Assembly: GCF_019977735.1 (NCBI RefSeq)
Contig: NZ_AP025018.1
Location: 1 to 64,000 of the forward strand
Length of the DNA stretch: 64,000 nt
From: Calothrix sp. PCC 7716
GTDB taxonomy: Bacteria; Cyanobacteriota; Cyanobacteriia; Cyanobacteriales; Nostocaceae
Reading direction: 5' to 3'
Shown here one piece after another: positions 1-64,000 of this stretch; the first letter of the stretch is position 1; each line of letters begins with the position of its first letter. Below the pieces are notes generated by a model. The model searched no databases, was not told the origin of the DNA, and saw nothing but the letters and a program-made list of their open reading frames with translations. The position numbers and the translations under genes are program-made.

Positions 1-100
1 CATGTAGTCCTAGGTATAGCGCATGGCTGGTCTTTTGTTTAGATTTGTAAGTACTTTTTGCGTTTTCTGTGTTTAAGACCTTTATTCAAAGGTGTAAATA

Positions 101-1477
101 ATGTCCCTAACTCTAGACAACCTGTGGCGCCAAGTTTTAGCTCGTTTACAGCTAGAACTATCGCGTCCCACGTTTGAAACCTGGATAAAGACAGCTAACG
201 CGGAACGGTTAGAAAATAACTGCCTGTTCATTCGTACCCCAAACCCTTTCGCTCGCAACTGGCTGCAAAAGTATTACATTGAAACAATAGCCAATGTTGT
301 TTGCGACATCGCAGGTTATAAGATAGAAATTTACATTACATCTGACTCTGATGATTCTCATTCTCAGGAAGATATGGCGCCTGTCGAAAACACAGCACCA
401 AGAGTAGTTTCCGTTGGAATTCGAGAAAATAGTCTAAAAACCAACAATTTAAACTTAAACCCGAAATATTTATTTTCTCGGTTTGTTGTTGGCGCCAATA
501 ATAGAATGGCACATGCAGCAGCGTTAGCAGTAGCAGAATTACCAGGACGCGAATTTAACCCATTGTTTTTGTGTGGTGGTGTGGGGTTGGGGAAAACGCA
601 CCTAATGCAAGCTATTGGTCATTACCGCTTGGACATCAAGCGAGACTCAAAAATTTTCTACGTTTCCACCGAGAAATTTATCAACGACTTTTCTACAGCA
701 GTAAGCACAGAAATGCAAAGCTTTCGCGAGCATTACCGAACTGCGGATGTAATATTAGTCGATGATATCCAGTTTATCGAGGGAAAAGAGCGTTTTCAGG
801 AAGAATTTTTCCATACATTTAATACATTGCATGAAGCAGGTAAACAGGTAGTTATTGCTTCAGACCGTCCTCCCAAACAAATTCCCCAGCTTCAAGAGCG
901 CTTATGTTCGCGGTTTTCCATGGGGTTAATTGCCGATATCCAAAAACCCGATTTAGAAACACGGATGGCGATTTTACACAAAAAAGCTGAGTATGACAAT
1001 ATTCGTTTGCCTAGGGATGTTATCGAGTATATTGCATCAAATTATACGAATAATATTCGTGAACTCGAAGGCGCCTTAATTCGTGCGTTAGCGTATATTT
1101 CCATTTGGGGTTTGCCAATGACGGTAGAAAATATTACATCTGTTTTAGAGGCGCCAAGAGAAAAAATTGCCGCTACACCTGAAGCTATTTTAACTGTTGT
1201 TGCTGACACCTTTAATGTATCAATCGAAGACATGAAAAGCAACTCGCGGCGCCGGGAAATAAGCTGGGCACGTCAAATTGGCATGTATTTAATGCGGCAA
1301 TACACAGATTTAAGTCTACCTAGAATCGGCGAAGTATTTGGCGGCAAAGACCACACGACAGTACTTTATAGTTGTGACAAAATTACTCAGCTACGTAAGA
1401 AAGATGCTGCACTTAAACAGAAGCTATACCAGTTAACTGACCAAATTCAAATAAACAATCCCCGCAAGCTATCATAG
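101..1477 (+). CDS. dnaA: Chromosomal replication initiator DnaA
   Basis: This AAA+ ATPase binds DnaA boxes and melts the replication origin. The 458 residues match the family length. The N-terminal domain I (about 1-80) contains the SRPTFETWI stretch. The Walker A motif GGVGLGKT is at residues 159-166, the Walker B motif VDDIQF is near 215, and the C-terminal DNA-binding domain carries the DnaA signature DHTTVLYSCDKI. The ATG at 101 is the only start that gives a full domain I. dnaN follows on the same strand after about 470 bases, a common cyanobacterial order. I saw no convincing cluster of TTATCCACA-type boxes on either side, so the origin is not placed here. Confidence 0.97.
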   Translation: MSLTLDNLWRQVLARLQLELSRPTFETWIKTANAERLENNCLFIRTPNPFARNWLQKYYIETIANVVCDIAGYKIEIYITSDSDDSHSQEDMAPVENTAPRVVSVGIRENSLKTNNLNLNPKYLFSRFVVGANNRMAHAAALAVAELPGREFNPLFLCGGVGLGKTHLMQAIGHYRLDIKRDSKIFYVSTEKFINDFSTAVSTEMQSFREHYRTADVILVDDIQFIEGKERFQEEFFHTFNTLHEAGKQVVIASDRPPKQIPQLQERLCSRFSMGLIADIQKPDLETRMAILHKKAEYDNIRLPRDVIEYIASNYTNNIRELEGALIRALAYISIWGLPMTVENITSVLEAPREKIAATPEAILTVVADTFNVSIEDMKSNSRRREISWARQIGMYLMRQYTDLSLPRIGEVFGGKDHTTVLYSCDKITQLRKKDAALKQKLYQLTDQIQINNPRKLS

Positions 1478-1945
<468 letters not shown>

Positions 1946-3106
1946 ATGAAACTAGTTTGTAACCAAAGCGACCTTAACACAAATCTTTCCCTGACGAGCC
2001 GTGCAGTACCATCACGTCCAACGCATCCTGTACTAGCGAATGTGCTGGTAGTAGCTGATGCTGATAGTAATATTGTGACAATTACAGCTTTTGACCTGAG
2101 TTTAGGAATTCGCACTAGCTTTAATGCAGAAGTTATTCAAAGTGGCACAATCGCAATGCCAGCGAAGTTACTTAATGATATAGTCTCGCGGTTGCCAGAA
2201 GGGGAAATTACTCTTGAAGATGAAACTAATACAGAAGAGAATACAGGCGAAGGTATACTTGTTACTTTGACACCTCGAAGTGGTAGCTACAAAGTTCGAG
2301 CAATGGGTGGTGAGGAATTTCCTGAGTTACCAGTAATTGAAGATACTCAACCAATATATTTGAGTGCAGCATCGTTAATTGAAGGGTTGCGAGGAACTTT
2401 ATTTGCTACGAGTGCTGATGAAACCAAGCAAGTCTTAACAGGAGTTCACTTAAAGGTTTTACCTAATGCTCTTGAGTTTGCAGCAACTGATGGACACCGT
2501 TTAGCAGTTGTGGAAACAATAAACGAAGGTTCTGACGATAATAACGATGCTGAGTTAGAAGTGACAGTACCTGCTCGTGCTTTACGCGAACTTGAGCGGA
2601 TGTTAGCACATAGTGCCCAATCTGAAGAAACTATTGCGCTGCATTTTGACCAAGGACAAGCGATATTTGAGTGGCAAAACCAACGTTTAACAAGTCGAAC
2701 ATTAGATGGGCAGTATCCGCAATATCGGCAATTATTACCTCGTCAGTTTCAACGCGAACTAACTTTAGATAGAAAGCAACTTTTGAGTACTTTAGAACGA
2801 ATTGCAGTTTTAGCCGACCAAAAGAATAATATCGTTAAAGTTAGCATTGACAGCGGCGCCCAAGAAATAACCTTATCAGTGGAAGCAGCAGATATTGGTA
2901 GTGCAGTAGAACCAATGCCAGCACAAATATCAGGAGATGATATTGATATTGCTTTTAACGTTAAATATTTGATGGAAGGTTTAAAAGCACTACCAGCTAC
3001 CGAGATAGTAATGCAGTTAAACTCAAATTTAACGCCAGTAATTTTCACACCCCTTAGCGGTGTTAAAATGACCTACTTAGCGATGCCCGTACAATTAAGA
3101 AATTAG
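1946..3106 (+). CDS. dnaN: DNA polymerase III beta subunit (sliding clamp)
   Basis: The clamp encircles DNA and tethers the replicative polymerase. From the ATG at 1946 (MKLVCNQSDL) the protein has 386 residues, close to the family length. An in-frame TTG at 1904 would add 14 residues that do not look like the family N-terminus. Typical clamp features are the opening 'NLSLTSRAVPSRPTHPVLANV', the middle 'ATDGHRLAV' motif, and the C-terminal 'PVIFTPLSGVKMTYLAMPVQ' where the partner-binding pocket ends. It follows dnaA on the same strand and is probably transcribed from its own promoter, given the 468-base spacer. Confidence 0.96.
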   Translation: MKLVCNQSDLNTNLSLTSRAVPSRPTHPVLANVLVVADADSNIVTITAFDLSLGIRTSFNAEVIQSGTIAMPAKLLNDIVSRLPEGEITLEDETNTEENTGEGILVTLTPRSGSYKVRAMGGEEFPELPVIEDTQPIYLSAASLIEGLRGTLFATSADETKQVLTGVHLKVLPNALEFAATDGHRLAVVETINEGSDDNNDAELEVTVPARALRELERMLAHSAQSEETIALHFDQGQAIFEWQNQRLTSRTLDGQYPQYRQLLPRQFQRELTLDRKQLLSTLERIAVLADQKNNIVKVSIDSGAQEITLSVEAADIGSAVEPMPAQISGDDIDIAFNVKYLMEGLKALPATEIVMQLNSNLTPVIFTPLSGVKMTYLAMPVQLRN

Positions 3107-3252
3107 TGCTGAGTAGATAGTGCTGAGTGCTGAGTAGTTTTCAAATGTCATGCTGAACGTAGTGAAGCATCTCAAGATACAATGGAATTTTAGATTCTAT
3201 ACAATGAAATTTTAGATTCTTCGCTACGCTCAGAATGACAATTTGTATTTTA

Positions 3253-3302
3253 TCCTAACTCCTAACTCCTAACTCCTAACTCCTAACTCAGCACTCAGCA
3301 CT
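3253..3302. repeat. TCCTAAC heptamer tandem repeat overlapping a kinase stop codon
   Basis: About five units of CTCCTAA/TCCTAAC are followed by 'ctcagcactcagca'. The last part encodes, on the minus strand, the final residues and stop of the neighbouring histidine kinase (SAEC then TGA). The complementary family 'gtgctgagtgctgag' recurs at 3107-3133, 13165-13207 and 13322-13345. Confidence 0.8.
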
Positions 3303-4727
3303 TTTCACTCTCACTGGTATTTCAATTAAAAATTCTGTTCCTTCTCCTGGTTGGGATTTACATTTAAATGTACCGCTATGTTTATCTACAATAATTTGGT
3401 AACTAATTGATAAACCTAGTCCTGTTCCTTGACCGACTTCTTTGGTTGTGAAAAATGGGTCAAAAATTTTCTTAATTACATGTTCTGGCATTCCACATCC
3501 GTTATCAGCAATAGAAATTAATACGCTAGGTCTATTATCTGAAAATTGGCTGATGTTAGTGCTAATTATAATTGTATTTTGTTTTGATTCTCGCTGTTCC
3601 CCTAAAGCATCTATAGCATTACTCAAAACGTTCATAAAAACTTGATTTATTTGTCCTGCATAACATTCTACAAGTGGCAAATCTCCATATTCTTTGATGA
3701 TGCAAATTGCTGGACTTTCGGGTTTCGCTTTCAAACGATGCTGCAATATTACTAGTGTGCTGTCAATTCCTTCATGAATGTTCACTGGCTTAATTTCTGC
3801 TTGGTCGAGTCTAGAAAAATTACGCAGTGATAATACTATTTGCCGAATCCTGTCTGTTCCTAGTTTAATGGACGACAACATTTTGGGCAAATCTTCGACG
3901 ATAAAATTTAAATCAACTTCTTCTGCACGTTCAATTACTTCTGGTATATCAGTTGAACAATTTTGCTGATATAAATCTAAAATGCCAAGTATGTCATCTA
4001 CATATTGATGAACGTGATTAATATTACCGTATATAAAATTGACGGGATTATTAATTTCGTGTGCAATTCCCGCTACAAGCTGACCCAAACTTGACATTTT
4101 TTCAGTTTGAATAAGTTGAGTTTGAGTTTGTTTTAATTCTTGTAGTGGAGTAATATAAGCAATCACGACTGCAAGCAAATCAGCAACTGTTTGCACTGTA
4201 TCAACTTCAACGTTAGAAATTGCGAGGGGTTGAGAATGATGCGATACTAGCAGTCCCCAAAGCTGATCATAATAAAGTATGGGCACGACAATAGAAAACT
4301 GTACCCCCATTGCAGTTAGATATTCTGCATGACAAGGGTCAACTGAACGCTGACTGGCGCCTATTCCATTAACATTCACAGGGTTCTGAGCAATTTGTCC
4401 AGTATCTACATTCACAATCGAGCGAATCCTTGATTGCACGAATAATTCACGCGCATGAGCAGGAATATCATCTGCTGGAAAATTTAAATTTAGTAATGAA
4501 GGTAATTTATTCTCGTTTATAGATTCAGCTATGACTTGCCCGTTATTGTCAGCATGAAACTTGTAGACCATTACTCTGTCAGTCGTGAGAAATAGACGCA
4601 ACTCTTCTACCACTACCTTGAGAATATCTGGCAACTCTAAAAGCTTACGAATCCTATCATTAATAGAATGTAGCAGTTTAGTCGGCTCAATATTAAGACG
4701 TAAATCTGAATCACTAGCTAGAGTCAT
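3288..4727 (-). CDS. Phytochrome-like GAF sensor histidine kinase
   Basis: The single GAF domain (about residues 20-195) holds both a phytochrome-style 'ADDIPAHARELF' segment and the bilin-attachment motif PCHAEYL with Cys132, so it probably binds a linear tetrapyrrole and senses light. There is no PAS knot domain before it and no PHY domain after it. A short coiled linker leads to a HisKA domain with H-box His223 (GIAHEINNPVNF) and a HATPase domain with N box (NVLSNAIDAL), DNGCGMP and GTGLGLSIS. The last four residues and the stop lie in a dispersed repeat, so the original C-terminus may have differed slightly. No response regulator is adjacent, so the partner is unknown. Confidence 0.88.
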   Translation of the reverse strand: MTLASDSDLRLNIEPTKLLHSINDRIRKLLELPDILKVVVEELRLFLTTDRVMVYKFHADNNGQVIAESINENKLPSLLNLNFPADDIPAHARELFVQSRIRSIVNVDTGQIAQNPVNVNGIGASQRSVDPCHAEYLTAMGVQFSIVVPILYYDQLWGLLVSHHSQPLAISNVEVDTVQTVADLLAVVIAYITPLQELKQTQTQLIQTEKMSSLGQLVAGIAHEINNPVNFIYGNINHVHQYVDDILGILDLYQQNCSTDIPEVIERAEEVDLNFIVEDLPKMLSSIKLGTDRIRQIVLSLRNFSRLDQAEIKPVNIHEGIDSTLVILQHRLKAKPESPAICIIKEYGDLPLVECYAGQINQVFMNVLSNAIDALGEQRESKQNTIIISTNISQFSDNRPSVLISIADNGCGMPEHVIKKIFDPFFTTKEVGQGTGLGLSISYQIIVDKHSGTFKCKSQPGEGTEFLIEIPVRVKSAEC

Positions 4728-4799
4728 TGCCTGTACTGAGATAAAAAGGTAACAACAAAAATATGACTACCATTGTCAGATTTTTTGAACAAATTTGTC

Positions 4800-4949
4800 T
4801 TCAGTACAAGTACTGCAACGGATATAACGGATATAACGGATAGTTAATTTTACTTAACTAGTTTGTAACAAATTCATCCGTTACATCCCTTCGGGTTCGC
4901 CAGTTTGGCGGGACGGAGACCGACACCGCCAACTGGACTCACCGCGCGC
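4800..4949. repeat. Intergenic repeats (GGATATAAC units and GC-rich hairpin repeat)
   Basis: Short direct repeats of 'ggatataacgg' lie at about 4818-4842. They are followed by a GC-rich segment (about 4885-4950) with 'gttcgccagtttggcgg' and 'ccgccaactgg', which can fold into a hairpin. The GC-rich part runs up to the stop codon of the downstream minus-strand ATPase gene. Confidence 0.6.
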
Positions 4950-6131
4950 TCATCCGTTGCTAAAGCGTATTTTAAGATAGTCGTCTTCCATTTTTGCGCC
5001 TGCGGGTTGTAGTGCGGCTAATGCTTGAGGTAAGACTAAATTGCGGCGATGGTTGCCAATACGTATATTTAATTCATCAGCATTTTTGCTCAATTGAACT
5101 TGATTCTTAGGAATTCCAGGTAGGTATAACTCCAGACTGTACTGTTGATTTGGTTCTTGAACAACACGAATCGTATTTTCTTTATAATAAACCTGAGCAG
5201 GGTCTTCATCTTTGTAAAGTGTATCTTTAAGACGTTCAAGAGCCTGTAAGCCACACATTTCTTCAGAGAATAATGGCACCTCTTTGACTGGCAGAGGGTG
5301 GAAATTATCGTGAATTTCTTGACGATACTGTTTTTGATTATCTTTCCAGCGTTGGAAAAATGGGTCTTGCACTTCGTCGGGAATAATACGGTTTGCAATT
5401 ACTAAATCTGTCGCCACATTATATAAGCTCAGATACGCATGGGCACGTAGAGATTCTTTAATAACCATTTTCTCTGGATTTGCCACCAACCGTACTGAGG
5501 TTTGCGTGTTATCGGTTAAGACTTTTTCTAATGCCTCGATTTGCTGGTAAAACTCATACGGAGCATCCATTACTTCTCTATCTGGTAACGAAAAACCCGC
5601 AATTGGTCTAAATATAGGTTCTACCAAAGGTCGAAGCGCAACTGATATATTTTGAAATGGCTTATAAAAGCGACGCATGTACCAACCACTAACTTCAGGT
5701 AAACTTAACAGTCGCAACGCTGTACCTGTTGGTGCCGAGTCGATGATTAAAACATCATACTCGCCTTCATCATAATGACGCTTCATTCTGACCAAGCCAA
5801 AAATTTCATCCATTCCTGGTAATATCGCTAACTCCTCAGCTTGCACTCCGTCTAAACCGCGCGCTTGTAATACCTGGGTAATATAACGCTTGACACTTCC
5901 CCAGTTTGCCTCTAACTCCATTAACGCATCTAGTTCGGCGCCCCACAAATTCGGACGAATTTGCTTTCTCTCATGTCCCAACTCAATATCGAAGCTATCT
6001 GCTAGCGAGTGAGCAGGGTCTGTACTTAACACTAAGGTACGATAGCCAAGTTCAGCACAGCGAAGCCCTGTAGCAGCAGCGACAGATGTCTTACCTACGC
6101 CGCCTTTGCCTGTCATTAAAATTACACGCAT
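4950..6131 (-). CDS. ArsA/Get3-family ATPase with C-terminal alpha-crystallin domain (Get3d type)
   Basis: This P-loop ATPase of the Get3/ArsA class has a deviant Walker A (GKGGVGKTS) at the very N-terminus, switch regions ([12 protein letters not shown]) and '[13 protein letters not shown]'. The last ~75 residues ([20 protein letters not shown]...[10 protein letters not shown]) form an HSP20/alpha-crystallin-like domain. That is the architecture described for Get3d of cyanobacteria and chloroplasts. The zinc CxxC of canonical Get3 is not seen. Its client is unknown; by family it probably binds hydrophobic segments of proteins. It reads as a single gene, starting at the GTGTAA-type methionine [11 protein letters not shown]. 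Confidence 0.9.
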
Positions 6132-6208
6132 GGAATGATTCTGTCCTGCTAGTCGCTTTGTTTACATTTATTTACATTATCGACTAAATTCTCTAAGACT
6201 GTTCAAGA

Positions 6209-6589
6209 TTAGTGGAAGCGAAAGTGCTGTTTAATCACATCAAGACGCGAAGTGTTCCAATAGTCGATATGCGAGCAAATTAAACCTTCGGCATTAAGCT
6301 TTAATTCGCTCCACCCATTAATCGCGACATGGGGTGTCCAAGGCAAAGGAGTATTCCAATTTAACGTCCACTCCATTTTGATGGTATCGGAATGCTGAGA
6401 GATATCATGCAAATCCATCTTGCAATTGAGAAAAAAAGTATCGATAAATTTAATCATCAGCTTGTAACGCCAAAGACCATTGAACTTATTCAAAGGGTCT
6501 TTGAAGAAAACATCTGGAGTATAAATAGAATAAGTTTGATTATCAGGAAATCTTTGATAATCTGCCTTGAGAGTTTCTATGATATTCAT
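6209..6589 (-). CDS. DUF2358-type small protein
   Basis: This 126-residue soluble protein resembles the DUF2358 family of cyanobacteria and plants, with an N-terminal 'LKADYQRFPDNQTYSIYTPDVFFKDP' region and a SnoaL/NTF2-like pattern of alternating strands and Trp residues. No catalytic residues can be named. It lies 10 bases downstream of the next minus-strand gene (6600-7163), so the two are probably co-transcribed. The function is unknown. Confidence 0.75.
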   Translation of the reverse strand: MNIIETLKADYQRFPDNQTYSIYTPDVFFKDPLNKFNGLWRYKLMIKFIDTFFLNCKMDLHDISQHSDTIKMEWTLNWNTPLPWTPHVAINGWSELKLNAEGLICSHIDYWNTSRLDVIKQHFRFH

Positions 6590-6599
6590 TGATTTTGAG

Positions 6600-7163
6600 T
6601 TATGCTACTTCATCCCATAAGCGTTCGAGTTGACGGCGCCATGCAGTAAGAGTTTTCTGACGCACTTCAGGGGATTCATCAATTTCACCCATCAAACCTT
6701 CCGCATAAAAGCGGTCTAAGTTTTGCATCGTTGCTTCTAAAGTTTGCCCTTGCTGTTTCGCAGCTTTGATAATAAGTTGAATACGACTTTCTACCAAATT
6801 ACCAAAAACATCATTTAGACCAGTTTCCTGAAGTGAAACGAGTTTTGCAATTGCGTCTTCAAAATCTTGTGTAGTTAAACTGTTGGTGAAATGCTGATAC
6901 ACTCCCCAAACAACATTTTGGTGTAAAGCATAGCGACACGCATGTGTATCGTCAAAGTTTGCTTCGAGCAACTGCTGTAAAAAAGGTTGCGCTTCTTGAA
7001 TTGGCATTAGTGGCAGCAATGCACGAAACCAGCTTCCATCATCCGAAAGTAGTACCAGTAAACGAAAGTTTGGTGTCTCAACTTGCCAAGAACCAGGCGC
7101 CACCGCATTCACATTAGTATCAAATAATTTGGTTAAAGTACTTGCAATTTCATTACTGTCCAT
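6600..7163 (-). CDS. Conserved cyanobacterial hypothetical protein, YbjN/chaperone-like N-half
   Basis: The protein has 187 residues, with no signal peptide or membrane segment. The first ~100 residues (NFRLLVLLSDDGSWFRALLPLMP...LLEANFDDTHACRYALHQNVVWGVY) have the alpha/beta pattern of secretion-chaperone or YbjN folds. The rest is helical and rich in charged residues. It is followed at short distance by the DUF2358 gene on the same strand. I do not recognise a function, and the fold call is only an impression from the pattern. Confidence 0.7.
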   Translation of the reverse strand: MDSNEIASTLTKLFDTNVNAVAPGSWQVETPNFRLLVLLSDDGSWFRALLPLMPIQEAQPFLQQLLEANFDDTHACRYALHQNVVWGVYQHFTNSLTTQDFEDAIAKLVSLQETGLNDVFGNLVESRIQLIIKAAKQQGQTLEATMQNLDRFYAEGLMGEIDESPEVRQKTLTAWRRQLERLWDEVA

Positions 7164-7329
7164 ATTTTATGCTTCCTACTTCTTAATTTAGCCTATCGTA
7201 CCTACGTTACAGCGAAACTACCTAAAGTAATGCCCTTCAATTCAAAATATAATCTTTTTATTAAATAGTACTAATGTATTTAATTAATGGTAAGATAAGT
7301 GACACGCAGGTACTCGAAGAGAGATACGC

Positions 7330-7764
7330 ATGTTAAAAGATTACAACAATAACAGATCAAATTCGTCACAAATAGGGGCGCCGTTAGTCCATGCAGCAAT
7401 TATACCGTTGCAGCCAGAACAGGTAAAGCCAACAGGTACTTGGGAGACTTTAGCAGCGCAAGCGCGACAAATCAACCGTATGGCACAAGAGTTAGAGGAG
7501 GCAATATTAGAGTTTAAAGCGATTGCTGGCAGCATAAACAATCATCCAGCAGAAAGTCAACAAAAATCAATATCTAAAAGTTGGTGTAAATATTTTGCGA
7601 TAAGCGTTCCCTGCGTTCGTCAAAGAACGGACAAAACATTTGTAATGACAACGCGAAAGGTAGATTTATTCCGTTTAGAACGTGAAGCTGCCTCTTTGGC
7701 GCAAGATTTACGCGATAAAAATAATAAAAAGCGTTTGCCGCAGGTCAAGCGAAGACAAAAATGA
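7330..7764 (+). CDS. Hypothetical protein with coiled-coil-like segment
   Basis: The protein has 144 residues and starts MLKDYNNNRSNSSQ after 'gaagagagatacgc'. The middle (TWETLAAQARQINRMAQELEEAILEFKAIAG) is strongly helical and could form a coiled coil. The C-terminal third is basic (DLRDKNNKKRLPQVKRRQK). No known domain is recognised. It may bind nucleic acid or a partner protein, but this is a guess from charge alone. Confidence 0.65.
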   Translation: MLKDYNNNRSNSSQIGAPLVHAAIIPLQPEQVKPTGTWETLAAQARQINRMAQELEEAILEFKAIAGSINNHPAESQQKSISKSWCKYFAISVPCVRQRTDKTFVMTTRKVDLFRLEREAASLAQDLRDKNNKKRLPQVKRRQK

Positions 7765-7904
7765 TAGATGTTTAAATAAATGTTTAACCTACATGCACCC
7801 CAAGGTATGTAAAAGTTATGCTGGGTAAAATAGCGAATCGAAGCTTGTTTAAAAATTAGCTAAAAATTAGCTTAATATCGCGTAATCAAAGAGGTGAAAT
7901 TCCA

Positions 7905-8231
7905 GTGTTAAAAACACTTTTAGTCCTTGTTATCGGCTGTTTGCCGTCATTGTTTTCACTGTGGATAATTCGCAAAGCTCAGTGGCGCACGCGAATGCGG
8001 ATTCGACAGGCAGCTAATACCTTTACTTCGGGGCGCCGCGTACCACAGCATCCAAGACCATTAGAACATGACCGTTACTATCTTGAGGGTGTAGGTTATT
8101 TGATTGGTGATATTAGCTGTCAGTATAACGCACGTTCAGGTTACATTCGTTGTGCAGTTAATCCTAGCGGTCCTTGCGAAGGGTGTCGTTTTTACGAAGC
8201 TAAAGAAGTTTCATGCCGCGACAGCGTTTGA
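7905..8231 (+). CDS. Small membrane-anchored cysteine-containing protein (DUF6464-like)
   Basis: A GTG start at 7905 is chosen because 'gaggtg' lies about ten bases upstream. The 108 residues begin with a hydrophobic segment (LLVLVIGCLPSLFSLWII). A basic region follows, then a C-terminal domain with conserved-looking cysteines (DISCQYN, IRCAVNP, PCEGCRFYE, SCRDS). This layout matches the cyanobacterial DUF6464 family as I remember it. The cysteines could bind metal or form disulfides. The function is unknown. Confidence 0.7.
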   Translation: MLKTLLVLVIGCLPSLFSLWIIRKAQWRTRMRIRQAANTFTSGRRVPQHPRPLEHDRYYLEGVGYLIGDISCQYNARSGYIRCAVNPSGPCEGCRFYEAKEVSCRDSV

Positions 8232-8281
8232 CTCCATCAATTTAATTTTATATATTAGTACAATAGTATATCGTAGGGTAG

Positions 8282-8731
8282 ATGATGACTATCTATTTTT
8301 ATAGTAGCCAAGGAGAATATGGATGTTTTTCCAACTTTTCAGCGCATGGTTTTGAGCTAGATGGGTTGTATTGGCAAACAAGCGAACATTATTTTCAAGC
8401 GCAAAAGTTTGTCGGTACTCCACATTTAGAACAAATCCGTAACTGTAAAACACCCAATGAGGCAGCTTCCGAGGGTCGTAAACGCACTCGTCCACTACGT
8501 CAAGATTGGGAAGTAGTTAAAGATGATGTAATGCGTGCAGCAGTCATACGCAAATTTAAAACGCATAAAGAAATACGTAAAGTTTTAGTAAATACTTCAA
8601 ATGAAGAATTAGTTGAAAATGCACCTCATGATTACTATTGGGGTTGTGGTAAAGATGGCAGTGGGAAAAATATGCTGGGAAAAATATTGATGGAAGTTAG
8701 AGAATTACTGCGTGACTCAGATTTCAAGTAA
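8282..8731 (+). CDS. NADAR (YbiA-like) N-glycosidase family protein
   Basis: The 149 residues cover one complete NADAR domain: 'FSNFSAHGFELDGLYWQTSEHYFQAQKF' at the N-terminus, 'RKRTRPLRQDWEVVKDDVM' in the middle, and the C-terminal 'YYWGCGKDGSGKNMLGKILMEVR'. Family members cleave N-glycosidic bonds in riboflavin-pathway intermediates, and some remove ADP-ribose from guanine as antitoxins or defence factors. No ADP-ribosyltransferase is adjacent. The next gene (8765-9046) has the same orientation and a 33-base gap, so the pair may be co-transcribed. Confidence 0.9.
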   Translation: MMTIYFYSSQGEYGCFSNFSAHGFELDGLYWQTSEHYFQAQKFVGTPHLEQIRNCKTPNEAASEGRKRTRPLRQDWEVVKDDVMRAAVIRKFKTHKEIRKVLVNTSNEELVENAPHDYYWGCGKDGSGKNMLGKILMEVRELLRDSDFK

Positions 8732-8764
8732 AATTATAGAAGTAATGTTGTAGGAGTATTGGGT

Positions 8765-9046
8765 ATGCGATATTATAAATGGTTTTGGACGGTGCCTTTA
8801 GGTGGAGATTTTGATGCATGGGGTACAAGTACTTACTTCTTGGAAATAGGTGAAAATGCTTACACGTCCAGACAAATAGAGCTTTACGAAAACGGAAATG
8901 TCTTGTCCTACGACAAAAAACATTTCAGTGATGACTATGGTCGGTTAAGTGACCAGCCGATTAAAGGTGAGAATCTTGAAGAGTTTGAAATTACTGAAGC
9001 CGAATTTGAGTATGTGTGGAATGGAAATGTTCCGATGAATAGGTAA
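8765..9046 (+). CDS. DUF6881-like small protein
   Basis: The ATG at 8765 is preferred over the TTG at 8759 because 'aggag' at 8752-8756 sits at the right distance. The product has 93 residues, is acidic and rich in aromatic residues (MRYYKWFWTVPLGGDFDAWGTSTYFLEI). The C-terminus is strongly negative (ENLEEFEITEAEFEYVW). The pattern resembles DUF6881, a small stand-alone domain. The acidity recalls immunity proteins, but there is no evidence for that role here. It follows the NADAR gene on the same strand. Confidence 0.65.
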   Translation: MRYYKWFWTVPLGGDFDAWGTSTYFLEIGENAYTSRQIELYENGNVLSYDKKHFSDDYGRLSDQPIKGENLEEFEITEAEFEYVWNGNVPMNR

Positions 9047-9199
9047 TATCAATCAAAATCAATATCATTTTTAAACAGGCGCCTGCCGAACGCATCATCA
9101 AAAGCCACCCTTAAATATAACTTAAGACAGGTATTTTTATGCAAGATGAGAGAAAATAACTATTTCTGGGAAAACTAAAGCAGAAGAGTTATCAGGGGG

Positions 9200-10183
9200 T
9201 TGAATGTGGAAAGCGGATGTAACAACATTACAGAAGAGATGATTCAGGTGCAGTCAAGAACCGTATATCCGAATGTTAGACAGCGCGGCACAATTAACCA
9301 CGAGTATAAACAAGTACCAGCAGAAATACTAATGTCAGAACTAGATGACTACTCATCTGAAGCATACACACTATTATGCGAAGGTATTCAGCATCAGCAA
9401 GCAGGTGAGTTTGTTGCTGCAACCAAATCTTTACAACAGTCTTTAGCATTGTTTCAAGCTTTTGGCAACTCCCATTTACAAGCAAAAGCGATTAGTTCTT
9501 TAATACTAGTTGCGTATAATTCAGGTGATTACAAAGGCGCCATATCATACTCACAGCAATGCTTATCTTTGGCGATAGAAATTAATGACGTGCGTTTGCG
9601 ACTACAAGCATTGTCCCACATAGGCAATTCATACCGTCATATAGGTAATTATGAGCAAGCAACTGAATATTTACAAGACTGTTTAAATATTGCACGTTCT
9701 TGCGGTGATAAAAAAAGTCAAGTTGCCGCACTGAATAATTTAGGGCTTGTGTATAAGGCGAATGGAAATTTACAGCAAGCAATAGAATATAAAGAGCAAA
9801 GTCTTAAGCTAGTACGCGAACTCAAAGATAGTTTTGCAGAAGAACAAGTTTTGAAAAACTTGGGTAATGCTTGGTCTGCTTTAGGAAATTACCAGAAGGC
9901 AATTGAGTGTTATAGAGATTGTATAAAAATAGCACGGACGCTTAATAATCATCGCAGCCTCATTCAGGTACTTAAACATTTGGGTAATGCTTATTATGCT
10001 TTAAAACATTATCCACAAGCTATTAAGTATTATGAGGAACGTTTAAAGTTATCACAAGAGATGAAAGATATTAAGAGCGAAGAACAAGCGCTTGCGAGTT
10101 TGAAGGCTGCTTATTATGCTTCGGGAGATTATGCGAAAGCAATACAATATGAGGAAATGATTAAAGCAACACAGACGCGCTAA
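9200..10183 (+). CDS. TPR-repeat protein
   Basis: About seven tetratricopeptide repeats occupy residues 50-325, each with G/Y/A signature positions (for example 'ALSHIGNSYRHIGNYEQATEYLQ' and its copies). They form a right-handed helical scaffold for protein contacts, and no enzymatic domain is attached. The annotated TTG at 9200 follows 'cagggggt'. An in-frame ATG at 9239 with 'gaagaga' before it is a reasonable alternative. The last four bases overlap the end of the convergent phosphoribosyltransferase gene. Confidence 0.85.
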   Translation: MNVESGCNNITEEMIQVQSRTVYPNVRQRGTINHEYKQVPAEILMSELDDYSSEAYTLLCEGIQHQQAGEFVAATKSLQQSLALFQAFGNSHLQAKAISSLILVAYNSGDYKGAISYSQQCLSLAIEINDVRLRLQALSHIGNSYRHIGNYEQATEYLQDCLNIARSCGDKKSQVAALNNLGLVYKANGNLQQAIEYKEQSLKLVRELKDSFAEEQVLKNLGNAWSALGNYQKAIECYRDCIKIARTLNNHRSLIQVLKHLGNAYYALKHYPQAIKYYEERLKLSQEMKDIKSEEQALASLKAAYYASGDYAKAIQYEEMIKATQTR

Positions 10184-10872
10184 CTTTTAACCTTCAAATA
10201 TTCTAATGCTTCGGATGTTGCGACTTGTGGAAATTTGGAGTAAAAGCTGCTAACGCTAACAAATTGTTCGGGTGTTGCAAGTACTATGACACGATAGTTA
10301 ATTTTTGAGTCGCGTAGTATACTATCGCACCACTCTTGTAACCAAGGTATCATTACTGGTGGCGCTAGCGGCGCCACCAACCAAATTTGTGCGGGTGCAA
10401 GTTTTGCGAGTGCTTTGACTGCAACTGCTATGGTCATTCCCGTAGCGATACCATCATCGACCAAAATGAGTATGGCGCCTTCATGATTAACTTCTGGACA
10501 AAATGGCAGAAATTGTGATTCTAGTGATTTGGCTTTATCAATAGCTGTTTCCATAGCTTGTTCTCGCCAACGCTCTGGTCGAAAGCTAAAGGTTTTTTGC
10601 TGCATCCACAATACTTCGCCAGATGCAGTGACGGCGCCTACTGCTAACTCTGGGTTATTAGGGTGGGTAATTTTTTTAGAGACTAAAACCGTTAAAGGAC
10701 ACGAGAGGGCATTTGCAATTGGTGAAGCAACTGGTAGTCCTCCCCGTGGTAATGCATAAACAATTTTGTTACATGTTGCATCCACCGGATGTTGCGTTAA
10801 CTCAGCTTGAATAAGTGCCGCTAATTTTTCACCAGCTTCTGTACGGTCTTGAAAAAGTGGGGCATCTATCAT
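10180..10872 (-). CDS. Phosphoribosyltransferase-family protein
   Basis: This type I phosphoribosyltransferase fold has 230 residues. The PRPP-binding loop is ILVDDGIATGMTI (about residues 135-147), and an early loop reads YALPRGGLPVASPIA. It resembles the stand-alone phosphoribosyltransferase proteins common in cyanobacteria rather than a specific purine or pyrimidine enzyme, so the base substrate is not assigned. It converges on the TPR gene and shares four bases with its end. Confidence 0.85.
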   Translation of the reverse strand: MIDAPLFQDRTEAGEKLAALIQAELTQHPVDATCNKIVYALPRGGLPVASPIANALSCPLTVLVSKKITHPNNPELAVGAVTASGEVLWMQQKTFSFRPERWREQAMETAIDKAKSLESQFLPFCPEVNHEGAILILVDDGIATGMTIAVAVKALAKLAPAQIWLVAPLAPPVMIPWLQEWCDSILRDSKINYRVIVLATPEQFVSVSSFYSKFPQVATSEALEYLKVKS

Positions 10873-11017
10873 TAATTAACCCCCTTACTCTAAGGTTATA
10901 TTACTTTTATAATGACCGATTTTTGAAATAGTTGTAATTATCTGACCAAAAAGATTTAAAATTATTATAAATATGCCAAAATTTGATACCCGGTGCTTTT
11001 GCCCGTAAAAAAGTTTC

Positions 11018-11704
11018 ATGAGTAGTGATCAACTCAACCTCTTCAATCTCTCAGAACCAAGCCTAAGTCCTGGAATTAACGACTTAATTCCAACCGATGC
11101 CAAAATTCCTATCCCTGCTGGTACTTATTCTAGTATGGTTCAATTAGCACAACATTGCAATCAGTGTCATCGTTGTGGATTAGGAGATACCCGTACTCAT
11201 GCAGTTGTCGGACGCGGAAATCTCAATGCCGACATTATGATTGTGGGAGAGGCGCCAGGGCAAAACGAGGACGAAACAGGTTTACCATTTGTGGGTCGTT
11301 CGGGACAACTTTTAGAAAAAATCTTACAATCAGTTCGACTTGATACTGAGAAAGATGTTTATATTTGTAACATAAATAAATGCCGACCACCAGAGAATCG
11401 GGTGCCAAGTGCCAAAGAAGTAGCGGCTTGCAAACCCTATATATTTGAGCAAATTCGCTTAGTTAACCCAAAAATCATCCTTTTGACAGGTGCAACAGCA
11501 GTAAAAGGTTTAATTGGTGACAAAGGGTCAATGACAAGTATTCGTGGTAAATGGATAGAGTGGGAAGGAAGATTTTGTATGCCAATTTTCCATCCATCTT
11601 ATTTATTGCGTAACCCTACGCGCGACCGAGGTGGTCCAAAATGGCAGATGTGGCAAGATATTCAACTTGTGCGTGCAAAGTATGATGAAATACGTACTGC
11701 TTGA
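11018..11704 (+). CDS. Family 4 uracil-DNA glycosylase (Fe-S)
   Basis: The enzyme excises uracil from DNA in base-excision repair. The 228-residue protein has an N-terminal tail, then the cluster ligands CNQCHRCGLGDTR and later cysteines (CNINKCRPPENR and C in 'VAACKPY') typical of the 4Fe-4S family 4 enzymes. The catalytic motif is GEAPGQNEDETGLPFVGRSG, and the leucine-intercalation motif HPSYLLRNP is near the C-terminus. It starts at ATG 11018 and appears to be transcribed alone. Confidence 0.92.
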   Translation: MSSDQLNLFNLSEPSLSPGINDLIPTDAKIPIPAGTYSSMVQLAQHCNQCHRCGLGDTRTHAVVGRGNLNADIMIVGEAPGQNEDETGLPFVGRSGQLLEKILQSVRLDTEKDVYICNINKCRPPENRVPSAKEVAACKPYIFEQIRLVNPKIILLTGATAVKGLIGDKGSMTSIRGKWIEWEGRFCMPIFHPSYLLRNPTRDRGGPKWQMWQDIQLVRAKYDEIRTA

Positions 11705-11810
11705 ATAATATCTGAGTAAATACGCGCATTAAAGCTTTAATGTCGATACACGTGTTTCTCTTTCACACTTGTGTCAAAATAGGGTTGCAAATCATATATC
11801 AGTAAAAGCC

Positions 11811-12344
11811 ATGTACGCTAAAAGCCTAATAGCCAGCGCTGCATTGTCAAGTTTAATTGCAATTGCTTATACAGTCCCAGGTGCAACCCAGAACGCACCA
11901 GAGCAATCTGCCACCACACGACAAGTAGATAGAAGATTTAACATTTCTTTTGAACCCCGTCCTTGTCAACGTAGTAGTAGTACAAGGGTAACTTGTGATG
12001 TGATAGTTACAAATTTTACCGACACACATCGTCAAATCAGCTTTGGCGCCGGATATAATAGTTATCAAACACGTCTTATAGACACTGATGGAAATGTTTA
12101 TACAGCAGGTAGTTTACAGTTTAACCAATATCAGCGTGCATCAGAAAGAGCATTGATTGAACTGGCGCCTGGGGTTCCAACAAGACTTGCGTTCAACTTT
12201 AGAGTACCACAGACAATTAGTAACTTATCAGTACTCGATTTAGGGTATCGAGTAACTGGCAGAATAGACACAACAGCACGATTGAGTTTACCTAATATAG
12301 GTACCATTACATCGAATAGTGCCCAGAAAAAATCTGATAAATAG
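11811..12344 (+). CDS. Exported hypothetical protein
   Basis: The ATG at 11811 gives a classical Sec signal peptide (MYAKSLIASAALSSLIAIAYTVPGATQ). An upstream in-frame start at 11769 would bury it. The mature part (~150 residues) has two cysteines (RPCQRSSS and VTCDVIV) and a beta-rich pattern like an immunoglobulin-like fold (VTNFTDTHRQISFGAG, LAPGVPTRLAFNFRVP). It probably acts in the periplasm or outside the cell. The function is unknown. Confidence 0.75.
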   Translation: MYAKSLIASAALSSLIAIAYTVPGATQNAPEQSATTRQVDRRFNISFEPRPCQRSSSTRVTCDVIVTNFTDTHRQISFGAGYNSYQTRLIDTDGNVYTAGSLQFNQYQRASERALIELAPGVPTRLAFNFRVPQTISNLSVLDLGYRVTGRIDTTARLSLPNIGTITSNSAQKKSDK

Positions 12345-12398
12345 CATTTTATAGGCGCCGGGGGGAAAATTGGCGCTTCTCCCCCATTAATAAACAAT

Positions 12399-12707
12399 TT
12401 ACATCTGGGGAAATTTCCGAACCTGATATTCGGATGACTCCACCATTTGGTAAGCAAAGCCAAGAGCGGTATCAAACTGCTGATATATTGGCTTTAAATC
12501 CTTTTCTGGTATGGCTTTCCACTGTTCGCGAGTAGCCCACTGTATCACCAAGGTTATTTCTTCAGGTACATTTGGATTAATCCATACTTCTTTACCGAGA
12601 AACCCAGGATACTTAGCTAGTGCAGTTGTCCATATTTCATCGTCCAATGAGATGAATATTTCGCGCCGTTCCGAAGGGACTTTAAACTTGAGTAACTCGA
12701 TAACCAT
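12399..12707 (-). CDS. TIGR03792-type small protein (ABM-like)
   Basis: The product has 102 residues from the ATG at 12707 (MVIELLKFKVPSERREIFI). An upstream start at 12740 adds 11 residues with no family support. The sequence (LAKYPGFLGKEVWINPNVPEEITLVIQWATREQWKAIP) has the ferredoxin-like dimeric alpha/beta-barrel pattern of antibiotic-biosynthesis-monooxygenase relatives, as in the cyanobacterial TIGR03792 family. No haem or flavin ligand is evident, so it may be regulatory rather than enzymatic. Confidence 0.78.
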   Translation of the reverse strand: MVIELLKFKVPSERREIFISLDDEIWTTALAKYPGFLGKEVWINPNVPEEITLVIQWATREQWKAIPEKDLKPIYQQFDTALGFAYQMVESSEYQVRKFPQM

Positions 12708-12833
12708 GCACTTACATTTACCTATTTTAGTTTGCCACAATAGAGCTGTAGTCTAGAGACACTAGCGATTAGCATAACTTGACGGTAGTTACAAATAACC
12801 AACTAGTTTAAAAAAAAACAATAGGAAAAAGGT

Positions 12834-13157
12834 ATGGATAACAACAATTGGATGCAGCAGCTATTAATGCTTGGTATTGGCACAACCTCAGTAATGGCAG
12901 AAAAAATCAAAGAAGCTGGTGACAGATTAGTCAAAGACGGAAAACTCGACCCCGAACAAGCGAAAGCAGTAATGGACGACATGGTGCAGCAAATGAGGTC
13001 TGAACAAGGTAACTGGGATGCTACCATGCAGCGTCAAATGCGAAACATGATGCAAGATTTAGGAGTAGCGCGTCAATCAGAAGTAGACGAATTACGCGGT
13101 AGAATAGACCGTTTAGAGCGACAAGTACGCGACCTAGAAAACAAAATGTGGAAATAA
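12834..13157 (+). CDS. Phasin-like / PHA granule-type small helical protein
   Basis: This 107-residue protein is entirely helical. It ends in a heptad coiled coil (VDELRGRIDRLERQVRDLENKM) preceded by an amphipathic region (TTSVMAEKIKEAGDRLVKDGKLDPEQAKAVMDDMV). The layout matches poly(hydroxyalkanoate) phasins of the PhaF/PhaI group found in cyanobacteria. 'aataggaaaaaggt' lies just before the ATG. No PHA synthase gene is nearby, so the role is inferred from layout only. Confidence 0.72.
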   Translation: MDNNNWMQQLLMLGIGTTSVMAEKIKEAGDRLVKDGKLDPEQAKAVMDDMVQQMRSEQGNWDATMQRQMRNMMQDLGVARQSEVDELRGRIDRLERQVRDLENKMWK

Positions 13158-13159
13158 TC

Positions 13160-13360
13160 TTAAGTGCTGAGTGCTGAGTATTGAGTGTTGAGTGCTGAGT
13201 GTTGAGTATGCTTGTAATGGCTATTTGATGGTAGTTGTACCCTCCTTCTTTGATAGAAAAAGGGGGGAAGTTTTTTCTATAAATACCGTTTCTGATTTAA
13301 ACTTAATTTTGTCGTACTCATAACTCAGCACTCAGCACTCAGCACCCATAACTCATTACT
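13160..13360. repeat. Paired GTGCTGAG / CTCAGCAC repeats before an FKBP gene
   Basis: 'agtgctgagtgctgagtattgagtg...' at about 13164-13208 and its complement 'aactcagcactcagcactcagcac' at about 13322-13345 flank about 110 bases and could form a long imperfect hairpin. The same family lies near 3107-3133 and 3288-3302. Confidence 0.75.
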
Positions 13361-13379
13361 TCCAAAGGAGGGTTTTAAG

Positions 13380-13910
13380 TTGAAAGCGATATTTCTTAGT
13401 GTGGGTATTATGATGGTTTGCGTTGTAGTTCTAGTACTAGCGCAAATCGGTGGCAATAACGCAGAAGCAAAAGCTGCTCAAATCAGTCAACTTACACAAT
13501 CTGTCACACAAACAACACCAAACATAGAAAGCAACACCTTAATAGCGAGCAAAGACATGTCAGACGAAAATATTATCACTACTCCCTCTGGACTAAAATA
13601 CGTAGAAATCCAAGAGGGTACAGGTGAAGCTCCCCAAACAGGACAAACAGTAAAAGTACACTACACAGGTACATTAGAAGACGGTACCAAATTCGATAGC
13701 TCACGCGACCGTGGTGAACCCTTCAAATTCAACATCGGTCGTGGACAAGTTATCAAAGGTTGGGACGAAGGACTCAGCACCATGAAAGTTGGTGGGCGCC
13801 GTAAATTAATCATCCCATCCGAACTAGGTTACGGAGCGCGCGGTGCAGGTGGCGTAATTCCACCTTACTCAACCCTAATTTTCGATGTCGAACTATTAGG
13901 AGTCAACTAA
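13380..13910 (+). CDS. FKBP-type peptidyl-prolyl isomerase
   Basis: The TTG at 13380 is taken as start because a strong 'aaaggaggg' lies eight bases before it and no ATG gives the signal sequence. The N-terminus is a hydrophobic anchor or signal ([20 protein letters not shown]). After a ~55-residue linker comes one complete FKBP domain ([18 protein letters not shown]...[16 protein letters not shown]...[24 protein letters not shown]). The enzyme speeds proline cis-trans isomerisation of proteins in the periplasm or thylakoid lumen. Confidence 0.92.
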
Positions 13911-13962
13911 TAGTTAAGTGTTGTAGGGTGGGCACTGCCCACCTTACGAGTAACTCCTAACT

Positions 13963-16806
13963 CTAATAACTACCTCGTGCTAAATTTTTGAACTGAGTAA
14001 ACTGTGGGTCAAACAACAGCTTTATCGTTCCAGTTGGTCCATGACGGTGTTTAGCAACAATAACTTCAGCCAAACCTCGCTCAGGAGTATCCGGAGAATA
14101 ATACTCATCACGATATAGCATCATCACCAAATCGGCGTCTTGTTCGATCGACCCGCTTTCGCGTAAATCTGATAACATTGGTCGCTTATTTGTACGTGAT
14201 TCTACGCCTCTACTTAACTGCGAAAGCGCAATAACTGGTACATTTAATTCCCTTGCTAAACCTTTAATGTTACGAGTAATTTTCGATAACTCTTGAACGC
14301 GGTTATCACCTGCACCCTCCATTAATTGTAAGTAATCTATCAAGATTAATCCTAAATCGGCGCCTGCTTCTGCTTGTAGGCGCCGTGCTTGGCTCCGCAT
14401 TTCAGTTACAGTAATGCCAGGTGTATCATCTATATAGATAGGCATATCCTGTAATAAGCTAATACCGCGCGTTAAATCTTCCCATTGATTTTGACTAATA
14501 CGTCCACTTCGCAAATAAGTACTTTCAATTCTTGCTTCACTCGATAACATCCGTAACGCCAATTGTTCTTTTGACATTTCTAAACTAAATATAGCTACTG
14601 GCATTCGCATTGAACCAGCAATATAGTGAGCTATATTAATCGAAAAGCTCGTATTGTGTACACATATATCATTAGCAACAAAGTTGTGAGTTTCTGGAAT
14701 AGTTAAGTCATAAACTTGCTTTTCTCCCATTGGTTCAATTGAGACTATTTCATCCCAATATACATCACTATTAGCTAACTGTTGAAGTGGGAAATTTTCT
14801 AAGGCACTTGCAATAACATAAAGTCTTTCTCGTGATAGACACCGCTTACCAACATGCATATTTGAAGACCCTTTAATTCCTGCGCGTCTTGCTAAAACAG
14901 CCCAAGGTTCATTTCCTTTTACAATAGCAAGTTGTTGCCAAATGTCTACGGGAATTGTGTCATAGTTGGTTTGATAAACTCTGTTTTCTAAAGCTAACTC
15001 TATATTAGATATTGCTTTCTCTTTACCAAAAATGCCTATTTCTGAAACAAAAGTTTTGATAGAATAACCATCAGTTATATCTAATTGCCAAGCTTCTCGA
15101 CGACTCTCGTTATATTTAACAGATTTTCTTTTCAAATTTGCGATAATTCCAAATCTCAGGAGGAGATGTTGAATTTGCCTAGCAAGTTTCTCACTAACGC
15201 TACAATACCCTAATTGTGCTTGACCTGATTTTAATAATGATGCCCATCCATCAGTTGCAAATAAACGGTTTAAGAACAGAGCGATTTGCGCTCGTGTCAA
15301 TTTAAATACAATCGGTGGGACAGTTTTATTATGAGCATTTTTGCCCCATAGGTTTTGTTCTTGTAGCCATAATTTTAATAAATTACCGCTACTCTTACGA
15401 ATTGTGGCAAACCCTAAAGGAGCTAGTTGTTCCGGTGTTACTTCAAGCGTTTTACAAAGTAATTCAAAAATTTGAGCATTTGGTACACTTTTTCCTTGCT
15501 GCCACATGCAGAGCAAAGCAGGTGAAACCCCCAATTTCAAGCTTATTTGTCTACTTGACAAACATGATGAAGAAATAGCTGTTTTTAAACGTTCAGCAAA
15601 AATCTGTCTTTGAGTAGAAATGAATTCATAATTTTTAGCCACGTAAAGCGATGGAGCGCGCGTTCCTGAATAATCCTCTAATCTTATTTTCATCCCCACA
15701 AAATTTGTTACAGCGTGAGAGAAATCTTCTTGCAGTAGAGGATTGGTATTTGTAAATTGGGGATTTGTTGCAGTTAAACAACCATCACCAATAAGGTACG
15801 CTAGCAATTTCACTTCGCTATCGGCAATAGTTTCTGTACCAAATACATTGTATTTTCTAGGTACTGCGACTTTATCACCTACCTTCAATTCAGAAAGCGG
15901 GCACCATCCATTAATGGTTAAATATGGATGAGTTATAGTTGTTTCTACATATCTTCCTAAGCGAGTAGTTACACGGAATACTGGCTTATGACCATCATCT
16001 ACGTAAGCTGATGGTTGAGCTACTTTAAATTTCCAATTATCTCCCAATGTAATTAAATTTGCTTTTTGGCGATGGTGTATCTCTTCTATAGAAGAAATAG
16101 AGCCATCAGCTAACAAAATTTCGGTATCGTAAGCTACACATTTACCCATCGCCGGTCTTCCAGCAATAATAACCAAGTCTGAGCGCTGAAAACCTCCGTT
16201 TATCATCGCGTCCAAATCGTAGTAACCAGAGGAAATACCTGGTAACGCTATACCTTGATTACGATTCTCAATATCTTTAAAATTACTAATAAGAGAATCA
16301 CTGATATGAACTAAACCGGAATTAGAGCGGTCTTGAGCAATATTAAAAACTTTTTGCTCTGCTTGGTCTATGACTTTACTAATATCCGTTTCTGTCTCGA
16401 ATCCTAACTGAACTATTTCATTTCCGGCTTTGATTAATCGGCGCCGTTGGTATTTGTCTACAATTAATTGTGCTAAAGCATCAATGTTTACAGCAGATAC
16501 TGTAGATTCAATCAAAGACGCGAGTTTATTCCTACCACCAACGCGCGTGAGTAAATCATGGTCAGAAAGCCAACTTGTAACACTAAGTAAGTCAGTTGGT
16601 TTACCTTGCCTATGTAAATTTAAAGTCGCGTGGTAAATTTCTTTATGGGCACTAATATAAAATGCTTCTGGTTGCAGACGGTCACTAACTCTACTGATTG
16701 CTTCTGGGTCTAATAATATACCGCCCAGCACAGCTTCTTCAGCCTCAATAATTTGCGGTGGTAAACGGTCAACACTACTATTTTGAAAATTTAATTCTTC
16801 AGACAT
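13963..16806 (-). CDS. dnaB: Replicative DNA helicase DnaB with in-frame intein
   Basis: DnaB is the hexameric helicase at the replication fork. Translation probably begins at the ATG at 16806 (MSEELNFQ); a start at 16860 would add 18 residues. The N-domain (LPPQIIEAEEAVLGGILLDP) and RecA-like core are complete, but the Walker A sequence GRPAMGK|TSF is split by a 496-residue intein. Without it the product has 451 residues, normal for DnaB. Downstream motifs are intact: 'GLILIDYLQLM', 'SQLSRGVE' and 'RESGSIEQDADLVMML'. The last one shows that the site used by the well-known Synechocystis DnaB intein is empty here. Helicase activity must depend on protein splicing. Confidence 0.96.
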   Translation of the reverse strand: MSEELNFQNSSVDRLPPQIIEAEEAVLGGILLDPEAISRVSDRLQPEAFYISAHKEIYHATLNLHRQGKPTDLLSVTSWLSDHDLLTRVGGRNKLASLIESTVSAVNIDALAQLIVDKYQRRRLIKAGNEIVQLGFETETDISKVIDQAEQKVFNIAQDRSNSGLVHISDSLISNFKDIENRNQGIALPGISSGYYDLDAMINGGFQRSDLVIIAGRPAMGKCVAYDTEILLADGSISSIEEIHHRQKANLITLGDNWKFKVAQPSAYVDDGHKPVFRVTTRLGRYVETTITHPYLTINGWCPLSELKVGDKVAVPRKYNVFGTETIADSEVKLLAYLIGDGCLTATNPQFTNTNPLLQEDFSHAVTNFVGMKIRLEDYSGTRAPSLYVAKNYEFISTQRQIFAERLKTAISSSCLSSRQISLKLGVSPALLCMWQQGKSVPNAQIFELLCKTLEVTPEQLAPLGFATIRKSSGNLLKLWLQEQNLWGKNAHNKTVPPIVFKLTRAQIALFLNRLFATDGWASLLKSGQAQLGYCSVSEKLARQIQHLLLRFGIIANLKRKSVKYNESRREAWQLDITDGYSIKTFVSEIGIFGKEKAISNIELALENRVYQTNYDTIPVDIWQQLAIVKGNEPWAVLARRAGIKGSSNMHVGKRCLSRERLYVIASALENFPLQQLANSDVYWDEIVSIEPMGEKQVYDLTIPETHNFVANDICVHNTSFSINIAHYIAGSMRMPVAIFSLEMSKEQLALRMLSSEARIESTYLRSGRISQNQWEDLTRGISLLQDMPIYIDDTPGITVTEMRSQARRLQAEAGADLGLILIDYLQLMEGAGDNRVQELSKITRNIKGLARELNVPVIALSQLSRGVESRTNKRPMLSDLRESGSIEQDADLVMMLYRDEYYSPDTPERGLAEVIVAKHRHGPTGTIKLLFDPQFTQFKNLARGSY
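14653..16140 (-). mobile_element. Intein inside the DnaB P-loop (with homing endonuclease)
   Basis: The intein runs from Cys (codon 16138-16140, after GRPAMGK) to the His-Asn end (VHN, codon 14653-14655), followed by Thr as +1 residue. Block A starts CVAYDTEILLADGS, block B has 'TTITHPYLT', and the C-terminal blocks read 'QVYDLTIPETHNFVANDICVHN'. Two LAGLIDADG/DOD-type motifs (LLAYLIGDG and RLFATDGWA) indicate a homing endonuclease. Between them lies an XRE-like helix-turn-helix (SSRQISLKLGVSPALLCMWQQGKSVPN). All splice residues are present, so it is probably active in splicing. Confidence 0.94.
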
Positions 16807-16899
16807 AAAGGCTTTTACTAAGGTAAATGTCCTTGGAGATTTGGAAACCTCCGAAACCATGATAGTATATATGTATTTAAATTACTACCATATAAAGTT

Positions 16900-17000
16900 T
16901 AAGAATCATGTAGCTCACTCTCCCTTCTCTGTGTACTCTGCGTCTCTGTGGTAAAAAAAATACATGCCAAAATTAATGATATAGAAGTTTATATAAAATT
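16900..17000. repeat. Dispersed 'CTCTGTGT..CTCTGCGTCTCTGTGGTA' repeat
   Basis: 'cttctctgtgtactctgcgt' and 'ctctgtggtaaaa' at about 16924-16956 belong to a dispersed family also found at 31234-31312, 41310-41402, 47771-47836 and 61831-61860. No gene is seen between dnaB (upstream) and the CmcI-like gene (start 17091). Confidence 0.8.
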
Positions 17001-17090
17001 AATTTACTAATTCATTTAAATTGGAACAAATAATAACAAATAATCTTCTGAGGCAAATAAATATAGATTAGAGCATTTTTTTGATAAACT

Positions 17091-17801
17091 ATGACAGACT
17101 CTATCGCTGCAAATAATCTTCATAATCAAATACCCGTAAACGATACAATTGCGGGTTATATGGAAGTAATCAACGAATTCTCTAAAGTTTATTACCATGC
17201 ACCCGTATTTAATAATCAACCTGTATGGACAAGTACATACTGGCAGGGAATACAAATATTAAAATGTCCGTTAGACTTATGGCTTTACCAAGAAATTATT
17301 TTTAACCAAAAACCTGATTTTATTCTTGAATGTGGTGTAGCGTATGGGGGAACAACAGCTTATTTGGGTGATATGTGTAAGTTAGTGGGTAAAGGTGAAG
17401 TAATTGGTGTCGATATTGAAATTAAACAACAAACGCGCGAGAGTTTGACGAAGTATAAAAATATTCACTTAATCGAAGGAAGTTCTGTTGATATAGAAAC
17501 GAGTAAACAAGTATTTGAAATAGTAAAAAATTCTAACACGTTAGTAATTTTAGATTCAGACCATACTAAACACCATGTGTTACAGGAACTTATGTTATAC
17601 AACAAACTAGTTCCATCTGGTGGCTATTTAATAGTTGAAGATACTAATATAAATGGTCATCCTGTGTGCCCAGATTATGGTTTAGGACCAATGGAAGCGG
17701 TAGAAGAGTTTTTATCAACGCATTCAGAATTTTATATTGATAAAAATTGTCACAAATTTATAACAACTTTTAACCCAAATGGCTATTTAAAGAAGGTATA
17801 A
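17091..17801 (+). CDS. CmcI / rhamnosyl O-methyltransferase-like protein
   Basis: The 236-residue Rossmann-fold protein has the SAM-binding loop 'ILECGVAYGGTTAYLGDM' and an acidic end of strand two (EVIGVDIEI). 'TLVILDSDHTKHHVLQEL' and 'GGYLIVEDTNINGHP' supply the metal- and substrate-side residues seen in the CmcI / rhamnosyl O-methyltransferase family (often labelled cephalosporin hydroxylase). Its substrate is unknown; in cyanobacteria such genes often sit in polysaccharide loci, but no sugar cluster is adjacent here. Confidence 0.85.
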   Translation: MTDSIAANNLHNQIPVNDTIAGYMEVINEFSKVYYHAPVFNNQPVWTSTYWQGIQILKCPLDLWLYQEIIFNQKPDFILECGVAYGGTTAYLGDMCKLVGKGEVIGVDIEIKQQTRESLTKYKNIHLIEGSSVDIETSKQVFEIVKNSNTLVILDSDHTKHHVLQELMLYNKLVPSGGYLIVEDTNINGHPVCPDYGLGPMEAVEEFLSTHSEFYIDKNCHKFITTFNPNGYLKKV

Positions 17802-17802
17802 A

Positions 17803-18000
17803 TTCTTTACTCTTGTGGCTTTTGTGACTCTTGTGGCTTTTGTGACTCTTGTGGAATGGGCATCCTTGCCCGTTCCATTCCACAAGACTTGCATGGGCGG
17901 GCAGGGATGCCCGCTCCACAAGAAAACATTCCACAAGAAAACATTCCACAAGAAAACATTCCACAAGAGAACATTCCACAAGAGAACATTCCACAAGAAA
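17803..18000. repeat. Repeat cluster ending in a 15-bp tandem array at the rplI stop codon
   Basis: Three parts can be seen. First come units of 'ctcttgtggcttttgtga'. Next are two 'gggcatccttgccc'-type hairpin repeats (about 17855-17885 and 17894-17915). Last is a perfect-to-near-perfect array of the 15-mer CCACAAGAAAACATT at 17916-18000, 5.7 units, with A-to-G changes in units 4 and 5. The array stops exactly at the first base of the rplI stop codon (18001). The open frames through it are repeat artefacts. Confidence 0.9.
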
Positions 18001-18459
18001 CTAGCTGGCAACAACTTGGAAGCTGACTTTAGCGCTGACATCCGAGAACAGCTTAAGGTCTGCTTCGTAAGTACCTAGCTTACTGATATCGGGAATAGTA
18101 ATACCGCGCTTATCAATTTCGAGGTTTGTGGCTTTTTTGATTACATCAGCTACGTCTTGGGTAGTTACTGTACCAAAAATTGCTTCGTTTTCACCAGCTT
18201 GTACTGGGATGCTGTAATTTGTAACTTTTTCTATCGCTGCTTTTTGTTCGAGCGCTTGTTGCTTGAATTCAGCTTGACGCTGACGTTCGAGTTCACGGCG
18301 CCGTTCGACTTGTTTTAGAATACCTGGGGTTGCAGGAGAGGCTAGTTTTTTGGGAACTAGGTAATTACGTGCATAACCGGGAGCAACTTCGACTAAATCG
18401 CCCAGCTTACCCAATTTGGCGACATCTTGATTTAATACTAACTGTGTACGTTTTGGCAT
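18001..18459 (-). CDS. rplI: 50S ribosomal protein L9
   Basis: This 152-residue protein of the large ribosomal subunit spans the normal length. The N-terminal rRNA-binding domain carries the L9 signature ([26 protein letters not shown]). A long connecting helix ([30 protein letters not shown]) leads to the C-terminal domain ([15 protein letters not shown]...[23 protein letters not shown]). The stop codon touches a 15-bp tandem repeat, so downstream mRNA sequence is made of repeats. Confidence 0.97.
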
Positions 18460-18612
18460 TGTTCTTTGTTTTCTCTTCGGTGTAAAATCTCATTTGTTAG
18501 GAGCAGCTGGATAGTCGGCTTTCCTAGTTAGCTATATTTAGCCTGAAACTTACAGATTTTAGCGCTCGTTGGAGTATAAGCGCAACCCATAGCTTTAAAT
18601 TTATTTTGGCTC

Positions 18613-19554
18613 TTACGCAGGCGCCAGTACTTGGTTGCGAATCCAGTATAGCAGTTCAAAGTTCACCCGTTCTGGACATTCATCGTGGGCGCAGTGTCCA
18701 GCGTTTTCTAATTCTACTAATTGCAATTGTGGATTGAGCTTTAACAGACTATGAGCTAGAGACAAAGGAATCATTCGGTCTTCCCGTCCCCACATTAAAA
18801 GAGATGGCAGTTTGAGGTCGGTGACAATGGAACGTATACAGGGACTAAAATCTTTACTCATCATGCTTTTTAGAATTGCACAAAAAGCATGAACTGCACC
18901 TTGTTCACGTGCTGGTGTCATGAGAATTTCTAGCAGTTCTTCGGTTACTGCTTCTTTACAAGCATAAGCAAAGCTTGCCCAGCGTTTGACTATACGTGGC
19001 TGTCGTAGTAGAAAAAATAGAGGTTTTAATACAATTGGTAATGTTAACACACCTACAATTTTATCTTGCAAGAAGCGTAAACTATTCGATTTTATATTTT
19101 GCTCTGACATGTCGGGTAAGCTAATCATTGCAACACCTCGCACCATTTCTGGATATGTTGCAGCTGCTTGTAGGCAGGTAAGTGAACCTATCGAGTTTCC
19201 TACTAAAACTATTGGAATTCGCACGAATGTTTGCCAAAATTCGTGAATTTGTTCTACCCAAAGTTTAATTGTATATGGTGTAACTGGTTTATCGGAGGCG
19301 CCAAAGCCTAATAAATCTACTGCGTAAACGCTGTGATACTTCGCTAATTCTGATATATTTTGGCGCCAGTGTCGAATAGAACCGCCAAAACCATGTACCA
19401 ACAGCACTGGAACTGGAGATTTAGGATTATTGATATAAGCGTAGCGAATTTTCCAACCTCGCCACATCCATTCACCAAACTCACCGCAAAAATTGCTATT
19501 GGCTATTTTGGGTTCAACTGAGATTTGAGTAGGCATTAATTGTGTATTAGTCAT
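18613..19554 (-). CDS. Alpha/beta-fold hydrolase
   Basis: The ATG at 19554 (MTNTQLMPTQIS) is preferred. A longer frame from 19698 would run into the next gene and adds a non-family sequence. The 313-residue protein has the oxyanion motif LLVHGFGGS, nucleophile elbow GNSIGS (Ser), acid MWGREDRMIP and base AGHCAHDECPE, so the catalytic triad is complete. It is close to cyanobacterial and plastid hydrolases of the epoxide-hydrolase/pheophytinase-like group. The substrate is not known. It lies 38 bases after the small gene at 19593-19850. Confidence 0.88.
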   Translation of the reverse strand: MTNTQLMPTQISVEPKIANSNFCGEFGEWMWRGWKIRYAYINNPKSPVPVLLVHGFGGSIRHWRQNISELAKYHSVYAVDLLGFGASDKPVTPYTIKLWVEQIHEFWQTFVRIPIVLVGNSIGSLTCLQAAATYPEMVRGVAMISLPDMSEQNIKSNSLRFLQDKIVGVLTLPIVLKPLFFLLRQPRIVKRWASFAYACKEAVTEELLEILMTPAREQGAVHAFCAILKSMMSKDFSPCIRSIVTDLKLPSLLMWGREDRMIPLSLAHSLLKLNPQLQLVELENAGHCAHDECPERVNFELLYWIRNQVLAPA

Positions 19555-19592
19555 ATATAGCCAAAGCAATTGCGTATCGTTAAGTTGAAATG

Positions 19593-19850
19593 TTACAAGC
19601 GTATAAATTGTAAGGCGCCGATATAAGGTTGAGCTTCTTTTAGAGGAGTGGGAACTATTTTCCAACCTGCTTTTAATAATTTTTGAAAGGTTGCCCAACC
19701 TTTAGAACCTCTGGGTATTGGGTAATCTGGAACTGCATATTCGCGGCAAAGAGTGTAAGGTAGCCAAGGTTGATTTTCATCGGTACGAAGATGTAAAATT
19801 AAAGCCTCATTATTTGCAAAGCTTGGAAGCCAACACATTTGTCCAGACAT
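19593..19850 (-). CDS. Small conserved hypothetical protein
   Basis: This 85-residue protein begins MSGQMCWLPSFANNEALIL and has many Trp, Pro and Tyr residues (NQPWLPYTLCREYAVPDYPIP). The C-terminus has 'GWATFQKLLKAGWKIVPTP'. There is no signal peptide or membrane segment. It reads like a real cyanobacterial small gene rather than a shadow frame, and it precedes the hydrolase gene on the same strand. I do not recognise the family. Confidence 0.65.
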   Translation of the reverse strand: MSGQMCWLPSFANNEALILHLRTDENQPWLPYTLCREYAVPDYPIPRGSKGWATFQKLLKAGWKIVPTPLKEAQPYIGALQFIRL

Positions 19851-20350
19851 AAATTACTCCATAAAAATTGATAGCAGACAAGCGAAATTCTAAAAACATA
19901 TAACTTATTTATCGTTACTGCTCTGAAAACTTTTCGTTTGAATATATTTCATGTTGTATTAAATAACAACGTGTAATATCTCTACCAATAGTTTAAGTTT
20001 TAAATTTTGCTTATATTTCTTGAGATAAGTAAATCTAGTTGTATTTATCTCATGAACCCCAAACGGCTTACTACAAATACATTTTTGATTGCATTACTTT
20101 TTTATTATAACTTTCAAATAGCTAAATGTGATACCAAATTATATTAAAATAGTAGACATAAGTAATCATTAAAAGCTTAAAGAATTAAAATTCTTATTAC
20201 AAACATTTTTGCTGCCTCTAGCACAAGATAGAGATTGTTGTGCAATAATCAAATCTAAAGTAATAAATTTTCAAGAAGTTTTCTTTGCTCTTCAGATAGA
20301 AGCTAATCAAGAAGCTACTGGCTATAATTGCTAAATATTAAATTAATTTT
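19851..20350. other. 500-base AT-rich spacer, no clear gene
   Basis: The only open frame with a reasonable start is a 31-codon one at about 20052 (MNPKRLTTNTFLIALLFY), which looks like the beginning of a secreted or membrane protein and then stops. It may be a remnant. No RNA gene or strong terminator was found. Confidence 0.5.
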
Positions 20351-22069
20351 ATGAGTTCTTTAATTGAATTTGCCCAAACAGCAGAAAATATTGCAGCGAC
20401 ATCAAAGCGAACGATAAAAGCTTTAATACTTGGTGATTACTTCAATAATCTGGCAGATGAAGATTTAATAACTTCCGCGCGCTTTTTTGCTGGTTATATT
20501 TTTCCGTTACGTGACCAACGTACAGTCAATATTGGTGGAGCAGCTTTACTAACAGCGATTACAACTATTGCGAATATAGAAAAATCTAAATATCAAGAGC
20601 GTTTAGTTAAACTGGGAGACCCTGGAGATGTCGTATTTGAAGTTTTGAGCAATAATCTTAAATCTAAGCAACTTCCATCTACTCTTACCTTACATCACTT
20701 ATTCTCTAAACTCGAACAACTAGCTGCGCTCTTCGGAACTAAAAGTAAAACTTCGCTAGTTACTGAATTATTAAGACTTGCGACTCCCCTCGAAGCGAAG
20801 TATATCGTTAAACTTTTAGCAGGTGATTTGCGAATTGGATTAAAAGAGGGAGCAGTTGAAGATGCTCTTGCTCGTTTGTTCAAAGTCCCAGTTGCGAAAG
20901 TGCAATGGGTGAATATGTTAACTGGTGATATTGGGGAAACCGCTATCCTTGCTCGTCATCAACGACTTGAGCAAGCAAAAATGCGACTTTTTCATCCCAT
21001 CAAGTTTATGCTTGCTAGTCCTGCAGATGATTTAACCGAAGTTACAAAGCAAATGCCACAGGGGTTTGCGGTCGAAGATAAGTATGATGGCATTCGCACA
21101 CAAGTGCATATCGGAGGGGGAAAGGGGGAAGATAGTTTGCATGGAACTATTATTAATGATTGCCGTGTAGCTTTATTTTCACGAACTTTAGATGAAATCA
21201 CATGGACATTTCGCGATTTAATTGAACCGCTCGCGCAACTTATAAGCGACGATACTGACAATGGTTTAATTTTAGATGGAGAGATAATACCAATTCGAGG
21301 CGCCAAGATATTGCCTTTCCAGGAACTCCAAAAACGACTTGGACGTAAGCAGGTTAAACAAGAGTTAATAGAAGAAGTACCTGTAGCATTTATTGCCTAT
21401 GATATTTTATACGCGAATAATAGAGTATTAATTGATGAACCTCTAAAAGAGCGTAGAACTATATTAGATTCGCTACGGTTAGATACAGAAAAAATAAAAC
21501 GAGGACTTCATAAACAATTTGACGATATTTCTGGTTTAGACGCCGAATTTACAGCAGCGCGCGCAAGAGGTAACGAAGGATTAATGGTTAAAGACCTTAA
21601 TTCAACATACAAACCAGGTCGTCGTGGTAAAGAATGGCTAAAAATCAAACGTGCTATTGCCACACTCGATGTTGTAATTACCGCAGCAGAAGTAGGAACT
21701 GGGAAACGCGCACGGTTTTTATCAGATTATACGTTTGCTGTTCGTACTAGCGAAACTGAACCGACATTATTAAATATTGGTAAAGCTTACTCTGGACTAA
21801 CCGATGCTGAAGTCACAGAAATTAGTAATTGGTGTCGCGCGCATACAATACAGGAATTAGAACATGGTCGAGTTTGTATAGTCGAACCAAAGTTAGTATT
21901 AGAAGTTACTTTCGACCGAGTACAACCATCATCGCGTCACAATAGCGGTTTTGCGTTGCGGTTCCCTCGAATTTTGCGAATACGTACAGATAAACCTGTT
22001 GCAGAAATTGATACTTTAGAAACAGTACAAAGTTTAGCTGAAACAGAAGACTTGCCATCATGCACGTGA
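20351..22069 (+). CDS. ATP-dependent DNA ligase, archaeal/LigB type
   Basis: The 572-residue enzyme seals nicks using ATP. The N-terminal ~220 residues form the DNA-binding domain (VAKVQWVNMLTGDIGETA at its end). The nucleotidyltransferase core has the adenylated lysine in EDKYDGIRTQ, 'LDGEIIP', 'EGLMVKDLNSTYKPGRRGKEWLKIKRA', and then an OB-fold. Most bacteria rely on the NAD-dependent ligase, so this is an additional ligase. The reading frame ends in a junction with a DHH-phosphoesterase remnant; the last residues (ETEDLPSCT) may not be original. Confidence 0.92.
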   Translation: MSSLIEFAQTAENIAATSKRTIKALILGDYFNNLADEDLITSARFFAGYIFPLRDQRTVNIGGAALLTAITTIANIEKSKYQERLVKLGDPGDVVFEVLSNNLKSKQLPSTLTLHHLFSKLEQLAALFGTKSKTSLVTELLRLATPLEAKYIVKLLAGDLRIGLKEGAVEDALARLFKVPVAKVQWVNMLTGDIGETAILARHQRLEQAKMRLFHPIKFMLASPADDLTEVTKQMPQGFAVEDKYDGIRTQVHIGGGKGEDSLHGTIINDCRVALFSRTLDEITWTFRDLIEPLAQLISDDTDNGLILDGEIIPIRGAKILPFQELQKRLGRKQVKQELIEEVPVAFIAYDILYANNRVLIDEPLKERRTILDSLRLDTEKIKRGLHKQFDDISGLDAEFTAARARGNEGLMVKDLNSTYKPGRRGKEWLKIKRAIATLDVVITAAEVGTGKRARFLSDYTFAVRTSETEPTLLNIGKAYSGLTDAEVTEISNWCRAHTIQELEHGRVCIVEPKLVLEVTFDRVQPSSRHNSGFALRFPRILRIRTDKPVAEIDTLETVQSLAETEDLPSCT

Positions 22070-22429
22070 ACAAGTAAAACTCGAAATGGAAAAGCTAGAA
22101 AAGCGGCGCCTACTTTTGCTGGTAACGTTGCTTTAATTAGAATTAACTCACCATGTCAAATTCATCCTCTCATAGCTCAAAGTTGGCGCCAGCGATTACC
22201 AAAATATATTGTAATTGTGGCAAACGAAGGATATTTAACAGGTAAAGTCAACTTTAGTGCCAGAACTGACTCCGGAATAAACGTACTAGATTTTCTACGC
22301 AACGTTGGTTTACCAGAAGGAGAAGGAAGTTATGGACATGGACATGATTTTGCTTCCGGAGGCAGTTTACCAATCGCGCGGTTCAATGAATTATTAGATA
22401 AATTAGGTTTTGATGTGGGTTTACGATAA
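22055..22429 (+). pseudogene. Remnant of a DHH/DHHA1 phosphoesterase gene fused to the ligase 3' end
   Basis: Directly after and partly overlapping the ligase stop, one frame reads AREQVKLEMEKLEKRR. After a frame change, a second reads 'GNVALIRINSPCQIHPLIAQ', then 'YLTGKVNFSARTDSGINVLDFLRN' and 'GEGSYGHGHDFASGGSLPIARFNELLDKLGF'. The last part is the DHHA1 domain of DHH-family phosphoesterases, including the GHGHD-ASGG motif. The N-terminal DHH catalytic part is missing. A GTG at 22217 could allow translation of the last 70 residues, but the gene is clearly truncated. A ligase-DHH pair was probably collapsed by deletion. Confidence 0.8.
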
Positions 22430-22794
22430 TATTGCGTTCCATTGATTACGGGTTTTGTTATAATAAAACCTACTGGTTCATCTTTATGCTCATAGCTTAA
22501 AAATTACGCATGGTGAAACTCGATATTTGTAGCTTTAGCAGTTACAGCTTTATCTTGAGAATGCGACAGCATACGTTTTGAGACATTAACCGCATTATAT
22601 GGCGCCTGCTTTTTTAACTTGAATTATGTTGATTATTGGTGCCGTAGTTAATTTTTACTATTTTTTAATAAGTCAAGCACTGTTAAGCACTGTCAAGCAC
22701 TGTCAAGCACTGTCAAGCACTGAAGTGCTTACTACGGGTTCCCTTTCCCCTCTACAATAAAAAGCTGATAAGTAAAGCGAGATACTGTAATATT
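22430..22794. repeat. Spacer with 10-bp TCAAGCACTG tandem repeat
   Basis: No gene is seen. A short hairpin 'ggttttgttataataaaacc' (about 22451-22470) may end transcription of the ligase region. Five units of TCAAGCACTG (one variant TTAAGCACTG) run from about 22672 to 22722, followed by 'aagtgctt', which can fold back on the repeat. Confidence 0.75.
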
Positions 22795-24270
22795 ATGACT
22801 ACTGCTACTCCTGTTAAAACAGAGTACGAGGCGATTATTGGGCTTGAAACCCATTGTCAGCTTAGTACCAACACTAAAATATTCTCTGATAGTTCGACTG
22901 CGTTCGGCGCCGACCCCAACACCAACATCGACCCGGTTTGTATGGGTTTACCTGGAGTGTTACCTGTACTTAACCAAAAAGTTCTGGAATATGCTGTCAA
23001 AGCAGGTTTAGCGCTCAATTGCCAAATCGCAAAATATAGTAAGTTTGACCGTAAGCAGTACTTTTATCCTGATTTACCCAAAAATTACCAAATATCGCAG
23101 TACGATTTACCTATTGCTGAACATGGTTGGTTAGAAATCGAGTTAATCGATAAAGATGGTAATCCTGTTCGTAAGAAAATTGGTGTGACCCGTCTACACA
23201 TGGAAGAAGATGCAGGTAAGTTAGTTCACGCAGGTAGTGACAGGTTATCTGGTTCGACTTACTCACTTGTAGATTACAACCGTGCAGGTGTTCCATTAGT
23301 GGAAATAGTATCCGAACCTGACTTACGCTCTGGACAAGAAGCTGCTGAATACGCGCAAGAACTACGTCGAATTATGCGCTATCTTGGTGTTAGCGACGGC
23401 AACATGCAAGAAGGTTCGCTACGCTGTGACGTTAATATATCTGTTCGTCCAGTTGGACAAAAAGAATTTGGCACTAAAGTCGAAATCAAAAACATGAACT
23501 CGTTCAGCGCAATTCAAAAAGCAATCGAGCATGAAATTGAACGACAAATAGCTGCTGTCGAAGCTGGTGAACCTATTATTCAAGAAACCCGTTTGTGGGA
23601 AGAAAGTTCACAACGTACTATTAGCATGCGTAAAAAGGAAGGTTCTAGCGATTATCGCTACTTCCCTGAACCTGATTTAGGACCCATTGAAGTTAGCAGC
23701 GAACAATTAAATGCTTGGAAAAGCGAGTTACCCGAACTCCCCGCTCAAAAGCGTCATCGCTACGAAACCGATTTGGGACTTTCTGCATATGATGCGCGTG
23801 TTCTTACCGAAGAACGTACTGTTTCTGAATATTTTGAAACGGTTATTGCTACTGGCGCCAGTGCCAAAGCTGCGGCAAACTGGATTACACAAGATATAGC
23901 AGCTTATCTCAACAAACAAAAACTCGCTATCACCGAAATTGGTTTAACTCCGCAAAACCTAGCGGATGTTATTACGCGCATTGAGAGTGGTAAAATTAGC
24001 AACGCTATAGCAAAAGAAAAGTTAACCGATTTACTCAACGGTGTAACCCCCGAAAAAGCTTTCGCAGGCAAAGAACTCATTAGCGACCCTGCTACTCTCG
24101 AATCTATTATCGACGAAGTTATCGCCGCTAACCCCAAAGAATACGAAAAGTACAAAGGTGGTAACGTCAATCTCAAAGGTTTCTTCGTTGGACAAGTCCT
24201 CAAAAAAACCAACAAACTCGCTGAACCCCGTCTCACCAACGAATTGGTCGAGAAAAAGCTAAACGCTTAA
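22795..24270 (+). CDS. gatB: Aspartyl/glutamyl-tRNA amidotransferase subunit B
   Basis: GatB activates Glu-tRNA(Gln) or Asp-tRNA(Asn) for amidation within GatCAB. The protein has 491 residues, full length. Signatures are 'GLETHCQLSTNTKIFSDSS', 'CMGLPGVLPVLN', 'KFDRKQYFYPDLPKNYQISQYD', 'LHMEEDAGKLVH', 'SLVDYNRAGVPLVEIVSEPD' and 'MQEGSLRCDVNISVRP', plus the C-terminal tRNA-binding YqeY-like tail (KYKGGNVNLKGFFVGQVLK). No gatA or gatC is nearby, which is usual in cyanobacteria. It is followed by the tandem small-RNA array. Confidence 0.97.
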   Translation: MTTATPVKTEYEAIIGLETHCQLSTNTKIFSDSSTAFGADPNTNIDPVCMGLPGVLPVLNQKVLEYAVKAGLALNCQIAKYSKFDRKQYFYPDLPKNYQISQYDLPIAEHGWLEIELIDKDGNPVRKKIGVTRLHMEEDAGKLVHAGSDRLSGSTYSLVDYNRAGVPLVEIVSEPDLRSGQEAAEYAQELRRIMRYLGVSDGNMQEGSLRCDVNISVRPVGQKEFGTKVEIKNMNSFSAIQKAIEHEIERQIAAVEAGEPIIQETRLWEESSQRTISMRKKEGSSDYRYFPEPDLGPIEVSSEQLNAWKSELPELPAQKRHRYETDLGLSAYDARVLTEERTVSEYFETVIATGASAKAAANWITQDIAAYLNKQKLAITEIGLTPQNLADVITRIESGKISNAIAKEKLTDLLNGVTPEKAFAGKELISDPATLESIIDEVIAANPKEYEKYKGGNVNLKGFFVGQVLKKTNKLAEPRLTNELVEKKLNA

Positions 24271-24365
24271 ACGGCGCCTTAAATATTTCTTCATCAAAAA
24301 TTTACAAAAAAACATCGAATAGGGGGTAGCGCACCCCATATCTATAATGATATTGTGCGCTAAGT

Positions 24366-24416
24366 AGATGCACCCTGATGATTCGGAGAGTTATGTAAAT
24401 AGCTCTCCTTTTTTTT
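24366..24416 (+). ncRNA. Putative small RNA, copy 1 of tandem array
   Basis: The unit starts with the conserved head AGATGCACCCTGATGATTCG, then the hairpin GGAGAG...CTCTCC and eight T. Upstream lies 'agggggtagcgcacc', with a -10-like TATTGT at 24351-24356 in register with the other copies. A perfect TATAAT is at 24343-24348, so this copy could start slightly earlier. The predicted transcript is about 50 nt. The family is not recognised. Confidence 0.72.
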
Positions 24417-24558
24417 GTCTATTTATAAATATAAATAATCCCCCAAAATTCGCAATTTTAGATAGGTTCGGCACCTTAATGCTGAGTAATATTACTGTTA
24501 ATTGGCGCCTTAAAAATTTTCTTAACGCTTTATTCGGAAAAAATACTTACAGGGGGTA

Positions 24559-24586
24559 TTGCACCTCATCCCAAATATGCTATACT
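24559..24586 (+). promoter_or_regulatory. Sigma70-type promoter of small-RNA copy 2
   Basis: TTGCAC (24559-24564), a 16-base spacer and TATACT (24581-24586) are followed by the conserved RNA head ten bases later. Equivalent elements stand at the same distance before copies 1, 3 and 4 (for example TTACCC-16-TATATT at 24740-24767). This supports independent transcription of each unit. Confidence 0.7.
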
Positions 24587-24595
24587 ATGTTAAGT

Positions 24596-24643
24596 AGATG
24601 CACCCTGATGATTCGGAGAGTTACGTAAGTGACTCTCTTTTTT
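24596..24643 (+). ncRNA. Putative small RNA, copy 2 of tandem array
   Basis: The head is identical to copy 1. The terminator stem is GAGAGT / ACTCTC with loop TACGTAAGTG, followed by six T. The best promoter of the four precedes it (TTGCAC-16-TATACT). It begins 230 bases after copy 1. Confidence 0.75.
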
Positions 24644-24776
24644 ATTGCATTAGTAATAGTACTAAAGAACTACCTTGTAATCGATTTTAACTTTATGAAT
24701 TTATCATATTAACTTCATACAAAATTAAATTAAGGGGTCTTACCCATCATCCCGAATATGGTATATTATGTTAAGT

Positions 24777-24827
24777 AGATGCACCCTGATGATTCGGAGA
24801 GTTACGCAAGTGGCTCTCTTTTTTTTT
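24777..24827 (+). ncRNA. Putative small RNA, copy 3 of tandem array
   Basis: The head is identical to copies 1 and 2. The stem is GAGAGT / GCTCTC (one G-U pair) with loop TACGCAAGTG, then nine T. The promoter-like TTACCC-16-TATATT lies immediately upstream. It begins 181 bases after copy 2. Confidence 0.75.
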
Positions 24828-24938
24828 GTTTGTTTTTCTGTTGTATACTAGATAACAATTACACAGAAATTAATAAAATTTTTCAAAATAAAATGGGGGG
24901 TAATGCACGGCATCCCCAAAATAGTGTATTATGTTATC

Positions 24939-24989
24939 AGATGCACCCTGATGATCTGGAGAGCTGCTGAAGTAGCTCTCTCTTTTTTT
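24939..24989 (+). ncRNA. Putative small RNA, copy 4 of tandem array
   Basis: This is the most diverged copy: AGATGCACCCTGATGATCTG, then a longer perfect stem GAGAGCT / AGCTCTC and a T-rich tail. Changes in the stem relative to the other copies are matched on both arms, so the hairpin is conserved rather than the primary sequence. It begins 162 bases after copy 3 and ends about 120 bases before argJ. Confidence 0.72.
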
Positions 24990-25111
24990 CCACATAAAGC
25001 ATTTTTACTCACATTTATATATAGTTAGTTGCTGGTTATTTAACAAAATAGCATTAAGTGGTGACACTATATTGATATAATCGCCAGTCAGTCATAATTG
25101 CGGGTAAGGTC

Positions 25112-26425
25112 ATGGCAGACTGGCATGAAATAGATGGTGGAGTTACGGCGCCTAGAGGATATCGGGCAGCGGGAATAAAAGCTGGGTTAAAACCTTCGGG
25201 GTTGCCAGATTTAGCGTTGATAGTATCGGATGTAGATGCGATAGCAGCAGGAGTATTTACAACGAGTCACGTGAAGGCAGCATGTGTAGATTATTGTCGT
25301 GAGCGGTTGCAAAGTAAACAAATAACCCGTGCGGTTCTTTGTAATGCGGGACAAGCGAATGCAGCAACAGGTGAACAAGGAATGCGCGATGCACTCGAAA
25401 GTGCAGAACTTTTGGCTAGTGCATTAAATATTTCTTCAGAATCAATATTATTGGCATCAACGGGTGTGATAGGGCAGCGTATCAAAATGGATGCGATGCG
25501 AAGCGGAATTCCTAAAGTTGTTGCGGCACTTTCGGGAACTGGTTCTGATGCGGCAGCAGGAGCAATTATAACTACCGATTTAGTGCCAAAAACAATTGCA
25601 TTAGAGACAACTATTGGTGATAGGACAGTACGAATAGGTGGAATAGCTAAAGGTTCAGGGATGATTCATCCTAACATGGCAACATTGCTGGCATTTGTAA
25701 CGTGTGATGCGGCTGTTTCACCCCATTTATGGCATCAAATGCTTTCGCGTGCTGCCGATAAAAGTTTCAATGCCATAACTGTAGATGGTGATACTAGCAC
25801 CAATGATAGTTTAATTGCCCTTGCTAATGGTGAATCGCGAACTCCTGCAATTACAGAAATGGGCGCCGAGGCAGAAAAGTTAGAAGCGATGTTAACGGCA
25901 GTGTGCCAGCATTTAGCTAAATGTATTGCTCGTGATGGAGAGGGTGCAACTTGCTTGATAGAAGTACAAGTAGAAGGGGCGCCGGATGATGCAGGGGCAC
26001 GTCAAGTAGCAAAAACAATAGTAGGTTCATCGCTAGTAAAATCAGCAATATTTGGGCATGACCCAAACTGGGGAAGAATAGCAGCAGCAGCAGGACGCGC
26101 GGGAGTTGTATTTGAACAAGAAAATTTGCGTATTCAACTTGGTGATTTTTTACTAATGGAAAATGGGCAGCCATTACCATTTGACCGTTCGGGTGCAAGT
26201 AATTATTTAAAATACATTGCTGCGAATTCAAGTATAAACAGCGATTTTACAGCAACCAACATGAGCAACGACCTTACAGTTGACCGTAGCACCGTGGCGC
26301 CGCAACGAGTGGATAACCCAGTGATAATTAAAGTCAGCATTGGTAACGGACACGGTTCGGGTATAGCTTGGGGTTGTGACTTGAGTTACGACTACGTGAA
26401 AATTAATGCCGAGTACACAACTTAA
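25112..26425 (+). CDS. argJ: Bifunctional ornithine acetyltransferase / N-acetylglutamate synthase
   Basis: ArgJ recycles the acetyl group in arginine biosynthesis. The 437-residue protein includes the autocleavage site KGSGMIHPNMATLLAF, where the Thr after MA becomes the N-terminal nucleophile of the beta chain. 'FNAITVDGDTSTNDS' and 'FGHDPNWGRIAAAAGRAG' are also typical. A ~20-residue linker near residue 385 (SINSDFTATNMSNDLTVDRS) looks like a lineage-specific insertion. It follows the tandem RNA array, so readthrough from copy 4 into argJ is possible. Confidence 0.96.
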   Translation: MADWHEIDGGVTAPRGYRAAGIKAGLKPSGLPDLALIVSDVDAIAAGVFTTSHVKAACVDYCRERLQSKQITRAVLCNAGQANAATGEQGMRDALESAELLASALNISSESILLASTGVIGQRIKMDAMRSGIPKVVAALSGTGSDAAAGAIITTDLVPKTIALETTIGDRTVRIGGIAKGSGMIHPNMATLLAFVTCDAAVSPHLWHQMLSRAADKSFNAITVDGDTSTNDSLIALANGESRTPAITEMGAEAEKLEAMLTAVCQHLAKCIARDGEGATCLIEVQVEGAPDDAGARQVAKTIVGSSLVKSAIFGHDPNWGRIAAAAGRAGVVFEQENLRIQLGDFLLMENGQPLPFDRSGASNYLKYIAANSSINSDFTATNMSNDLTVDRSTVAPQRVDNPVIIKVSIGNGHGSGIAWGCDLSYDYVKINAEYTT

Positions 26426-26452
26426 CGTAAGGTGGGCACTGCCCACCCTACT
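26426..26452. repeat. GGTGGGCANTGCCCACC hairpin repeat
   Basis: 'gtaaggtgggcactgcccac' directly follows argJ and forms a perfect hairpin between convergent genes. Other copies are at about 13924-13948, 40452-40477, 44702-44722 and 45774-45795, always just beyond a gene end. They may act as bidirectional terminators or be repeats that settled there. Confidence 0.75.
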
Positions 26453-26457
26453 GTGAT

Positions 26458-27270
26458 TTAAATACAGCGGCGATATATTTTTTCAACTTTATCTATATAT
26501 TTATAACTACTTTCATAGGGTGAAAAGCGTATAGATTCTTGTTTACCTAATACTAATATACCAAAATTATTTAAACTATCATAAAATAATTTATGAACAC
26601 GCGTTTGCAAAGTTTTGTTAAAATAGATTAAAACATTACGACAAATAATTAAATTAAATTCATTGAAAGAATTATCACTAGCTAAATTATGCAAAGAAAA
26701 AATAATATTATCACGTAAAGACGTATCAAATATTGCATCTTTGCCAGATACTAAATAATATTCAGAGAAAGACTTTTTACCGCCAGATTGGAGATAATTA
26801 TGTGTATATTCCTGCATGAATTTTAGAGGAAAAATACCTGTTTTAGCTTGACGCAATACTCTTTCGTTAATATCTGTTGCATAAAGACGACAACGATGAT
26901 ATAAACCTTCTTCTTGAAGTAAAATTGCCATCGAGTAAACTTCTTCACCAGTTGAACACCCAGCGTGCCAAATTCTGATAAACGGATAAGTTCGCAAGAT
27001 AGGTATTACTGAAGAGCGCAAAGCTAGAAAAAAACTAGGGTCGCGAAACATGGAGGTAACGTTGACTGACACGTTAAGCAAAAAACGTTCCATACACTCA
27101 CGGTCGTGTAAGACTTTATCTTGGAGTGCAGAAATCGTTTTTAGTCCTTCTATGCCAACAATATACGAAATTCTACGTGTAATTGAAACACGAGAATAAT
27201 CACGAAAATCAAAACCGTAGTAACGATATATTCCCTCTAGTAGTAAATCTACTTCAATATCTTCTAACAT
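26458..27270 (-). CDS. cheR: CheR-type protein-glutamate methyltransferase
   Basis: CheR methylates glutamates of chemoreceptors with SAM. The 270-residue protein has the short helical N-domain (LLEGIYRYYGFDFRDYSRVSITRRI) and the SAM-binding motif IRIWHAGCSTGEEVYSMAILL. 'LYATDINERVLRQAKTGIFPL' and 'FNLIICRNVLIYF' complete the family pattern. No receptor or CheB is adjacent; in cyanobacteria such CheR genes often work with hybrid kinases elsewhere. The upstream cysC gene lies 22 bases away in the same direction, so the two may be co-transcribed. Confidence 0.9.
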   Translation of the reverse strand: MLEDIEVDLLLEGIYRYYGFDFRDYSRVSITRRISYIVGIEGLKTISALQDKVLHDRECMERFLLNVSVNVTSMFRDPSFFLALRSSVIPILRTYPFIRIWHAGCSTGEEVYSMAILLQEEGLYHRCRLYATDINERVLRQAKTGIFPLKFMQEYTHNYLQSGGKKSFSEYYLVSGKDAIFDTSLRDNIIFSLHNLASDNSFNEFNLIICRNVLIYFNKTLQTRVHKLFYDSLNNFGILVLGKQESIRFSPYESSYKYIDKVEKIYRRCI

Positions 27271-27292
27271 GATTCATTAAGTATTAAAATTA

Positions 27293-27886
27293 TCAATTCA
27301 AAATAGCTTTTAAATTGTGAATTTTAAATCTTAAGCTGTGACTATCAATTAAAGGGAGGTAATATCCTAACTCTTCCATTTTTCTCAACACTTTACCTGC
27401 GCTTTCGGCTATTGTCTCTAGGTGTGTATTACAAGTCACTTCAGGAAAAAGAGGCGCCTCGTAAGGGTCATCAATACCAGTAAAGTTTTGAATTTCCCCT
27501 GAACGCGCTTTTTTATATAAACCCTTAACATCACGCTGTTCACACACTTCCAAAGGTGCATTTACATATACTTCTAAAAAATCTGCCGTGTCTAAACGCA
27601 TTTGATTGCGAATTTGACGGTAAGGTGAAATTACTGACACTAGTACAATTACATCATTGCGTGTAAGTAAATTCGCAACATAACCGATACGACGAACATT
27701 TTCATCGCGGTCTTCTCGACTATAACCTAGCCCTTTGGTTAAACACTGTCTTAGCATATCACCATCAAGAACTTCAATTTTATAGCCTTGAGAGCGTAAC
27801 TCATTTTCAACAACACGGCTAATGGTAGTTTTGCCAGCACCGCTCAATCCAGTAAACCACACTGTTAAACCTTTTTGCTCAATCAT
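27293..27886 (-). CDS. cysC: Adenylylsulfate (APS) kinase
   Basis: The kinase phosphorylates APS to PAPS in sulfate activation. The start at 27886 (MIEQKGLTVWFTG) matches family starts; a frame from 27913 adds nine residues. Walker A is GLSGAGKTT. 'LDGDMLRQCLTKGLGYSREDRDENVRRIGYVANLL' holds the APS-binding residues, and 'FTGIDDPYEAPLFPEV' is the lid motif. The C-terminal ~20 residues extend beyond the usual end. Confidence 0.94.
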   Translation of the reverse strand: MIEQKGLTVWFTGLSGAGKTTISRVVENELRSQGYKIEVLDGDMLRQCLTKGLGYSREDRDENVRRIGYVANLLTRNDVIVLVSVISPYRQIRNQMRLDTADFLEVYVNAPLEVCEQRDVKGLYKKARSGEIQNFTGIDDPYEAPLFPEVTCNTHLETIAESAGKVLRKMEELGYYLPLIDSHSLRFKIHNLKAILN

Positions 27887-28014
27887 TGCTTTTATAATAA
27901 ATTGACGTATCAAATTATTAACATATATTAAGCTTATACATCATCGTTCTTTCTCTAGATACGGTTGTATAAATAAATACCTCTATCGGGAGATAGATTT
28001 ATTAACTAAGTATG

Positions 28015-28064
28015 AAACTAAGAAACCGAGTTTCTTCATTACGTAGAAACCCGGTTTCTAGAAT
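28015..28064. repeat. Inverted pair of AGAAACC-GGTTTCT repeats
   Basis: 'aagaaaccgagtttctt' and 'agaaacccggtttct' stand side by side just after the carbonic anhydrase gene. Each is a near-palindrome. The family also occurs at about 1694-1762. Confidence 0.75.
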
Positions 28065-28065
28065 T

Positions 28066-28854
28066 TTAGTTAGATGAACCTCGGTAAATTCGGTCAACTT
28101 GCGATTGTGGAAGTCGCGTCATGGGGAATCCGTGAAGTCTATCAAAAACAACTTCTTGAGGTTCAGCAGGGGTTCTTGTGCCATTACCGTTTGAATCGCC
28201 ATTAATTGATATTTCATCATCTAGCGAAGGAACCAGACTTTGAGCTAAGACGTAAGAATGAGTTTCGGGGTCGTATGCTAAAACTTCTCCATCTTCAATA
28301 TTATAAATCCATGCGTAGATGCGAAGTTGATTGTGATAAAGCTTCGAGCGAACTACCGGATAAGTTCTCAAGTTTTCAATTTGAGTTAAAACATTTTCTG
28401 CGGTAATAATTTCGAGCAGTTCCTCTCCTTTATAGTGACTGTAATGTTCCTTTGCTAAAAGTCGGGTAGCTTCTGTATACTTCAACCAGTCATGCACAAG
28501 TGGCATTTCCTCATCTAAAGTATGGAGCTTTGTCAACCCTTTCATGGCGCCACAGTGTGAGTGACCACAAACAATAATTTGCCGAATACCCAGAGCTTGG
28601 ATGGCATATTCAATCGTGGCGCCTTCACCACCGTTAGTGGCGCCATAAGGTGGAATAATATTACCAGCATTGCGAATCACAAACAATTCGCCTAATTCAG
28701 CTTGCGTAATTAAGTTTGGGTCTACACGCGAATCTGAACAGGTAATGAATAATACCCTAGGTTTTTGACCATGAGAAAGCTGTTCAAAAAGTTGTTGATG
28801 GCTGCTGACATACGTAGACTTAAACTCGCGCAGCCCTTTAATTAATTTCTTCAT
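28066..28854 (-). CDS. ccaA: Beta-type carbonic anhydrase (carboxysomal CcaA/IcfA-like)
   Basis: The enzyme interconverts bicarbonate and CO2 for RuBisCO. Zinc ligands Cys39, His98 and Cys101 (FITCSDSR and VCGHSHCGAM) and the Asp41-Arg43 dyad are all present. The opening MKKLIKGLREFKSTYVSSHQQLF and 'QAELGELFVIRNAGNIIPPYG' match carboxysomal CcaA. The ~60-residue tail (ISINGDSNGNGTRTPAEPQEVVFDRLHGFP) corresponds to the C-terminal extension used for carboxysome targeting. The gene stands alone, unlinked to ccm genes. Confidence 0.92.
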   Translation of the reverse strand: MKKLIKGLREFKSTYVSSHQQLFEQLSHGQKPRVLFITCSDSRVDPNLITQAELGELFVIRNAGNIIPPYGATNGGEGATIEYAIQALGIRQIIVCGHSHCGAMKGLTKLHTLDEEMPLVHDWLKYTEATRLLAKEHYSHYKGEELLEIITAENVLTQIENLRTYPVVRSKLYHNQLRIYAWIYNIEDGEVLAYDPETHSYVLAQSLVPSLDDEISINGDSNGNGTRTPAEPQEVVFDRLHGFPMTRLPQSQVDRIYRGSSN

Positions 28855-28997
28855 TATAATTTACTATTGGCAGTCAGAGACATACAATTAATTTTCTCTC
28901 AAGTGGTTCACGTAGTACCTATGTGTTATTAATTTGTGAGCAAACGTTAAAGTACTAACTAAGTATAATTTAAATTTTTGTTAAGAAAGTTTATTAA

Positions 28998-30110
28998 TCA
29001 AGAATTTTTGTAACGGAGTAAACTTGAATCGATATCCTTTATACATGTACATCCACTTAAAGCCATTGCTAAATCAAACTCTGCACGCAACAGTTGAATA
29101 ACATGGGCAACACCCGCTTCACCGTTCAAAGCAAGTCCCCATAATATAGGTCTACCAATCAATACAGCATTAGCGCCATAAGCGATAGCTTTGAGTATAT
29201 CAATACCTCGACGAATACCACCATCAACAAGAACCTCAGCTTGATTATTAACTGCTGCTACAACATCGGGTAATGCTTCAATTGATGCAATTGCACTATC
29301 TAACTGGCGCCCGCCATGATTTGATACTATTATTGCTTTGGCGCCGCATTTTACTGCATTCACTGCATCATCCGCACGTAAGATACCTTTAACAACCAAA
29401 GGTAAGGGTGACAAAGATTGTAACCATTCTAAATCTTGCCAAGTAACTGCTGGGTTAAGTTGTTGAGCAAAATAAGCAAATAACCCAGATTCTTTAGAAT
29501 AATGAGGAATATCCAAACCGGACATGCTTGTTAAATTAGCCAAATGTAACCCGTCTGGTAAAGTGAACTCATTACGTTTATCGCGTTCGCGCTGTCCTAA
29601 CATAGGAGCATCAACAGTTAGACACAAAGCTTTATAACCTGCTGCAAACGCGCGTTCTACCAAAGCACGAGTTAAACCTTTATCTTTGTGAATATAAAGT
29701 TGAAACCAGTGCGAAGAATCATTATCCACTGTAGCGACTTCTTCGATGCTTTTAGTAGACATCGTACTGAGTATCATTCCTGTGCCTGTTAATGCTGCTG
29801 CCCTTGCCGTAGCAACTTCGCCATCCAGATGAGCAAGACATTGAAAAGCCATCGGAGCAATCAATATAGGCAACTGTAAAGTTTCTCCTAAAATAGTTAC
29901 GCTTAAATCACGCTTACTTACATCTACTAGCATTCGAGGTAATAACTTTATCCGCTCAAACGCTGCACGATTATCACGTAATGTTATCTCATCCCAGGCG
30001 CCGCTACTGTAATAATCAAACGCCATTTGAGATAGATGACCTTTCGCGCGCTGCTCGTATTCAAATAAATTAATTGGTAGCGAGTGAGGAGTATTAACAG
30101 TGTTAGTCAT
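28998..30110 (-). CDS. FMN-dependent alpha-hydroxy-acid oxidase (lactate/glycolate oxidase family)
   Basis: This 370-residue TIM-barrel flavoenzyme oxidises L-2-hydroxy acids. Family marks are 'LPRMLVDVSKRDLSVTILG', 'PILIAPMAFQCLAHLDGEVATARAA', 'WFQLYIHKDK' and the catalytic 'VSNHGGRQLDSA', with the phosphate site 'VLVDGGIRRGIDILKAIAYGANAVLIGRP'. In N2-fixing cyanobacteria such enzymes act mainly as lactate oxidases; sequence alone does not settle lactate against glycolate. It stands alone. Confidence 0.9.
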   Translation of the reverse strand: MTNTVNTPHSLPINLFEYEQRAKGHLSQMAFDYYSSGAWDEITLRDNRAAFERIKLLPRMLVDVSKRDLSVTILGETLQLPILIAPMAFQCLAHLDGEVATARAAALTGTGMILSTMSTKSIEEVATVDNDSSHWFQLYIHKDKGLTRALVERAFAAGYKALCLTVDAPMLGQRERDKRNEFTLPDGLHLANLTSMSGLDIPHYSKESGLFAYFAQQLNPAVTWQDLEWLQSLSPLPLVVKGILRADDAVNAVKCGAKAIIVSNHGGRQLDSAIASIEALPDVVAAVNNQAEVLVDGGIRRGIDILKAIAYGANAVLIGRPILWGLALNGEAGVAHVIQLLRAEFDLAMALSGCTCIKDIDSSLLRYKNS

Positions 30111-30193
30111 AAAGATGAGTGTAACTAATACGTTTATATTGGTAAAATAAATTAGAAACTAAATTTTGATCACTATCGGATTTTATATTTTAT

Positions 30194-30508
30194 ATGCTTA
30201 AGCAATTACTAATTCTTGTATCACTTACTTCTCCCCTGTGGGTCATTACAGCATCCTATGCCCAAGTTCAGCCAACCGAAGCAGAAATTCGTGAAGCTTG
30301 CACTACTGGGCAACTTAATAAATTGCCATCACCTTACACCGATGTATCTAAAAACCACTGGGCATACACAGCAGTAGCTTCATTGTACTACTGCAAATCT
30401 AGAGGTATTTTTGGAACGGCGCCAACAAGCAAACTACAAACAGAACAGAGACCTGGGCAACCAAACTCAGCAACACCTTATAAGGCGCCAACAAATCCAA
30501 ACAACTAA
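30194..30508 (+). CDS. Small secreted protein with SLH-like motif
   Basis: The 104-residue protein has a signal peptide (MLKQLLILVSLTSPLWVITASYAQ). A short region follows with the SLH-type pattern 'YTDVSKNHWAYTAVASLYYCKSRGIFG', then a Pro/Thr/Asn-rich tail. SLH motifs bind the cell wall or outer-membrane scaffold. One motif instead of the usual three suggests a small periplasmic or surface protein or a shortened gene. Confidence 0.7.
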   Translation: MLKQLLILVSLTSPLWVITASYAQVQPTEAEIREACTTGQLNKLPSPYTDVSKNHWAYTAVASLYYCKSRGIFGTAPTSKLQTEQRPGQPNSATPYKAPTNPNN

Positions 30509-30606
30509 TTAACAATCCTTGTGGAACAGGCATACGAACTGTTCAAAATCCTGAAAATAATACCTCATGACACCAATAATATTTTCTAGTATGGACGCAT
30601 CGACAA

Positions 30607-31229
30607 CTATCCTACAGCAATGGTGCGTATTTTAGTGATTAAATATACACTGATTAAGCTGATTATTGTAGTAGCAATAAAGACAAAAGTATAACTTGTT
30701 GCTTTTGCTAATATTCCGCTCATAATTGTGGCGCCAATTCCACCTAAGAACATAATTGAAACTTGAATAGTATAATCTGTTGCAGCGCTGTGCCGAAAAT
30801 GTTACCACTTGATTGAATAGCGTTTCCAATGCCGCGTTCAGTAGGTTGAAGTAAGTTGACTGCGAGCGCATCGGTTGCAATATCTTGACTAGCGGAAAAT
30901 AAAAACGTTAAGAACATGCAACTAACAAGTGCGATTAAATTATGTTGTATATCTAAAAAAGCGCTAAATATCGTTATTAAGACTAGTAATAATTGAAAGC
31001 AAATTATCCAACCTCGATAATGTCCCAATTTACTCAAATGATATCTGTCGATGAAAGGCGCCCAAAGAAATTTTAACCCAGATGGAAGCATTAATAATCC
31101 CATATAACCAATTACATCCAGCGGCATGTTTTGTTGTCGCATGAAAACTGGTAGTGCTTGGATAAAAAACGTTGTGGGAAGAAATTGTGATGTATAAAGC
31201 GAAGCGAGTAAAATTAGTTTATAAAGCAT
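30607..31229 (-). pseudogene. Decayed AmpG/PAT-family MFS transporter
   Basis: The first ~150 codons encode an MFS N-terminus (LASLYTSQFLPTTFFIQALPVF, 'FLWAPFIDRYHLSKLGHYRGW', 'SASQDIATDALAVNLLQPTERGIGNAIQSSGN'), matching AmpG-like transporters. The frame is then lost near 30780. A different frame continues with membrane segments 'MFLGGIGATIMSGILAKATS' and 'FVFIATTIISLISVYLI' up to the stop at 30607. The central helices are missing, so a large internal deletion plus frameshift has destroyed the gene. Confidence 0.82.
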
Positions 31230-31231
31230 AT

Positions 31232-31312
31232 TAATTTATTCCTCCTCTGTGTACTCTGCGCCTCTGTGGTAATAGATTTTTACCACAGAGACACGGAGGA
31301 CGCAGAGGTAAG
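31232..31312. repeat. Inverted pair of CTCTGTGG repeats
   Basis: 'cctctgtgtactctgcgcct' with 'ctgtggtaatag' is followed by its inverse, 'taccacagagacacggagga'. The pair forms a long hairpin upstream of the decayed transporter. A similar inverted pair is at 47768-47836. Confidence 0.8.
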
Positions 31313-31516
31313 AGGTTTAGGAGAGACTTAGAGATTTGTTCTTATTTGTACACCATAAGTTACTGGGTCGCCAAAACCTGCTGTAACGTTTGGTGCCGGA
31401 AATAAGAATCCTGATGACTTTGACGTTAGCGTTGGTGACGTTTCTGAAAAAACCAAAGTCATCGGTTAGTAAAACCTGGTAATTATCAACGTCGGTTTGA
31501 AAGACGTGCAGAATAT

Positions 31517-31807
31517 ACAAACGCGCGGTTTGTTGAGCAAGGAAAAATATTAACTGCTGCAGGAGTATCAGCAGGTATAGATATGGCATTGTATTTAGTA
31601 AATAAAATAGCGGGTGAAGAACGCGCGCAATCTGTTCAGATGGTTTTAGAATATGACCCACAACCACCGTTTGATTTGAGTGATGTGCAGAAACGTGCCG
31701 CCATATCAGAAAAAATTTCGCATCGAATGACTGAATATTTAAAACAAGAAATGCAAGCAGAATTTGAACACTCAATTTTTGAGAATTATATGCTTGAAGC
31801 TCCCTAA
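31517..31807 (+). pseudogene. 3' remnant of a DJ-1/PfpI-family gene
   Basis: The open frame reads TNARFVEQGKILTAAGVSAG, then 'IDMALYLVNKIAGEERAQSVQ' and 'EYDPQPPFD'. This is the C-terminal third of DJ-1/PfpI proteins (isocyanide-hydratase-like). The catalytic cysteine region is absent. The 200 bases before it carry unrelated fragments. An ATG at 31583 could still give 74 residues, but the product would lack the active site. Confidence 0.75.
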
Positions 31808-32009
31808 ATATTCAGCATTGACTTTCAAAAATAAAATCAACCATCAGATAGAAAAACTAACCTCTTGCTAACCTTTTGTGGAATGGGCATCCTTGCCCGT
31901 TCTAGAACAGGTGGTTGAACTGCTCCCATCTCTCTGTGCCTCCCATGTTTTAGCTCAGATAAATCAAGTTAGAATATAAAGTAAGTTTTTTATACGTTGG
32001 AACAATGCG

Positions 32010-32336
32010 ATGACGCTTCAAAAGCTAGAACCAGAACTACTTGCTCTGACCCCAAACGAAAAAGCACAAGCAATTAAGATACTAGCTCAAAGTTTAGGTA
32101 ATACTTGGCGTGGAATAGAAAAAACTCCAGGTGTATGTGGTGGAGATGCTTGTATTTCAGGTACTCGTATTCCTGTGTGGGTACTGGTTAACGCACGTAA
32201 CTTGGGTATTAGCGAAGCTCAACTTTTGAAAGACTACCCAACCTTATCTGCAACTGATTTAATAAACGCTTGGGTTTACGCTTCAATAAACTCCGAGGAA
32301 ATTGAAACAGCTATTAGGGAGAATGAAGAGGCTTAA
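32010..32336 (+). CDS. DUF433 antitoxin (VapB45-like)
   Basis: This 108-residue protein has the DUF433 helix-turn-helix domain: 'IEKTPGVCGGDACISGTRIPVWVLVNARNLGISEAQLLKDYPTLSATDLINAWVYA'. Such proteins repress their operon and neutralise a PIN-like toxin. The stop overlaps the toxin ATG by one base (TAATG), so translation is coupled. A fragment resembling its own C-terminus occurs after the toxin gene. Confidence 0.88.
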   Translation: MTLQKLEPELLALTPNEKAQAIKILAQSLGNTWRGIEKTPGVCGGDACISGTRIPVWVLVNARNLGISEAQLLKDYPTLSATDLINAWVYASINSEEIETAIRENEEA

Positions 32337-32674
32337 TGGCTCGTTTGTATGCTGACGAACAATTTCCCTACGAGGTCGTAGAAAATTTACGCGAATTAGA
32401 ACATTATGTACTGACGGTACAGGAAGCAGGAAAAGCTAATTTGAAAATACCAGATGATGAAGTTTTGGCGTTTGCGACTTCAAGCGCACGGGTGGTTCTA
32501 ACTCTAAATCGTAAAGACTTCAAACGTTTACATCGTTCTCAAACAAATCATGCTGGTATTATTATTTGTACAGACGATTCAAATAGAAAACAGTTGGCAG
32601 AAAGAATTCATGCAGCAATTACAGTTGCCGAACCTCTGCCAGGTAAATTAATAAGTGTGGTACGCCCTTACTGA
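32336..32674 (+). CDS. DUF5615 PIN-like toxin
   Basis: The 112-residue protein begins 'MARLYADEQFPYEVVENLRE', with the conserved acidic DE of DUF5615 (PIN-like) proteins. It continues with 'DDEVLAFATSSARVVLTLNRKDF' and 'HAGIIICTDD'. These acidic residues form the presumed metal site of an RNase. It pairs with the upstream DUF433 gene as a type II toxin-antitoxin module of the VapBC45/Mut7-C-like kind. Confidence 0.87.
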   Translation: MARLYADEQFPYEVVENLRELEHYVLTVQEAGKANLKIPDDEVLAFATSSARVVLTLNRKDFKRLHRSQTNHAGIIICTDDSNRKQLAERIHAAITVAEPLPGKLISVVRPY

Positions 32675-32728
32675 ATAAAAGAAATAAAAACAGCGATTAG
32701 AGATAATGAAGAAGCGATGAGCATCTAA
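32675..32728 (+). pseudogene. C-terminal scrap of a second DUF433 gene
   Basis: Directly after the toxin stop, the frame IKEIKTAIRDNEEAMSI-stop closely matches the antitoxin end (SEEIETAIRENEEA). It looks like what is left of a duplicated antitoxin or of a former second module. It has no start codon. Confidence 0.6.
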
Positions 32729-33075
32729 TTTGGAAGACTTATTTCACCGAATTGTAACATTTGAAGTGCCCTGGCACGGCAAGTAAGACAATCGCAACCA
32801 AATTGTGCGCTTGCGACATCTCCAACTGTGTCACTGTTTGGGCTAAGGGAAAATAGTCTCGGATTTAGATATATAACTTTAGTTGCAGCAGGTTGCGCTG
32901 CATTTTTTACTTCGGGACTGGCGCCTGCTTTTGTATTACGATAGACTTTGTACTGCTGAAGTTGGTTTACAACAGTTGGTGATTGTGAAGGCGTTTGAGC
33001 GTGAGCATTACTTACCCAAAACGTTAAAGATAGAAAACTAATACAGTTAAGAAGCGCTAGAGTTACTTTGCTCAT
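32725..33075 (-). CDS. Small secreted protein with CxCxxC
   Basis: The ATG at 33075 (MSKVTLALLNCISFLSLTFWVSNAHAQ) gives a clear signal peptide with an AHA-Q cleavage site. The mature part has ~90 residues and ends with 'SAQFGCDCLTCRARALQMLQFG', a compact cysteine motif that could bind metal or form disulfides. The 3' end overlaps the DUF433 scrap by four bases in convergent orientation. The family is not recognised. Confidence 0.7.
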   Translation of the reverse strand: MSKVTLALLNCISFLSLTFWVSNAHAQTPSQSPTVVNQLQQYKVYRNTKAGASPEVKNAAQPAATKVIYLNPRLFSLSPNSDTVGDVASAQFGCDCLTCRARALQMLQFGEISLPN

Positions 33076-33572
33076 AAGCCACATTAATAGATATTCAAAT
33101 TTTACTATATCAATATAGTAGATGCGCTACTATTTTGCTACTTAGCATTGATAATATTGTATGCAGTTAGGAATTTATAAATAGGAAAATATCTTAAATA
33201 CAATGAGTGGAGTGGGCTTTCTCTTGCCCCGCCCTAGATTAAAAAACAGGCAAGGATATCTGTTCCACAAGACAAAACATATGTTCTATTAAGGGCGCCG
33301 ATTTTTTGAGGCACATAACCCATGTTAATTTGTAGTAAATAGCGATAATTAGCAATGTTTTGCCAAAAAAAGTAATTGTAGCAGAATCACTTTTAACTAA
33401 ATTTGCTATTTGCCTTAACTATTATAAGTGCTAATTCTTGTAATGTGTTCTTGTGGAACGGGCATCCCTGACCGTCCAAAATTATAAATAATGCTTATTG
33501 TTTACTAAGATGCGCGCGGACGTGTAGGAAGGTACAAGTCATACAAAAACATAAACATTCCTACGCATAAAC
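33076..33572. other. 500-base spacer with two dispersed repeat copies, no gene
   Basis: 'ggcaaggatatctgttccac' (about 33248-33269) and 'cttgtggaacgggcatccct' (about 33449-33473) belong to the 'gggcatccttgccc' family. A GGCGCC site is at about 33294. I see no open frame or RNA structure that I would defend. Confidence 0.6.
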
Positions 33573-33908
33573 TTAACCGATGTCGTAATCAGTAAACTTG
33601 CGCTTATAAGGAGCATGAAAGCCTATAACAATATCTTGCTTTGGTACACCCAAGGTTTCCAAATCGCTAACAATCCCTATTTCCGTGCCATCATGTTGAA
33701 CCCAAATTTTATCATCTTTAATATCTAAGTGCAGCACACAACCATATATTCGTCGTTGATTTCGCCAACCAACATGAACTAACTGATAATGGTCGTGTTC
33801 TTTATTAAATACTGTTTGAGCTTCTACGTCTTCATTTATACTTTTATGTTTACTGTATTCAGTGAGTAATCTTTGAATATATTCTCGATACTGTTCTACT
33901 TTATCCAT
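33573..33908 (-). CDS. xisI: XisI-family protein (fdxN element excision controlling factor)
   Basis: The ATG at 33908 (MDKVEQYREYIQRLLTEYS) gives the typical 111-residue XisI. Further family marks are 'VFNKEHDHYQLVHVGWRNQRRIYGCVLHLDIKDDKIWVQHDGTE' and 'IVIGFHAPYKRKFTDYDIG'. In Anabaena, XisI with XisH controls excision of the fdxN element. XisHI pairs are also widely dispersed in cyanobacteria without such elements. No xisH lies beside it here, so it is an orphan. Confidence 0.9.
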   Translation of the reverse strand: MDKVEQYREYIQRLLTEYSKHKSINEDVEAQTVFNKEHDHYQLVHVGWRNQRRIYGCVLHLDIKDDKIWVQHDGTEIGIVSDLETLGVPKQDIVIGFHAPYKRKFTDYDIG

Positions 33909-34105
33909 TTGACATCTAATATACCAAAAATGATAGCACACCGTATAATTTTCCTAAGTAAATTATACGATAGTCATGGTTGACCTTGAGTTACAAGTTT
34001 AGAAATATTAACTCCCCTCTTCTCGTAGGTTCCGGGGTTGGGGATGAGGTTTTTAACACATCCTAAAAAGTTAGGTATAATATTGGCGCCAGTTCCAATA
34101 ATATA

Positions 34106-36340
34106 ATGTCTATCGCACATCTAAACCAGCCAGTAAACGCTACTCCCAAATATGAATCAATAACGGGAGTAGTGGAGCGTCTTACCTATCATTCCGAAGA
34201 GTCAGGTTACACTGTCGCGCGTTTACAGCGCCCGGGTGCATCAGATTTAACTACAATTACTGGTAGTTTTGCGGGGATACAACCGGGACAAACGTTACAA
34301 TTAACCGGGTTTTGGCGTGAACATCCACAGTATGGTTTACAGTTTCAGGTAGTTAATTATAAAGAAACTAAACCTGCTACGCTGACGGGAATGGAGAAAT
34401 ATTTGGGTAGTGGGTTAATTAAGGGTGTTGGCCCAGTTACTGCTAAAAGGATAGTAAATCATTTTGGGCTGGAAACTTTAAATATCATTGAAAATCAAAT
34501 TGAACGTTTGAAGGAAGTTAATGGTATTGCAAAAAAGCGTATTATCATGATTCAAAAAGCTTGGGAAACACAAAAAGCCATAAAAGAAGTAATGGTATTT
34601 TTGCAAACTCATGGTGTTTCTACAACATACGCAGTCAAGATATATAAACAATATGGCGATTTATCGATACATCAAGTTAACGAAAACCCTTACCAGTTAG
34701 CAACCGATATATATGGTATTGGGTTTTTGACTGCTGACCAAATTGCTCGTAATTTAGGTGTTCCAAGTGATTCAGAATTTAGATACCGCGCGGGTATCAT
34801 TCATGTATTGAGCGAAGCAGCAGAAGAAGGACACTGTTATTTGCCGCAACTGGAATTAATACAGCAAGTAACTCAACGGTTAAAAACTAATGACCATGAA
34901 CCTAATGAGGAAGTTGTAGCTGAAATTATCAGTAAAATGCCGCGCGAGAATGAATTAATACGAGAGAACAGTGATGACACAACATTATGCTACAAGCCAA
35001 CTTTCTTTTATACTGAGCAAAATCTGGCTATTAGTATACAACAACGTTTAATTCCCCCTACTAATATAGACATTGCGCGCGTTCGTAATTGGATAGAACG
35101 TTTTTGTGATAGTCGCAGAGTTACTTTATCACTCCAACAGCAGCAAGCTGTAGAAATAGCTGCTTACTCAAATTTTATGGTGATTACAGGTGGTCCAGGT
35201 GTAGGAAAAACTTTTACTACCCGTACAATTGTAAGCCTATGGAAGGCAATGGGTAAATCTATTGCTCTCGCGGCGCCTACTGGACGTGCAGCACAGCGAC
35301 TTGGTGAAATGACAGGTTTAGAAGCAAAAACTCTACACCGACTTTTAGAATTTGACCCTAAAACACGCGGGTTTAAGCGCAATAAAAATAATCCACTACC
35401 ACATTCTGCAATTATTATAGATGAAGCGAGTATGCTGGATTTATTTTTAGCACATTCATTAGTACAAGCATTAGGAGATGCACAGTTATTATTAGTAGGA
35501 GATATCGACCAACTACCATCGGTAGGCGCCGGAAATGTTTTAGCAGATTTAATAAATTCGGGTAAAATACCTGTAGTTCGACTTACTCAAGTATTTCGTC
35601 AAGCAGCCACAAGTAAAATTATCACTGCTGCTCACCAAATAAACCAGGGACAGCAACCTAATATAGAAACTATTTCCAACACACCAAAATCAGATTGTTT
35701 ATGGCATGGGGGAGGGTATCAACCCGAACATGGAGTACAAGCAATTTGCGAGCTAATTACTGATTTTATCCCTAAACTTGGTTATTATCCTGCCACAGAT
35801 GTACAAGTATTATGTCCAATGAGTCGCGGTTTAGTGGGTACACGTAATCTTAATAGTGTATTACAACAATTAATTAACCCACCTAGTCCTCAAAAAGTAG
35901 AAGTTACCAGAGGTGGGACAATTTTTAGAACAGGAGACAGAATAATTCAGCTAACTAACGACTATCAACGTGAAGTATTTAATGGTGACGTTGGTTTTAT
36001 TAGTCATATAGATGCAGAAGAACAAGAAGTTAAAATTCAATATCAAGAACGTGAGGTTACTTATGACTACGCTGACCTTAACGAAATTGCCCTTGCGTGG
36101 AGTATTACAACGCATAAGTCGCAAGGGTCCGAATATCCAGTGGTGATTTTGCCTTTATATACGCAACATTATATGATGCTATCGCGTAACCTACTTTATA
36201 CGGGATTAACGCGCGCGAAGAAACTTGCAATTATTATTGGTTCCAAGAAAGCAATATATATGTGTGTTCGTTCTACGAAGTCGCAGGAACGTTATACGCA
36301 GTTACAACAGAGATTGATGATCCCCCCTAACCCCCCTTAA
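34106..36340 (+). CDS. recD2: RecD2-like ATP-dependent DNA helicase
   Basis: This 744-residue 5'-3' helicase has the OB-like N-domain 'ITGVVERLTYHSEESGYTVARL' and helix-hairpin-helix segments ('SGLIKGVGPVTAKRIVNHFG'). Walker A is 'ITGGPGVGKTFTTRT', Walker B 'IIIDEASMLDLFL', motif III 'LLLVGDIDQLPSVGAGNVL' and the C-terminal 'AWSITTHKSQGSEYPVVILPL'. It probably helps in repair. The last residues, MIPPNPP, are encoded by a dispersed 'gatcccccctaaccccc' repeat, so the original end may have been replaced. Confidence 0.95.
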   Translation: MSIAHLNQPVNATPKYESITGVVERLTYHSEESGYTVARLQRPGASDLTTITGSFAGIQPGQTLQLTGFWREHPQYGLQFQVVNYKETKPATLTGMEKYLGSGLIKGVGPVTAKRIVNHFGLETLNIIENQIERLKEVNGIAKKRIIMIQKAWETQKAIKEVMVFLQTHGVSTTYAVKIYKQYGDLSIHQVNENPYQLATDIYGIGFLTADQIARNLGVPSDSEFRYRAGIIHVLSEAAEEGHCYLPQLELIQQVTQRLKTNDHEPNEEVVAEIISKMPRENELIRENSDDTTLCYKPTFFYTEQNLAISIQQRLIPPTNIDIARVRNWIERFCDSRRVTLSLQQQQAVEIAAYSNFMVITGGPGVGKTFTTRTIVSLWKAMGKSIALAAPTGRAAQRLGEMTGLEAKTLHRLLEFDPKTRGFKRNKNNPLPHSAIIIDEASMLDLFLAHSLVQALGDAQLLLVGDIDQLPSVGAGNVLADLINSGKIPVVRLTQVFRQAATSKIITAAHQINQGQQPNIETISNTPKSDCLWHGGGYQPEHGVQAICELITDFIPKLGYYPATDVQVLCPMSRGLVGTRNLNSVLQQLINPPSPQKVEVTRGGTIFRTGDRIIQLTNDYQREVFNGDVGFISHIDAEEQEVKIQYQEREVTYDYADLNEIALAWSITTHKSQGSEYPVVILPLYTQHYMMLSRNLLYTGLTRAKKLAIIIGSKKAIYMCVRSTKSQERYTQLQQRLMIPPNPP

Positions 36341-36434
36341 TAAGGGGGGAACTGGAGGGTATTATTTGCAGTTATTTAAAGTGTGAAAATAAGCCAACTC
36401 TTAGCCCCCTTATTAAGGCAGGGCTGGGGGGATC
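36318..36434. repeat. Inverted pair of GATCCCCCCTAACCCCCC repeats
   Basis: 'gatcccccctaacccccctt' at 36319 and 'aaggcagggctggggggatc' ending at about 36434 form a long hairpin around recD2's stop. The same family is at 49784-49862 and 51558-51652. Confidence 0.85.
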
Positions 36435-36670
36435 AATTCTATTCTTATAAAATTGAACCAAATTATCCAAAAATCGCTACAATATAAAAAATAGCAAGCA
36501 AAGTAGTATAATTGCGATGTGTGCGCGTTTTCGTTATGAAGGGGTGGCATTTGTAACGGATGTAACGGATGATTTATTGATTGGAAACAGTAACTTTGTT
36601 TAAGGCGCCTATAAACTTTCGGAGTTTGCACAAAAAATAAAACTTTGAATCTGAAGAGTGTAAATTCAGA

Positions 36671-36970
36671 ATGCGTGTTATCAGTCGTAGAATCTTGAGA
36701 GAATTTTGTCAAAGTCATGCTGATGCTTGTGATGCCCTTTATGATTGGTATAGAGTTGCAACTAAAGCCGAATGGAAAAACCTTGTTGATGTTCAAACTA
36801 TTTATCCCAAAGCAGAAGCCGTAGGAAATTTTACAGTGTTTAACATTAAGGGTAACAACTATCGCTTAATAGTAGATATAGTTTACGAAACGCAGCGAAT
36901 TTATATAAAGTACGTTTTAACTCACGCCGAATACGATAAGGATAAGTGGAAAAATGACCCATACTTTTAA
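36671..36970 (+). CDS. higB: HigB-type mRNA interferase toxin
   Basis: The 99-residue protein has the RelE/HigB fold: 'MRVISRRILREFCQSHADA', 'WYRVATKAEWKNLVDVQTIYPKAEAVGNFTVFNIKGNNYRLIVDIVY' and 'YIKYVLTHAEYDKDKWKND'. The basic and histidine residues of the C-terminal part are those used to cleave ribosome-bound mRNA. The toxin gene precedes the antitoxin, as in HigBA modules, and the two overlap by 17 bases. Confidence 0.92.
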   Translation: MRVISRRILREFCQSHADACDALYDWYRVATKAEWKNLVDVQTIYPKAEAVGNFTVFNIKGNNYRLIVDIVYETQRIYIKYVLTHAEYDKDKWKNDPYF

Positions 36971-37352
36971 TTCTGAATCTTATGCTAAATTGTTAGCCCA
37001 GTATCAGCCGAAAACAATCACTACTGAAGAAGAAAATGAGCGTGCGATAGCTTTGGCAACAGAGTTAGAGCATCGTAAAAGTCGAACTCCAGAAGAAGAG
37101 ACATTGTTGGAGTTACTGGTAACGCTAATTGAGAAGTTTGAGGAAGCTCATTACCCAATACCACAGGGTACACCACATTCAATGCTACAACATTTGATGG
37201 ATGTTCGTGAACTGGCGCCATCCGCATTAGTTGAAGTAATTGGCTCTAAGCAAGCTGTTTTTGAGATAATTAATGGTACACGTAGCATTAGCAAAGCTCA
37301 AGCACAGACGCTAGCAGATTTTTTTAAAGTTGATATCAGCTTGTTTTTATAA
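36954..37352 (+). CDS. higA: HigA-type antitoxin
   Basis: The 132-residue protein is helical at the N-terminus. A C-terminal HTH follows (HSMLQHLMDVRELAPSALVEVIGSKQAVFEIINGTRSISKAQAQTLADFFKV), which would bind the operon promoter. The N-terminal part (ENERAIALATELEHRKSRTPEEETLLELLVTLIEKFEE) is the expected toxin-wrapping region. A strong hairpin ends the operon at 37358-37385. Confidence 0.92.
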   Translation: MTHTFNSESYAKLLAQYQPKTITTEEENERAIALATELEHRKSRTPEEETLLELLVTLIEKFEEAHYPIPQGTPHSMLQHLMDVRELAPSALVEVIGSKQAVFEIINGTRSISKAQAQTLADFFKVDISLFL

Positions 37353-37357
37353 TAAAT

Positions 37358-37385
37358 ATAGAGACCGATTATATTCGGTCTCTAT
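37358..37385 (+). terminator. Perfect 11-bp hairpin after higBA
   Basis: ATAGAGACCGA / TCGGTCTCTAT with a six-base TTATAT loop follows the higA stop by six bases. There is no strong T-run after it, so it may be a hairpin terminator with a weak tail or a stabiliser of the 3' end. Confidence 0.65.
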
Positions 37386-37633
37386 GAGGTAAGATTTTTA
37401 TGTAAAGTGTCAAAGACTAAAACTCTAGCACCTGCACCACTAACATGATAGATAATTGTAAACTATCGGCGACTCTTTTGATATCAAGTAAAACTTGCTT
37501 TTGTTTATACTGTAAACGGTTTAAAACTGTTATTCTGAGCGAAGCGAATAATCTGCGAGATGCTTCACTACGCTTCGCTCCATTCAGCATGACAAAAGTT
37601 CAATTTCTATCCGTGGAAAGTATATTTTCTATC

Positions 37634-38296
37634 TCACACATTTTGCTGTCTATCTAAAATAAATTTCTCATAAATACGTTCTGCTGTCTCTCGCAGTCTA
37701 TCGTTATCTGAAAGTAATAGTTCTGCATGAAGTAGTAAAGGGTCGGCAATGGGTTCAGGTTGGTTATAACATCCAGCATTTTGTTTACCGAATTGCTGAA
37801 TAAAAATGATTTCTCCTTGAGGACTTGGTTTAAGTTTAAGTTTAGCTGCAATTACGCTATGATTTGTATTTACGTGTAATGTAGCGCTTGTCGGCATTAA
37901 ATAATATGTGGCTAATGCGGCGCCTAATTCACCACCAATCAAAAAATTCTCTTCAAGTCCTAACTCAATAATACTTTCTTTTATATCTGAAAAGTCTTTT
38001 TGTAACGCTGGAGTATAGGCACCAATAAACAATTTTGGGCGAAGAGTTTCAGCATAGCCAATTTCCCAACGTTCTAAAAGCTTATTATATTTATTAATAA
38101 AATATTTACCTTCTCGCTGTCGCTGAAGATAACCTAATTTATATAATTGCTTCAAAGTCTCACTGATACTTTCTGGCGCCATATCAACTAAACTAGCTAA
38201 TTCCTCTAAGGAAGCTCTTAGAATATCTGGTTTTTTTAGTAAAATATAAATTAATTCTAAAATTTTATTTGTAAACTGAAAACTCTGATAGCTCAT
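37634..38296 (-). CDS. AbiEi-like antitoxin / winged-helix regulator
   Basis: From the ATG at 38296 (MSYQSFQF) the product has 220 residues; a GTG at 38305 would add three. It has an N-terminal winged helix (LRASLEELASLVDMAPESISETLKQLYKLGYLQRQREGKYFINKY) and the AbiEi C-terminal domain 'LIGGELGAALATYYLMPTSATLHVNT' with 'ADPLLLHAELLLSDNDRLRETAERIYEKFI'. In type IV systems AbiEi opposes an AbiEii nucleotidyltransferase, but none is adjacent. Its ATG and likely ribosome site lie in the terminal repeat of the neighbouring IS element. Confidence 0.82.
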   Translation of the reverse strand: MSYQSFQFTNKILELIYILLKKPDILRASLEELASLVDMAPESISETLKQLYKLGYLQRQREGKYFINKYNKLLERWEIGYAETLRPKLFIGAYTPALQKDFSDIKESIIELGLEENFLIGGELGAALATYYLMPTSATLHVNTNHSVIAAKLKLKPSPQGEIIFIQQFGKQNAGCYNQPEPIADPLLLHAELLLSDNDRLRETAERIYEKFILDRQQNV

Positions 38297-39712
38297 ATCT
38301 TGCACCTAACGTGTAAACCCGTACAAAGCGAATTAGAGAGGGTAAAACTATAACTACAATATTAATTCTTTTTTACGTATATAAATTACATATTTTTAAC
38401 TAGCCTACATCGAATTAATACGGAATTTAGTTCTAAAATTTTAATTTGATAATGGCGCCGTTGATGGGCGAAAATTACATACAAATATACTGTTAGGAGT
38501 GAGTGATAATGAATTTAATTTGCATTGTGGCGCCAAAACATGAGAAAAAGGGCGTTGAAATATATCTAAAGTTCAGCAAGAACATATGGTTTCAATTCTT
38601 AGGCGCGGGACAAAATCTAGTTTACACTTTGCTGTCATTGATGCCTTCTACTTACCAACAAGAAAATCTTGAAGCTATGTTTGGGATGTTCTTAGAAGCA
38701 CAAGGCTATCCCCTACCTCAACACAGTAAAAGTAAGTCACCCAGTGCATTAAGTCGATTTCTCAATATATACAATTGGTCAACTAGAGGTGTAATTCGCA
38801 CTGCCCGCGACCGTATTATCAAGGAGATTTTGTCTGAGCGATCGTTGGGGCGCCAACCATTTTTACAAGTTATTATTGACCTCACAACTTTGGAGAAATG
38901 TGGAAAATTTAAGGCACTTGAAAGCTTAATCAGCGTTTACCACGGAAAACGAGGTTTGCATTTGGTTGTGGTGTATCTGGTTGTTGGTCGCTGGCGAATA
39001 CCCTGGAATTTTCGCGTTTGGCGAGGAAAAGGCGCCACCTCCCCAGCAAGGCTGGGGCTAAAAATGGTTAAATCTTTACCAAAAAAATTAACCAAGCACT
39101 TCAAGGAGGTAATGGTTTTAGTAGATACAGGCTTTGGTAGTATTCAATTTATACATGGTGTTCGAGAGAAAAAATATCACATAATTGCTGGTATAGCTTG
39201 TACTCGTAAGCTAATCGATGGACGCAGTGTTGCTCAATTACACAAACGAGGACAGCAACTTTACCTTCAGGGTTTGAAGTTTCCCGTCTATATATCTTGG
39301 TATTATTTTAAACGTCATGACGGCAAGTATGAAAAGCGATTTGTTATTTCTACTAAAGCCCTTAAAGCCAGCACCATTTCTTGGTGGGGTAAACGAAGGT
39401 GGCAAATAGAAGGTTGGTTTAAAACCGCAAAACACCGTTTTGGGTTGCACCGCTTTGGACAAGGAACCCTTTTAGGGGTTTATCGTTGGCTTGTACTGTC
39501 CTTTATTTCTTATATTTTGGCACACTGGGCTTATTTATCTTATTCAGGCGCCAACTCAGACCTACCTGACTGGGGTGAAGCAGCAGAAATTGCATTCCAA
39601 ACTATATTTCCCCATTTGTTAGTGTTACTTCTTTTACAAGATATTGAGCGGCTTAGGGAACTGGCACTTAGTCAAGGAATTGACATCCAAATTTCCAGGT
39701 GCAAGATATGAG
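38292..39712. mobile_element. IS4-like insertion sequence with 16-bp terminal inverted repeats
   Basis: CTCATATCTTGCACCT at 38292-38307 is repeated in perfect inverted orientation at 39697-39712, bounding a 1421-bp element with one transposase gene. I could not find a convincing target duplication in the flanks. Both ends read outward as AGGTGCAAGATATGAG, that is, a plausible ribosome site followed by ATG. Confidence 0.82.
38509..39711 (+). CDS. IS4-like DDE transposase
   Basis: From the ATG at 38509, after 'taggagtgagtg', the protein has 400 residues. The catalytic core shows first-Asp 'LQVIIDLTTLEK', second-Asp 'VMVLVDTGFGS', and the C-terminal 'RWQIEGWFKTAKHRFGL' that supplies the IS4-type R-3-E-6-K. 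The stop lies in the right inverted repeat. No internal stop or frameshift is visible, so the enzyme may be functional. Confidence 0.9.
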   Translation: MNLICIVAPKHEKKGVEIYLKFSKNIWFQFLGAGQNLVYTLLSLMPSTYQQENLEAMFGMFLEAQGYPLPQHSKSKSPSALSRFLNIYNWSTRGVIRTARDRIIKEILSERSLGRQPFLQVIIDLTTLEKCGKFKALESLISVYHGKRGLHLVVVYLVVGRWRIPWNFRVWRGKGATSPARLGLKMVKSLPKKLTKHFKEVMVLVDTGFGSIQFIHGVREKKYHIIAGIACTRKLIDGRSVAQLHKRGQQLYLQGLKFPVYISWYYFKRHDGKYEKRFVISTKALKASTISWWGKRRWQIEGWFKTAKHRFGLHRFGQGTLLGVYRWLVLSFISYILAHWAYLSYSGANSDLPDWGEAAEIAFQTIFPHLLVLLLLQDIERLRELALSQGIDIQISRCKI

Positions 39713-39743
39713 TTATGTTTAGCAGGGATAGGACTTGTTGCTT

Positions 39744-40442
39744 ATGAAATTACGGCATCAACTCAAAAAATATCGCAATTTATTTCTAATTGCAATTTTA
39801 GCTGCTGTAATGATGACTTTACTCGGCGCCTTTACTCCGACTAAATGGTTTTATGATTTCAGTAGTCCTTGTAATGTTAATATTTATGTGATTAATGGTG
39901 GTGTACATAGTGATTTGATATTACCAGTAAAAACTTCAAATTCTAACTGGAATGATTTTATGCCATTAGAAGAAATAGGTACTGACACAAATCAGCAATA
40001 TCAGTATCTAAGTATTGGTTGGGGGGAGCATGACTTTTTTATTAACACACCAACTATAGCCGATATTAGAATTCATACTGTTATCAAAGCTTTATTTTAC
40101 CCAAATAATACTTCGGTAATGCACGTTAGAGGTTTTAATAATTTACCGAATAAAAAATATGTTGATATCAAATGTGTACGTATTAGTTATGATAATTATC
40201 TGAGACTAGTACAATTTATTCAACAAACCTTTCAACTTGATAATACAGGTCGTGTAATTAGAGTTGCCAATGGTTATAATGCTTATGGTGGATTTTATGG
40301 CGCCATTGGTCGGTATTCAATTTTAAGAAATTGTAATGACTGGACTGCAGAAGCGTTAAGAACAGCTAATGTCAATACTCCTCTTTGGAGCAGTCTTTCC
40401 GCTCCTATTATGTGGCATCTCAGAAATAATTGCAATTGTTAA
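39744..40442 (+). CDS. TIGR02117/DUF2459-type membrane-anchored protein
   Basis: The ATG at 39744 (MKLRHQLKKYRNLFLIAILAAVMMTLLGAF) gives a basic N-terminus and a single membrane anchor. The ~200-residue outer part has 'NIYVINGGVHSDLILPV', 'YLSIGWGEHDFFINTPT' and 'YGGFYGAIGRYSILRNCNDWTAEALRTA', all of the TIGR02117/DUF2459 family. The His-Ser and Cys-Asn patterns (GGVHSD, RNCNDW) suggest a papain-like fold. The IS element ends 32 bases upstream, so its native promoter may be lost. Confidence 0.85.
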   Translation: MKLRHQLKKYRNLFLIAILAAVMMTLLGAFTPTKWFYDFSSPCNVNIYVINGGVHSDLILPVKTSNSNWNDFMPLEEIGTDTNQQYQYLSIGWGEHDFFINTPTIADIRIHTVIKALFYPNNTSVMHVRGFNNLPNKKYVDIKCVRISYDNYLRLVQFIQQTFQLDNTGRVIRVANGYNAYGGFYGAIGRYSILRNCNDWTAEALRTANVNTPLWSSLSAPIMWHLRNNCNC

Positions 40443-40744
40443 TAGTGATTGTAAGGTGGGCACTGCCCACCATACGAATTTAGTATATTAATTGCCAGTT
40501 GCGTTGACTCAATAAGAGATGAATCACTCTTTTTGATGCGGAGTTGTTTAGCTTGCTCGAAATAATGCAAAGCTTGTTCATACTGCTTTTGGTCAAACTT
40601 ACATTTACCAAGATGTTGATACGCGAAGTCAAGATAAGTGGAAATTTCTGGTTTGGTTTGGCAAAGTGTGATTGCTTCCTTAAACAATTCTTCGCTTTTC
40701 GCATATTGTTTTTGCCACTGGTAAACATGAGCTAGGCGAATCAT
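40439..40744 (-). pseudogene. 3' remnant of a TPR-protein gene joined to tetR
   Basis: The frame 'MIRLAHVYQWQKQYAKSEEL' continues with 'YLDFAYQHLGKCKFDQKQYEQALHYFEQAKQLR'. This is the end of a TPR protein. Its 5' part is missing and the DNA upstream is the 3' end of a tetR gene in another frame. The final residues (SYGGQCPPYNHY) come from a GGTGGGCANTGCCCACC repeat. A deletion appears to have joined two genes. Confidence 0.75.
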
Positions 40745-41288
40745 GCTTACTATAAAGGATATTTCTGTCATGTTTACCTATCAAGCCTTCCGCAACTTCT
40801 GCTAAAGATACTTCTGATTTACCAAACAGGCGCCGCTGTACAAAGGCGCCGTCTATCAGCAACAATAAAATACTAGCAACACGGGCATTATTTATATTCG
40901 CTTCTTCTGCCAGTTGAGTTAAACGCTTTAGCACTGCTTCTTTATGTTTTACAGCTACTTGGTGTCCCGGATAATCTAACTCTCCATATTCTGCAGTTGT
41001 AATAATAAACGGACATCCCAAGCATTCTGGTTTTGCTAGTAGTTCATCCAACCATGTGAATACTCTTAATAACTTTTCTACTGAGTGTGACGGATACTTA
41101 GCTAGTTCAGCTTCCAATAAATCCCAAAACCGCTGGTTACGCTGTTCTAGATAAGCAACTACCAAATCATCTTTTGATGGAAAGTATCTATATAGTGTTG
41201 ATTTTGCCACTCCTGACTTTGCAATAATCGTATCTACACCTGTCGCTCTAATCCCTTCACTGTAAAATAATTCATCTGCAATATTCAA
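40680..41288 (-). CDS. TetR-family regulator with altered ends
   Basis: The N-terminal HTH (ADELFYSEGIRATGVDTIIAKSGVAKSTLYRYFPSKDDLVVAYLE) and ligand domain (LGCPFIITTAEYGELDYPGHQVAVKHKEAVLKRL) are typical TetR. The only start is a TTG at 41288. The natural sequence upstream (REQIL) remains in frame but then meets a dispersed repeat and a stop, so the original start seems lost. The C-terminal ~25 residues (DRNILYSKHDSPSSC...) come from out-of-frame TPR DNA. Function may be impaired. Confidence 0.78.
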   Translation of the reverse strand: MNIADELFYSEGIRATGVDTIIAKSGVAKSTLYRYFPSKDDLVVAYLEQRNQRFWDLLEAELAKYPSHSVEKLLRVFTWLDELLAKPECLGCPFIITTAEYGELDYPGHQVAVKHKEAVLKRLTQLAEEANINNARVASILLLLIDGAFVQRRLFGKSEVSLAEVAEGLIGKHDRNILYSKHDSPSSCLPVAKTICEKRRIV

Positions 41289-41299
41289 TATTTGCTCAC

Positions 41300-41410
41300 G
41301 CAGTAAGGTTCTTTGTGACCTTTGTGTCTAAAGAACGGTAAATCCTCCGGATTATGTGGTTTACCCCTATACGCCTCTGTGTTCTCCGTGTCTCTGTGGT
41401 AAAATAATTA
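41300..41410. repeat. Two dispersed CTTTGTG / CTCTGTG repeats between divergent genes
   Basis: 'ggttctttgtgacctttgtg' (about 41308-41330) and 'cgcctctgtgttctccgtgt' with 'ctctgtggt' (about 41371-41402) lie next to each other. 'acaagcgagacgcccgtgct' follows at about 41419-41440, a family that also occurs at about 61880-61900. Confidence 0.75.
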
Positions 41411-41579
41411 ACTGGATTGCACAAGCGAGACGCCCGTGCTACAACCTATCAAATTTTATAAAAGCAATTAGCTGTTGACGATTCGATTGTAAAAGCTTAG
41501 ATTATTAATATATTTGTACCAAATATGCAGCTGTCTGTTGATGTCTGTTTAATTAACATTTTTTACAACACCCATCATT

Positions 41580-42842
41580 ATGAACATCTCTGAATATATC
41601 GAATCCAAGCGCCATGCCATAAAGAAAGTTTCTAGCGATATCCGCGAACGTTGGAATAATCGTATAGTAAAGAACTCGTGGCATTTACAAGGAACTGACG
41701 GTGCCGCTCAATATCTAGCTAACTACGGTAACAACGTTGGCATTGCGAAAGTTATCGGGTTTGCAGTGTGTGCTGAACAAGAAGGATATCTAGAAGTTGC
41801 AATGGGGTTCTGGCAAAAAGCTTTTGAAATAGAAACAGGTGCGGCGCCAACTCCAAAAAAAGCAAAAGCTGCTGTTAAGGCTTCCAATAATGCAGAGTCT
41901 ACAGTTATTGTAGAAGCGGCGCCTAAGTTAGTTGAAGAGTTACCATCACATCTACAACCAGGAAGCATTGTTACAATGCAGGCAGTTGATGCACCGTTAG
42001 ATAGAGAATATTACATTAATTCTCCTGATTATTGGGGACAACCGAAACGCGATGGCAACAGGTTGGTAGTAGTGGCAACGAAAGATAAGGTTTACTATCA
42101 GTCGCGCTCAACCAATATAAAAGCCCAACCTGCAATAGAAATTAATAATCTATTACTTGAACTAGCTAATCATATCGGTACTTTTGTACTTGACGGTGAA
42201 TTATACTATCTTTCTTCAACAGGTAGTGAGCATCGAACCGCACCGCAAGCAGCAATGGTAAACGAACAAAACGGACAACCAGTTGTTGCGAAACCAATTT
42301 ACGCTATTTTCAAAGCTTTATGGTTTTCTGGAAAAGATTTAACGACGGCAAGTGAAGCTGAACGGATTGAAGCTGGAGAAGAAATAGGTAAGCATTTAGA
42401 TAAGCAATATTTTGAAGTCGTCCCTACTGCCAAAACTCAAGCAGAAAAAACATCTTTAGCAGCGAAACAAGAATCTGAAGGTCGAGAAGGTGAGATATGG
42501 GTATCAAATAGCTGTCAATATATTGGTGGTAAAGATACGCGCGCTTATGTAATGGTACGGACAAAATATAATTTGGAGTTAGATTTAATCATTACCGAGT
42601 GTACAAAAACAACTGTAGCTGGCAGACCATTTAGCGCGCTTAATGTCGCACAAGAAGTTAAGGGTAAATTAGTACCAATGGGTTCGGTTGGTACTGGATT
42701 TTCGCAACATGATATGGAAGAAATTGCTCGGCGCCACTCTGCAAACCCAGGAAGCGTTAAAATTACAGTGCGCTGTCAAGGTTTAACCGAACGCTGTAAA
42801 CTATGGCACGTGCGCTTTATTGGAATTATCGAAGATAAATGA
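41580..42842 (+). CDS. Divergent ATP-dependent ligase-like nucleotidyltransferase
   Basis: The 420-residue protein has the ordered motifs of the DNA-ligase/mRNA-capping superfamily. Motif I is 'GQPKRDGNRLVVV' (Lys nucleophile), motif III 'FVLDGELYYLS', motif IV 'EGREGEIWVS' and motif V 'VRTKYNLELDLII'; an OB-like C-terminal domain follows. The N-terminal ~120 residues (helical region, then a linker with PTPKKAKAAVKAS) do not match the usual ligase DNA-binding domain. It is the second ligase-fold gene in the window and unlike the 20351 gene. It precedes a glycosyltransferase gene by 12 bases. The substrate (DNA, RNA or other) is unknown. Confidence 0.75.
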   Translation: MNISEYIESKRHAIKKVSSDIRERWNNRIVKNSWHLQGTDGAAQYLANYGNNVGIAKVIGFAVCAEQEGYLEVAMGFWQKAFEIETGAAPTPKKAKAAVKASNNAESTVIVEAAPKLVEELPSHLQPGSIVTMQAVDAPLDREYYINSPDYWGQPKRDGNRLVVVATKDKVYYQSRSTNIKAQPAIEINNLLLELANHIGTFVLDGELYYLSSTGSEHRTAPQAAMVNEQNGQPVVAKPIYAIFKALWFSGKDLTTASEAERIEAGEEIGKHLDKQYFEVVPTAKTQAEKTSLAAKQESEGREGEIWVSNSCQYIGGKDTRAYVMVRTKYNLELDLIITECTKTTVAGRPFSALNVAQEVKGKLVPMGSVGTGFSQHDMEEIARRHSANPGSVKITVRCQGLTERCKLWHVRFIGIIEDK

Positions 42843-42854
42843 GTTTACTTGAAG

Positions 42855-44348
42855 ATGAAAAATTTATCAACAGTTAAATGGAAAGAATTTTTATGGTTCA
42901 ATTTATTTATACCTGGTATATTTTTTATCTTCGCTATTTATATAATGCCGATTTGGCAAGCGTTTGAATTTGATACAAGTGATGAAGGTATCGAATTAAT
43001 TAAAACGTCTTTATATTTACAGGGGTTTGATTTATATACACAAATATGGAATGACCAGCCACCACTCTCAACTGTTGTTTTGGCTCAGTGGTTTCGTTGG
43101 TTTGGTGAGTCGATAGTTTCAGCAAGACTTTTAGTTTTATGTTCTTCAACGCTACTTGTTTGGTCATTTTGTCAAACTCTGCGTATTTATGTAGGTAATA
43201 TTGCAGCAACAGTAGGCGCCTTTTTATTAGCTATCTCTTGTAATTTCCTCAGAGTTAGCGTTTCTGCGATGATTGGTCAACCAGCATTAGCAATGGCAAT
43301 GATGTCTATTTACATGTTAATGTTGTATAGGCAGAAATTATCAAAGAGTTTGATTGTAACATCTGGTGTCTTTTTAGCACTGTCTCTACAAATCAAATTA
43401 TTTACTGCACTTTTAATTCCACTAATTATATTAGAATTGATTAATATTAGATTAGAGAAAGATTATTGGCGATTAAAAAAACATATATTTATTGATATTC
43501 TTACTTGGATAGCCTCTTTTGGATGTGTTTTTTTGCTAATTGGCTTTATGTCTAATTCCTTGAGTTATGAGCAACTATTTGGCTCTCATTTTGATGAAGA
43601 TGTCAAAACAGCATTTGATGTAGGAAATAGTGTAAGACTAACACTTTCGTTTTTGTTACAAGATTTTGATTATATACTCCTAGCAATTCCAGCAATAATC
43701 ATTATCTTTAAAAAACGCGAATGTAATAAAGCTTTTCCAATCATTTGGCTGTTAACAGCTTTTGTGCTAATTCTTACTCATAAACCTGTTTGGTATCATC
43801 ATTATCTGTTAATTTCGATACCCCTGACTTGGGTAGCTACCTATGGAGTAGAGTTAGCAATTGATTATTTAAGAAAAAACCGTAACAAGTTACAAGCAAA
43901 GCTAAATAATTCCAAAATAACATTATATAAATTATCAGCTTATTTTTTAATATTGTCGCTATTTTTCATTCCAGTAAAACTGACTATTATCACGATGGAA
44001 AATAATAAATATATTGAAGAAAGTAAAGAAAAAGTTGAATTACTAAATATTGTATTAAAACATAAACAAAATACACAATGGATATTTACAGACTGCCCTA
44101 TTTATGCATTCTACTCTGGGTTACGTGTTCCACCAGAGATAGCTGTGTTATCGCATATCAGACTCCGCTCAAACACTATCACGCGCGAGCAATTTCTCTC
44201 AGTCCTTAAAAATTACCGTCCTGAACAAGCTTTATTTTGCAAATCTAGAATGATTCGCAATTACTTAGATAGTCATATCAGTCAGTATTATACAAAAACA
44301 TTTGAAAACGGCGCCGGAACTCATTATTTATTAAAAGATAAATTATAG
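42855..44348 (+). CDS. GT39-like membrane glycosyltransferase
   Basis: From the ATG at 42855 (MKNLSTVKW) the protein has 497 residues and about ten membrane segments. The first external loop holds the acidic motif 'FDTSDEGIELIKTSLYLQGFDLYTQIWNDQPPLS', which corresponds to the lipid-sugar/metal site of PMT/ArnT-type (GT39/GT83) transferases. A C-terminal soluble part follows. It would use a polyprenyl-linked sugar in the membrane. It sits 12 bases behind the ligase-like gene and is probably co-transcribed, although no functional link is known. Confidence 0.85.
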   Translation: MKNLSTVKWKEFLWFNLFIPGIFFIFAIYIMPIWQAFEFDTSDEGIELIKTSLYLQGFDLYTQIWNDQPPLSTVVLAQWFRWFGESIVSARLLVLCSSTLLVWSFCQTLRIYVGNIAATVGAFLLAISCNFLRVSVSAMIGQPALAMAMMSIYMLMLYRQKLSKSLIVTSGVFLALSLQIKLFTALLIPLIILELINIRLEKDYWRLKKHIFIDILTWIASFGCVFLLIGFMSNSLSYEQLFGSHFDEDVKTAFDVGNSVRLTLSFLLQDFDYILLAIPAIIIIFKKRECNKAFPIIWLLTAFVLILTHKPVWYHHYLLISIPLTWVATYGVELAIDYLRKNRNKLQAKLNNSKITLYKLSAYFLILSLFFIPVKLTIITMENNKYIEESKEKVELLNIVLKHKQNTQWIFTDCPIYAFYSGLRVPPEIAVLSHIRLRSNTITREQFLSVLKNYRPEQALFCKSRMIRNYLDSHISQYYTKTFENGAGTHYLLKDKL

Positions 44349-44467
44349 TGAGCGCTCACTCAATATATATTAAATTAATGTTTACATAATAAATTTTTGA
44401 TTGTATATTGACGAACTTGTAAACGTGAAATATAAAAGATTAACTGGTGATGGGTGATGAACATTTT

Positions 44468-44483
44468 TGTGATTTAGCTCACA
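44468..44483. promoter_or_regulatory. Perfect CRP-type operator TGTGA-N6-TCACA
   Basis: TGTGATTTAGCTCACA exactly fits the consensus recognised by E. coli CRP and by cyanobacterial CRP proteins (SyCrp1, AnCrpA). It lies 93 bases before a 34-codon open frame with a good ribosome site. A -10-like TACGAT at about 44504 would place the site near -41, a normal activating position. Confidence 0.65.
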
Positions 44484-44575
44484 CTAAAAGAAAAAATAAA
44501 TCATACGATTTAATCAGGAATTAACTTCCTAGCTGTTGAATATATTACAGGAATTCAAAATTGAGGTAAAAACAC

Positions 44576-44680
44576 ATGGCTATTAATTTCAGTGAAGTTT
44601 ATCAAATTATTATTATTGCTTCTATTGCAAGCTTTGCGTTATCTTCAGGCATATGCTTGGCAGTACCTAAAGTTAAATAA
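44576..44680 (+). CDS. Small single-span membrane peptide (34 aa)
   Basis: ATG at 44576 is preceded by 'ttgaggtaaaaacac'. The peptide begins MAINFSEVYQ, continues with one hydrophobic segment (IIIIASIASFALSSGICLAV) and ends in a basic PKVK, like small subunits of photosynthetic or respiratory complexes. I cannot match it to PetG, PetL, PetM, PetN, PsaM, PsbM or other small subunits. The CRP-type site upstream supports it being a real regulated gene. Confidence 0.5.
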   Translation: MAINFSEVYQIIIIASIASFALSSGICLAVPKVK

Positions 44681-44747
44681 TATTTAAAATTTTTCTAAGT
44701 GTAAGGTGGGCACTGCCCACCCTGCTTTTAGATATATTATTGTTTAA

Positions 44748-45155
44748 TCAGCTATTAACAAAATCCTGCGAAGCTTCTTTCATCGACATAAACCCAGCGT
44801 AACCAATTAAACACGAATATCCCCCAAACAAAAAGGCGCCATATCTTCCTGCTGTTTCAGGTTGCATATTCACCATTAATTCAGAAAAAGTCGAAAGCAC
44901 CAGCACTTCACCCAGCATTCCCGGCAAAGCAAGACACACCGCACCATATAACCAATATTCTGACTTAATACGGCGCCACTTCATTAACCCTATCCCAATA
45001 ACACTGTACAAAATACCAGTAACAATCACATTTATCCAATACCCAAGCGTAGAGCTTTCAAAAAAGTATGACCCAGCTATACGGTAAACCAATGTACCTA
45101 TTGCCCAAATAATCAGACCAAGCGAAAAAAGAATAATTCCATCTTTACGACTCAT
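44748..45155 (-). CDS. DUF5367-like four-helix membrane protein
   Basis: The 135-residue protein has four hydrophobic segments (IILFSLGLIIWAIGTLVYRIAG, VIVTGILYSVIGIGLMKW, WLYGAVCLALPGMLGEVLVLSTF, GAFLFGGYSCLIGYAGFMSM). It resembles DUF5367 small membrane proteins. It is divergent from a tetR gene with two operator-like repeats in between, so it is the likely target of that regulator. It may be an efflux or stress-membrane protein. Confidence 0.75.
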   Translation of the reverse strand: MSRKDGIILFSLGLIIWAIGTLVYRIAGSYFFESSTLGYWINVIVTGILYSVIGIGLMKWRRIKSEYWLYGAVCLALPGMLGEVLVLSTFSELMVNMQPETAGRYGAFLFGGYSCLIGYAGFMSMKEASQDFVNS

Positions 45156-45176
45156 AGCTACTTCCTTCCATGTTAA

Positions 45177-45223
45177 TGTAATAGCTGTTACGTTAATAAT
45201 TAGTGTAATAGCCGTTACGTTAA
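45177..45223. promoter_or_regulatory. Two tandem palindromic operators between divergent genes
   Basis: TGTAATAGCTGTTACGTTAA (45177-45196) and TGTAATAGCCGTTACGTTAA (45204-45223) differ at one base and are 27 bp apart. Each holds the dyad GTAA-N6-TTAC. They sit between a tetR gene and its divergent neighbour, as expected for TetR operators. Each also fits the NtcA pattern GTA-N8-TAC, an alternative reading. Confidence 0.75.
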
Positions 45224-45230
45224 CTTGTCA

Positions 45231-45776
45231 ATGAGTAGACCACCAGAACCTCAAAAAAAGGAAGAGCTTTTAGAAAAGTGTTTGAATGCTGCCATCGAAA
45301 CAGGTAGCTTGGACTGTAGCATTAACGTGATTGCCAAGCGCATTGGTACAAGTGGACGGATGCTTGTGTATCACTTTGGCTCGAAGCAAGAGTTAGAGAA
45401 GCAGGTAATTAGTCTTTTAGAAAGGCGCCTGCGTGATAAATTATGGTCATTTCAGGTGACAGAGGATGGGGATATATTAAAAGCTTTGATTCAAATGTGG
45501 AAGCATTTCACATCATCAGACATGCATGGTTTACTTAAACTGACAATGGAACTAAACCAGCGTGCAGTGCAAGGTGATATAGAAACGCGGCAATTTTTAG
45601 AGCTTGAAATTCAAAAATGGCTAGAAGCGCTATCACAGCTTTTACACGATGAGGATAAAGCGTTAATGCTACTGCACTTATTTCAAGGTGCCGTCCTAGA
45701 TTATCTGACCACAGGAAGCACGCAGCGTGGAGAGCAAACAATTAGAAATTTTATCAAAGCTTCTCAACAAAAGTAA
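45231..45776 (+). CDS. TetR-family transcriptional regulator
   Basis: The ATG at 45231 (MSRPPEPQKKEELLEKC) is used; the in-frame TTG at 45225 adds only two residues. The HTH is 'GSLDCSINVIAKRIGTSGRMLVYHFGSKQELEKQVI', followed by an all-helical ligand domain of ~120 residues. It is divergent from the membrane-protein gene at 44748, and two operator-like repeats end eight bases before the start codon. Autoregulation and control of the neighbour are therefore likely. Confidence 0.88.
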   Translation: MSRPPEPQKKEELLEKCLNAAIETGSLDCSINVIAKRIGTSGRMLVYHFGSKQELEKQVISLLERRLRDKLWSFQVTEDGDILKALIQMWKHFTSSDMHGLLKLTMELNQRAVQGDIETRQFLELEIQKWLEALSQLLHDEDKALMLLHLFQGAVLDYLTTGSTQRGEQTIRNFIKASQQK

Positions 45777-45801
45777 GGTGGGCAGTGCCCACCTTACTAA
45801 G

Positions 45802-46479
45802 TTATTCTGTAGTCAATGTAGAAAGAAAAGAATTTGCATACAGTGCAGCTTGGGTTCTGTCTCTCAAACCCAAGCTACTTAAAATATTAGTCACGTGGTT
45901 TTTTACGGTGTTTTCGGATATATATAGTGTGCGCGCGATTTCTCGGTTATTGGCGCCAGTTGCAATTAAGCGTAACACTTGTAATTCTCTTGGAGATAGT
46001 TCTAATAGTTCTTGGGGAATATTTGATTTTACAGGTTGAGTAGCAGACTGGGAAAATGCTTTTTCAAACAACCCCGGTCCCATGTGGGTGTAACCCTGAT
46101 GTACTGCGCGTATAGCTGCTGCTAGTTCTTTGGAGGGAGTATCTTTAAGTAAATAACCTTTGGCGCCGAAGCGCATTGCTTTTAAAATATACTCATCGTC
46201 ATCGAATGTAGTTAAGATTAATACTTTTGTGTCAGGAAATTTGAAGCAAATTTGCTCAGTTGCAGCAACGCCATCCATTATAGGCATTCGTACATCAAGG
46301 AGTATAACGTCTGGTTGTTTTGGCGTGTTGTAAAGTGAGTGTAATAAATCTAATGTCTGTTGACCATCTTCAGCATCACCAACTACTTGCATATCGGGTT
46401 TTGATTCAAGTAGACTTTTGAGACCTTCGCGGATGATAATTTGGTCGTCTACTAGTAATAAGCGAATTTTATGACTCAT
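45802..46479 (-). CDS. NarL/LuxR-type response regulator
   Basis: The 225-residue protein has a receiver domain (LLVDDQIIIREGLKSLL, phospho-Asp in 'PDVILLDVRMPIMDG', Lys in 'YLLKDTPSKEL'). A LuxR-type HTH follows (ELSPRELQVLRLIATGANNREIARTLYISENTVKNHVTNILSSLGLRDRTQAALYA). It overlaps the kinase gene by four bases, so the two are translated together and form a two-component system. The signal is unknown; the ABC exporter and adaptor genes are divergent from the pair. Confidence 0.94.
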   Translation of the reverse strand: MSHKIRLLLVDDQIIIREGLKSLLESKPDMQVVGDAEDGQQTLDLLHSLYNTPKQPDVILLDVRMPIMDGVAATEQICFKFPDTKVLILTTFDDDEYILKAMRFGAKGYLLKDTPSKELAAAIRAVHQGYTHMGPGLFEKAFSQSATQPVKSNIPQELLELSPRELQVLRLIATGANNREIARTLYISENTVKNHVTNILSSLGLRDRTQAALYANSFLSTLTTE

Positions 46480-47750
46480 TCTTCTATAAGGGAAGTTATT
46501 AAAGGGATATTAACTTGAATTTTACAACCCATGTCAGGAGAACTGTCTATATAAAATGTCCCTCCTAGCGTGGTAGCACGTTCACGCATTCCTTGAATTC
46601 CAAAACCTGTTGTATTTTGTTCTGGGTTAAATCCTTTACCATTATCTTCGATTTTTAAATATAAGTTCCCCGGTCGCGAGTGGATGTTAATAATAACTTG
46701 CTGTGCTGCACTATATTTACTAATATTCGTTAACGCTTCTTGAATGATACGGAATGCAGCAGTGTTTATATCAACTGTTAAAGGATGGCTAATGTCGATA
46801 GTATAATCAAGGGAAATATTCGACCTTTGGGAAAAATCTTTGACTAATAATGAAAGTGCTGATTCTAAATCTTCTGCTTGTAGCGGATTTGACCTTAACT
46901 TGGATACCGATTGTCTAATTTCCTTGAGTGCCATGACTGTTAACTGCATGGCGCCGTTTATATAATTATAAGTTTTATCCGGCTCAGTTTGGTAAAATAA
47001 CAGAGCATTTTCTAATTGTATTCGTTGTGCTGTTAAAGCATGTCCTAACGAATCATGAATTTCCCGCGCGATATAATTACGTTCTTGTAAAATTGCTTGG
47101 TCTTCAATTCTTAGAGAGTATTGCCGAAGCTGTTCGTGAGCAAGTGCTAGCTTTTGCCTACTTTGATGTTCAGATATTAGAGCATTTACTAGTATAAATG
47201 TAAATATGATTGATAAACTAAAATAGAATGAAGCAGTAATAGTAATAAACCCCACTTGCATTCTCAACTCCTCTATGGAAGGTATAGGTGTTAACCATTG
47301 CTGTTGAATTAATTGAAGATTTCTAAGAGAAGCGGTCAATGAAAATAAATATGATATAATTGCCAGTCCTGCAACAAGATAACGCTTGCTATTATCAAAA
47401 ATTATACAACTACGAATAATAATCACTAAGTATGGAGCATAAAGCCGCGACCATCCACCAAGCCAATCAGCTAAATAAATTAAGCCAAATTCTAAAGCTG
47501 TGTATAGCCACTTTTGTTTATTAGAACCCTTGGGTAAGCGTAAACCCATTAGTCCAAATATAATAATGCTAATAAATGTAATTTGCCAAGCAAAAGGAAT
47601 TTTTTGACTAGGACTCGGTGGTAATGACCAGGTTATAAAGGAAAGAACACTTTCCCACGGAACTTCAGCGATGACTGTCATCGAGAGTAAAACCCATTCA
47701 ACATATAGTAATAAGCGAAAAGGATGATTTGTTTTTTTAAGCATGTTCAT
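46476..47750 (-). CDS. NarX/LiaS-type membrane histidine kinase
   Basis: The 424-residue protein has several N-terminal membrane segments (about residues 10-195) and a coiled linker. The HisKA_3 H-box is 'ARE IHDSLGHALTAQRIQLE', and the HATPase has 'LKIEDNGKGFNPEQNTTGFGIQGMRERA'. The partner regulator is encoded immediately downstream with a four-base overlap. Divergent from it, 230 bases away, is an ABC exporter gene, which the pair may control as in LiaRS- or DesKR-like systems; this is inference from position. Confidence 0.92.
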   Translation of the reverse strand: MNMLKKTNHPFRLLLYVEWVLLSMTVIAEVPWESVLSFITWSLPPSPSQKIPFAWQITFISIIIFGLMGLRLPKGSNKQKWLYTALEFGLIYLADWLGGWSRLYAPYLVIIIRSCIIFDNSKRYLVAGLAIISYLFSLTASLRNLQLIQQQWLTPIPSIEELRMQVGFITITASFYFSLSIIFTFILVNALISEHQSRQKLALAHEQLRQYSLRIEDQAILQERNYIAREIHDSLGHALTAQRIQLENALLFYQTEPDKTYNYINGAMQLTVMALKEIRQSVSKLRSNPLQAEDLESALSLLVKDFSQRSNISLDYTIDISHPLTVDINTAAFRIIQEALTNISKYSAAQQVIINIHSRPGNLYLKIEDNGKGFNPEQNTTGFGIQGMRERATTLGGTFYIDSSPDMGCKIQVNIPLITSLIEE

Positions 47751-47767
47751 ATCTGTGTGTATAAAAA

Positions 47768-47838
47768 TATATTTACCACAGAGGCACAGAGAAACAGAGA
47801 GAAGAATTTCTCTGTGTCCTCTGCGTCTCTGTGGTAAT
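47768..47838. repeat. Inverted pair of CTCTGTGG repeats between kinase and exporter genes
   Basis: 'taccacagaggcacagagaa' and 'ttctctgtgtcctctgcgtc' with 'tctgtggta' form a long hairpin in the 230-base divergent promoter region. It is the same family as 31232-31312. Confidence 0.82.
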
Positions 47839-47979
47839 AAATACTATATTTTGCCTTAATAGCTTTTCCGAAGCACTAGTACTTTATTCCTATTTATTTT
47901 TAGGACTATCGAATCATTTAGATTTCCAGGCTAATTACTATAATGCTGAAAGTGGCACTAAATAGCTTCTGTCAAAGTA

Positions 47980-49779
47980 ATGCTTCCTATACAGCAAATT
48001 CAACGTTTTCTTCAAGTATTCGGCAAATCAATTGCACTACTCTGGTCTGCGGCGCCTATTCTGACGGTTTTACTAATTATATGTCAGTTGCTCCAAGGTT
48101 TGGCGCCTGCGGTTAGTGTATGGATTGTTAAACAGGTAGTAGATACTATTAGTGCAGCATTAACACAAAAAGTTAATATCAGTACAAATATTACGTTTTT
48201 GTTAGCAGGTTGGATTGCTGCTTTGATGCTAGAGTCATTGTTACCACCTTGGGTAACAGTAATTCAAAGTAATCTCAATGAAAGGTTGATGGGACATATT
48301 AACCTAAAGCTCATGCAAAAAGCGAATACGTTTGAAGATTTACAAGCGTTTGAAGATACTCAGTTTTATGACCGTTTACAAATATTGCGTGAGGAAGCAA
48401 ATCAAAAACCTTTATATCTATTAGCAGGTTTGGGTTACTTGGGTAAGGAACTCGCTACCATATTAACTATTGCAGGATTATTATCTTCTTTGGGTTGGTG
48501 GGTTCCGACGCTATTATTTGCTGTTTCTTTACCTCAAGCTTATATTTCATTCCGTTTGGAAGAGTCTGCTTGGCGAATAACAGAAGGCAAAAGTCAGCAA
48601 ATGCGACGGATGGACTATTTTTCTTCTATCCTGCTTACAGATACTTATGCAAAGGAAGTTCGCTTGTTTGGTTTGGGCAAATTCATTTTAAACCGTTATC
48701 AGCGCGCTTTCACTGACTGGCATCAAGCACAGTCTAGCATACGCTTTCGTCAAGCTGGATGGTCAATGTTATCTGCCTCAATAAGTGCTATTGCCAATGC
48801 TGGTATTTTTTACTGGGTTGTACAGCAAGCTATTGGCGGGAACTTAACTCCGGGAAGCGTTCTACTATATATACAGTCGCTGGTATATTTTGAAGAGAGT
48901 GTTGCCCAAATTTCCTATTCACCAATATTGTTTGAAGCGCTGGTGTATATGCGCTCTTTGTTTGAGTTTCTCGCAAAACAGCCAATTTTGTATATAAACC
49001 CTTCCCCCGTTACGGTAGCCTCAAATTTTACAAGTGGTATTGAATTTAAAAACGTTTCGTTTAATTACCCTGATGGTAGGTTAGCACTTTCTAATATCAG
49101 TTTTACTATCTACCCTGGAGAGACTGTAGCACTCGTTGGTGAAAACGGCGCCGGGAAAACTTCTTTAATTAAATTGCTCACACGCTTATATGACCCAACA
49201 TCGGGTAGCATATTTGTTGATGATACTAATTTACAAGATTTGGATATTACTCAATGGCGCCAGCGTATCAGTGTAGTGTTTCAAGATTTTGGTAAGTACT
49301 CGTTGACGTTAGGTGAGAATATCAAAATTGGTGATTTAAGTATAGAAGATACATCGCGTATTGATGAAGCTGCACAGCAAGCTCGTATTGTTTCACTTTT
49401 AAAGCGTTTGCCGCAGGGTTACGAAACTCCTTTGGGTAAACAGTTCGATGGTACTGAGTTATCTGGTGGACAGTGGCAGAAGTTAGCTATCGCGCGCGCA
49501 TTTTTTCGTAAGGATGCTCAAGTTCTCATTTTAGATGAACCAACTGCAGCTTTAGACCCACGCAGCGAATTTGATGTTTACCAACGCTTTACGGAGTTAG
49601 CGCGCGGGAAAACAACAGTATTAGTTACACATCGTCTTGCTTCTGTACGGATGGCGTCGAGAATTTTGGTATTGAAACAAGGATGCTTATTGGAACAAGG
49701 TAGTCACGAAGAGTTAATAAATAAAGGTGGTGAATATGCTGCTCTGTGGAAAATGCAAGCTGAACAATATTTAGTTTAA
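47980..49779 (+). CDS. ABC exporter (fused permease and ATPase)
   Basis: The 599-residue half-transporter has six membrane segments in the first ~330 residues. Its nucleotide-binding domain has Walker A 'VGENGAGKTSLIKLL', Q-loop 'VVFQDFGKYSLTLGENI', signature 'LSGGQWQK', Walker B 'VLILDEPTAALDP' and the switch His in 'VLVTHRL'. It belongs to the family of peptide, lipid and drug exporters that work as homodimers. An adaptor gene (HlyD-like, frameshifted) follows on the same strand. Confidence 0.94.
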   Translation: MLPIQQIQRFLQVFGKSIALLWSAAPILTVLLIICQLLQGLAPAVSVWIVKQVVDTISAALTQKVNISTNITFLLAGWIAALMLESLLPPWVTVIQSNLNERLMGHINLKLMQKANTFEDLQAFEDTQFYDRLQILREEANQKPLYLLAGLGYLGKELATILTIAGLLSSLGWWVPTLLFAVSLPQAYISFRLEESAWRITEGKSQQMRRMDYFSSILLTDTYAKEVRLFGLGKFILNRYQRAFTDWHQAQSSIRFRQAGWSMLSASISAIANAGIFYWVVQQAIGGNLTPGSVLLYIQSLVYFEESVAQISYSPILFEALVYMRSLFEFLAKQPILYINPSPVTVASNFTSGIEFKNVSFNYPDGRLALSNISFTIYPGETVALVGENGAGKTSLIKLLTRLYDPTSGSIFVDDTNLQDLDITQWRQRISVVFQDFGKYSLTLGENIKIGDLSIEDTSRIDEAAQQARIVSLLKRLPQGYETPLGKQFDGTELSGGQWQKLAIARAFFRKDAQVLILDEPTAALDPRSEFDVYQRFTELARGKTTVLVTHRLASVRMASRILVLKQGCLLEQGSHEELINKGGEYAALWKMQAEQYLV

Positions 49780-49783
49780 TTAA

Positions 49784-49862
49784 TCCCCCCAACCCCCCTT
49801 AGTAAGGGGGGCTAAGAATAACCCTCTTTTCCCCCCCTTATTAAGGGGGGTTAGGGGGGATC
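49784..49862. repeat. Inverted pair of GATCCCCCC repeats
   Basis: 'atccccccaaccccccttag' and 'cttattaaggggggttaggg' with 'gggatcg' form a hairpin between the exporter and adaptor genes. The family also occurs at 36319 and 51558-51652. Confidence 0.85.
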
Positions 49863-49908
49863 GATTTCAAGGTAACTTTTTAACCGATATTATTAAGAGA
49901 GGGATATT

Positions 49909-50996
49909 TTGAGTCAGTTAATTAAGCACTCTAATTCTGGCAAGTTGAAAAAATATTGCCTTGGTTTATTGGGTTAATGAGTGTGGGAGTTATAGGAACT
50001 ATAGCTACTGTTCTTTTCTCACATACTCAAAAAAGTAATGTTGATATAGATGCTCAGACTATTACAGTAGAAAGTAAAAACTGGGTGATGGAAATTCAAG
50101 CGTCGGGTGTGGTACAACCCTTTCGCAAAATTAATCTTAGTCCTGAAGATAGCGGTAAGATAGCTTCTCTTTATGTTCGTGAAGGTGACTTTGTTCGCAA
50201 AGGACAAGTTATCGCGCGTATGAATAGCGATAAATTGGAAGCTCAGGTAAATCAATATAAAGCTATATTAGCAAAAGCTACGGCAGATTTAGAACAGAAG
50301 CGTTCAGGAACTCGTCCAGAAGAAATTGCTCAAGCTAACGCACGGTTAGTAAAAGCACAAGCTTATTTACAGCAGCTACAAAATACTACCCCTCAAGAAA
50401 TTAATCAAGCTCAAGTACAGTTAGATGCAACTGTTGCAAAAACAGAACTAACGAAAATTCAATTTAATCGTAATCGAAAGTTAAAACAAGAAGGCGCCGT
50501 TTCTCAAGATAAACTAGATGAAGCAGCAACTAACTATAAAACAGCTTTGGCAACACAACAAGAAGCACAAACTAAGCTCGAACAGTTGCATAATAGTAAA
50601 AAACAAGAGCTTACTCAGCGTCAAGCTGCTGTTGAAGAAACTCTCCAAGCTTTGAAGCAACAAAAGAGCGGAGTCCGTCTCAAAGAAATTACTCAAGCTG
50701 AAGCAGAAGTCAAACAAGCAACAGCACAACTTGCCTATTATCAAACCCAGTTTAATAATACTGTAATTCAGGCGCCGTTTGCTGGAATAATTACTCGTCG
50801 CTTTGCCCAAGAGGGAGATTTCGTCACACCCACAACAGCTGCATCAAGCAGTGAAGGAGCTACATCCACATCAATAGTAGAACTTTCAAGCGGTTTAGAA
50901 ATAGAAGCCAAAATTCCAGAGGCAAATATATCTAAAATTCAACTTGGACAAAGAGTAGATATCAAAACAGATACATACTCGAACAAGAGGCATTAA
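49909..50996 (+). pseudogene. HlyD/DevB-like membrane-fusion protein, frameshifted and truncated
   Basis: The likely original start is TTG 49909 (MSQLIKHSNSGKLKK), with 'aagagaggg' before it. At the A-run 49948-49953 one base is missing relative to an intact frame; with seven A it would read on as '..KKILPWFIGLMSVGVIGTIATV'. The remaining frame to 50996 has a lipoyl/barrel-sandwich hybrid domain, a long coiled coil (50230-50700), and 'VIQAPFAGIITRRFAQEGDFV'. The C-terminal membrane-proximal part is lost after 'VDIKTDTYS', where unrelated sequence is joined. It would have served with the ABC exporter. Confidence 0.85.
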
Positions 50997-51239
50997 AACG
51001 TAAAATAGACTCAATACGCATACAAGCTCAATTAGAAGCATATTGATGAAGGCATTTAGTACTTTACGTAACTATTGTAACAGTCGTAAGGTCGCCATTG
51101 GCAACCATACATACAATTAATAATACGAAGTAGTAGGCGCCTTGTTTATCAACAGCAACAACTTGACGAAACGAAACTTGAGCTTCAGCAACTTTTAGCT
51201 AAGTTAAAACAGCAAGGAATTGACCCTAATTCGCTTTAG
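50978..51239 (+). pseudogene. Uma2-type nuclease 3' fragments
   Basis: Two short frames can be read: LEQEALKRKIDSIRIQAQLE (50978-51046), and 'RRLVYQQQQLDETKLELQQL' continuing 'LAKLKQQGIDPNSL'-stop (51129-51239). The latter ending is typical of the coiled tail of cyanobacterial Uma2 (PF05685) nucleases. The catalytic domain is absent. Confidence 0.6.
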
Positions 51240-51242
51240 TTG

Positions 51243-51395
51243 TTAATATATTCCCTTGATATTTACATTTGGTGTAATTTGAGTGCCCAGTGCATCTGGA
51301 ATAATTTGGGCATATGTCGTTGCTTGTAGTGCAAGGGCAATTGCTAAAGTAGTAAAGCTAAAAATAGTAGAATGCGTTAATAACTGAATCATCAT
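51243..51395 (-). pseudogene. 5' fragment of a secreted haemagglutinin-like gene
   Basis: A 50-codon frame starts MMIQLLTHSTIFSFTTLAIA (signal peptide) and continues 'LQATTYAQIIPDALGTQITPNVNIKGIY'-stop. 'AQIIPDA' is the usual N-terminus of cyanobacterial filamentous-haemagglutinin (two-partner secretion) proteins. The rest is missing here, although a C-terminal piece lies at 52127-52777 on the other strand. Confidence 0.65.
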
Positions 51396-51557
51396 TTTCT
51401 TGACTAGTTTTAATTTTGTGATTAAGTCAAGTTAGGGATTCAGAGTTGCGCTAAACGATAGCTAAAAGCCGCTGCAATTTTACTGCTTTTGCAATAGGAG
51501 TTTTAATTGTAGAGACCTGGTAAACGTATAGGACTATCTAAATCAGTTGCTTGTGGA

Positions 51558-51652
51558 AATCCCCCCTAACAAGAACGCGAATTCGGGGGGGACAAGAGGG
51601 AGGTTCTTAAAGCCCACCCTTATCAAGGGGGGGTTGGGGGGGATCAACGATG
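51558..51652. repeat. Degenerate inverted pair of CCCCCC repeats
   Basis: 'aatcccccctaacaagaacg' and 'cttatcaagggggggttggg' with 'ggggatc' form a hairpin of the same family as at 36319 and 49784, with an extra internal block. Confidence 0.75.
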
Positions 51653-51654
51653 AT

Positions 51655-52110
51655 TTACTGCCAATTACCAACTAATACAAATGGAGACCAAATTGCAGGG
51701 TGTCCGTTTGCATCACTGATGATTTTTAGTTGGGAAAGACGTAGTGCTTCGGCTTTGTTAACTCCTGGTTTTTGAATTTGTTTGTAAAAGTTTTGAATTA
51801 GTGGTACGGTGTCAGCGTCATTGACAAACCATAAGCTTGCTAATGTACTTTGAACTCCTGCACGCAATGCTACTCCTGCTAGACCTAGTGTGGCACGACT
51901 GTCACCTGCGGCTGTTTGACAAGCGCTTAATGTTAATAGGTCAATTGGTTTTTTGCTGCGACGTAATACTGACTCGAATTCGTTGAGTGATACTCGTTGG
52001 TCGTAAAGTTGTAAAACTGTCGGTAGCATAAACTTGCTGTGCTGCAAATTGTGCTTGCTGGGTTAATTCCATTGCTTTACCCAAATTTCCCATTTTTTCG
52101 TAAACGGCGC
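51655..52110 (-). pseudogene. Decayed CHAT-domain protein
   Basis: The frame to 51655 reads 'VSLNEFESVLRRSKKPIDLL', then 'TLSACQTAAGDSRATLGLAGVALRAGVQSTLASLWFVNDADT' and 'AIWSPFVLVGNWQ', the end of a CHAT protease domain with its catalytic Cys. The catalytic His region is missing. Upstream, another frame reads 'AVYEKMGNLGKAMELTQQAQ', a TPR piece that would have preceded the CHAT domain. Deletions have joined the parts out of frame. Confidence 0.8.
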
Positions 52111-52126
52111 TTCTGAATCTACACCG

Positions 52127-52777
52127 TTGTTGACAATCAGTATTCCTGTTGGTTTGCAATATGGAGTAAATCCGGCAAAAATAGAAGCGCAAGGAAATAC
52201 TTTACAGGTGCCACCAAATCAAACTTTAGCTTTACTAAGTGGTGAAATTACCTTAAAAGGGTCAATAAAAATCAAAACTCAAGGTATTTTTGGTACGCAG
52301 TTTCGTAATATACTAAATATCAATAGTGATATTACCGCACCAGGCGCCAGTTCACAGTTAAGTGGAAATGTTGAAATCAATCAACCAGATATAGACCCGA
52401 CTTCAGGATTATTTGAAATATCAGTTGATGTTGTAGACGGAAGTCATTTAATTGTCCAGGGTTGTCCAGCATATAAAGGTAATTCATTTATTATCACTGG
52501 ACGTGGCGGTTTACCATCTTTACCCAACTCGATTGGACGCAGTAATCTTGCTTTGGGTGTTGATTGGGTTGAAAATAGAGTTTTGCAACAGGCAAGAGAG
52601 ACTATAAACCATAATAATATCTCACGTTTCCCAATCCATTCATATGTAAAGCAAAATCAAATAATCGAAGCATCAAGTTGGCAAATTAATCAAAAAGGTG
52701 AAGTATTACTAACTGCCCCTAAACCTATAACTAAATTATTCTCATCTACTTCAGACCCAACTATAAAATGTTATTAA
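52127..52777 (+). pseudogene. 3' part of a filamentous-haemagglutinin-like secreted protein
   Basis: The 216-codon frame contains beta-helix-like sequence (GLQYGVNPAKIEAQGNTLQV, 'PNQTLALLSGEITLKGSIKIK') and the characteristic C-terminal block 'LSGNVEINQPDIDPTSGLFE' with 'VQGCPAYKGNSFIITGRGGLP'. The latter is found at the end of cyanobacterial two-partner-secretion exoproteins. No signal peptide or TPS domain precedes it, so the gene has lost its 5' and middle parts. Confidence 0.8.
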
Positions 52778-52851
52778 CTAGAAGATTTTTATGGAAATAT
52801 TTGGTTTAATAATGTAGCCTTTGTAGATAAACTTATAATTGCAGTAAAAGT

Positions 52852-53085
52852 ATGCCAAACAACATAATTATTTTAATCGCTGCATTAATTATTGCTTTTT
52901 TTGTCTTTAGAGCTTTACTTAATGTAACAAAAACACTTATTAGTACAGCTATTACGATTCTTATCGTTGTAGTTATACTATCAGTTTTTGGCTTTACTCC
53001 TCAAGACTTAATGCAGGAGCTAAAAAACTTACCTCAAATAATTGGACGCTCAATAACTGAAATCAGGAAGCTGTTTGGATTTTAA
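52852..53085 (+). CDS. Small two-helix membrane protein
   Basis: The 77-residue protein has two hydrophobic segments (IIILIAALIIAFFVFRAL and LISTAITILIVVVILSVFGF) and a basic C-terminal amphipathic part (LKNLPQIIGRSITEIRKLFGF). Similar short proteins are common in cyanobacteria and have no assigned function. Confidence 0.7.
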   Translation: MPNNIIILIAALIIAFFVFRALLNVTKTLISTAITILIVVVILSVFGFTPQDLMQELKNLPQIIGRSITEIRKLFGF

Positions 53086-53174
53086 AGACTTTCTTCTTAT
53101 GGGTGCATCAAAATCCGTAATTATACTCATGTCAGATTCGCTTTGCACTGAGAATAATTTAATAGTAAGAAAAT

Positions 53175-53721
53175 ACGTTTGGATTAAAGAGAAATTACAC
53201 CCAAAACTATATTGAATGGTTAACAGAACCCGCTTGGAATGCACCCAAAGGTGGGGAAACTGCGGTAGATATTGCCAGCCCTTTCAACGCGAACTAGAGT
53301 ACTACGAATTCTGCGCCTGAAACCCTTATTCTTGCGTCACCCACAAAGTAGGTTTTTTAGTTAACCACCGAATTTAATTACGAGAGCATATCAATTTTGT
53401 TCAATATGGCGCTATCTTAATTGTTCATTTTTTTGAAGAATATGCCGCAAGTCTTGTTGCTAGGAGGTTAATTGAACACGTATTTTAAGTCAATATTTTG
53501 GTACTAGTGTTCGCGTTGAAAGGGCTGGGTAGATATTGCTAACCGTTCGATGCCTGTAATTGCGGAAATTCAAGACAAACATCCTCAGGGTAATGTTTTA
53601 GTGGTTTATCTTGGTCGCGTCGGTAAGTATGGTTAAATTTGACGTTAACGGCCCATTGTTAGAAATATTAGGCGATCGCCACCATATCCCAGAGCATATT
53701 CGCTCTCGTCCGGGAACCTAA
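53175..53721 (+). pseudogene. Histidine-phosphatase (phosphoglycerate-mutase) gene disrupted by a MITE
   Basis: The piece before the MITE reads NYTQNYIEWLTEPAWNAPKG then 'GETAVDIA'. After it come 'VDIANRSMPVIAEIQDKHPQ' and 'GNVLVV', followed by a deletion of the core and 'MVKFDVNGPLLEILGDRHHI' with 'PEHIRSRPGT'-stop. This order matches cyanobacterial phosphoglycerate-mutase-like phosphatases. The 5' end with the RHGE/T site is missing. The only GCGATCGC in the window lies here at 53672. Confidence 0.82.
53276..53527. mobile_element. 252-bp MITE with terminal inverted repeats and 12-bp target duplication
   Basis: The ends are CAGCCCTTTCAACGCGAAC at 53276-53294 and its exact inverse at 53509-53527, with partial extension inward. 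The flanks carry the same 12 bases GGTAGATATTGC at 53264-53275 and 53528-53539, and the duplication matches the reading frame of the interrupted gene (GGETAVDIA). The interior has no long open frame. The transposase must be supplied from elsewhere. Confidence 0.9.
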
Positions 53722-53797
53722 TTACCACCTCTAGTTCATGGCCGAATGGCGCCTTTTGGTTTAAAGTCAACATATGTATTAATATATAAATCCATAG

Positions 53798-53827
53798 CAA
53801 AAAGCGCCCCCTGTAAAGGGAGCGCTT
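53798..53827 (-). terminator. psbA intrinsic terminator
   Basis: On the minus strand, AAGCGCTCCC, a short TTTAC loop and GGGGGCGCTT are followed by TTT. It lies 24 bases after the psbA stop and has a strong GC-rich stem. Confidence 0.88.
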
Positions 53828-53850
53828 AAGCGTTGGTTATTCAACTAGAA

Positions 53851-54986
<1,136 letters not shown>

Positions 54987-54993
54987 GTAAATT

Positions 54994-55022
54994 ATCTTAA
55001 TGTATATGTTTCTATTTGTAAA
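54994..55022 (-). promoter_or_regulatory. psbA promoter
   Basis: On the minus strand, TTTACA and TAAGAT are separated by 17 bases, about 60 bases upstream of the psbA start. This is close to the TTGACA-17-TATAAT pattern of group 1 sigma factors and is similar in layout to other cyanobacterial psbA promoters. Confidence 0.72.
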
Positions 55023-55357
55023 GCATCTTAATAATTTATAAATATTTTGGCTAAAAGGCTTGTTGGGTAAGGCTTTAAGCTTAAAAATTTCTAGTTAATT
55101 TCAGTAATTACCCGAAGTCTCATACTTTTGGCATACTTTTTTTAATGCCATTGAGGCGCCTGAAAGCTCGAATTTACGTTGAATGTTAAGTAGTGTTAAG
55201 CATATATAGAAGTGTTTACTCACTGTTTATAGTAAAAACTGGTTATAAATTTAGTTTTAATAAGCTTTAAGATGCTTCGTTCCTCAGCATGACACGAGAT
55301 GCTACCCTACGGGAAAACTACGTTAACGTTCGCGACTCATGACAAGAGGTGTATGGT

Positions 55358-56383
55358 TTAAGTAAAGTTGAGATTTGAGAGTTGTTGGGGGATGTTGAGC
55401 GCTAGAAATCTGTCGAGTGCTATGTATATCCAGTGTAGTGATGCTTGTTGGTCTTGACTGATGTTCTGAAATCCCAATGCGTATCCTAGTTGCTGGTCTG
55501 CGGGATGCAAGGGTATTGTGTAGATGTCGCACATGTTGGGATAGTCGGCTTGCATGTTAATTAAGGTATTTTGAGCATCGATGAGCAGCATCTCTATATT
55601 ATGTTTACTTTTGTAAGGAAAATCGATTTGCCATGCTCGTACTTGTATGGCGTTACAGTTTGGGTCTTGAGGCGCCGCCATTTTAATGGGGTCTACTTCG
55701 ATATCAATACCTAAATATAGACTTTTGCGCGGCGACATGAAAAAGTTGTCTTCAGATTCTCTGGCTACTGGGTACAAAATATAAAATCCTACTGCGTTTT
55801 GAGTATCACGGCGCCGCAATACACGCATGGAGGCTGGATATAGTACTGCCCATTCACGTAAAATTCTGGCTATTCGCTGCGGAACAACGACATTTTTATT
55901 ATCAATCCAGTTGTAGTAGCGTGATAAAAAAGTCGCTACAGGTATAGCATCGACTCGCGGATTGAAAGCATCAGGGAATAATTCAATTGTATTAGTATCA
56001 ATTAAACTATTACGTGGTAATAAGGATTTAACGCGAATACATATATTGTTACCATCAAATTTCTTCTCGATTAATCCCAAACCAACAAACTTATCAATCA
56101 TCATACCCGCAGCCCTATCGCTACCTTGGTCGGAGTCTCCGTAAAATACAGATTGTGCTTCGCGATGTGTACATTGCACAAATCCTGATGGTAAATCAAG
56201 CTCTGTTAAAGGTAACTCTAGGCGCCTGTCTAATTCGTGCTGCTGTTTGAGGAACAAATATGCCCATAACTTGACAAAGTACTCAGCCCGACGACGTGTC
56301 AAACCGACTCGTCCCTGTAACTGGGAAACATATTTATGCTGTTCAGATATTGGAAAGTATTCGTTGAGATTGTAAGCATCCAT
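55358..56383 (-). CDS. Cyanobacterial hypothetical protein, winged-helix-like N-terminus
   Basis: The protein has 341 residues, with no signal peptide. The first ~120 residues look like a DNA- or protein-binding helical domain ('GRVGLTRRRAEYFVKLWAYLFLKQQHELDRRLELPLTELDLP'; 'DKFVGLGLIEKKFDG'). The middle has 'VVVPQRIARILREWAVLYPASMRVLRRRDTQNAVGFYILYPVA'. The C-terminal half is alpha/beta. I do not recognise a named family. It stands alone between psbA and a LuxR gene. Confidence 0.65.
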   Translation of the reverse strand: MDAYNLNEYFPISEQHKYVSQLQGRVGLTRRRAEYFVKLWAYLFLKQQHELDRRLELPLTELDLPSGFVQCTHREAQSVFYGDSDQGSDRAAGMMIDKFVGLGLIEKKFDGNNICIRVKSLLPRNSLIDTNTIELFPDAFNPRVDAIPVATFLSRYYNWIDNKNVVVPQRIARILREWAVLYPASMRVLRRRDTQNAVGFYILYPVARESEDNFFMSPRKSLYLGIDIEVDPIKMAAPQDPNCNAIQVRAWQIDFPYKSKHNIEMLLIDAQNTLINMQADYPNMCDIYTIPLHPADQQLGYALGFQNISQDQQASLHWIYIALDRFLALNIPQQLSNLNFT

Positions 56384-56583
56384 TGGAATTGGTAGATAAG
56401 TTAATTTGAGGGCAAAGAACCCTTACACCGTACTTAAAAACTTCACCCAAATTCACCTTAATTCCGCAAAATTAGATGCACGTTGATTTTGTTCATGGTA
56501 GTTGTAGACATTACCGCGTCGTCATTGTGCCTACAGGTACTCTTATTTGACAATCTGCTTAATCATTAATAAGGAAATATACA

Positions 56584-57207
56584 ATGACTCAATCTAAAGC
56601 CCAAAATAATTATATCAACGCATCTACCAAAAGTTATATTTTTGATAATAACTCGATGAAGAATATACGGAAAAGCGAAGAAATATATCTATTGCAAGCT
56701 GTAATCGAAGGTTTTGTAGATGGGATAATAATACTGACACCCGAAATGAAATTATTACATGCAAATGAATATGCTCGTAATATATGTAACAAACTTACAG
56801 GTATATACTTAGAACAAATAATCCCCGAAGAAATTTGGAATGTTTGTGAGTCATTAATTGAAAGTCGCGAGCTTTTCCCTGACAGTAATATATTTATGGA
56901 GCTTGAAGTTGAGAAAAACTCGAAAAAAGTGCGAATCCGTGCGCGCTGGTTAGAGATGGATGATAACAAGAACGAATATATGATTGTGACTCTAGAAGAT
57001 TGCCATGAGTCAAATCAGAGTATTGCGATACGAGATGCAAAGAAATATGGTTTGACAGAGCGTGAGACTCAAGTTTGGTTACTGCGTAAAGCTAATCTTT
57101 CGTATAAGGAAATTGCGGCGCGACTTTACATTACAATCAATACAGTTAAAAAGCATCTTAAAAGTATTTATGCTAAACAACAGGATATGGTGTGGTTGGA
57201 ATCTTAA
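56584..57207 (+). CDS. PAS-like / LuxR-type transcriptional regulator
   Basis: The 207-residue protein has a PAS-like sensor part (LLQAVIEGFVDGIIILTPEMKLLHANEYARNICNKLTG... EIWNVCESLIESRE... RWLEMDD). The C-terminal HTH is 'KKYGLTERETQVWLLRKANLSYKEIAARLYITINTVKKHLKSIYAKQ'. No receiver domain is present. It lies 80 bases upstream of cofG on the same strand. Confidence 0.85.
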   Translation: MTQSKAQNNYINASTKSYIFDNNSMKNIRKSEEIYLLQAVIEGFVDGIIILTPEMKLLHANEYARNICNKLTGIYLEQIIPEEIWNVCESLIESRELFPDSNIFMELEVEKNSKKVRIRARWLEMDDNKNEYMIVTLEDCHESNQSIAIRDAKKYGLTERETQVWLLRKANLSYKEIAARLYITINTVKKHLKSIYAKQQDMVWLES

Positions 57208-57286
57208 AGAGAGTGGGTTTAACTAAAATTTTATTTTACCAATTAGAATATGGGTTAACCCGCCCGTACATGAGGAGCGGAGTTTT

Positions 57287-58258
57287 ATGTCTTCTTTAGT
57301 TGTTACTTATAGTCCTGCTTATACGATAGTTCCTACTTATGAGTGCTTTAATAGATGTAGTTATTGTAACTTTCGTGCTGAACCTGGCAAAAGTCCTTGG
57401 ATGACTTTAAGTGAAGCTGGGAGCATATTTAAAAGATTAAAAGCGCAAGTTAATACTCAAGTTGTATGTGAAATATTGATACTCAGTGGTGAAGTTCATC
57501 CTCAGTCGGCACGGCGCCAAGCTTGGTTTGAGCGGATATACGAGCTATGTGAGTTGGCACAGTTCATGGGCTTTTTGCCGCACACGAATGCAGGACCGTT
57601 GAGCTTTGAAGAAATGCAGAAGCTTAAACAAGTCAACGTTTCAATGGGATTAATGTTAGAACAGCTAACCCCTGAACTTTTAAAAACTGTCCATAAGCAG
57701 GCGCCGAGTAAACTGCCATCTAAAAGACTGCAACAATTACAATGGGCAGGAGAGTTAAAAATACCTTTTACAACGGGTTTGCTACTAGGTATTGGTGAAA
57801 CCGAACGAGATTGGTGGGAGACATTAGAAGCAATTGCTCAAATTCATTTGAACTACCACCATATCCAAGAAGTTATTTTACAACCTCATAGTCCTGGACA
57901 AGACCAAAGCTTTAACGCACCACCTTTTAATCCCCGTCAGCTACCATATGTAATTTCCCAAGCACGCAAAATTTTGCCTGCTGATATTACTATCCAAATT
58001 CCTCCCAATTTAGTTCAAGACTCCCAGTGGTTAATTGCTTGTATCGAAGCTGGCGCCAGAGATTTAGGTGGAATTGGGCCCAAAGACGAAGTAAACCCAG
58101 ATTACCCACATTTACAAAAAAATGACTTGGAACGTATATTACAGCCTACAAACTGGCGCCTGAAACCACGATTACCCATTTACCCGCAGTTTGATGCCTG
58201 GTTAAACCCAGATTTACAGATGGCAGTTGGAAAATTTAGAGACACTCTAACTATTTAA
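57287..58258 (+). CDS. cofG: 7,8-didemethyl-8-hydroxy-5-deazariboflavin synthase subunit 1
   Basis: CofG is a radical-SAM enzyme that, with CofH, makes the deazaflavin Fo, used as antenna of photolyases in cyanobacteria. The cluster motif is 'YECFNRCSYCNFR' (CxxxCxxC). 'LILSGEVHPQSARRQAWFERIYELCE', 'FLPHTNAGPLSFEEM' and 'GGIGPKDEVNPDYPH' match the family. The 323 residues are near full length. cofH is not in the window. Confidence 0.93.
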   Translation: MSSLVVTYSPAYTIVPTYECFNRCSYCNFRAEPGKSPWMTLSEAGSIFKRLKAQVNTQVVCEILILSGEVHPQSARRQAWFERIYELCELAQFMGFLPHTNAGPLSFEEMQKLKQVNVSMGLMLEQLTPELLKTVHKQAPSKLPSKRLQQLQWAGELKIPFTTGLLLGIGETERDWWETLEAIAQIHLNYHHIQEVILQPHSPGQDQSFNAPPFNPRQLPYVISQARKILPADITIQIPPNLVQDSQWLIACIEAGARDLGGIGPKDEVNPDYPHLQKNDLERILQPTNWRLKPRLPIYPQFDAWLNPDLQMAVGKFRDTLTI

Positions 58259-58852
58259 TCTTTATAAAATATTTAGAAAAATAGTTGTAATTAATTACCA
58301 TTTACTGGTACTAATTTATGCAAAGTCAATCCAAAGTCATTAATAATACATATGTTATTTGCTAGTTGTTAAAAAAAATACAGACAGTGATGCAGCATTG
58401 GCAACATAATATCAGGGTTTGTTTATATTGGCAGTAGAAAAAATCAAAAATTCCGGAAGTACTCTTTTGTCAATTGAAGTTAACAATATTAGTTTGTCAT
58501 TACTCGCGTCGAGTTTTTATCTCGTAAAAATGCCAAATGTGAATTACCTACCCGTAAGCTGTGTTGGCAGGCACAAGTGGCGCCAGTCAAAAAGCGATAC
58601 TCCTATAGAAGAGTCACGGGTATACCCATAACAGTCCTAAGACAAGTTATTTATCTTTCAAAGGAGAGGTGTTAAAAATTAAATCTAAAGGTATCTTTAA
58701 AAACGCGAGGCTTTAAGTAGGTAAGGCTTATACAATAACACAATAAGCCTTGACGTATAAAAAATAATGTATAAGCCTGCTCGTGGAAGTAGGTGTATTT
58801 TCGCTGAAAAAACTTATAAAACAACAACAAATTTGAACCTAGGGCGAGAAAT
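58259..58852. other. 600-base spacer, no confident gene
   Basis: A 70-codon frame from TTG 58419 has no recognisable family and poor coding character. A hairpin AAGGCTTAT...ATAAGCCTT lies at about 58724-58752. The purine-rich 'aaaggagaggtg' at about 58659 looks like a ribosome site but leads only to a short frame. Confidence 0.5.
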
Positions 58853-59521
58853 ATGCTTAATGCTGGTGAAGAACATTTTGATATGTTGGCTTATGATACC
58901 AAGGTATTGCCAGCGCAAACCGACAACCACATATTATGGTGTTGCCATGCTGAAGCACTAGATGATTTGGGACAGTATGAAGATGCTGTAAAAGCTTATA
59001 GACAGGCGTTAAAAATCAAATCAGACTATAAAGATGCCTGGATAGGTCTAGGTGCAGTGCTTTGCGATAAGCTTGAAGACTACTCTGAAGCGTTAACGTG
59101 TTTTGAAAATGCTTTGCGAATAAACTATTTGGATGATTTCGCTTGGTACAATCGCGGTAACGTACTAGAAAAATTAGAACGTTGTGAAGATGCGCTTGCT
59201 TGCTATGACATCGTACTGAAACTCAACCCTGATGATGAGAACACCTGGTACAGTCGTGGTTGGCTACTTTACGAAATGGGAGACTTGCAAGCAGCTATAG
59301 CATCCTATGACCAATCATTAAAATTTAAGCCAGATGATGATTCAACATGGTATAACAAAGCTTGCTGCCATGCAGTACTAGGTGATGTTGAACTCGCTAT
59401 TGATTGTTTGCAGCAAGCAATTTTACTTAGTCCAAACCAATATCGTCAAAGCGCCAAAACTGAAGCTGAATTTGATCAAATTCGCGACCACGCTCGTTTT
59501 CAGAAGTTAATCAAACCTTAA
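58853..59521 (+). CDS. TPR-repeat protein
   Basis: The 222-residue protein is made of about five TPRs ('ALDDLGQYEDAVKAYRQALKIKSDYKDAWIGLG', 'WYNRGNVLEKLERCEDALACYDIVLKLNPDD', 'TWYSRGWLLYEMGDLQAAIASYDQSLKFKPDD'). It ends in 'AKTEAEFDQIRDHARFQKLI', shared with the next gene. It has no signal peptide. The two neighbouring TPR genes look like relatives by duplication. Confidence 0.87.
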   Translation: MLNAGEEHFDMLAYDTKVLPAQTDNHILWCCHAEALDDLGQYEDAVKAYRQALKIKSDYKDAWIGLGAVLCDKLEDYSEALTCFENALRINYLDDFAWYNRGNVLEKLERCEDALACYDIVLKLNPDDENTWYSRGWLLYEMGDLQAAIASYDQSLKFKPDDDSTWYNKACCHAVLGDVELAIDCLQQAILLSPNQYRQSAKTEAEFDQIRDHARFQKLIKP

Positions 59522-59554
59522 AATAGGCGCCGTTCCTTATAGTATCGCCCTCGA

Positions 59555-59587
59555 AGAGTAGGATAGGCGCCCCGCCTGTCCTACTAT
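59555..59587. terminator. Hairpin between two TPR genes
   Basis: GTAGGATAGGCG and CGCCTGTCCTAC face each other over a CCC loop, including a GGCGCC site. It may end transcription of the first TPR gene or be another dispersed repeat. Confidence 0.55.
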
Positions 59588-59630
59588 TAGTTAGAATTGG
59601 AATTGACCGTCAAAGCTACCACATTACACA

Positions 59631-61001
59631 ATGTCGTCAAATTCTAACGAACACGAGCAGCAATCCGCAAACTACGGAGATCATTATTTGGGTTGGTTAA
59701 ATCGTGGCTTAGGGTTAATGGAATCAGAAGACTACGACGCAGCAATAGTGGCATTTGACCAAGTATTACAAATTCAGCCAAACAATCATGACGTTTGGTA
59801 CCAAAGAGGTTTAGCTTTAGAAGAATTAGGACAGTACGAAGAAGCTATAGTTAGTCTATGTAAAGCGTGGGAGTTAAAACCTGACTTAGACTGTGCTTAC
59901 GAATTGTTAGATACTTTACTTTGGGAATTAAACCGTTACGAAGAAGCCGCACAGAGCTGCGAAAAAGCCGCACAAGCTTTATATTTACTAAATTTCAACA
60001 AAAAAGCTGTTCTATATTACCGAAAAGCCGCAGATGCATGGGAACAACTTGGCAATGACGAAAAAATAGTTGCTTGCTATGACAAAGCTTTAGAATTAGT
60101 ATACGACGATGCAGAACTTTGGCGAGCTAGAGCAAATATTTTACAGCGTTTGCACAAATATACAGAAGCGATTGAAAGCATTAATAAATCTTTAGAAATT
60201 CAGCCAAACGACTACGAAGTATGGTATTTGCGAGGAAATATATATCTTGACTTAGGTAGTTATCAAGATGCAGTTGCTAGTTACGATAAATCTCTAGAAC
60301 TTCATGAATATTACGATACATGGAATAATCGAGGGCTTGCTCTAGAAAAACAGGGTTGTTACGAACAAGCCGTAGCTTCTTATGATAAAGCAATCGAAGA
60401 AAATCCAGATTATTTTGTAGCTTGGCAAAATCGTAGTTATCCCCTTAACAAATTAGAACGCTTTGACGAAGCACAAACGAGTCGTAACACAGCTTTTGTA
60501 CTGCAAAGGCGCCCGCTTGGTAATCAACTTAGTAATTCAGGACGTTACGAAGAAGCCATAGAAATTTATAACCAAATCACAGATATTAAACAAGATGATT
60601 ATTTAGCTTGGTATTATAAAGGTACAGCATTAGAAAAACTTCAGCGTTACGAAGACGCTATATCTTGTTACCATCAGACAATTAAATATAAACCTGACTA
60701 TTACAGCGGTTGGTATAGTTTAGGTCTTTTATTTATGAATATGAATAAATTAGAAGAAGCCTTAGCATCTTTTAATGAAGTAATGAAACTACACCCATCT
60801 TATTACTCATATGATTATCAACTATATTATCACCAAGCTCGTTGTCTAGCTTTATTAAATAAAAAAGACCTAGCACTAGAATCTCTACAGAAAGCCGTCA
60901 ATATTAACCGTTACGAGTGTCCAAGAAAGGCAAAAAGTGAAGCTGCCTTTGCTAGTATAAGAGATGACGCGCGGTTTCAATCTATAATTGGTAAAACATA
61001 A
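59631..61001 (+). CDS. Long TPR-repeat protein
   Basis: The 456 residues contain about eleven TPRs, typically with 'W(Y/N)NRG..LE.L.RYEEAI.SYDKAL...P(N/D)' units. The ending is 'AKSEAAFASIRDDARFQSII', the same tail as the upstream gene, so a conserved C-terminal cap is shared. There is no membrane or signal sequence. The family forms scaffolds for protein assembly in cyanobacteria. Confidence 0.88.
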   Translation: MSSNSNEHEQQSANYGDHYLGWLNRGLGLMESEDYDAAIVAFDQVLQIQPNNHDVWYQRGLALEELGQYEEAIVSLCKAWELKPDLDCAYELLDTLLWELNRYEEAAQSCEKAAQALYLLNFNKKAVLYYRKAADAWEQLGNDEKIVACYDKALELVYDDAELWRARANILQRLHKYTEAIESINKSLEIQPNDYEVWYLRGNIYLDLGSYQDAVASYDKSLELHEYYDTWNNRGLALEKQGCYEQAVASYDKAIEENPDYFVAWQNRSYPLNKLERFDEAQTSRNTAFVLQRRPLGNQLSNSGRYEEAIEIYNQITDIKQDDYLAWYYKGTALEKLQRYEDAISCYHQTIKYKPDYYSGWYSLGLLFMNMNKLEEALASFNEVMKLHPSYYSYDYQLYYHQARCLALLNKKDLALESLQKAVNINRYECPRKAKSEAAFASIRDDARFQSIIGKT

Positions 61002-61009
61002 ATTTATAT

Positions 61010-61566
61010 GAAAGAAACAATGAATATAGAACAAGCAGTTTTAATGTTGCCGGAAACAACACACCGCAAAAACTCGGTCTTATCCAGCTACTCCATAACC
61101 TTCCTGTTGCTAGTTTAAACTTTACTCAAACCGGAACTAGTGCTAATGATACTTTATTTGGTAACAGTGGAGATGATGTAATTGATGCGGGTGCAGGTAA
61201 TAACATCATATATGCTGCTGAAGGCAATAATATTTTATATGGTGGCGCCGGAAACGATATTATTAAAACAAGTGCGAGAGATGATTTAATTTATGCAGGT
61301 GAAGGCAACAATACCATATCTACTGGCATTGGTAACGATACTATTTATGTGGGTAGTGGTAGTACCCGCTTTATTCTCGATGCAGGGGTAGAAAGTGTCA
61401 CTATATATGCGTATAGTGGTGATGATTCAATTAGTCGCGGTAGTACTTTAGCTGCGAACTCATTACTATCTGTTTCTATTAGTGGTAATGACACTTTAGT
61501 CAGTGCAGGTAGCGATTTGTTAGCAACTTTAAAATCAACACCATTAAATAGTGTAAATATCATCTA
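61010..61566 (+). pseudogene. Remnant of an RTX-type calcium-binding repeat protein
   Basis: An open frame without start codon reads NNTPQKLGLIQLLHNLPVAS, then glycine-aspartate nonapeptides 'SANDTLFGNSGDDVIDAGAG', 'NNILYGGAGNDIIKTS' and 'TISTGIGNDTIYVG', ending 'LKSTPLNSVNII'-stop. These are haemolysin-type Ca2+-binding repeats. The catalytic or passenger domain is missing. The remnant sits directly behind a TPR gene. Confidence 0.75.
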
Positions 61567-61572
61567 ATTCTT

Positions 61573-61600
61573 GTGGGGTGGGCATCCTTGCCCGCCCTCC
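61573..61600. repeat. GGGCATCCTTGCCC-type repeat
   Basis: 'cttgtggggtgggcatcctt' and 'gcccgccctcc' form a hairpin after the RTX remnant. Relatives are at 1486, 17855, 31877, 33452 and 62915. Confidence 0.7.
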
Positions 61601-61625
61601 TATTAAATAAACAAACTTGGCGCCA

Positions 61626-61778
61626 CTAGGTCAGTTAGGGAGATTTGAAGAAGCAATAGCATCTTACGACAAAGCAGTCGAGATCAAGCCTGATTTTTAC
61701 GAAGCTTGGAATAATCGAGGTAATGCGCTGCGTAATTTAGAAAGGTTTGAGGAAGCAATTATATCATACGACTCGTAG
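61626..61778 (+). pseudogene. Two-repeat fragment of a TPR gene
   Basis: The frame LGQLGRFEEAIASYDKAVEI, then 'KPDFYEAWNNRGNALRNLER' and 'FEEAIISYDS'-stop, is clearly TPR sequence without start. It closely resembles units of the two complete TPR genes upstream and is likely a leftover of a further copy. Confidence 0.72.
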
Positions 61779-62161
61779 TTCATTGTCATGAATTTTGGTG
61801 GGTAGGCGCCAATTTTTAAACTCTCTTCTCTGTGAACTAAGCGTGTGCCTCTGGGGTAAATATGATTACATATACTGCACAGGCGAGACGCCCGTGCTAC
61901 AGCATGAAATCGAAAATTGTTACTGATTTATAGAAAATATATCTAATTTTTACAATTTTATTATACAAGGCGCTTTATCAGCCTAATGGTAGATGATTAT
62001 GTCATTTCTTTAGACAGAAACGTTTAGAGGAACGTAGGGGTTATTCTGAAGAAACAATCATACGAGTTTCAATAAACACGTTAATTAGCTGCGTAGTTGA
62101 TATCTAATTGCAGCACACATCTACTTTGCATCAATACTTTTAGCCAATAATACCAAAACTT
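61779..62161. other. Spacer with dispersed repeats, no gene
   Basis: It contains a degenerate CTCTGTG repeat (about 61831-61860) and the 'acaggcgagacgcccgtgct' repeat (about 61880-61900). A short frame near 62020-62105 (RLEERRGYSEETI) is too small to judge. No RNA gene is seen. Confidence 0.55.
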
Positions 62162-62878
62162 ATGAATAACCCAAACGATAATAAAAGCTACCGCGAGCAA
62201 CAGGAAAGTTACACAGATAGTAACGGAAACACTCATATTAAGCGAACGAGTGAGACAGTTAATAACAGTACGCCTTCTAACTACCAAAGTGGGTATGTTC
62301 ACGGACAAGCAACAGAGCGTGGTTATCAAGAAGAAAGACTAGCACGACAAGACGAAGATAGTACTTCTCGTGGATTAATATTAGGGTTTTTACTTGCGTT
62401 GGTAGGATTAATTGGCGGCGCCTTCTGGTATTTCAACCAAAATAATACAGCTTCAGAAACGGTTACACCACCTTCTACTACGGCGCCTGTAGTTCCTGCA
62501 ACTACTCCTACTCCAGTTCCAACAGTAACTCAACAAAGTCAAACCAAAATTATTGAGCGAACTAAAGAAGTTCCAGTTCCCGTCACTAAGGAAGTTCCAG
62601 TTATAAAGGAAGTTCCAGTTCCAGTTGTTGTTCCTCAACAGGCGCCTGCACAAACTAACACTACACCAAACATTAATATTACTGTTCCACCTCAGCCAAG
62701 TTCGACAAAACCTAGTCCTTCAACACAAAAAGAGGCGCCGAAGCCAAGCTCTAATAGTACAAATACTAACGAGACAACTAATAGTACTACTACTACTCCT
62801 GAAAACTCTTTCCCTGATACTAATAAACCTGCTACCTCTACTGAACCACAAACAAATGTGGCGCCAAGTAGCAATTAA
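62162..62878 (+). CDS. Single-span membrane protein with Pro/Thr-rich outer region
   Basis: The 238-residue protein has a hydrophilic N-terminus (~70 residues, rich in Gln/Asn/Ser) and one membrane segment (LILGFLLALVGLIGGAFWYF). A long low-complexity region follows with 'VPVTKEVPVIKEVPVPVVVP' repeats and Thr/Asn/Ser-rich stretches. It may be a cell-envelope spacer protein. GGCGCC sites occur five times in it. No enzyme domain is visible. Confidence 0.75.
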   Translation: MNNPNDNKSYREQQESYTDSNGNTHIKRTSETVNNSTPSNYQSGYVHGQATERGYQEERLARQDEDSTSRGLILGFLLALVGLIGGAFWYFNQNNTASETVTPPSTTAPVVPATTPTPVPTVTQQSQTKIIERTKEVPVPVTKEVPVIKEVPVPVVVPQQAPAQTNTTPNINITVPPQPSSTKPSPSTQKEAPKPSSNSTNTNETTNSTTTTPENSFPDTNKPATSTEPQTNVAPSSN

Positions 62879-62889
62879 TCTTTAAATTT

Positions 62890-62998
62890 GTCTTGTGGGG
62901 TGGGACTTATGAGAACGGGCAAGGATGCCCATTCCACAAGAATTGCCCATTCCACAAGGATTGCCCATTCCACAAGAATTGCCTATTCCACTCATTGT
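62890..62998. repeat. Repeat cluster with ATTGCCCATTCCACAAG tandem units
   Basis: After 'cttgtggggtgggact' come 'aacgggcaaggatgccc' and three to four 17-18-bp units of ATTGCCCATTCCACAAG (about 62925-62990), similar in character to the array at 17916-18000. They end just before the TPR gene's stop. Confidence 0.8.
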
Positions 62999-62999
62999 G

Positions 63000-64000
63000 T
63001 TATTGAATAAAGCTAAAGCTACTTTGTTGAGTTTGTTGAAGTTCTTGAAGGTTTTCTTGGGCTTCTTTGTTTCTGGGGTTGAATTTTAATGCTTCTTCAA
63101 AAATGGCGATTGCGTCTTCTTTGATAAAATTATCAGTACTTTGAATACGATAACCTAGGTTGACATATATTTCTGCCATGTTTTTGGAAGGAATTTTTTT
63201 TGTAAGCTGTTGAAAGGTTGTCATGACATTTTTTAATCCTTGGTTTTGATAAATGCCAAAACCTGCTACGGAACAAGTGTAGTAGTTTATATAAGAAGTG
63301 TCTTTACCTTTATAAAGGTCTATTACTGTTTGACAAGATGTTAGTGCTTCGTTCAATTTATTTTGCTTAATTAGAACTTCTGCTAAGGCGCCGTATCGGT
63401 AATCTTGCGGTTCAAGTTTAATAGTTTGACGATACGCTGCAACTGCTTCATCTAGTTTATTTTGCTCTACTAGTACTTCACCTAAGCTCGAATAATTTTC
63501 TGCTGATGGTTTGACTTTTATTGCTTGACGGTATGCGGCTACTGATTCGTTTAACTTTTTATTTTGCTTATAAATATAACCTAAAGCTTGGAGTGGCACT
63601 TCATTTTTAGGTTTTTGTTTTGCGTATTCCGTTAAAATCATAATCGATTTTGGAAACTTTATTAATTCTGCAAGACCAGTGTATGCATAAAAATTAGTCG
63701 AGTCAACATTTATTGCTTGACGATAAGCTAGTATTGCATCATTAAATTTTTCTTGCTTCTGAAAAGATTCAGCAACTTTATTATATAGCGAATAGTATGT
63801 TGGCTCTAATTTAATAGCTTGTCGATAAGCTGTTCTAGCTTCATCATGCTTTCCTGCTTCTGTTAAAGCGTCACCTAATGATTCATAATTATTCCAATCT
63901 GGTTTTAGAGCAACTAAGTGACGAAATTCTGCTACTGCTTGTGTATAATTTTCTTGTCTAAGATATATTGTACCTAAACCACTACGTGCGACTTCGCTTT
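63000..64000 (-). CDS. TPR-repeat protein, 5' end outside the window
   Basis: A single uninterrupted minus-strand frame runs from the stop at 63000 to the window edge. It encodes at least nine TPRs ('GLGTIYLRQENYTQAVAEFRHLVALKPD', 'SLGDALTEAGKHDEARTAYRQAIKLEP', 'SLGEVLVEQNKLDEAVAAYRQTIKLEP'). An internal methionine at 63641 is not a likely start because the repeats continue upstream of it. The C-terminus ends 'LQELQQTQQSSFSFIQ'. There is no catalytic domain in the visible part. Confidence 0.88.
   Translation of the reverse strand, partial: SEVARSGLGTIYLRQENYTQAVAEFRHLVALKPDWNNYESLGDALTEAGKHDEARTAYRQAIKLEPTYYSLYNKVAESFQKQEKFNDAILAYRQAINVDSTNFYAYTGLAELIKFPKSIMILTEYAKQKPKNEVPLQALGYIYKQNKKLNESVAAYRQAIKVKPSAENYSSLGEVLVEQNKLDEAVAAYRQTIKLEPQDYRYGALAEVLIKQNKLNEALTSCQTVIDLYKGKDTSYINYYTCSVAGFGIYQNQGLKNVMTTFQQLTKKIPSKNMAEIYVNLGYRIQSTDNFIKEDAIAIFEEALKFNPRNKEAQENLQELQQTQQSSFSFIQ

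Follow-up and report, generated by a model that had tools for sequence, protein, structure and literature searches.

What are the four short, closely similar units that stand between gatB and argJ in Calothrix sp. PCC 7716, and what could they act on? The window (the whole stretch of 64,000 nucleotides analysed here) carries gatB at 22795..24270 (+; PF02934 and PF02637) and argJ at 25112..26425 (+; PF01960), both named beforehand from the sequence and confirmed by Pfam. The 841-nt gap between them holds four units of about 52 nt in tandem, argJ starting 122 nt past the last one. The original prediction saw in them a multicopy regulatory RNA, with a serial attenuator for argJ as the alternative.

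The heads of the units start at 24366, 24596, 24777 and 24939, where they had been placed. A 25-nt head word is identical in copies 1 to 3 and differs at two positions in copy 4; it does not occur in shuffles of the window, and no copy of the head is expected by chance in 64 kb. Unit 1 occupies 24364..24416 (+; head (A)AGTAGATGCACCCTGATGATTC, hairpin 24385-24408), unit 2 24594..24645 (+; hairpin 24615-24638), unit 3 24775..24827 (+; hairpin 24796-24819) and unit 4, which is divergent, 24937..24989 (+; hairpin 24958-24981), each hairpin being followed by a T-run. Four intrinsic terminators were found in 24270-25120, against 0.6 expected, and all are the hairpins of the four units, as anticipated. 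Folded alone, each unit forms a terminator stem of 9 to 10 bp, with free energies of -16.0, -15.5, -15.0 and -19.0 kcal/mol for copies 1 to 4 and z-scores of -3.5, -3.3, -2.1 and -2.4. The head had been described as unpaired, and in copies 1 to 3 it indeed forms at most a weak helix; in copy 4, however, it is predicted to be partly paired (7 pairs).

Upstream of the units a block is conserved, made of GGGG-N5-C(C/A)C at the -35 position and then a -10-like hexamer. In copy 1, an operator resembling a HetR box, GGGG-TAGCG-CACC (24323..24335, +; one mismatch to GGG-N5-CCC), has its centre at 24329, 36 nt ahead of the T of TAGATG, and precedes the hexamer TATTGT (24351..24356, +). Copy 2 has GGGG-TATTG-CACC (24553..24565, +; one mismatch) and TATACT (24581..24586, +), and copy 3 GGGG-TCTTA-CCCA (24734..24746, +), the only box in the window with a strict GGG-N5-CCC, and TATATT (24762..24767, +), these hexamers being assigned by sequence. 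The operator of copy 4, GGGG-TAATG-CACG (24897..24909, +; two mismatches), is degenerate. A -35/-10-like pair at equal distance from each head had been proposed: the conserved block and its hexamer bear this out, but the block is more than such a pair, and in copy 4 its centre lies 35 rather than 36 nt before the head. A generic sigma-70 scan returned 5 promoter-like sites against 5.0 expected, none of the four unit promoters among them, and the latter are recognised by conservation only. Since a gap-free alignment of the 120-nt blocks of copies 1 to 3 reaches 73% from the promoter onward, promoter and unit were probably duplicated together.

Units of this kind are found well beyond the window. 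A pattern of head plus GAGAG stem, with up to 3 mismatches allowed anywhere, matched 106 of 291 genomes of the order (57 of 122 genera), and the reversed pattern none; among the matches listed, three had a mismatch in the first 15 bases. Conservation in relatives begins at TAGATG, a correction to the original description. The exact word AGATGCACCCTGA gave 156 distinct units, a sample partly fetched by box patterns and therefore not a frequency estimate: 81 have a GGG-N5-CCC box (class A, preceded by AAG in 40 of the 81), 45 have TCC(G/T)G, 30 have neither and none has both. A GAGAG-type stem is present in 75 of the 81 box units, in none of the 45 TCC(G/T)G units and in 26 of the 30 with neither (50/51, 0/43 and 26/30 when box-fetched loci are left out). 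Two promoter classes thus share the head, one NsiR1-like with the DIF1 motif, and that of the window with GGGGTNNNACCCC.

The compensated stem changes first noticed between the window copies extend to the class. In 41 aligned class-A units, double-sided changes occur at 7 of 10 stem pairs, with 29 covariation cells against 7.7 in shuffles (0/500); the invariance of head positions 2-15 in this alignment is mostly built in, the units having been chosen by their head. In five box units (L187, L207, L215, L218 and L224) the hairpin is wholly replaced and head and promoter are kept. A dispersed, non-transcribed repeat might be thought of, given the many copies per genome in some lineages, but the fixed spacing from box to head, the covarying terminators, the conservation across families and the outright replacement of hairpins beside a constant head and promoter make this reading extremely improbable.

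The position next to argJ bears on the attenuator. Among 41 cyanobacterial argJ loci scanned (L031-L069, L080 and L097, upstream DNA being short for some), 13 have class units at most 800 nt upstream of argJ and in the same orientation, all of them within the 17 loci L031-L047. They belong to Calothrix, Spirirestis, Tolypothrix, Rhizonema, Nodularia, Fischerella, Nostoc, Anabaena, Symploca, Symplocastrum and strain ESFC-1, the last three not known to make heterocysts. At L036 the unit lies 1.8 kb upstream, and L039, L043 and L044 showed no class unit upstream of argJ, within upstream DNA that is short for some loci. The recurrent arrangement in 13 of 17 loci would agree with a serial transcription attenuator or leader for argJ; yet every unit comes with a conserved promoter block and a terminator of its own, other genomes have units in many further locations, and at L063 and L069 related units are oriented away from argJ. 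With folding confined to single units, we consider an argJ attenuator very unlikely; the units are almost certainly small RNA genes.

Three sets of relatives may be described here. L063 and L069 are cyanobacterial MAGs, named Synechococcales and Pseudanabaenaceae, whose units have TTCCGG or TTCCTG promoters: one NsiR1-type unit upstream of argJ at L063:617 (-), and four at L069:96-920 (-), all four passing the Rfam NsiR1 cut-off. Two plasmids of Allocoleopsis franciscana PCC 7113 match window copy 3 (NC_019742.1:20330-20426 and NC_019741.1:26293-26350), with no listed gene under either match, the first preceding a helix-turn-helix regulator gene. Finally, two of three viral contigs with TAGATGCACCCTGATGA (L372:1640 (-) and L373:11006 (-)) show, by eye, a short hairpin and a run of T behind the head and lack a HetR box; these are possible phage-borne copies of the sRNA head, and a 17-mer may also arise by chance in such a collection.

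To which family do the units belong? The NsiR1 model (RF02399, cut-off 39) gave 33.3, 31.3 and 31.7 bits on copies 1 to 3 in cmscan, with the clearest match in the head, and 17.5 bits (E 3.7) on unit 4. Such weak matches alone mean little, since sub-cut-off matches also occur in 13 of 14 control genomes. Matches to rli52 (E 0.37) and sbrA (E 0.18) were taken as chance, NsiR1 being the only credible, if sub-threshold, family. Yfr1, Yfr2 and other cyanobacterial small RNAs also have a conserved unpaired motif, and some are multicopy; no such family matched at E<=1 in positions 20000-30000. Judged by their sequence, the four units are sub-threshold relatives of NsiR1. They share with it the 5' head UAGAUGCACCCUGAU (copy 4 has CAGATG), a length of about 50-60 nt, a terminator hairpin and a tandem array with one promoter and one terminator per copy. 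They differ from it in the GAGAG stem, the score below the Rfam cut-off, the HetR-type box in place of the DIF1 motif, the location between gatB and argJ rather than upstream of hetF, and the presence of their class also in genera not known to make heterocysts, Symploca and Symplocastrum. The original prediction had set the array apart from NsiR1, which is right for stem and promoter but wrong for the head, whose 14-15 nt are those of NsiR1. It had missed this identity, along with the HetR-type box and the way the family follows HetR through the class.

The same genome (12.37 Mb) has NsiR1 proper. The RF02399 model finds an eight-copy array at C1:301944-303152 (45.9-70.1 bits), divergent from hetF (NF045509, 1416 bits), the known place of NsiR1 (PMC9045159); an array of 12 repeats lies at hetF in Nodularia (PMC3610870). 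Five more matches over the cut-off, and weaker ones, lie outside the array. TCCGGA is the DIF1 motif of heterocyst promoters (PMC4192349, PMC9045159); searched as TCCGGA or TCCTGA, the latter an extension made in this analysis, it stands about 35 nt upstream of 8/8 copies in the hetF array and of 7 of the 11 dispersed matches shown, and is absent upstream of all four window copies. When the model was applied to 20 other loci, the matches over the cut-off included no unit with a GAGAG stem; L187 and L224, whose units have different stems, pass it (43.5 and 40.1 bits). Two weak matches, L029 and L030 (G000 C1:3914782 and 3907367), have a stretch of their own in common, TAGCTGCTTACCCTAAATAAATTCCCCACAATT..., and seem to be copies of a different hairpin element.

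The question then arises as to what binds the box. Its consensus in relatives, drawn by eye, is AGGGGTGACACCCCTCA. In 65 of the 81 box units (46 of 51 without the box-fetched loci) 36 nt separate its centre from the T of TAGATG; in 28 of the 81 a -10-like hexamer begins 14 nt upstream of the head, and 36 have no match to the motif used. The published HetR site at hetP is GAGGGGTCTAACCCCTC, and from crystal structures HetR requires GGGnnnnnCCC (PMC4192349). Like the sites of the HetR regulon (hetP, hetZ), the box of the window class is a GGGG-N5-CCCC inverted repeat, with AGGGGTNNNACCCCTC as at hetP; unlike them, it occupies the -35 position in the promoter of an sRNA, which would suit an activator replacing the -35 element or, equally, a repressor. 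The Calothrix genome also has a perfect GAGGGGTCGCACCCCTC, separated by about 0.9 kb, which includes a 144-aa ORF, from a HetP-family ORF downstream (NF037966, 118.7 bits). Among 74 hand-chosen genomes, the word GGGGTNNNACCCCTCA is present in 58 of 64 HetR-positive and 2 of 10 HetR-negative ones, with 224 matches (palindromic sites counted twice) against 15 for the reversed word. Elsewhere, in one genus, a HetR-type box lies between an alpha/beta hydrolase-like ORF and a 196-aa ORF (L231 and L232, box at 1500), and a similar hydrolase-like ORF flanks the box of L219 on one side; these boxes are possible further HetR targets.

In the lineage of the window, the box itself, by its sequence, is partly eroded. 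The box and unit pattern matched 12 of 29 genomes of the family, and the box of copy 3 is the one match of the Calothrix genome in the box-pattern searches. Three of the four window boxes are degenerate, and HetR control there may therefore be weaker.

How closely does the family follow HetR? With HetR-positive defined by a PF18460 match at E<=0.001, a sample of 242 genomes of the class has HetR in 122 and the 14-nt head TAGATGCACCCTGA in 127 (reversed control, 3 matches). The head is present in 122/122 HetR-positive and 5/120 HetR-negative genomes (G017, G296, G311, G378, which is 62% complete, and G455). Strict HetR-box units are found in 104 of the 122 and 2 of the 120, DIF1 units in 117 and 4, and both together in 101 of the HetR-positive genomes. 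In a sample of 291 genomes of the order, box and unit occur together in 106 of 164 HetR-positive genomes (one of which is below Pfam's cut-off) and 3 of 127 HetR-negative ones (G008, G199 and G258); 35 of the 164 have neither the unit nor the box and unit pattern, both patterns being stricter than the head alone. The two samples overlap and are not phylogenetically independent, so that Fisher p-values, which ignore phylogeny, overstate the evidence, and HetR and the sRNA could both merely mark filamentous lineages. A GAGAG-type unit persists in eleven HetR-negative genomes, which all belong to family f18; none of them has a box-pattern match, and no box was seen in their 11 promoters (L120-L130).

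Another factor of the same lineages, rather than HetR, could bind the GGGGTGACACCCC box. The degeneracy of three window boxes would fit this, as would the HetR ChIP-seq paper on Anabaena PCC 7120, whose text, including Table 1, has the hetR and hetP regions in its list of 26 and makes no mention of argJ or of any sRNA, NsiR1 included. However, motif and geometry are those of the published HetR site and of the box upstream of HetP in the Calothrix genome, co-occurrence with HetR is nearly complete, and family f18 lacks both the box and HetR and has the sRNA. We rate a factor other than HetR as rather unlikely, and retain HetR as the presumed regulator.

Which transcripts might the head pair with? 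We chose 80 hetR loci by hand across families and located the HetR start in 75 (not in L315, L335, L336, L339 and L340); 74 were analysed, L303 being dropped for too short upstream DNA, with the leader taken as -260..+10 and a control stretch as -1400..-1130. The commonest 6-mer of the leaders is GGGUGC (29/74, against 5/74 in the control stretch) and the commonest 7-mer AGGGUGC (21/74 against 1/74), which complements GCACCCU of the head. The best duplex between head and leader averages -17.87 kcal/mol, compared with -12.88 (sd 0.72) for shuffled heads, 0/60 being as good, and with -13.77 (sd 0.64) for dinucleotide-preserving shuffles (0/200). Pairing with the control stretch is unremarkable, 18/60 and 131/200 shuffles being as good. 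Taken locus by locus, no more than 5% of shuffles equal the head at 46 of 74 hetR loci, against 6 of 74 in the control. By family, p<=0.05 is reached in 12 of 20 for the leader and 0 of 20 for the control, the leader signal falling short in f5, f21, f23, f35, f48, f51, f56 and f57.

The position of the site varies by group (about -40, -66, -90 to -140 and -190 to -245) and its core is kept; most sites lie 40-245 nt ahead of the start codon, clear of the ribosome site, and some are bipartite, AGGGUGC...AUCUACUU, matching both halves of the head. In the Calothrix genome, UUCCGACUCGGGUGUAUACUACUUA, from -76 of hetR, is where copies 1 to 3 would pair, with -26.7 kcal/mol; the value is -20.8 for copy 4 and -19.6 kcal/mol for an NsiR1-type copy. 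These complementarities make the hetR 5' leader a candidate target. The idea of a regulatory RNA in several copies that pairs with mRNA through its CACCCU head thus gains support from the stem covariation and from the top k-mer of the hetR leaders. Its extension to ribosome sites in general gained little: perfect 13-nt complements of the head (TCAGGGTGCATCV) number 25 in 18 of 40 genomes, against 5 for the reversed control, without recurring at one gene except for the small ORF described below, and the 25 include at least one variant of the sRNA itself, L242.

Two other kinds of target were considered and set aside. A single universal perfect-match target is not apparent, no gene recurring in the 40 genomes save a small ORF shared by two genomes of the genus f10/g24 (L240:1285-1545 (-) and L241:1284-1547 (-)). 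There the perfect 13-nt complement TCAGGGTGCATCA stands just before an internal in-frame ATG (MVNVLWGSLPIIG.../MVKIFWGSLPIIG...), the longest form of the ORF beginning upstream; one of the two has a HetR-type box about 110 nt upstream. Neither ORF has an NCBIfam match, and the one searched against Pfam has none. The HetP family was rejected as the main target on its modest signal: over 30 HetP-family 5' regions the mean duplex is -13.79 kcal/mol against -11.75 for shuffles (0/60), with 11 of 30 loci at <=5%, and GGGUGC occurs in none of the 30.

An NsiR1-like sRNA with other targets, such as HetP-family genes or small secreted proteins, the hetR-leader complementarity then belonging to a different conserved DNA or RNA element, is a possible but distinctly less probable reading. 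The HetP-family regions do pair somewhat better than shuffles, NsiR1.4 represses the hetP-like gene alr3234 (PMC9045159), the small ORFs of the one genus have their perfect complement, and family f18 keeps the sRNA without HetR, so that hetR cannot be its only target. Against this, the hetR-leader signal is stronger than that of the HetP family, which lacks GGGUGC; a k-mer ranking blind to the sRNA puts the head's complement first; and some leader sites match both halves of the head.

We come back to a trans-acting sRNA under direct HetR control that would act on the hetR leader, a chain that, taken whole, we judge somewhat more probable than its negation. What the sequences offer for it are the units themselves, their covarying terminator, the co-occurrence with HetR, a HetR-type repeat at fixed distance and the recurrent complementarity of head and hetR leader. 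Each unit would be a gene for a trans-acting sRNA of about 50 nt of the NsiR1 seed family, in which a terminator hairpin follows an unchanging 5' head (UAGAUGCACCCUGA). HetR would bind the box and control the sRNA directly, and the sRNA would pair with the hetR leader and alter HetR output, closing a loop from HetR through the sRNA to hetR. Such a loop may predate heterocysts, NsiR1 proper, multicopy and with DIF1 promoters, being perhaps a parallel branch used in them. As to its sign, we lean slightly towards a positive loop, because overexpressed NsiR1, with the same head, raised HetR, an effect that its authors explain through hetF (PMC9045159), and because most leader sites are clear of the ribosome site; a negative loop comes close behind.

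Part of this picture has precedents. That an NsiR1-like RNA exists in a strain without heterocysts has been noted before: RNA162 of Limnospira indica PCC 8005, of 57 nt and with RNA-seq values, is already on record (PMC8400943). Its host is a non-heterocystous strain having hetR; the portion of that paper available describes no promoter class, HetR box or hetR-leader target for it. None of the available parts of PMC4734099, PMC3655545 and PMC11298460, the last of which reports a hetR deletion in Leptolyngbya BL0902, mentions two promoter classes, units with a HetR box, a class-wide association with HetR or complementarity to the hetR leader, nor are these visible in the literature searched, a collection that leaves most subscription journals outside; the head core, in three spellings, is likewise absent from that collection.

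At about even odds, in our estimate, an undescribed sRNA branch driven by a HetR box accompanies HetR through essentially all HetR-bearing cyanobacteria and acts on the hetR leader, in a circuit that would predate heterocysts and from or beside which NsiR1 would have arisen. If this is true, it gives a concrete and conserved output of HetR in filamentous species without heterocysts. A class of sRNA that follows HetR, carries its box and is complementary to the hetR leader would offer a direct and testable answer, an RNA-based autoregulatory circuit. NsiR1 would then be recast as one branch of an older family, with a second candidate route to HetR besides hetF.
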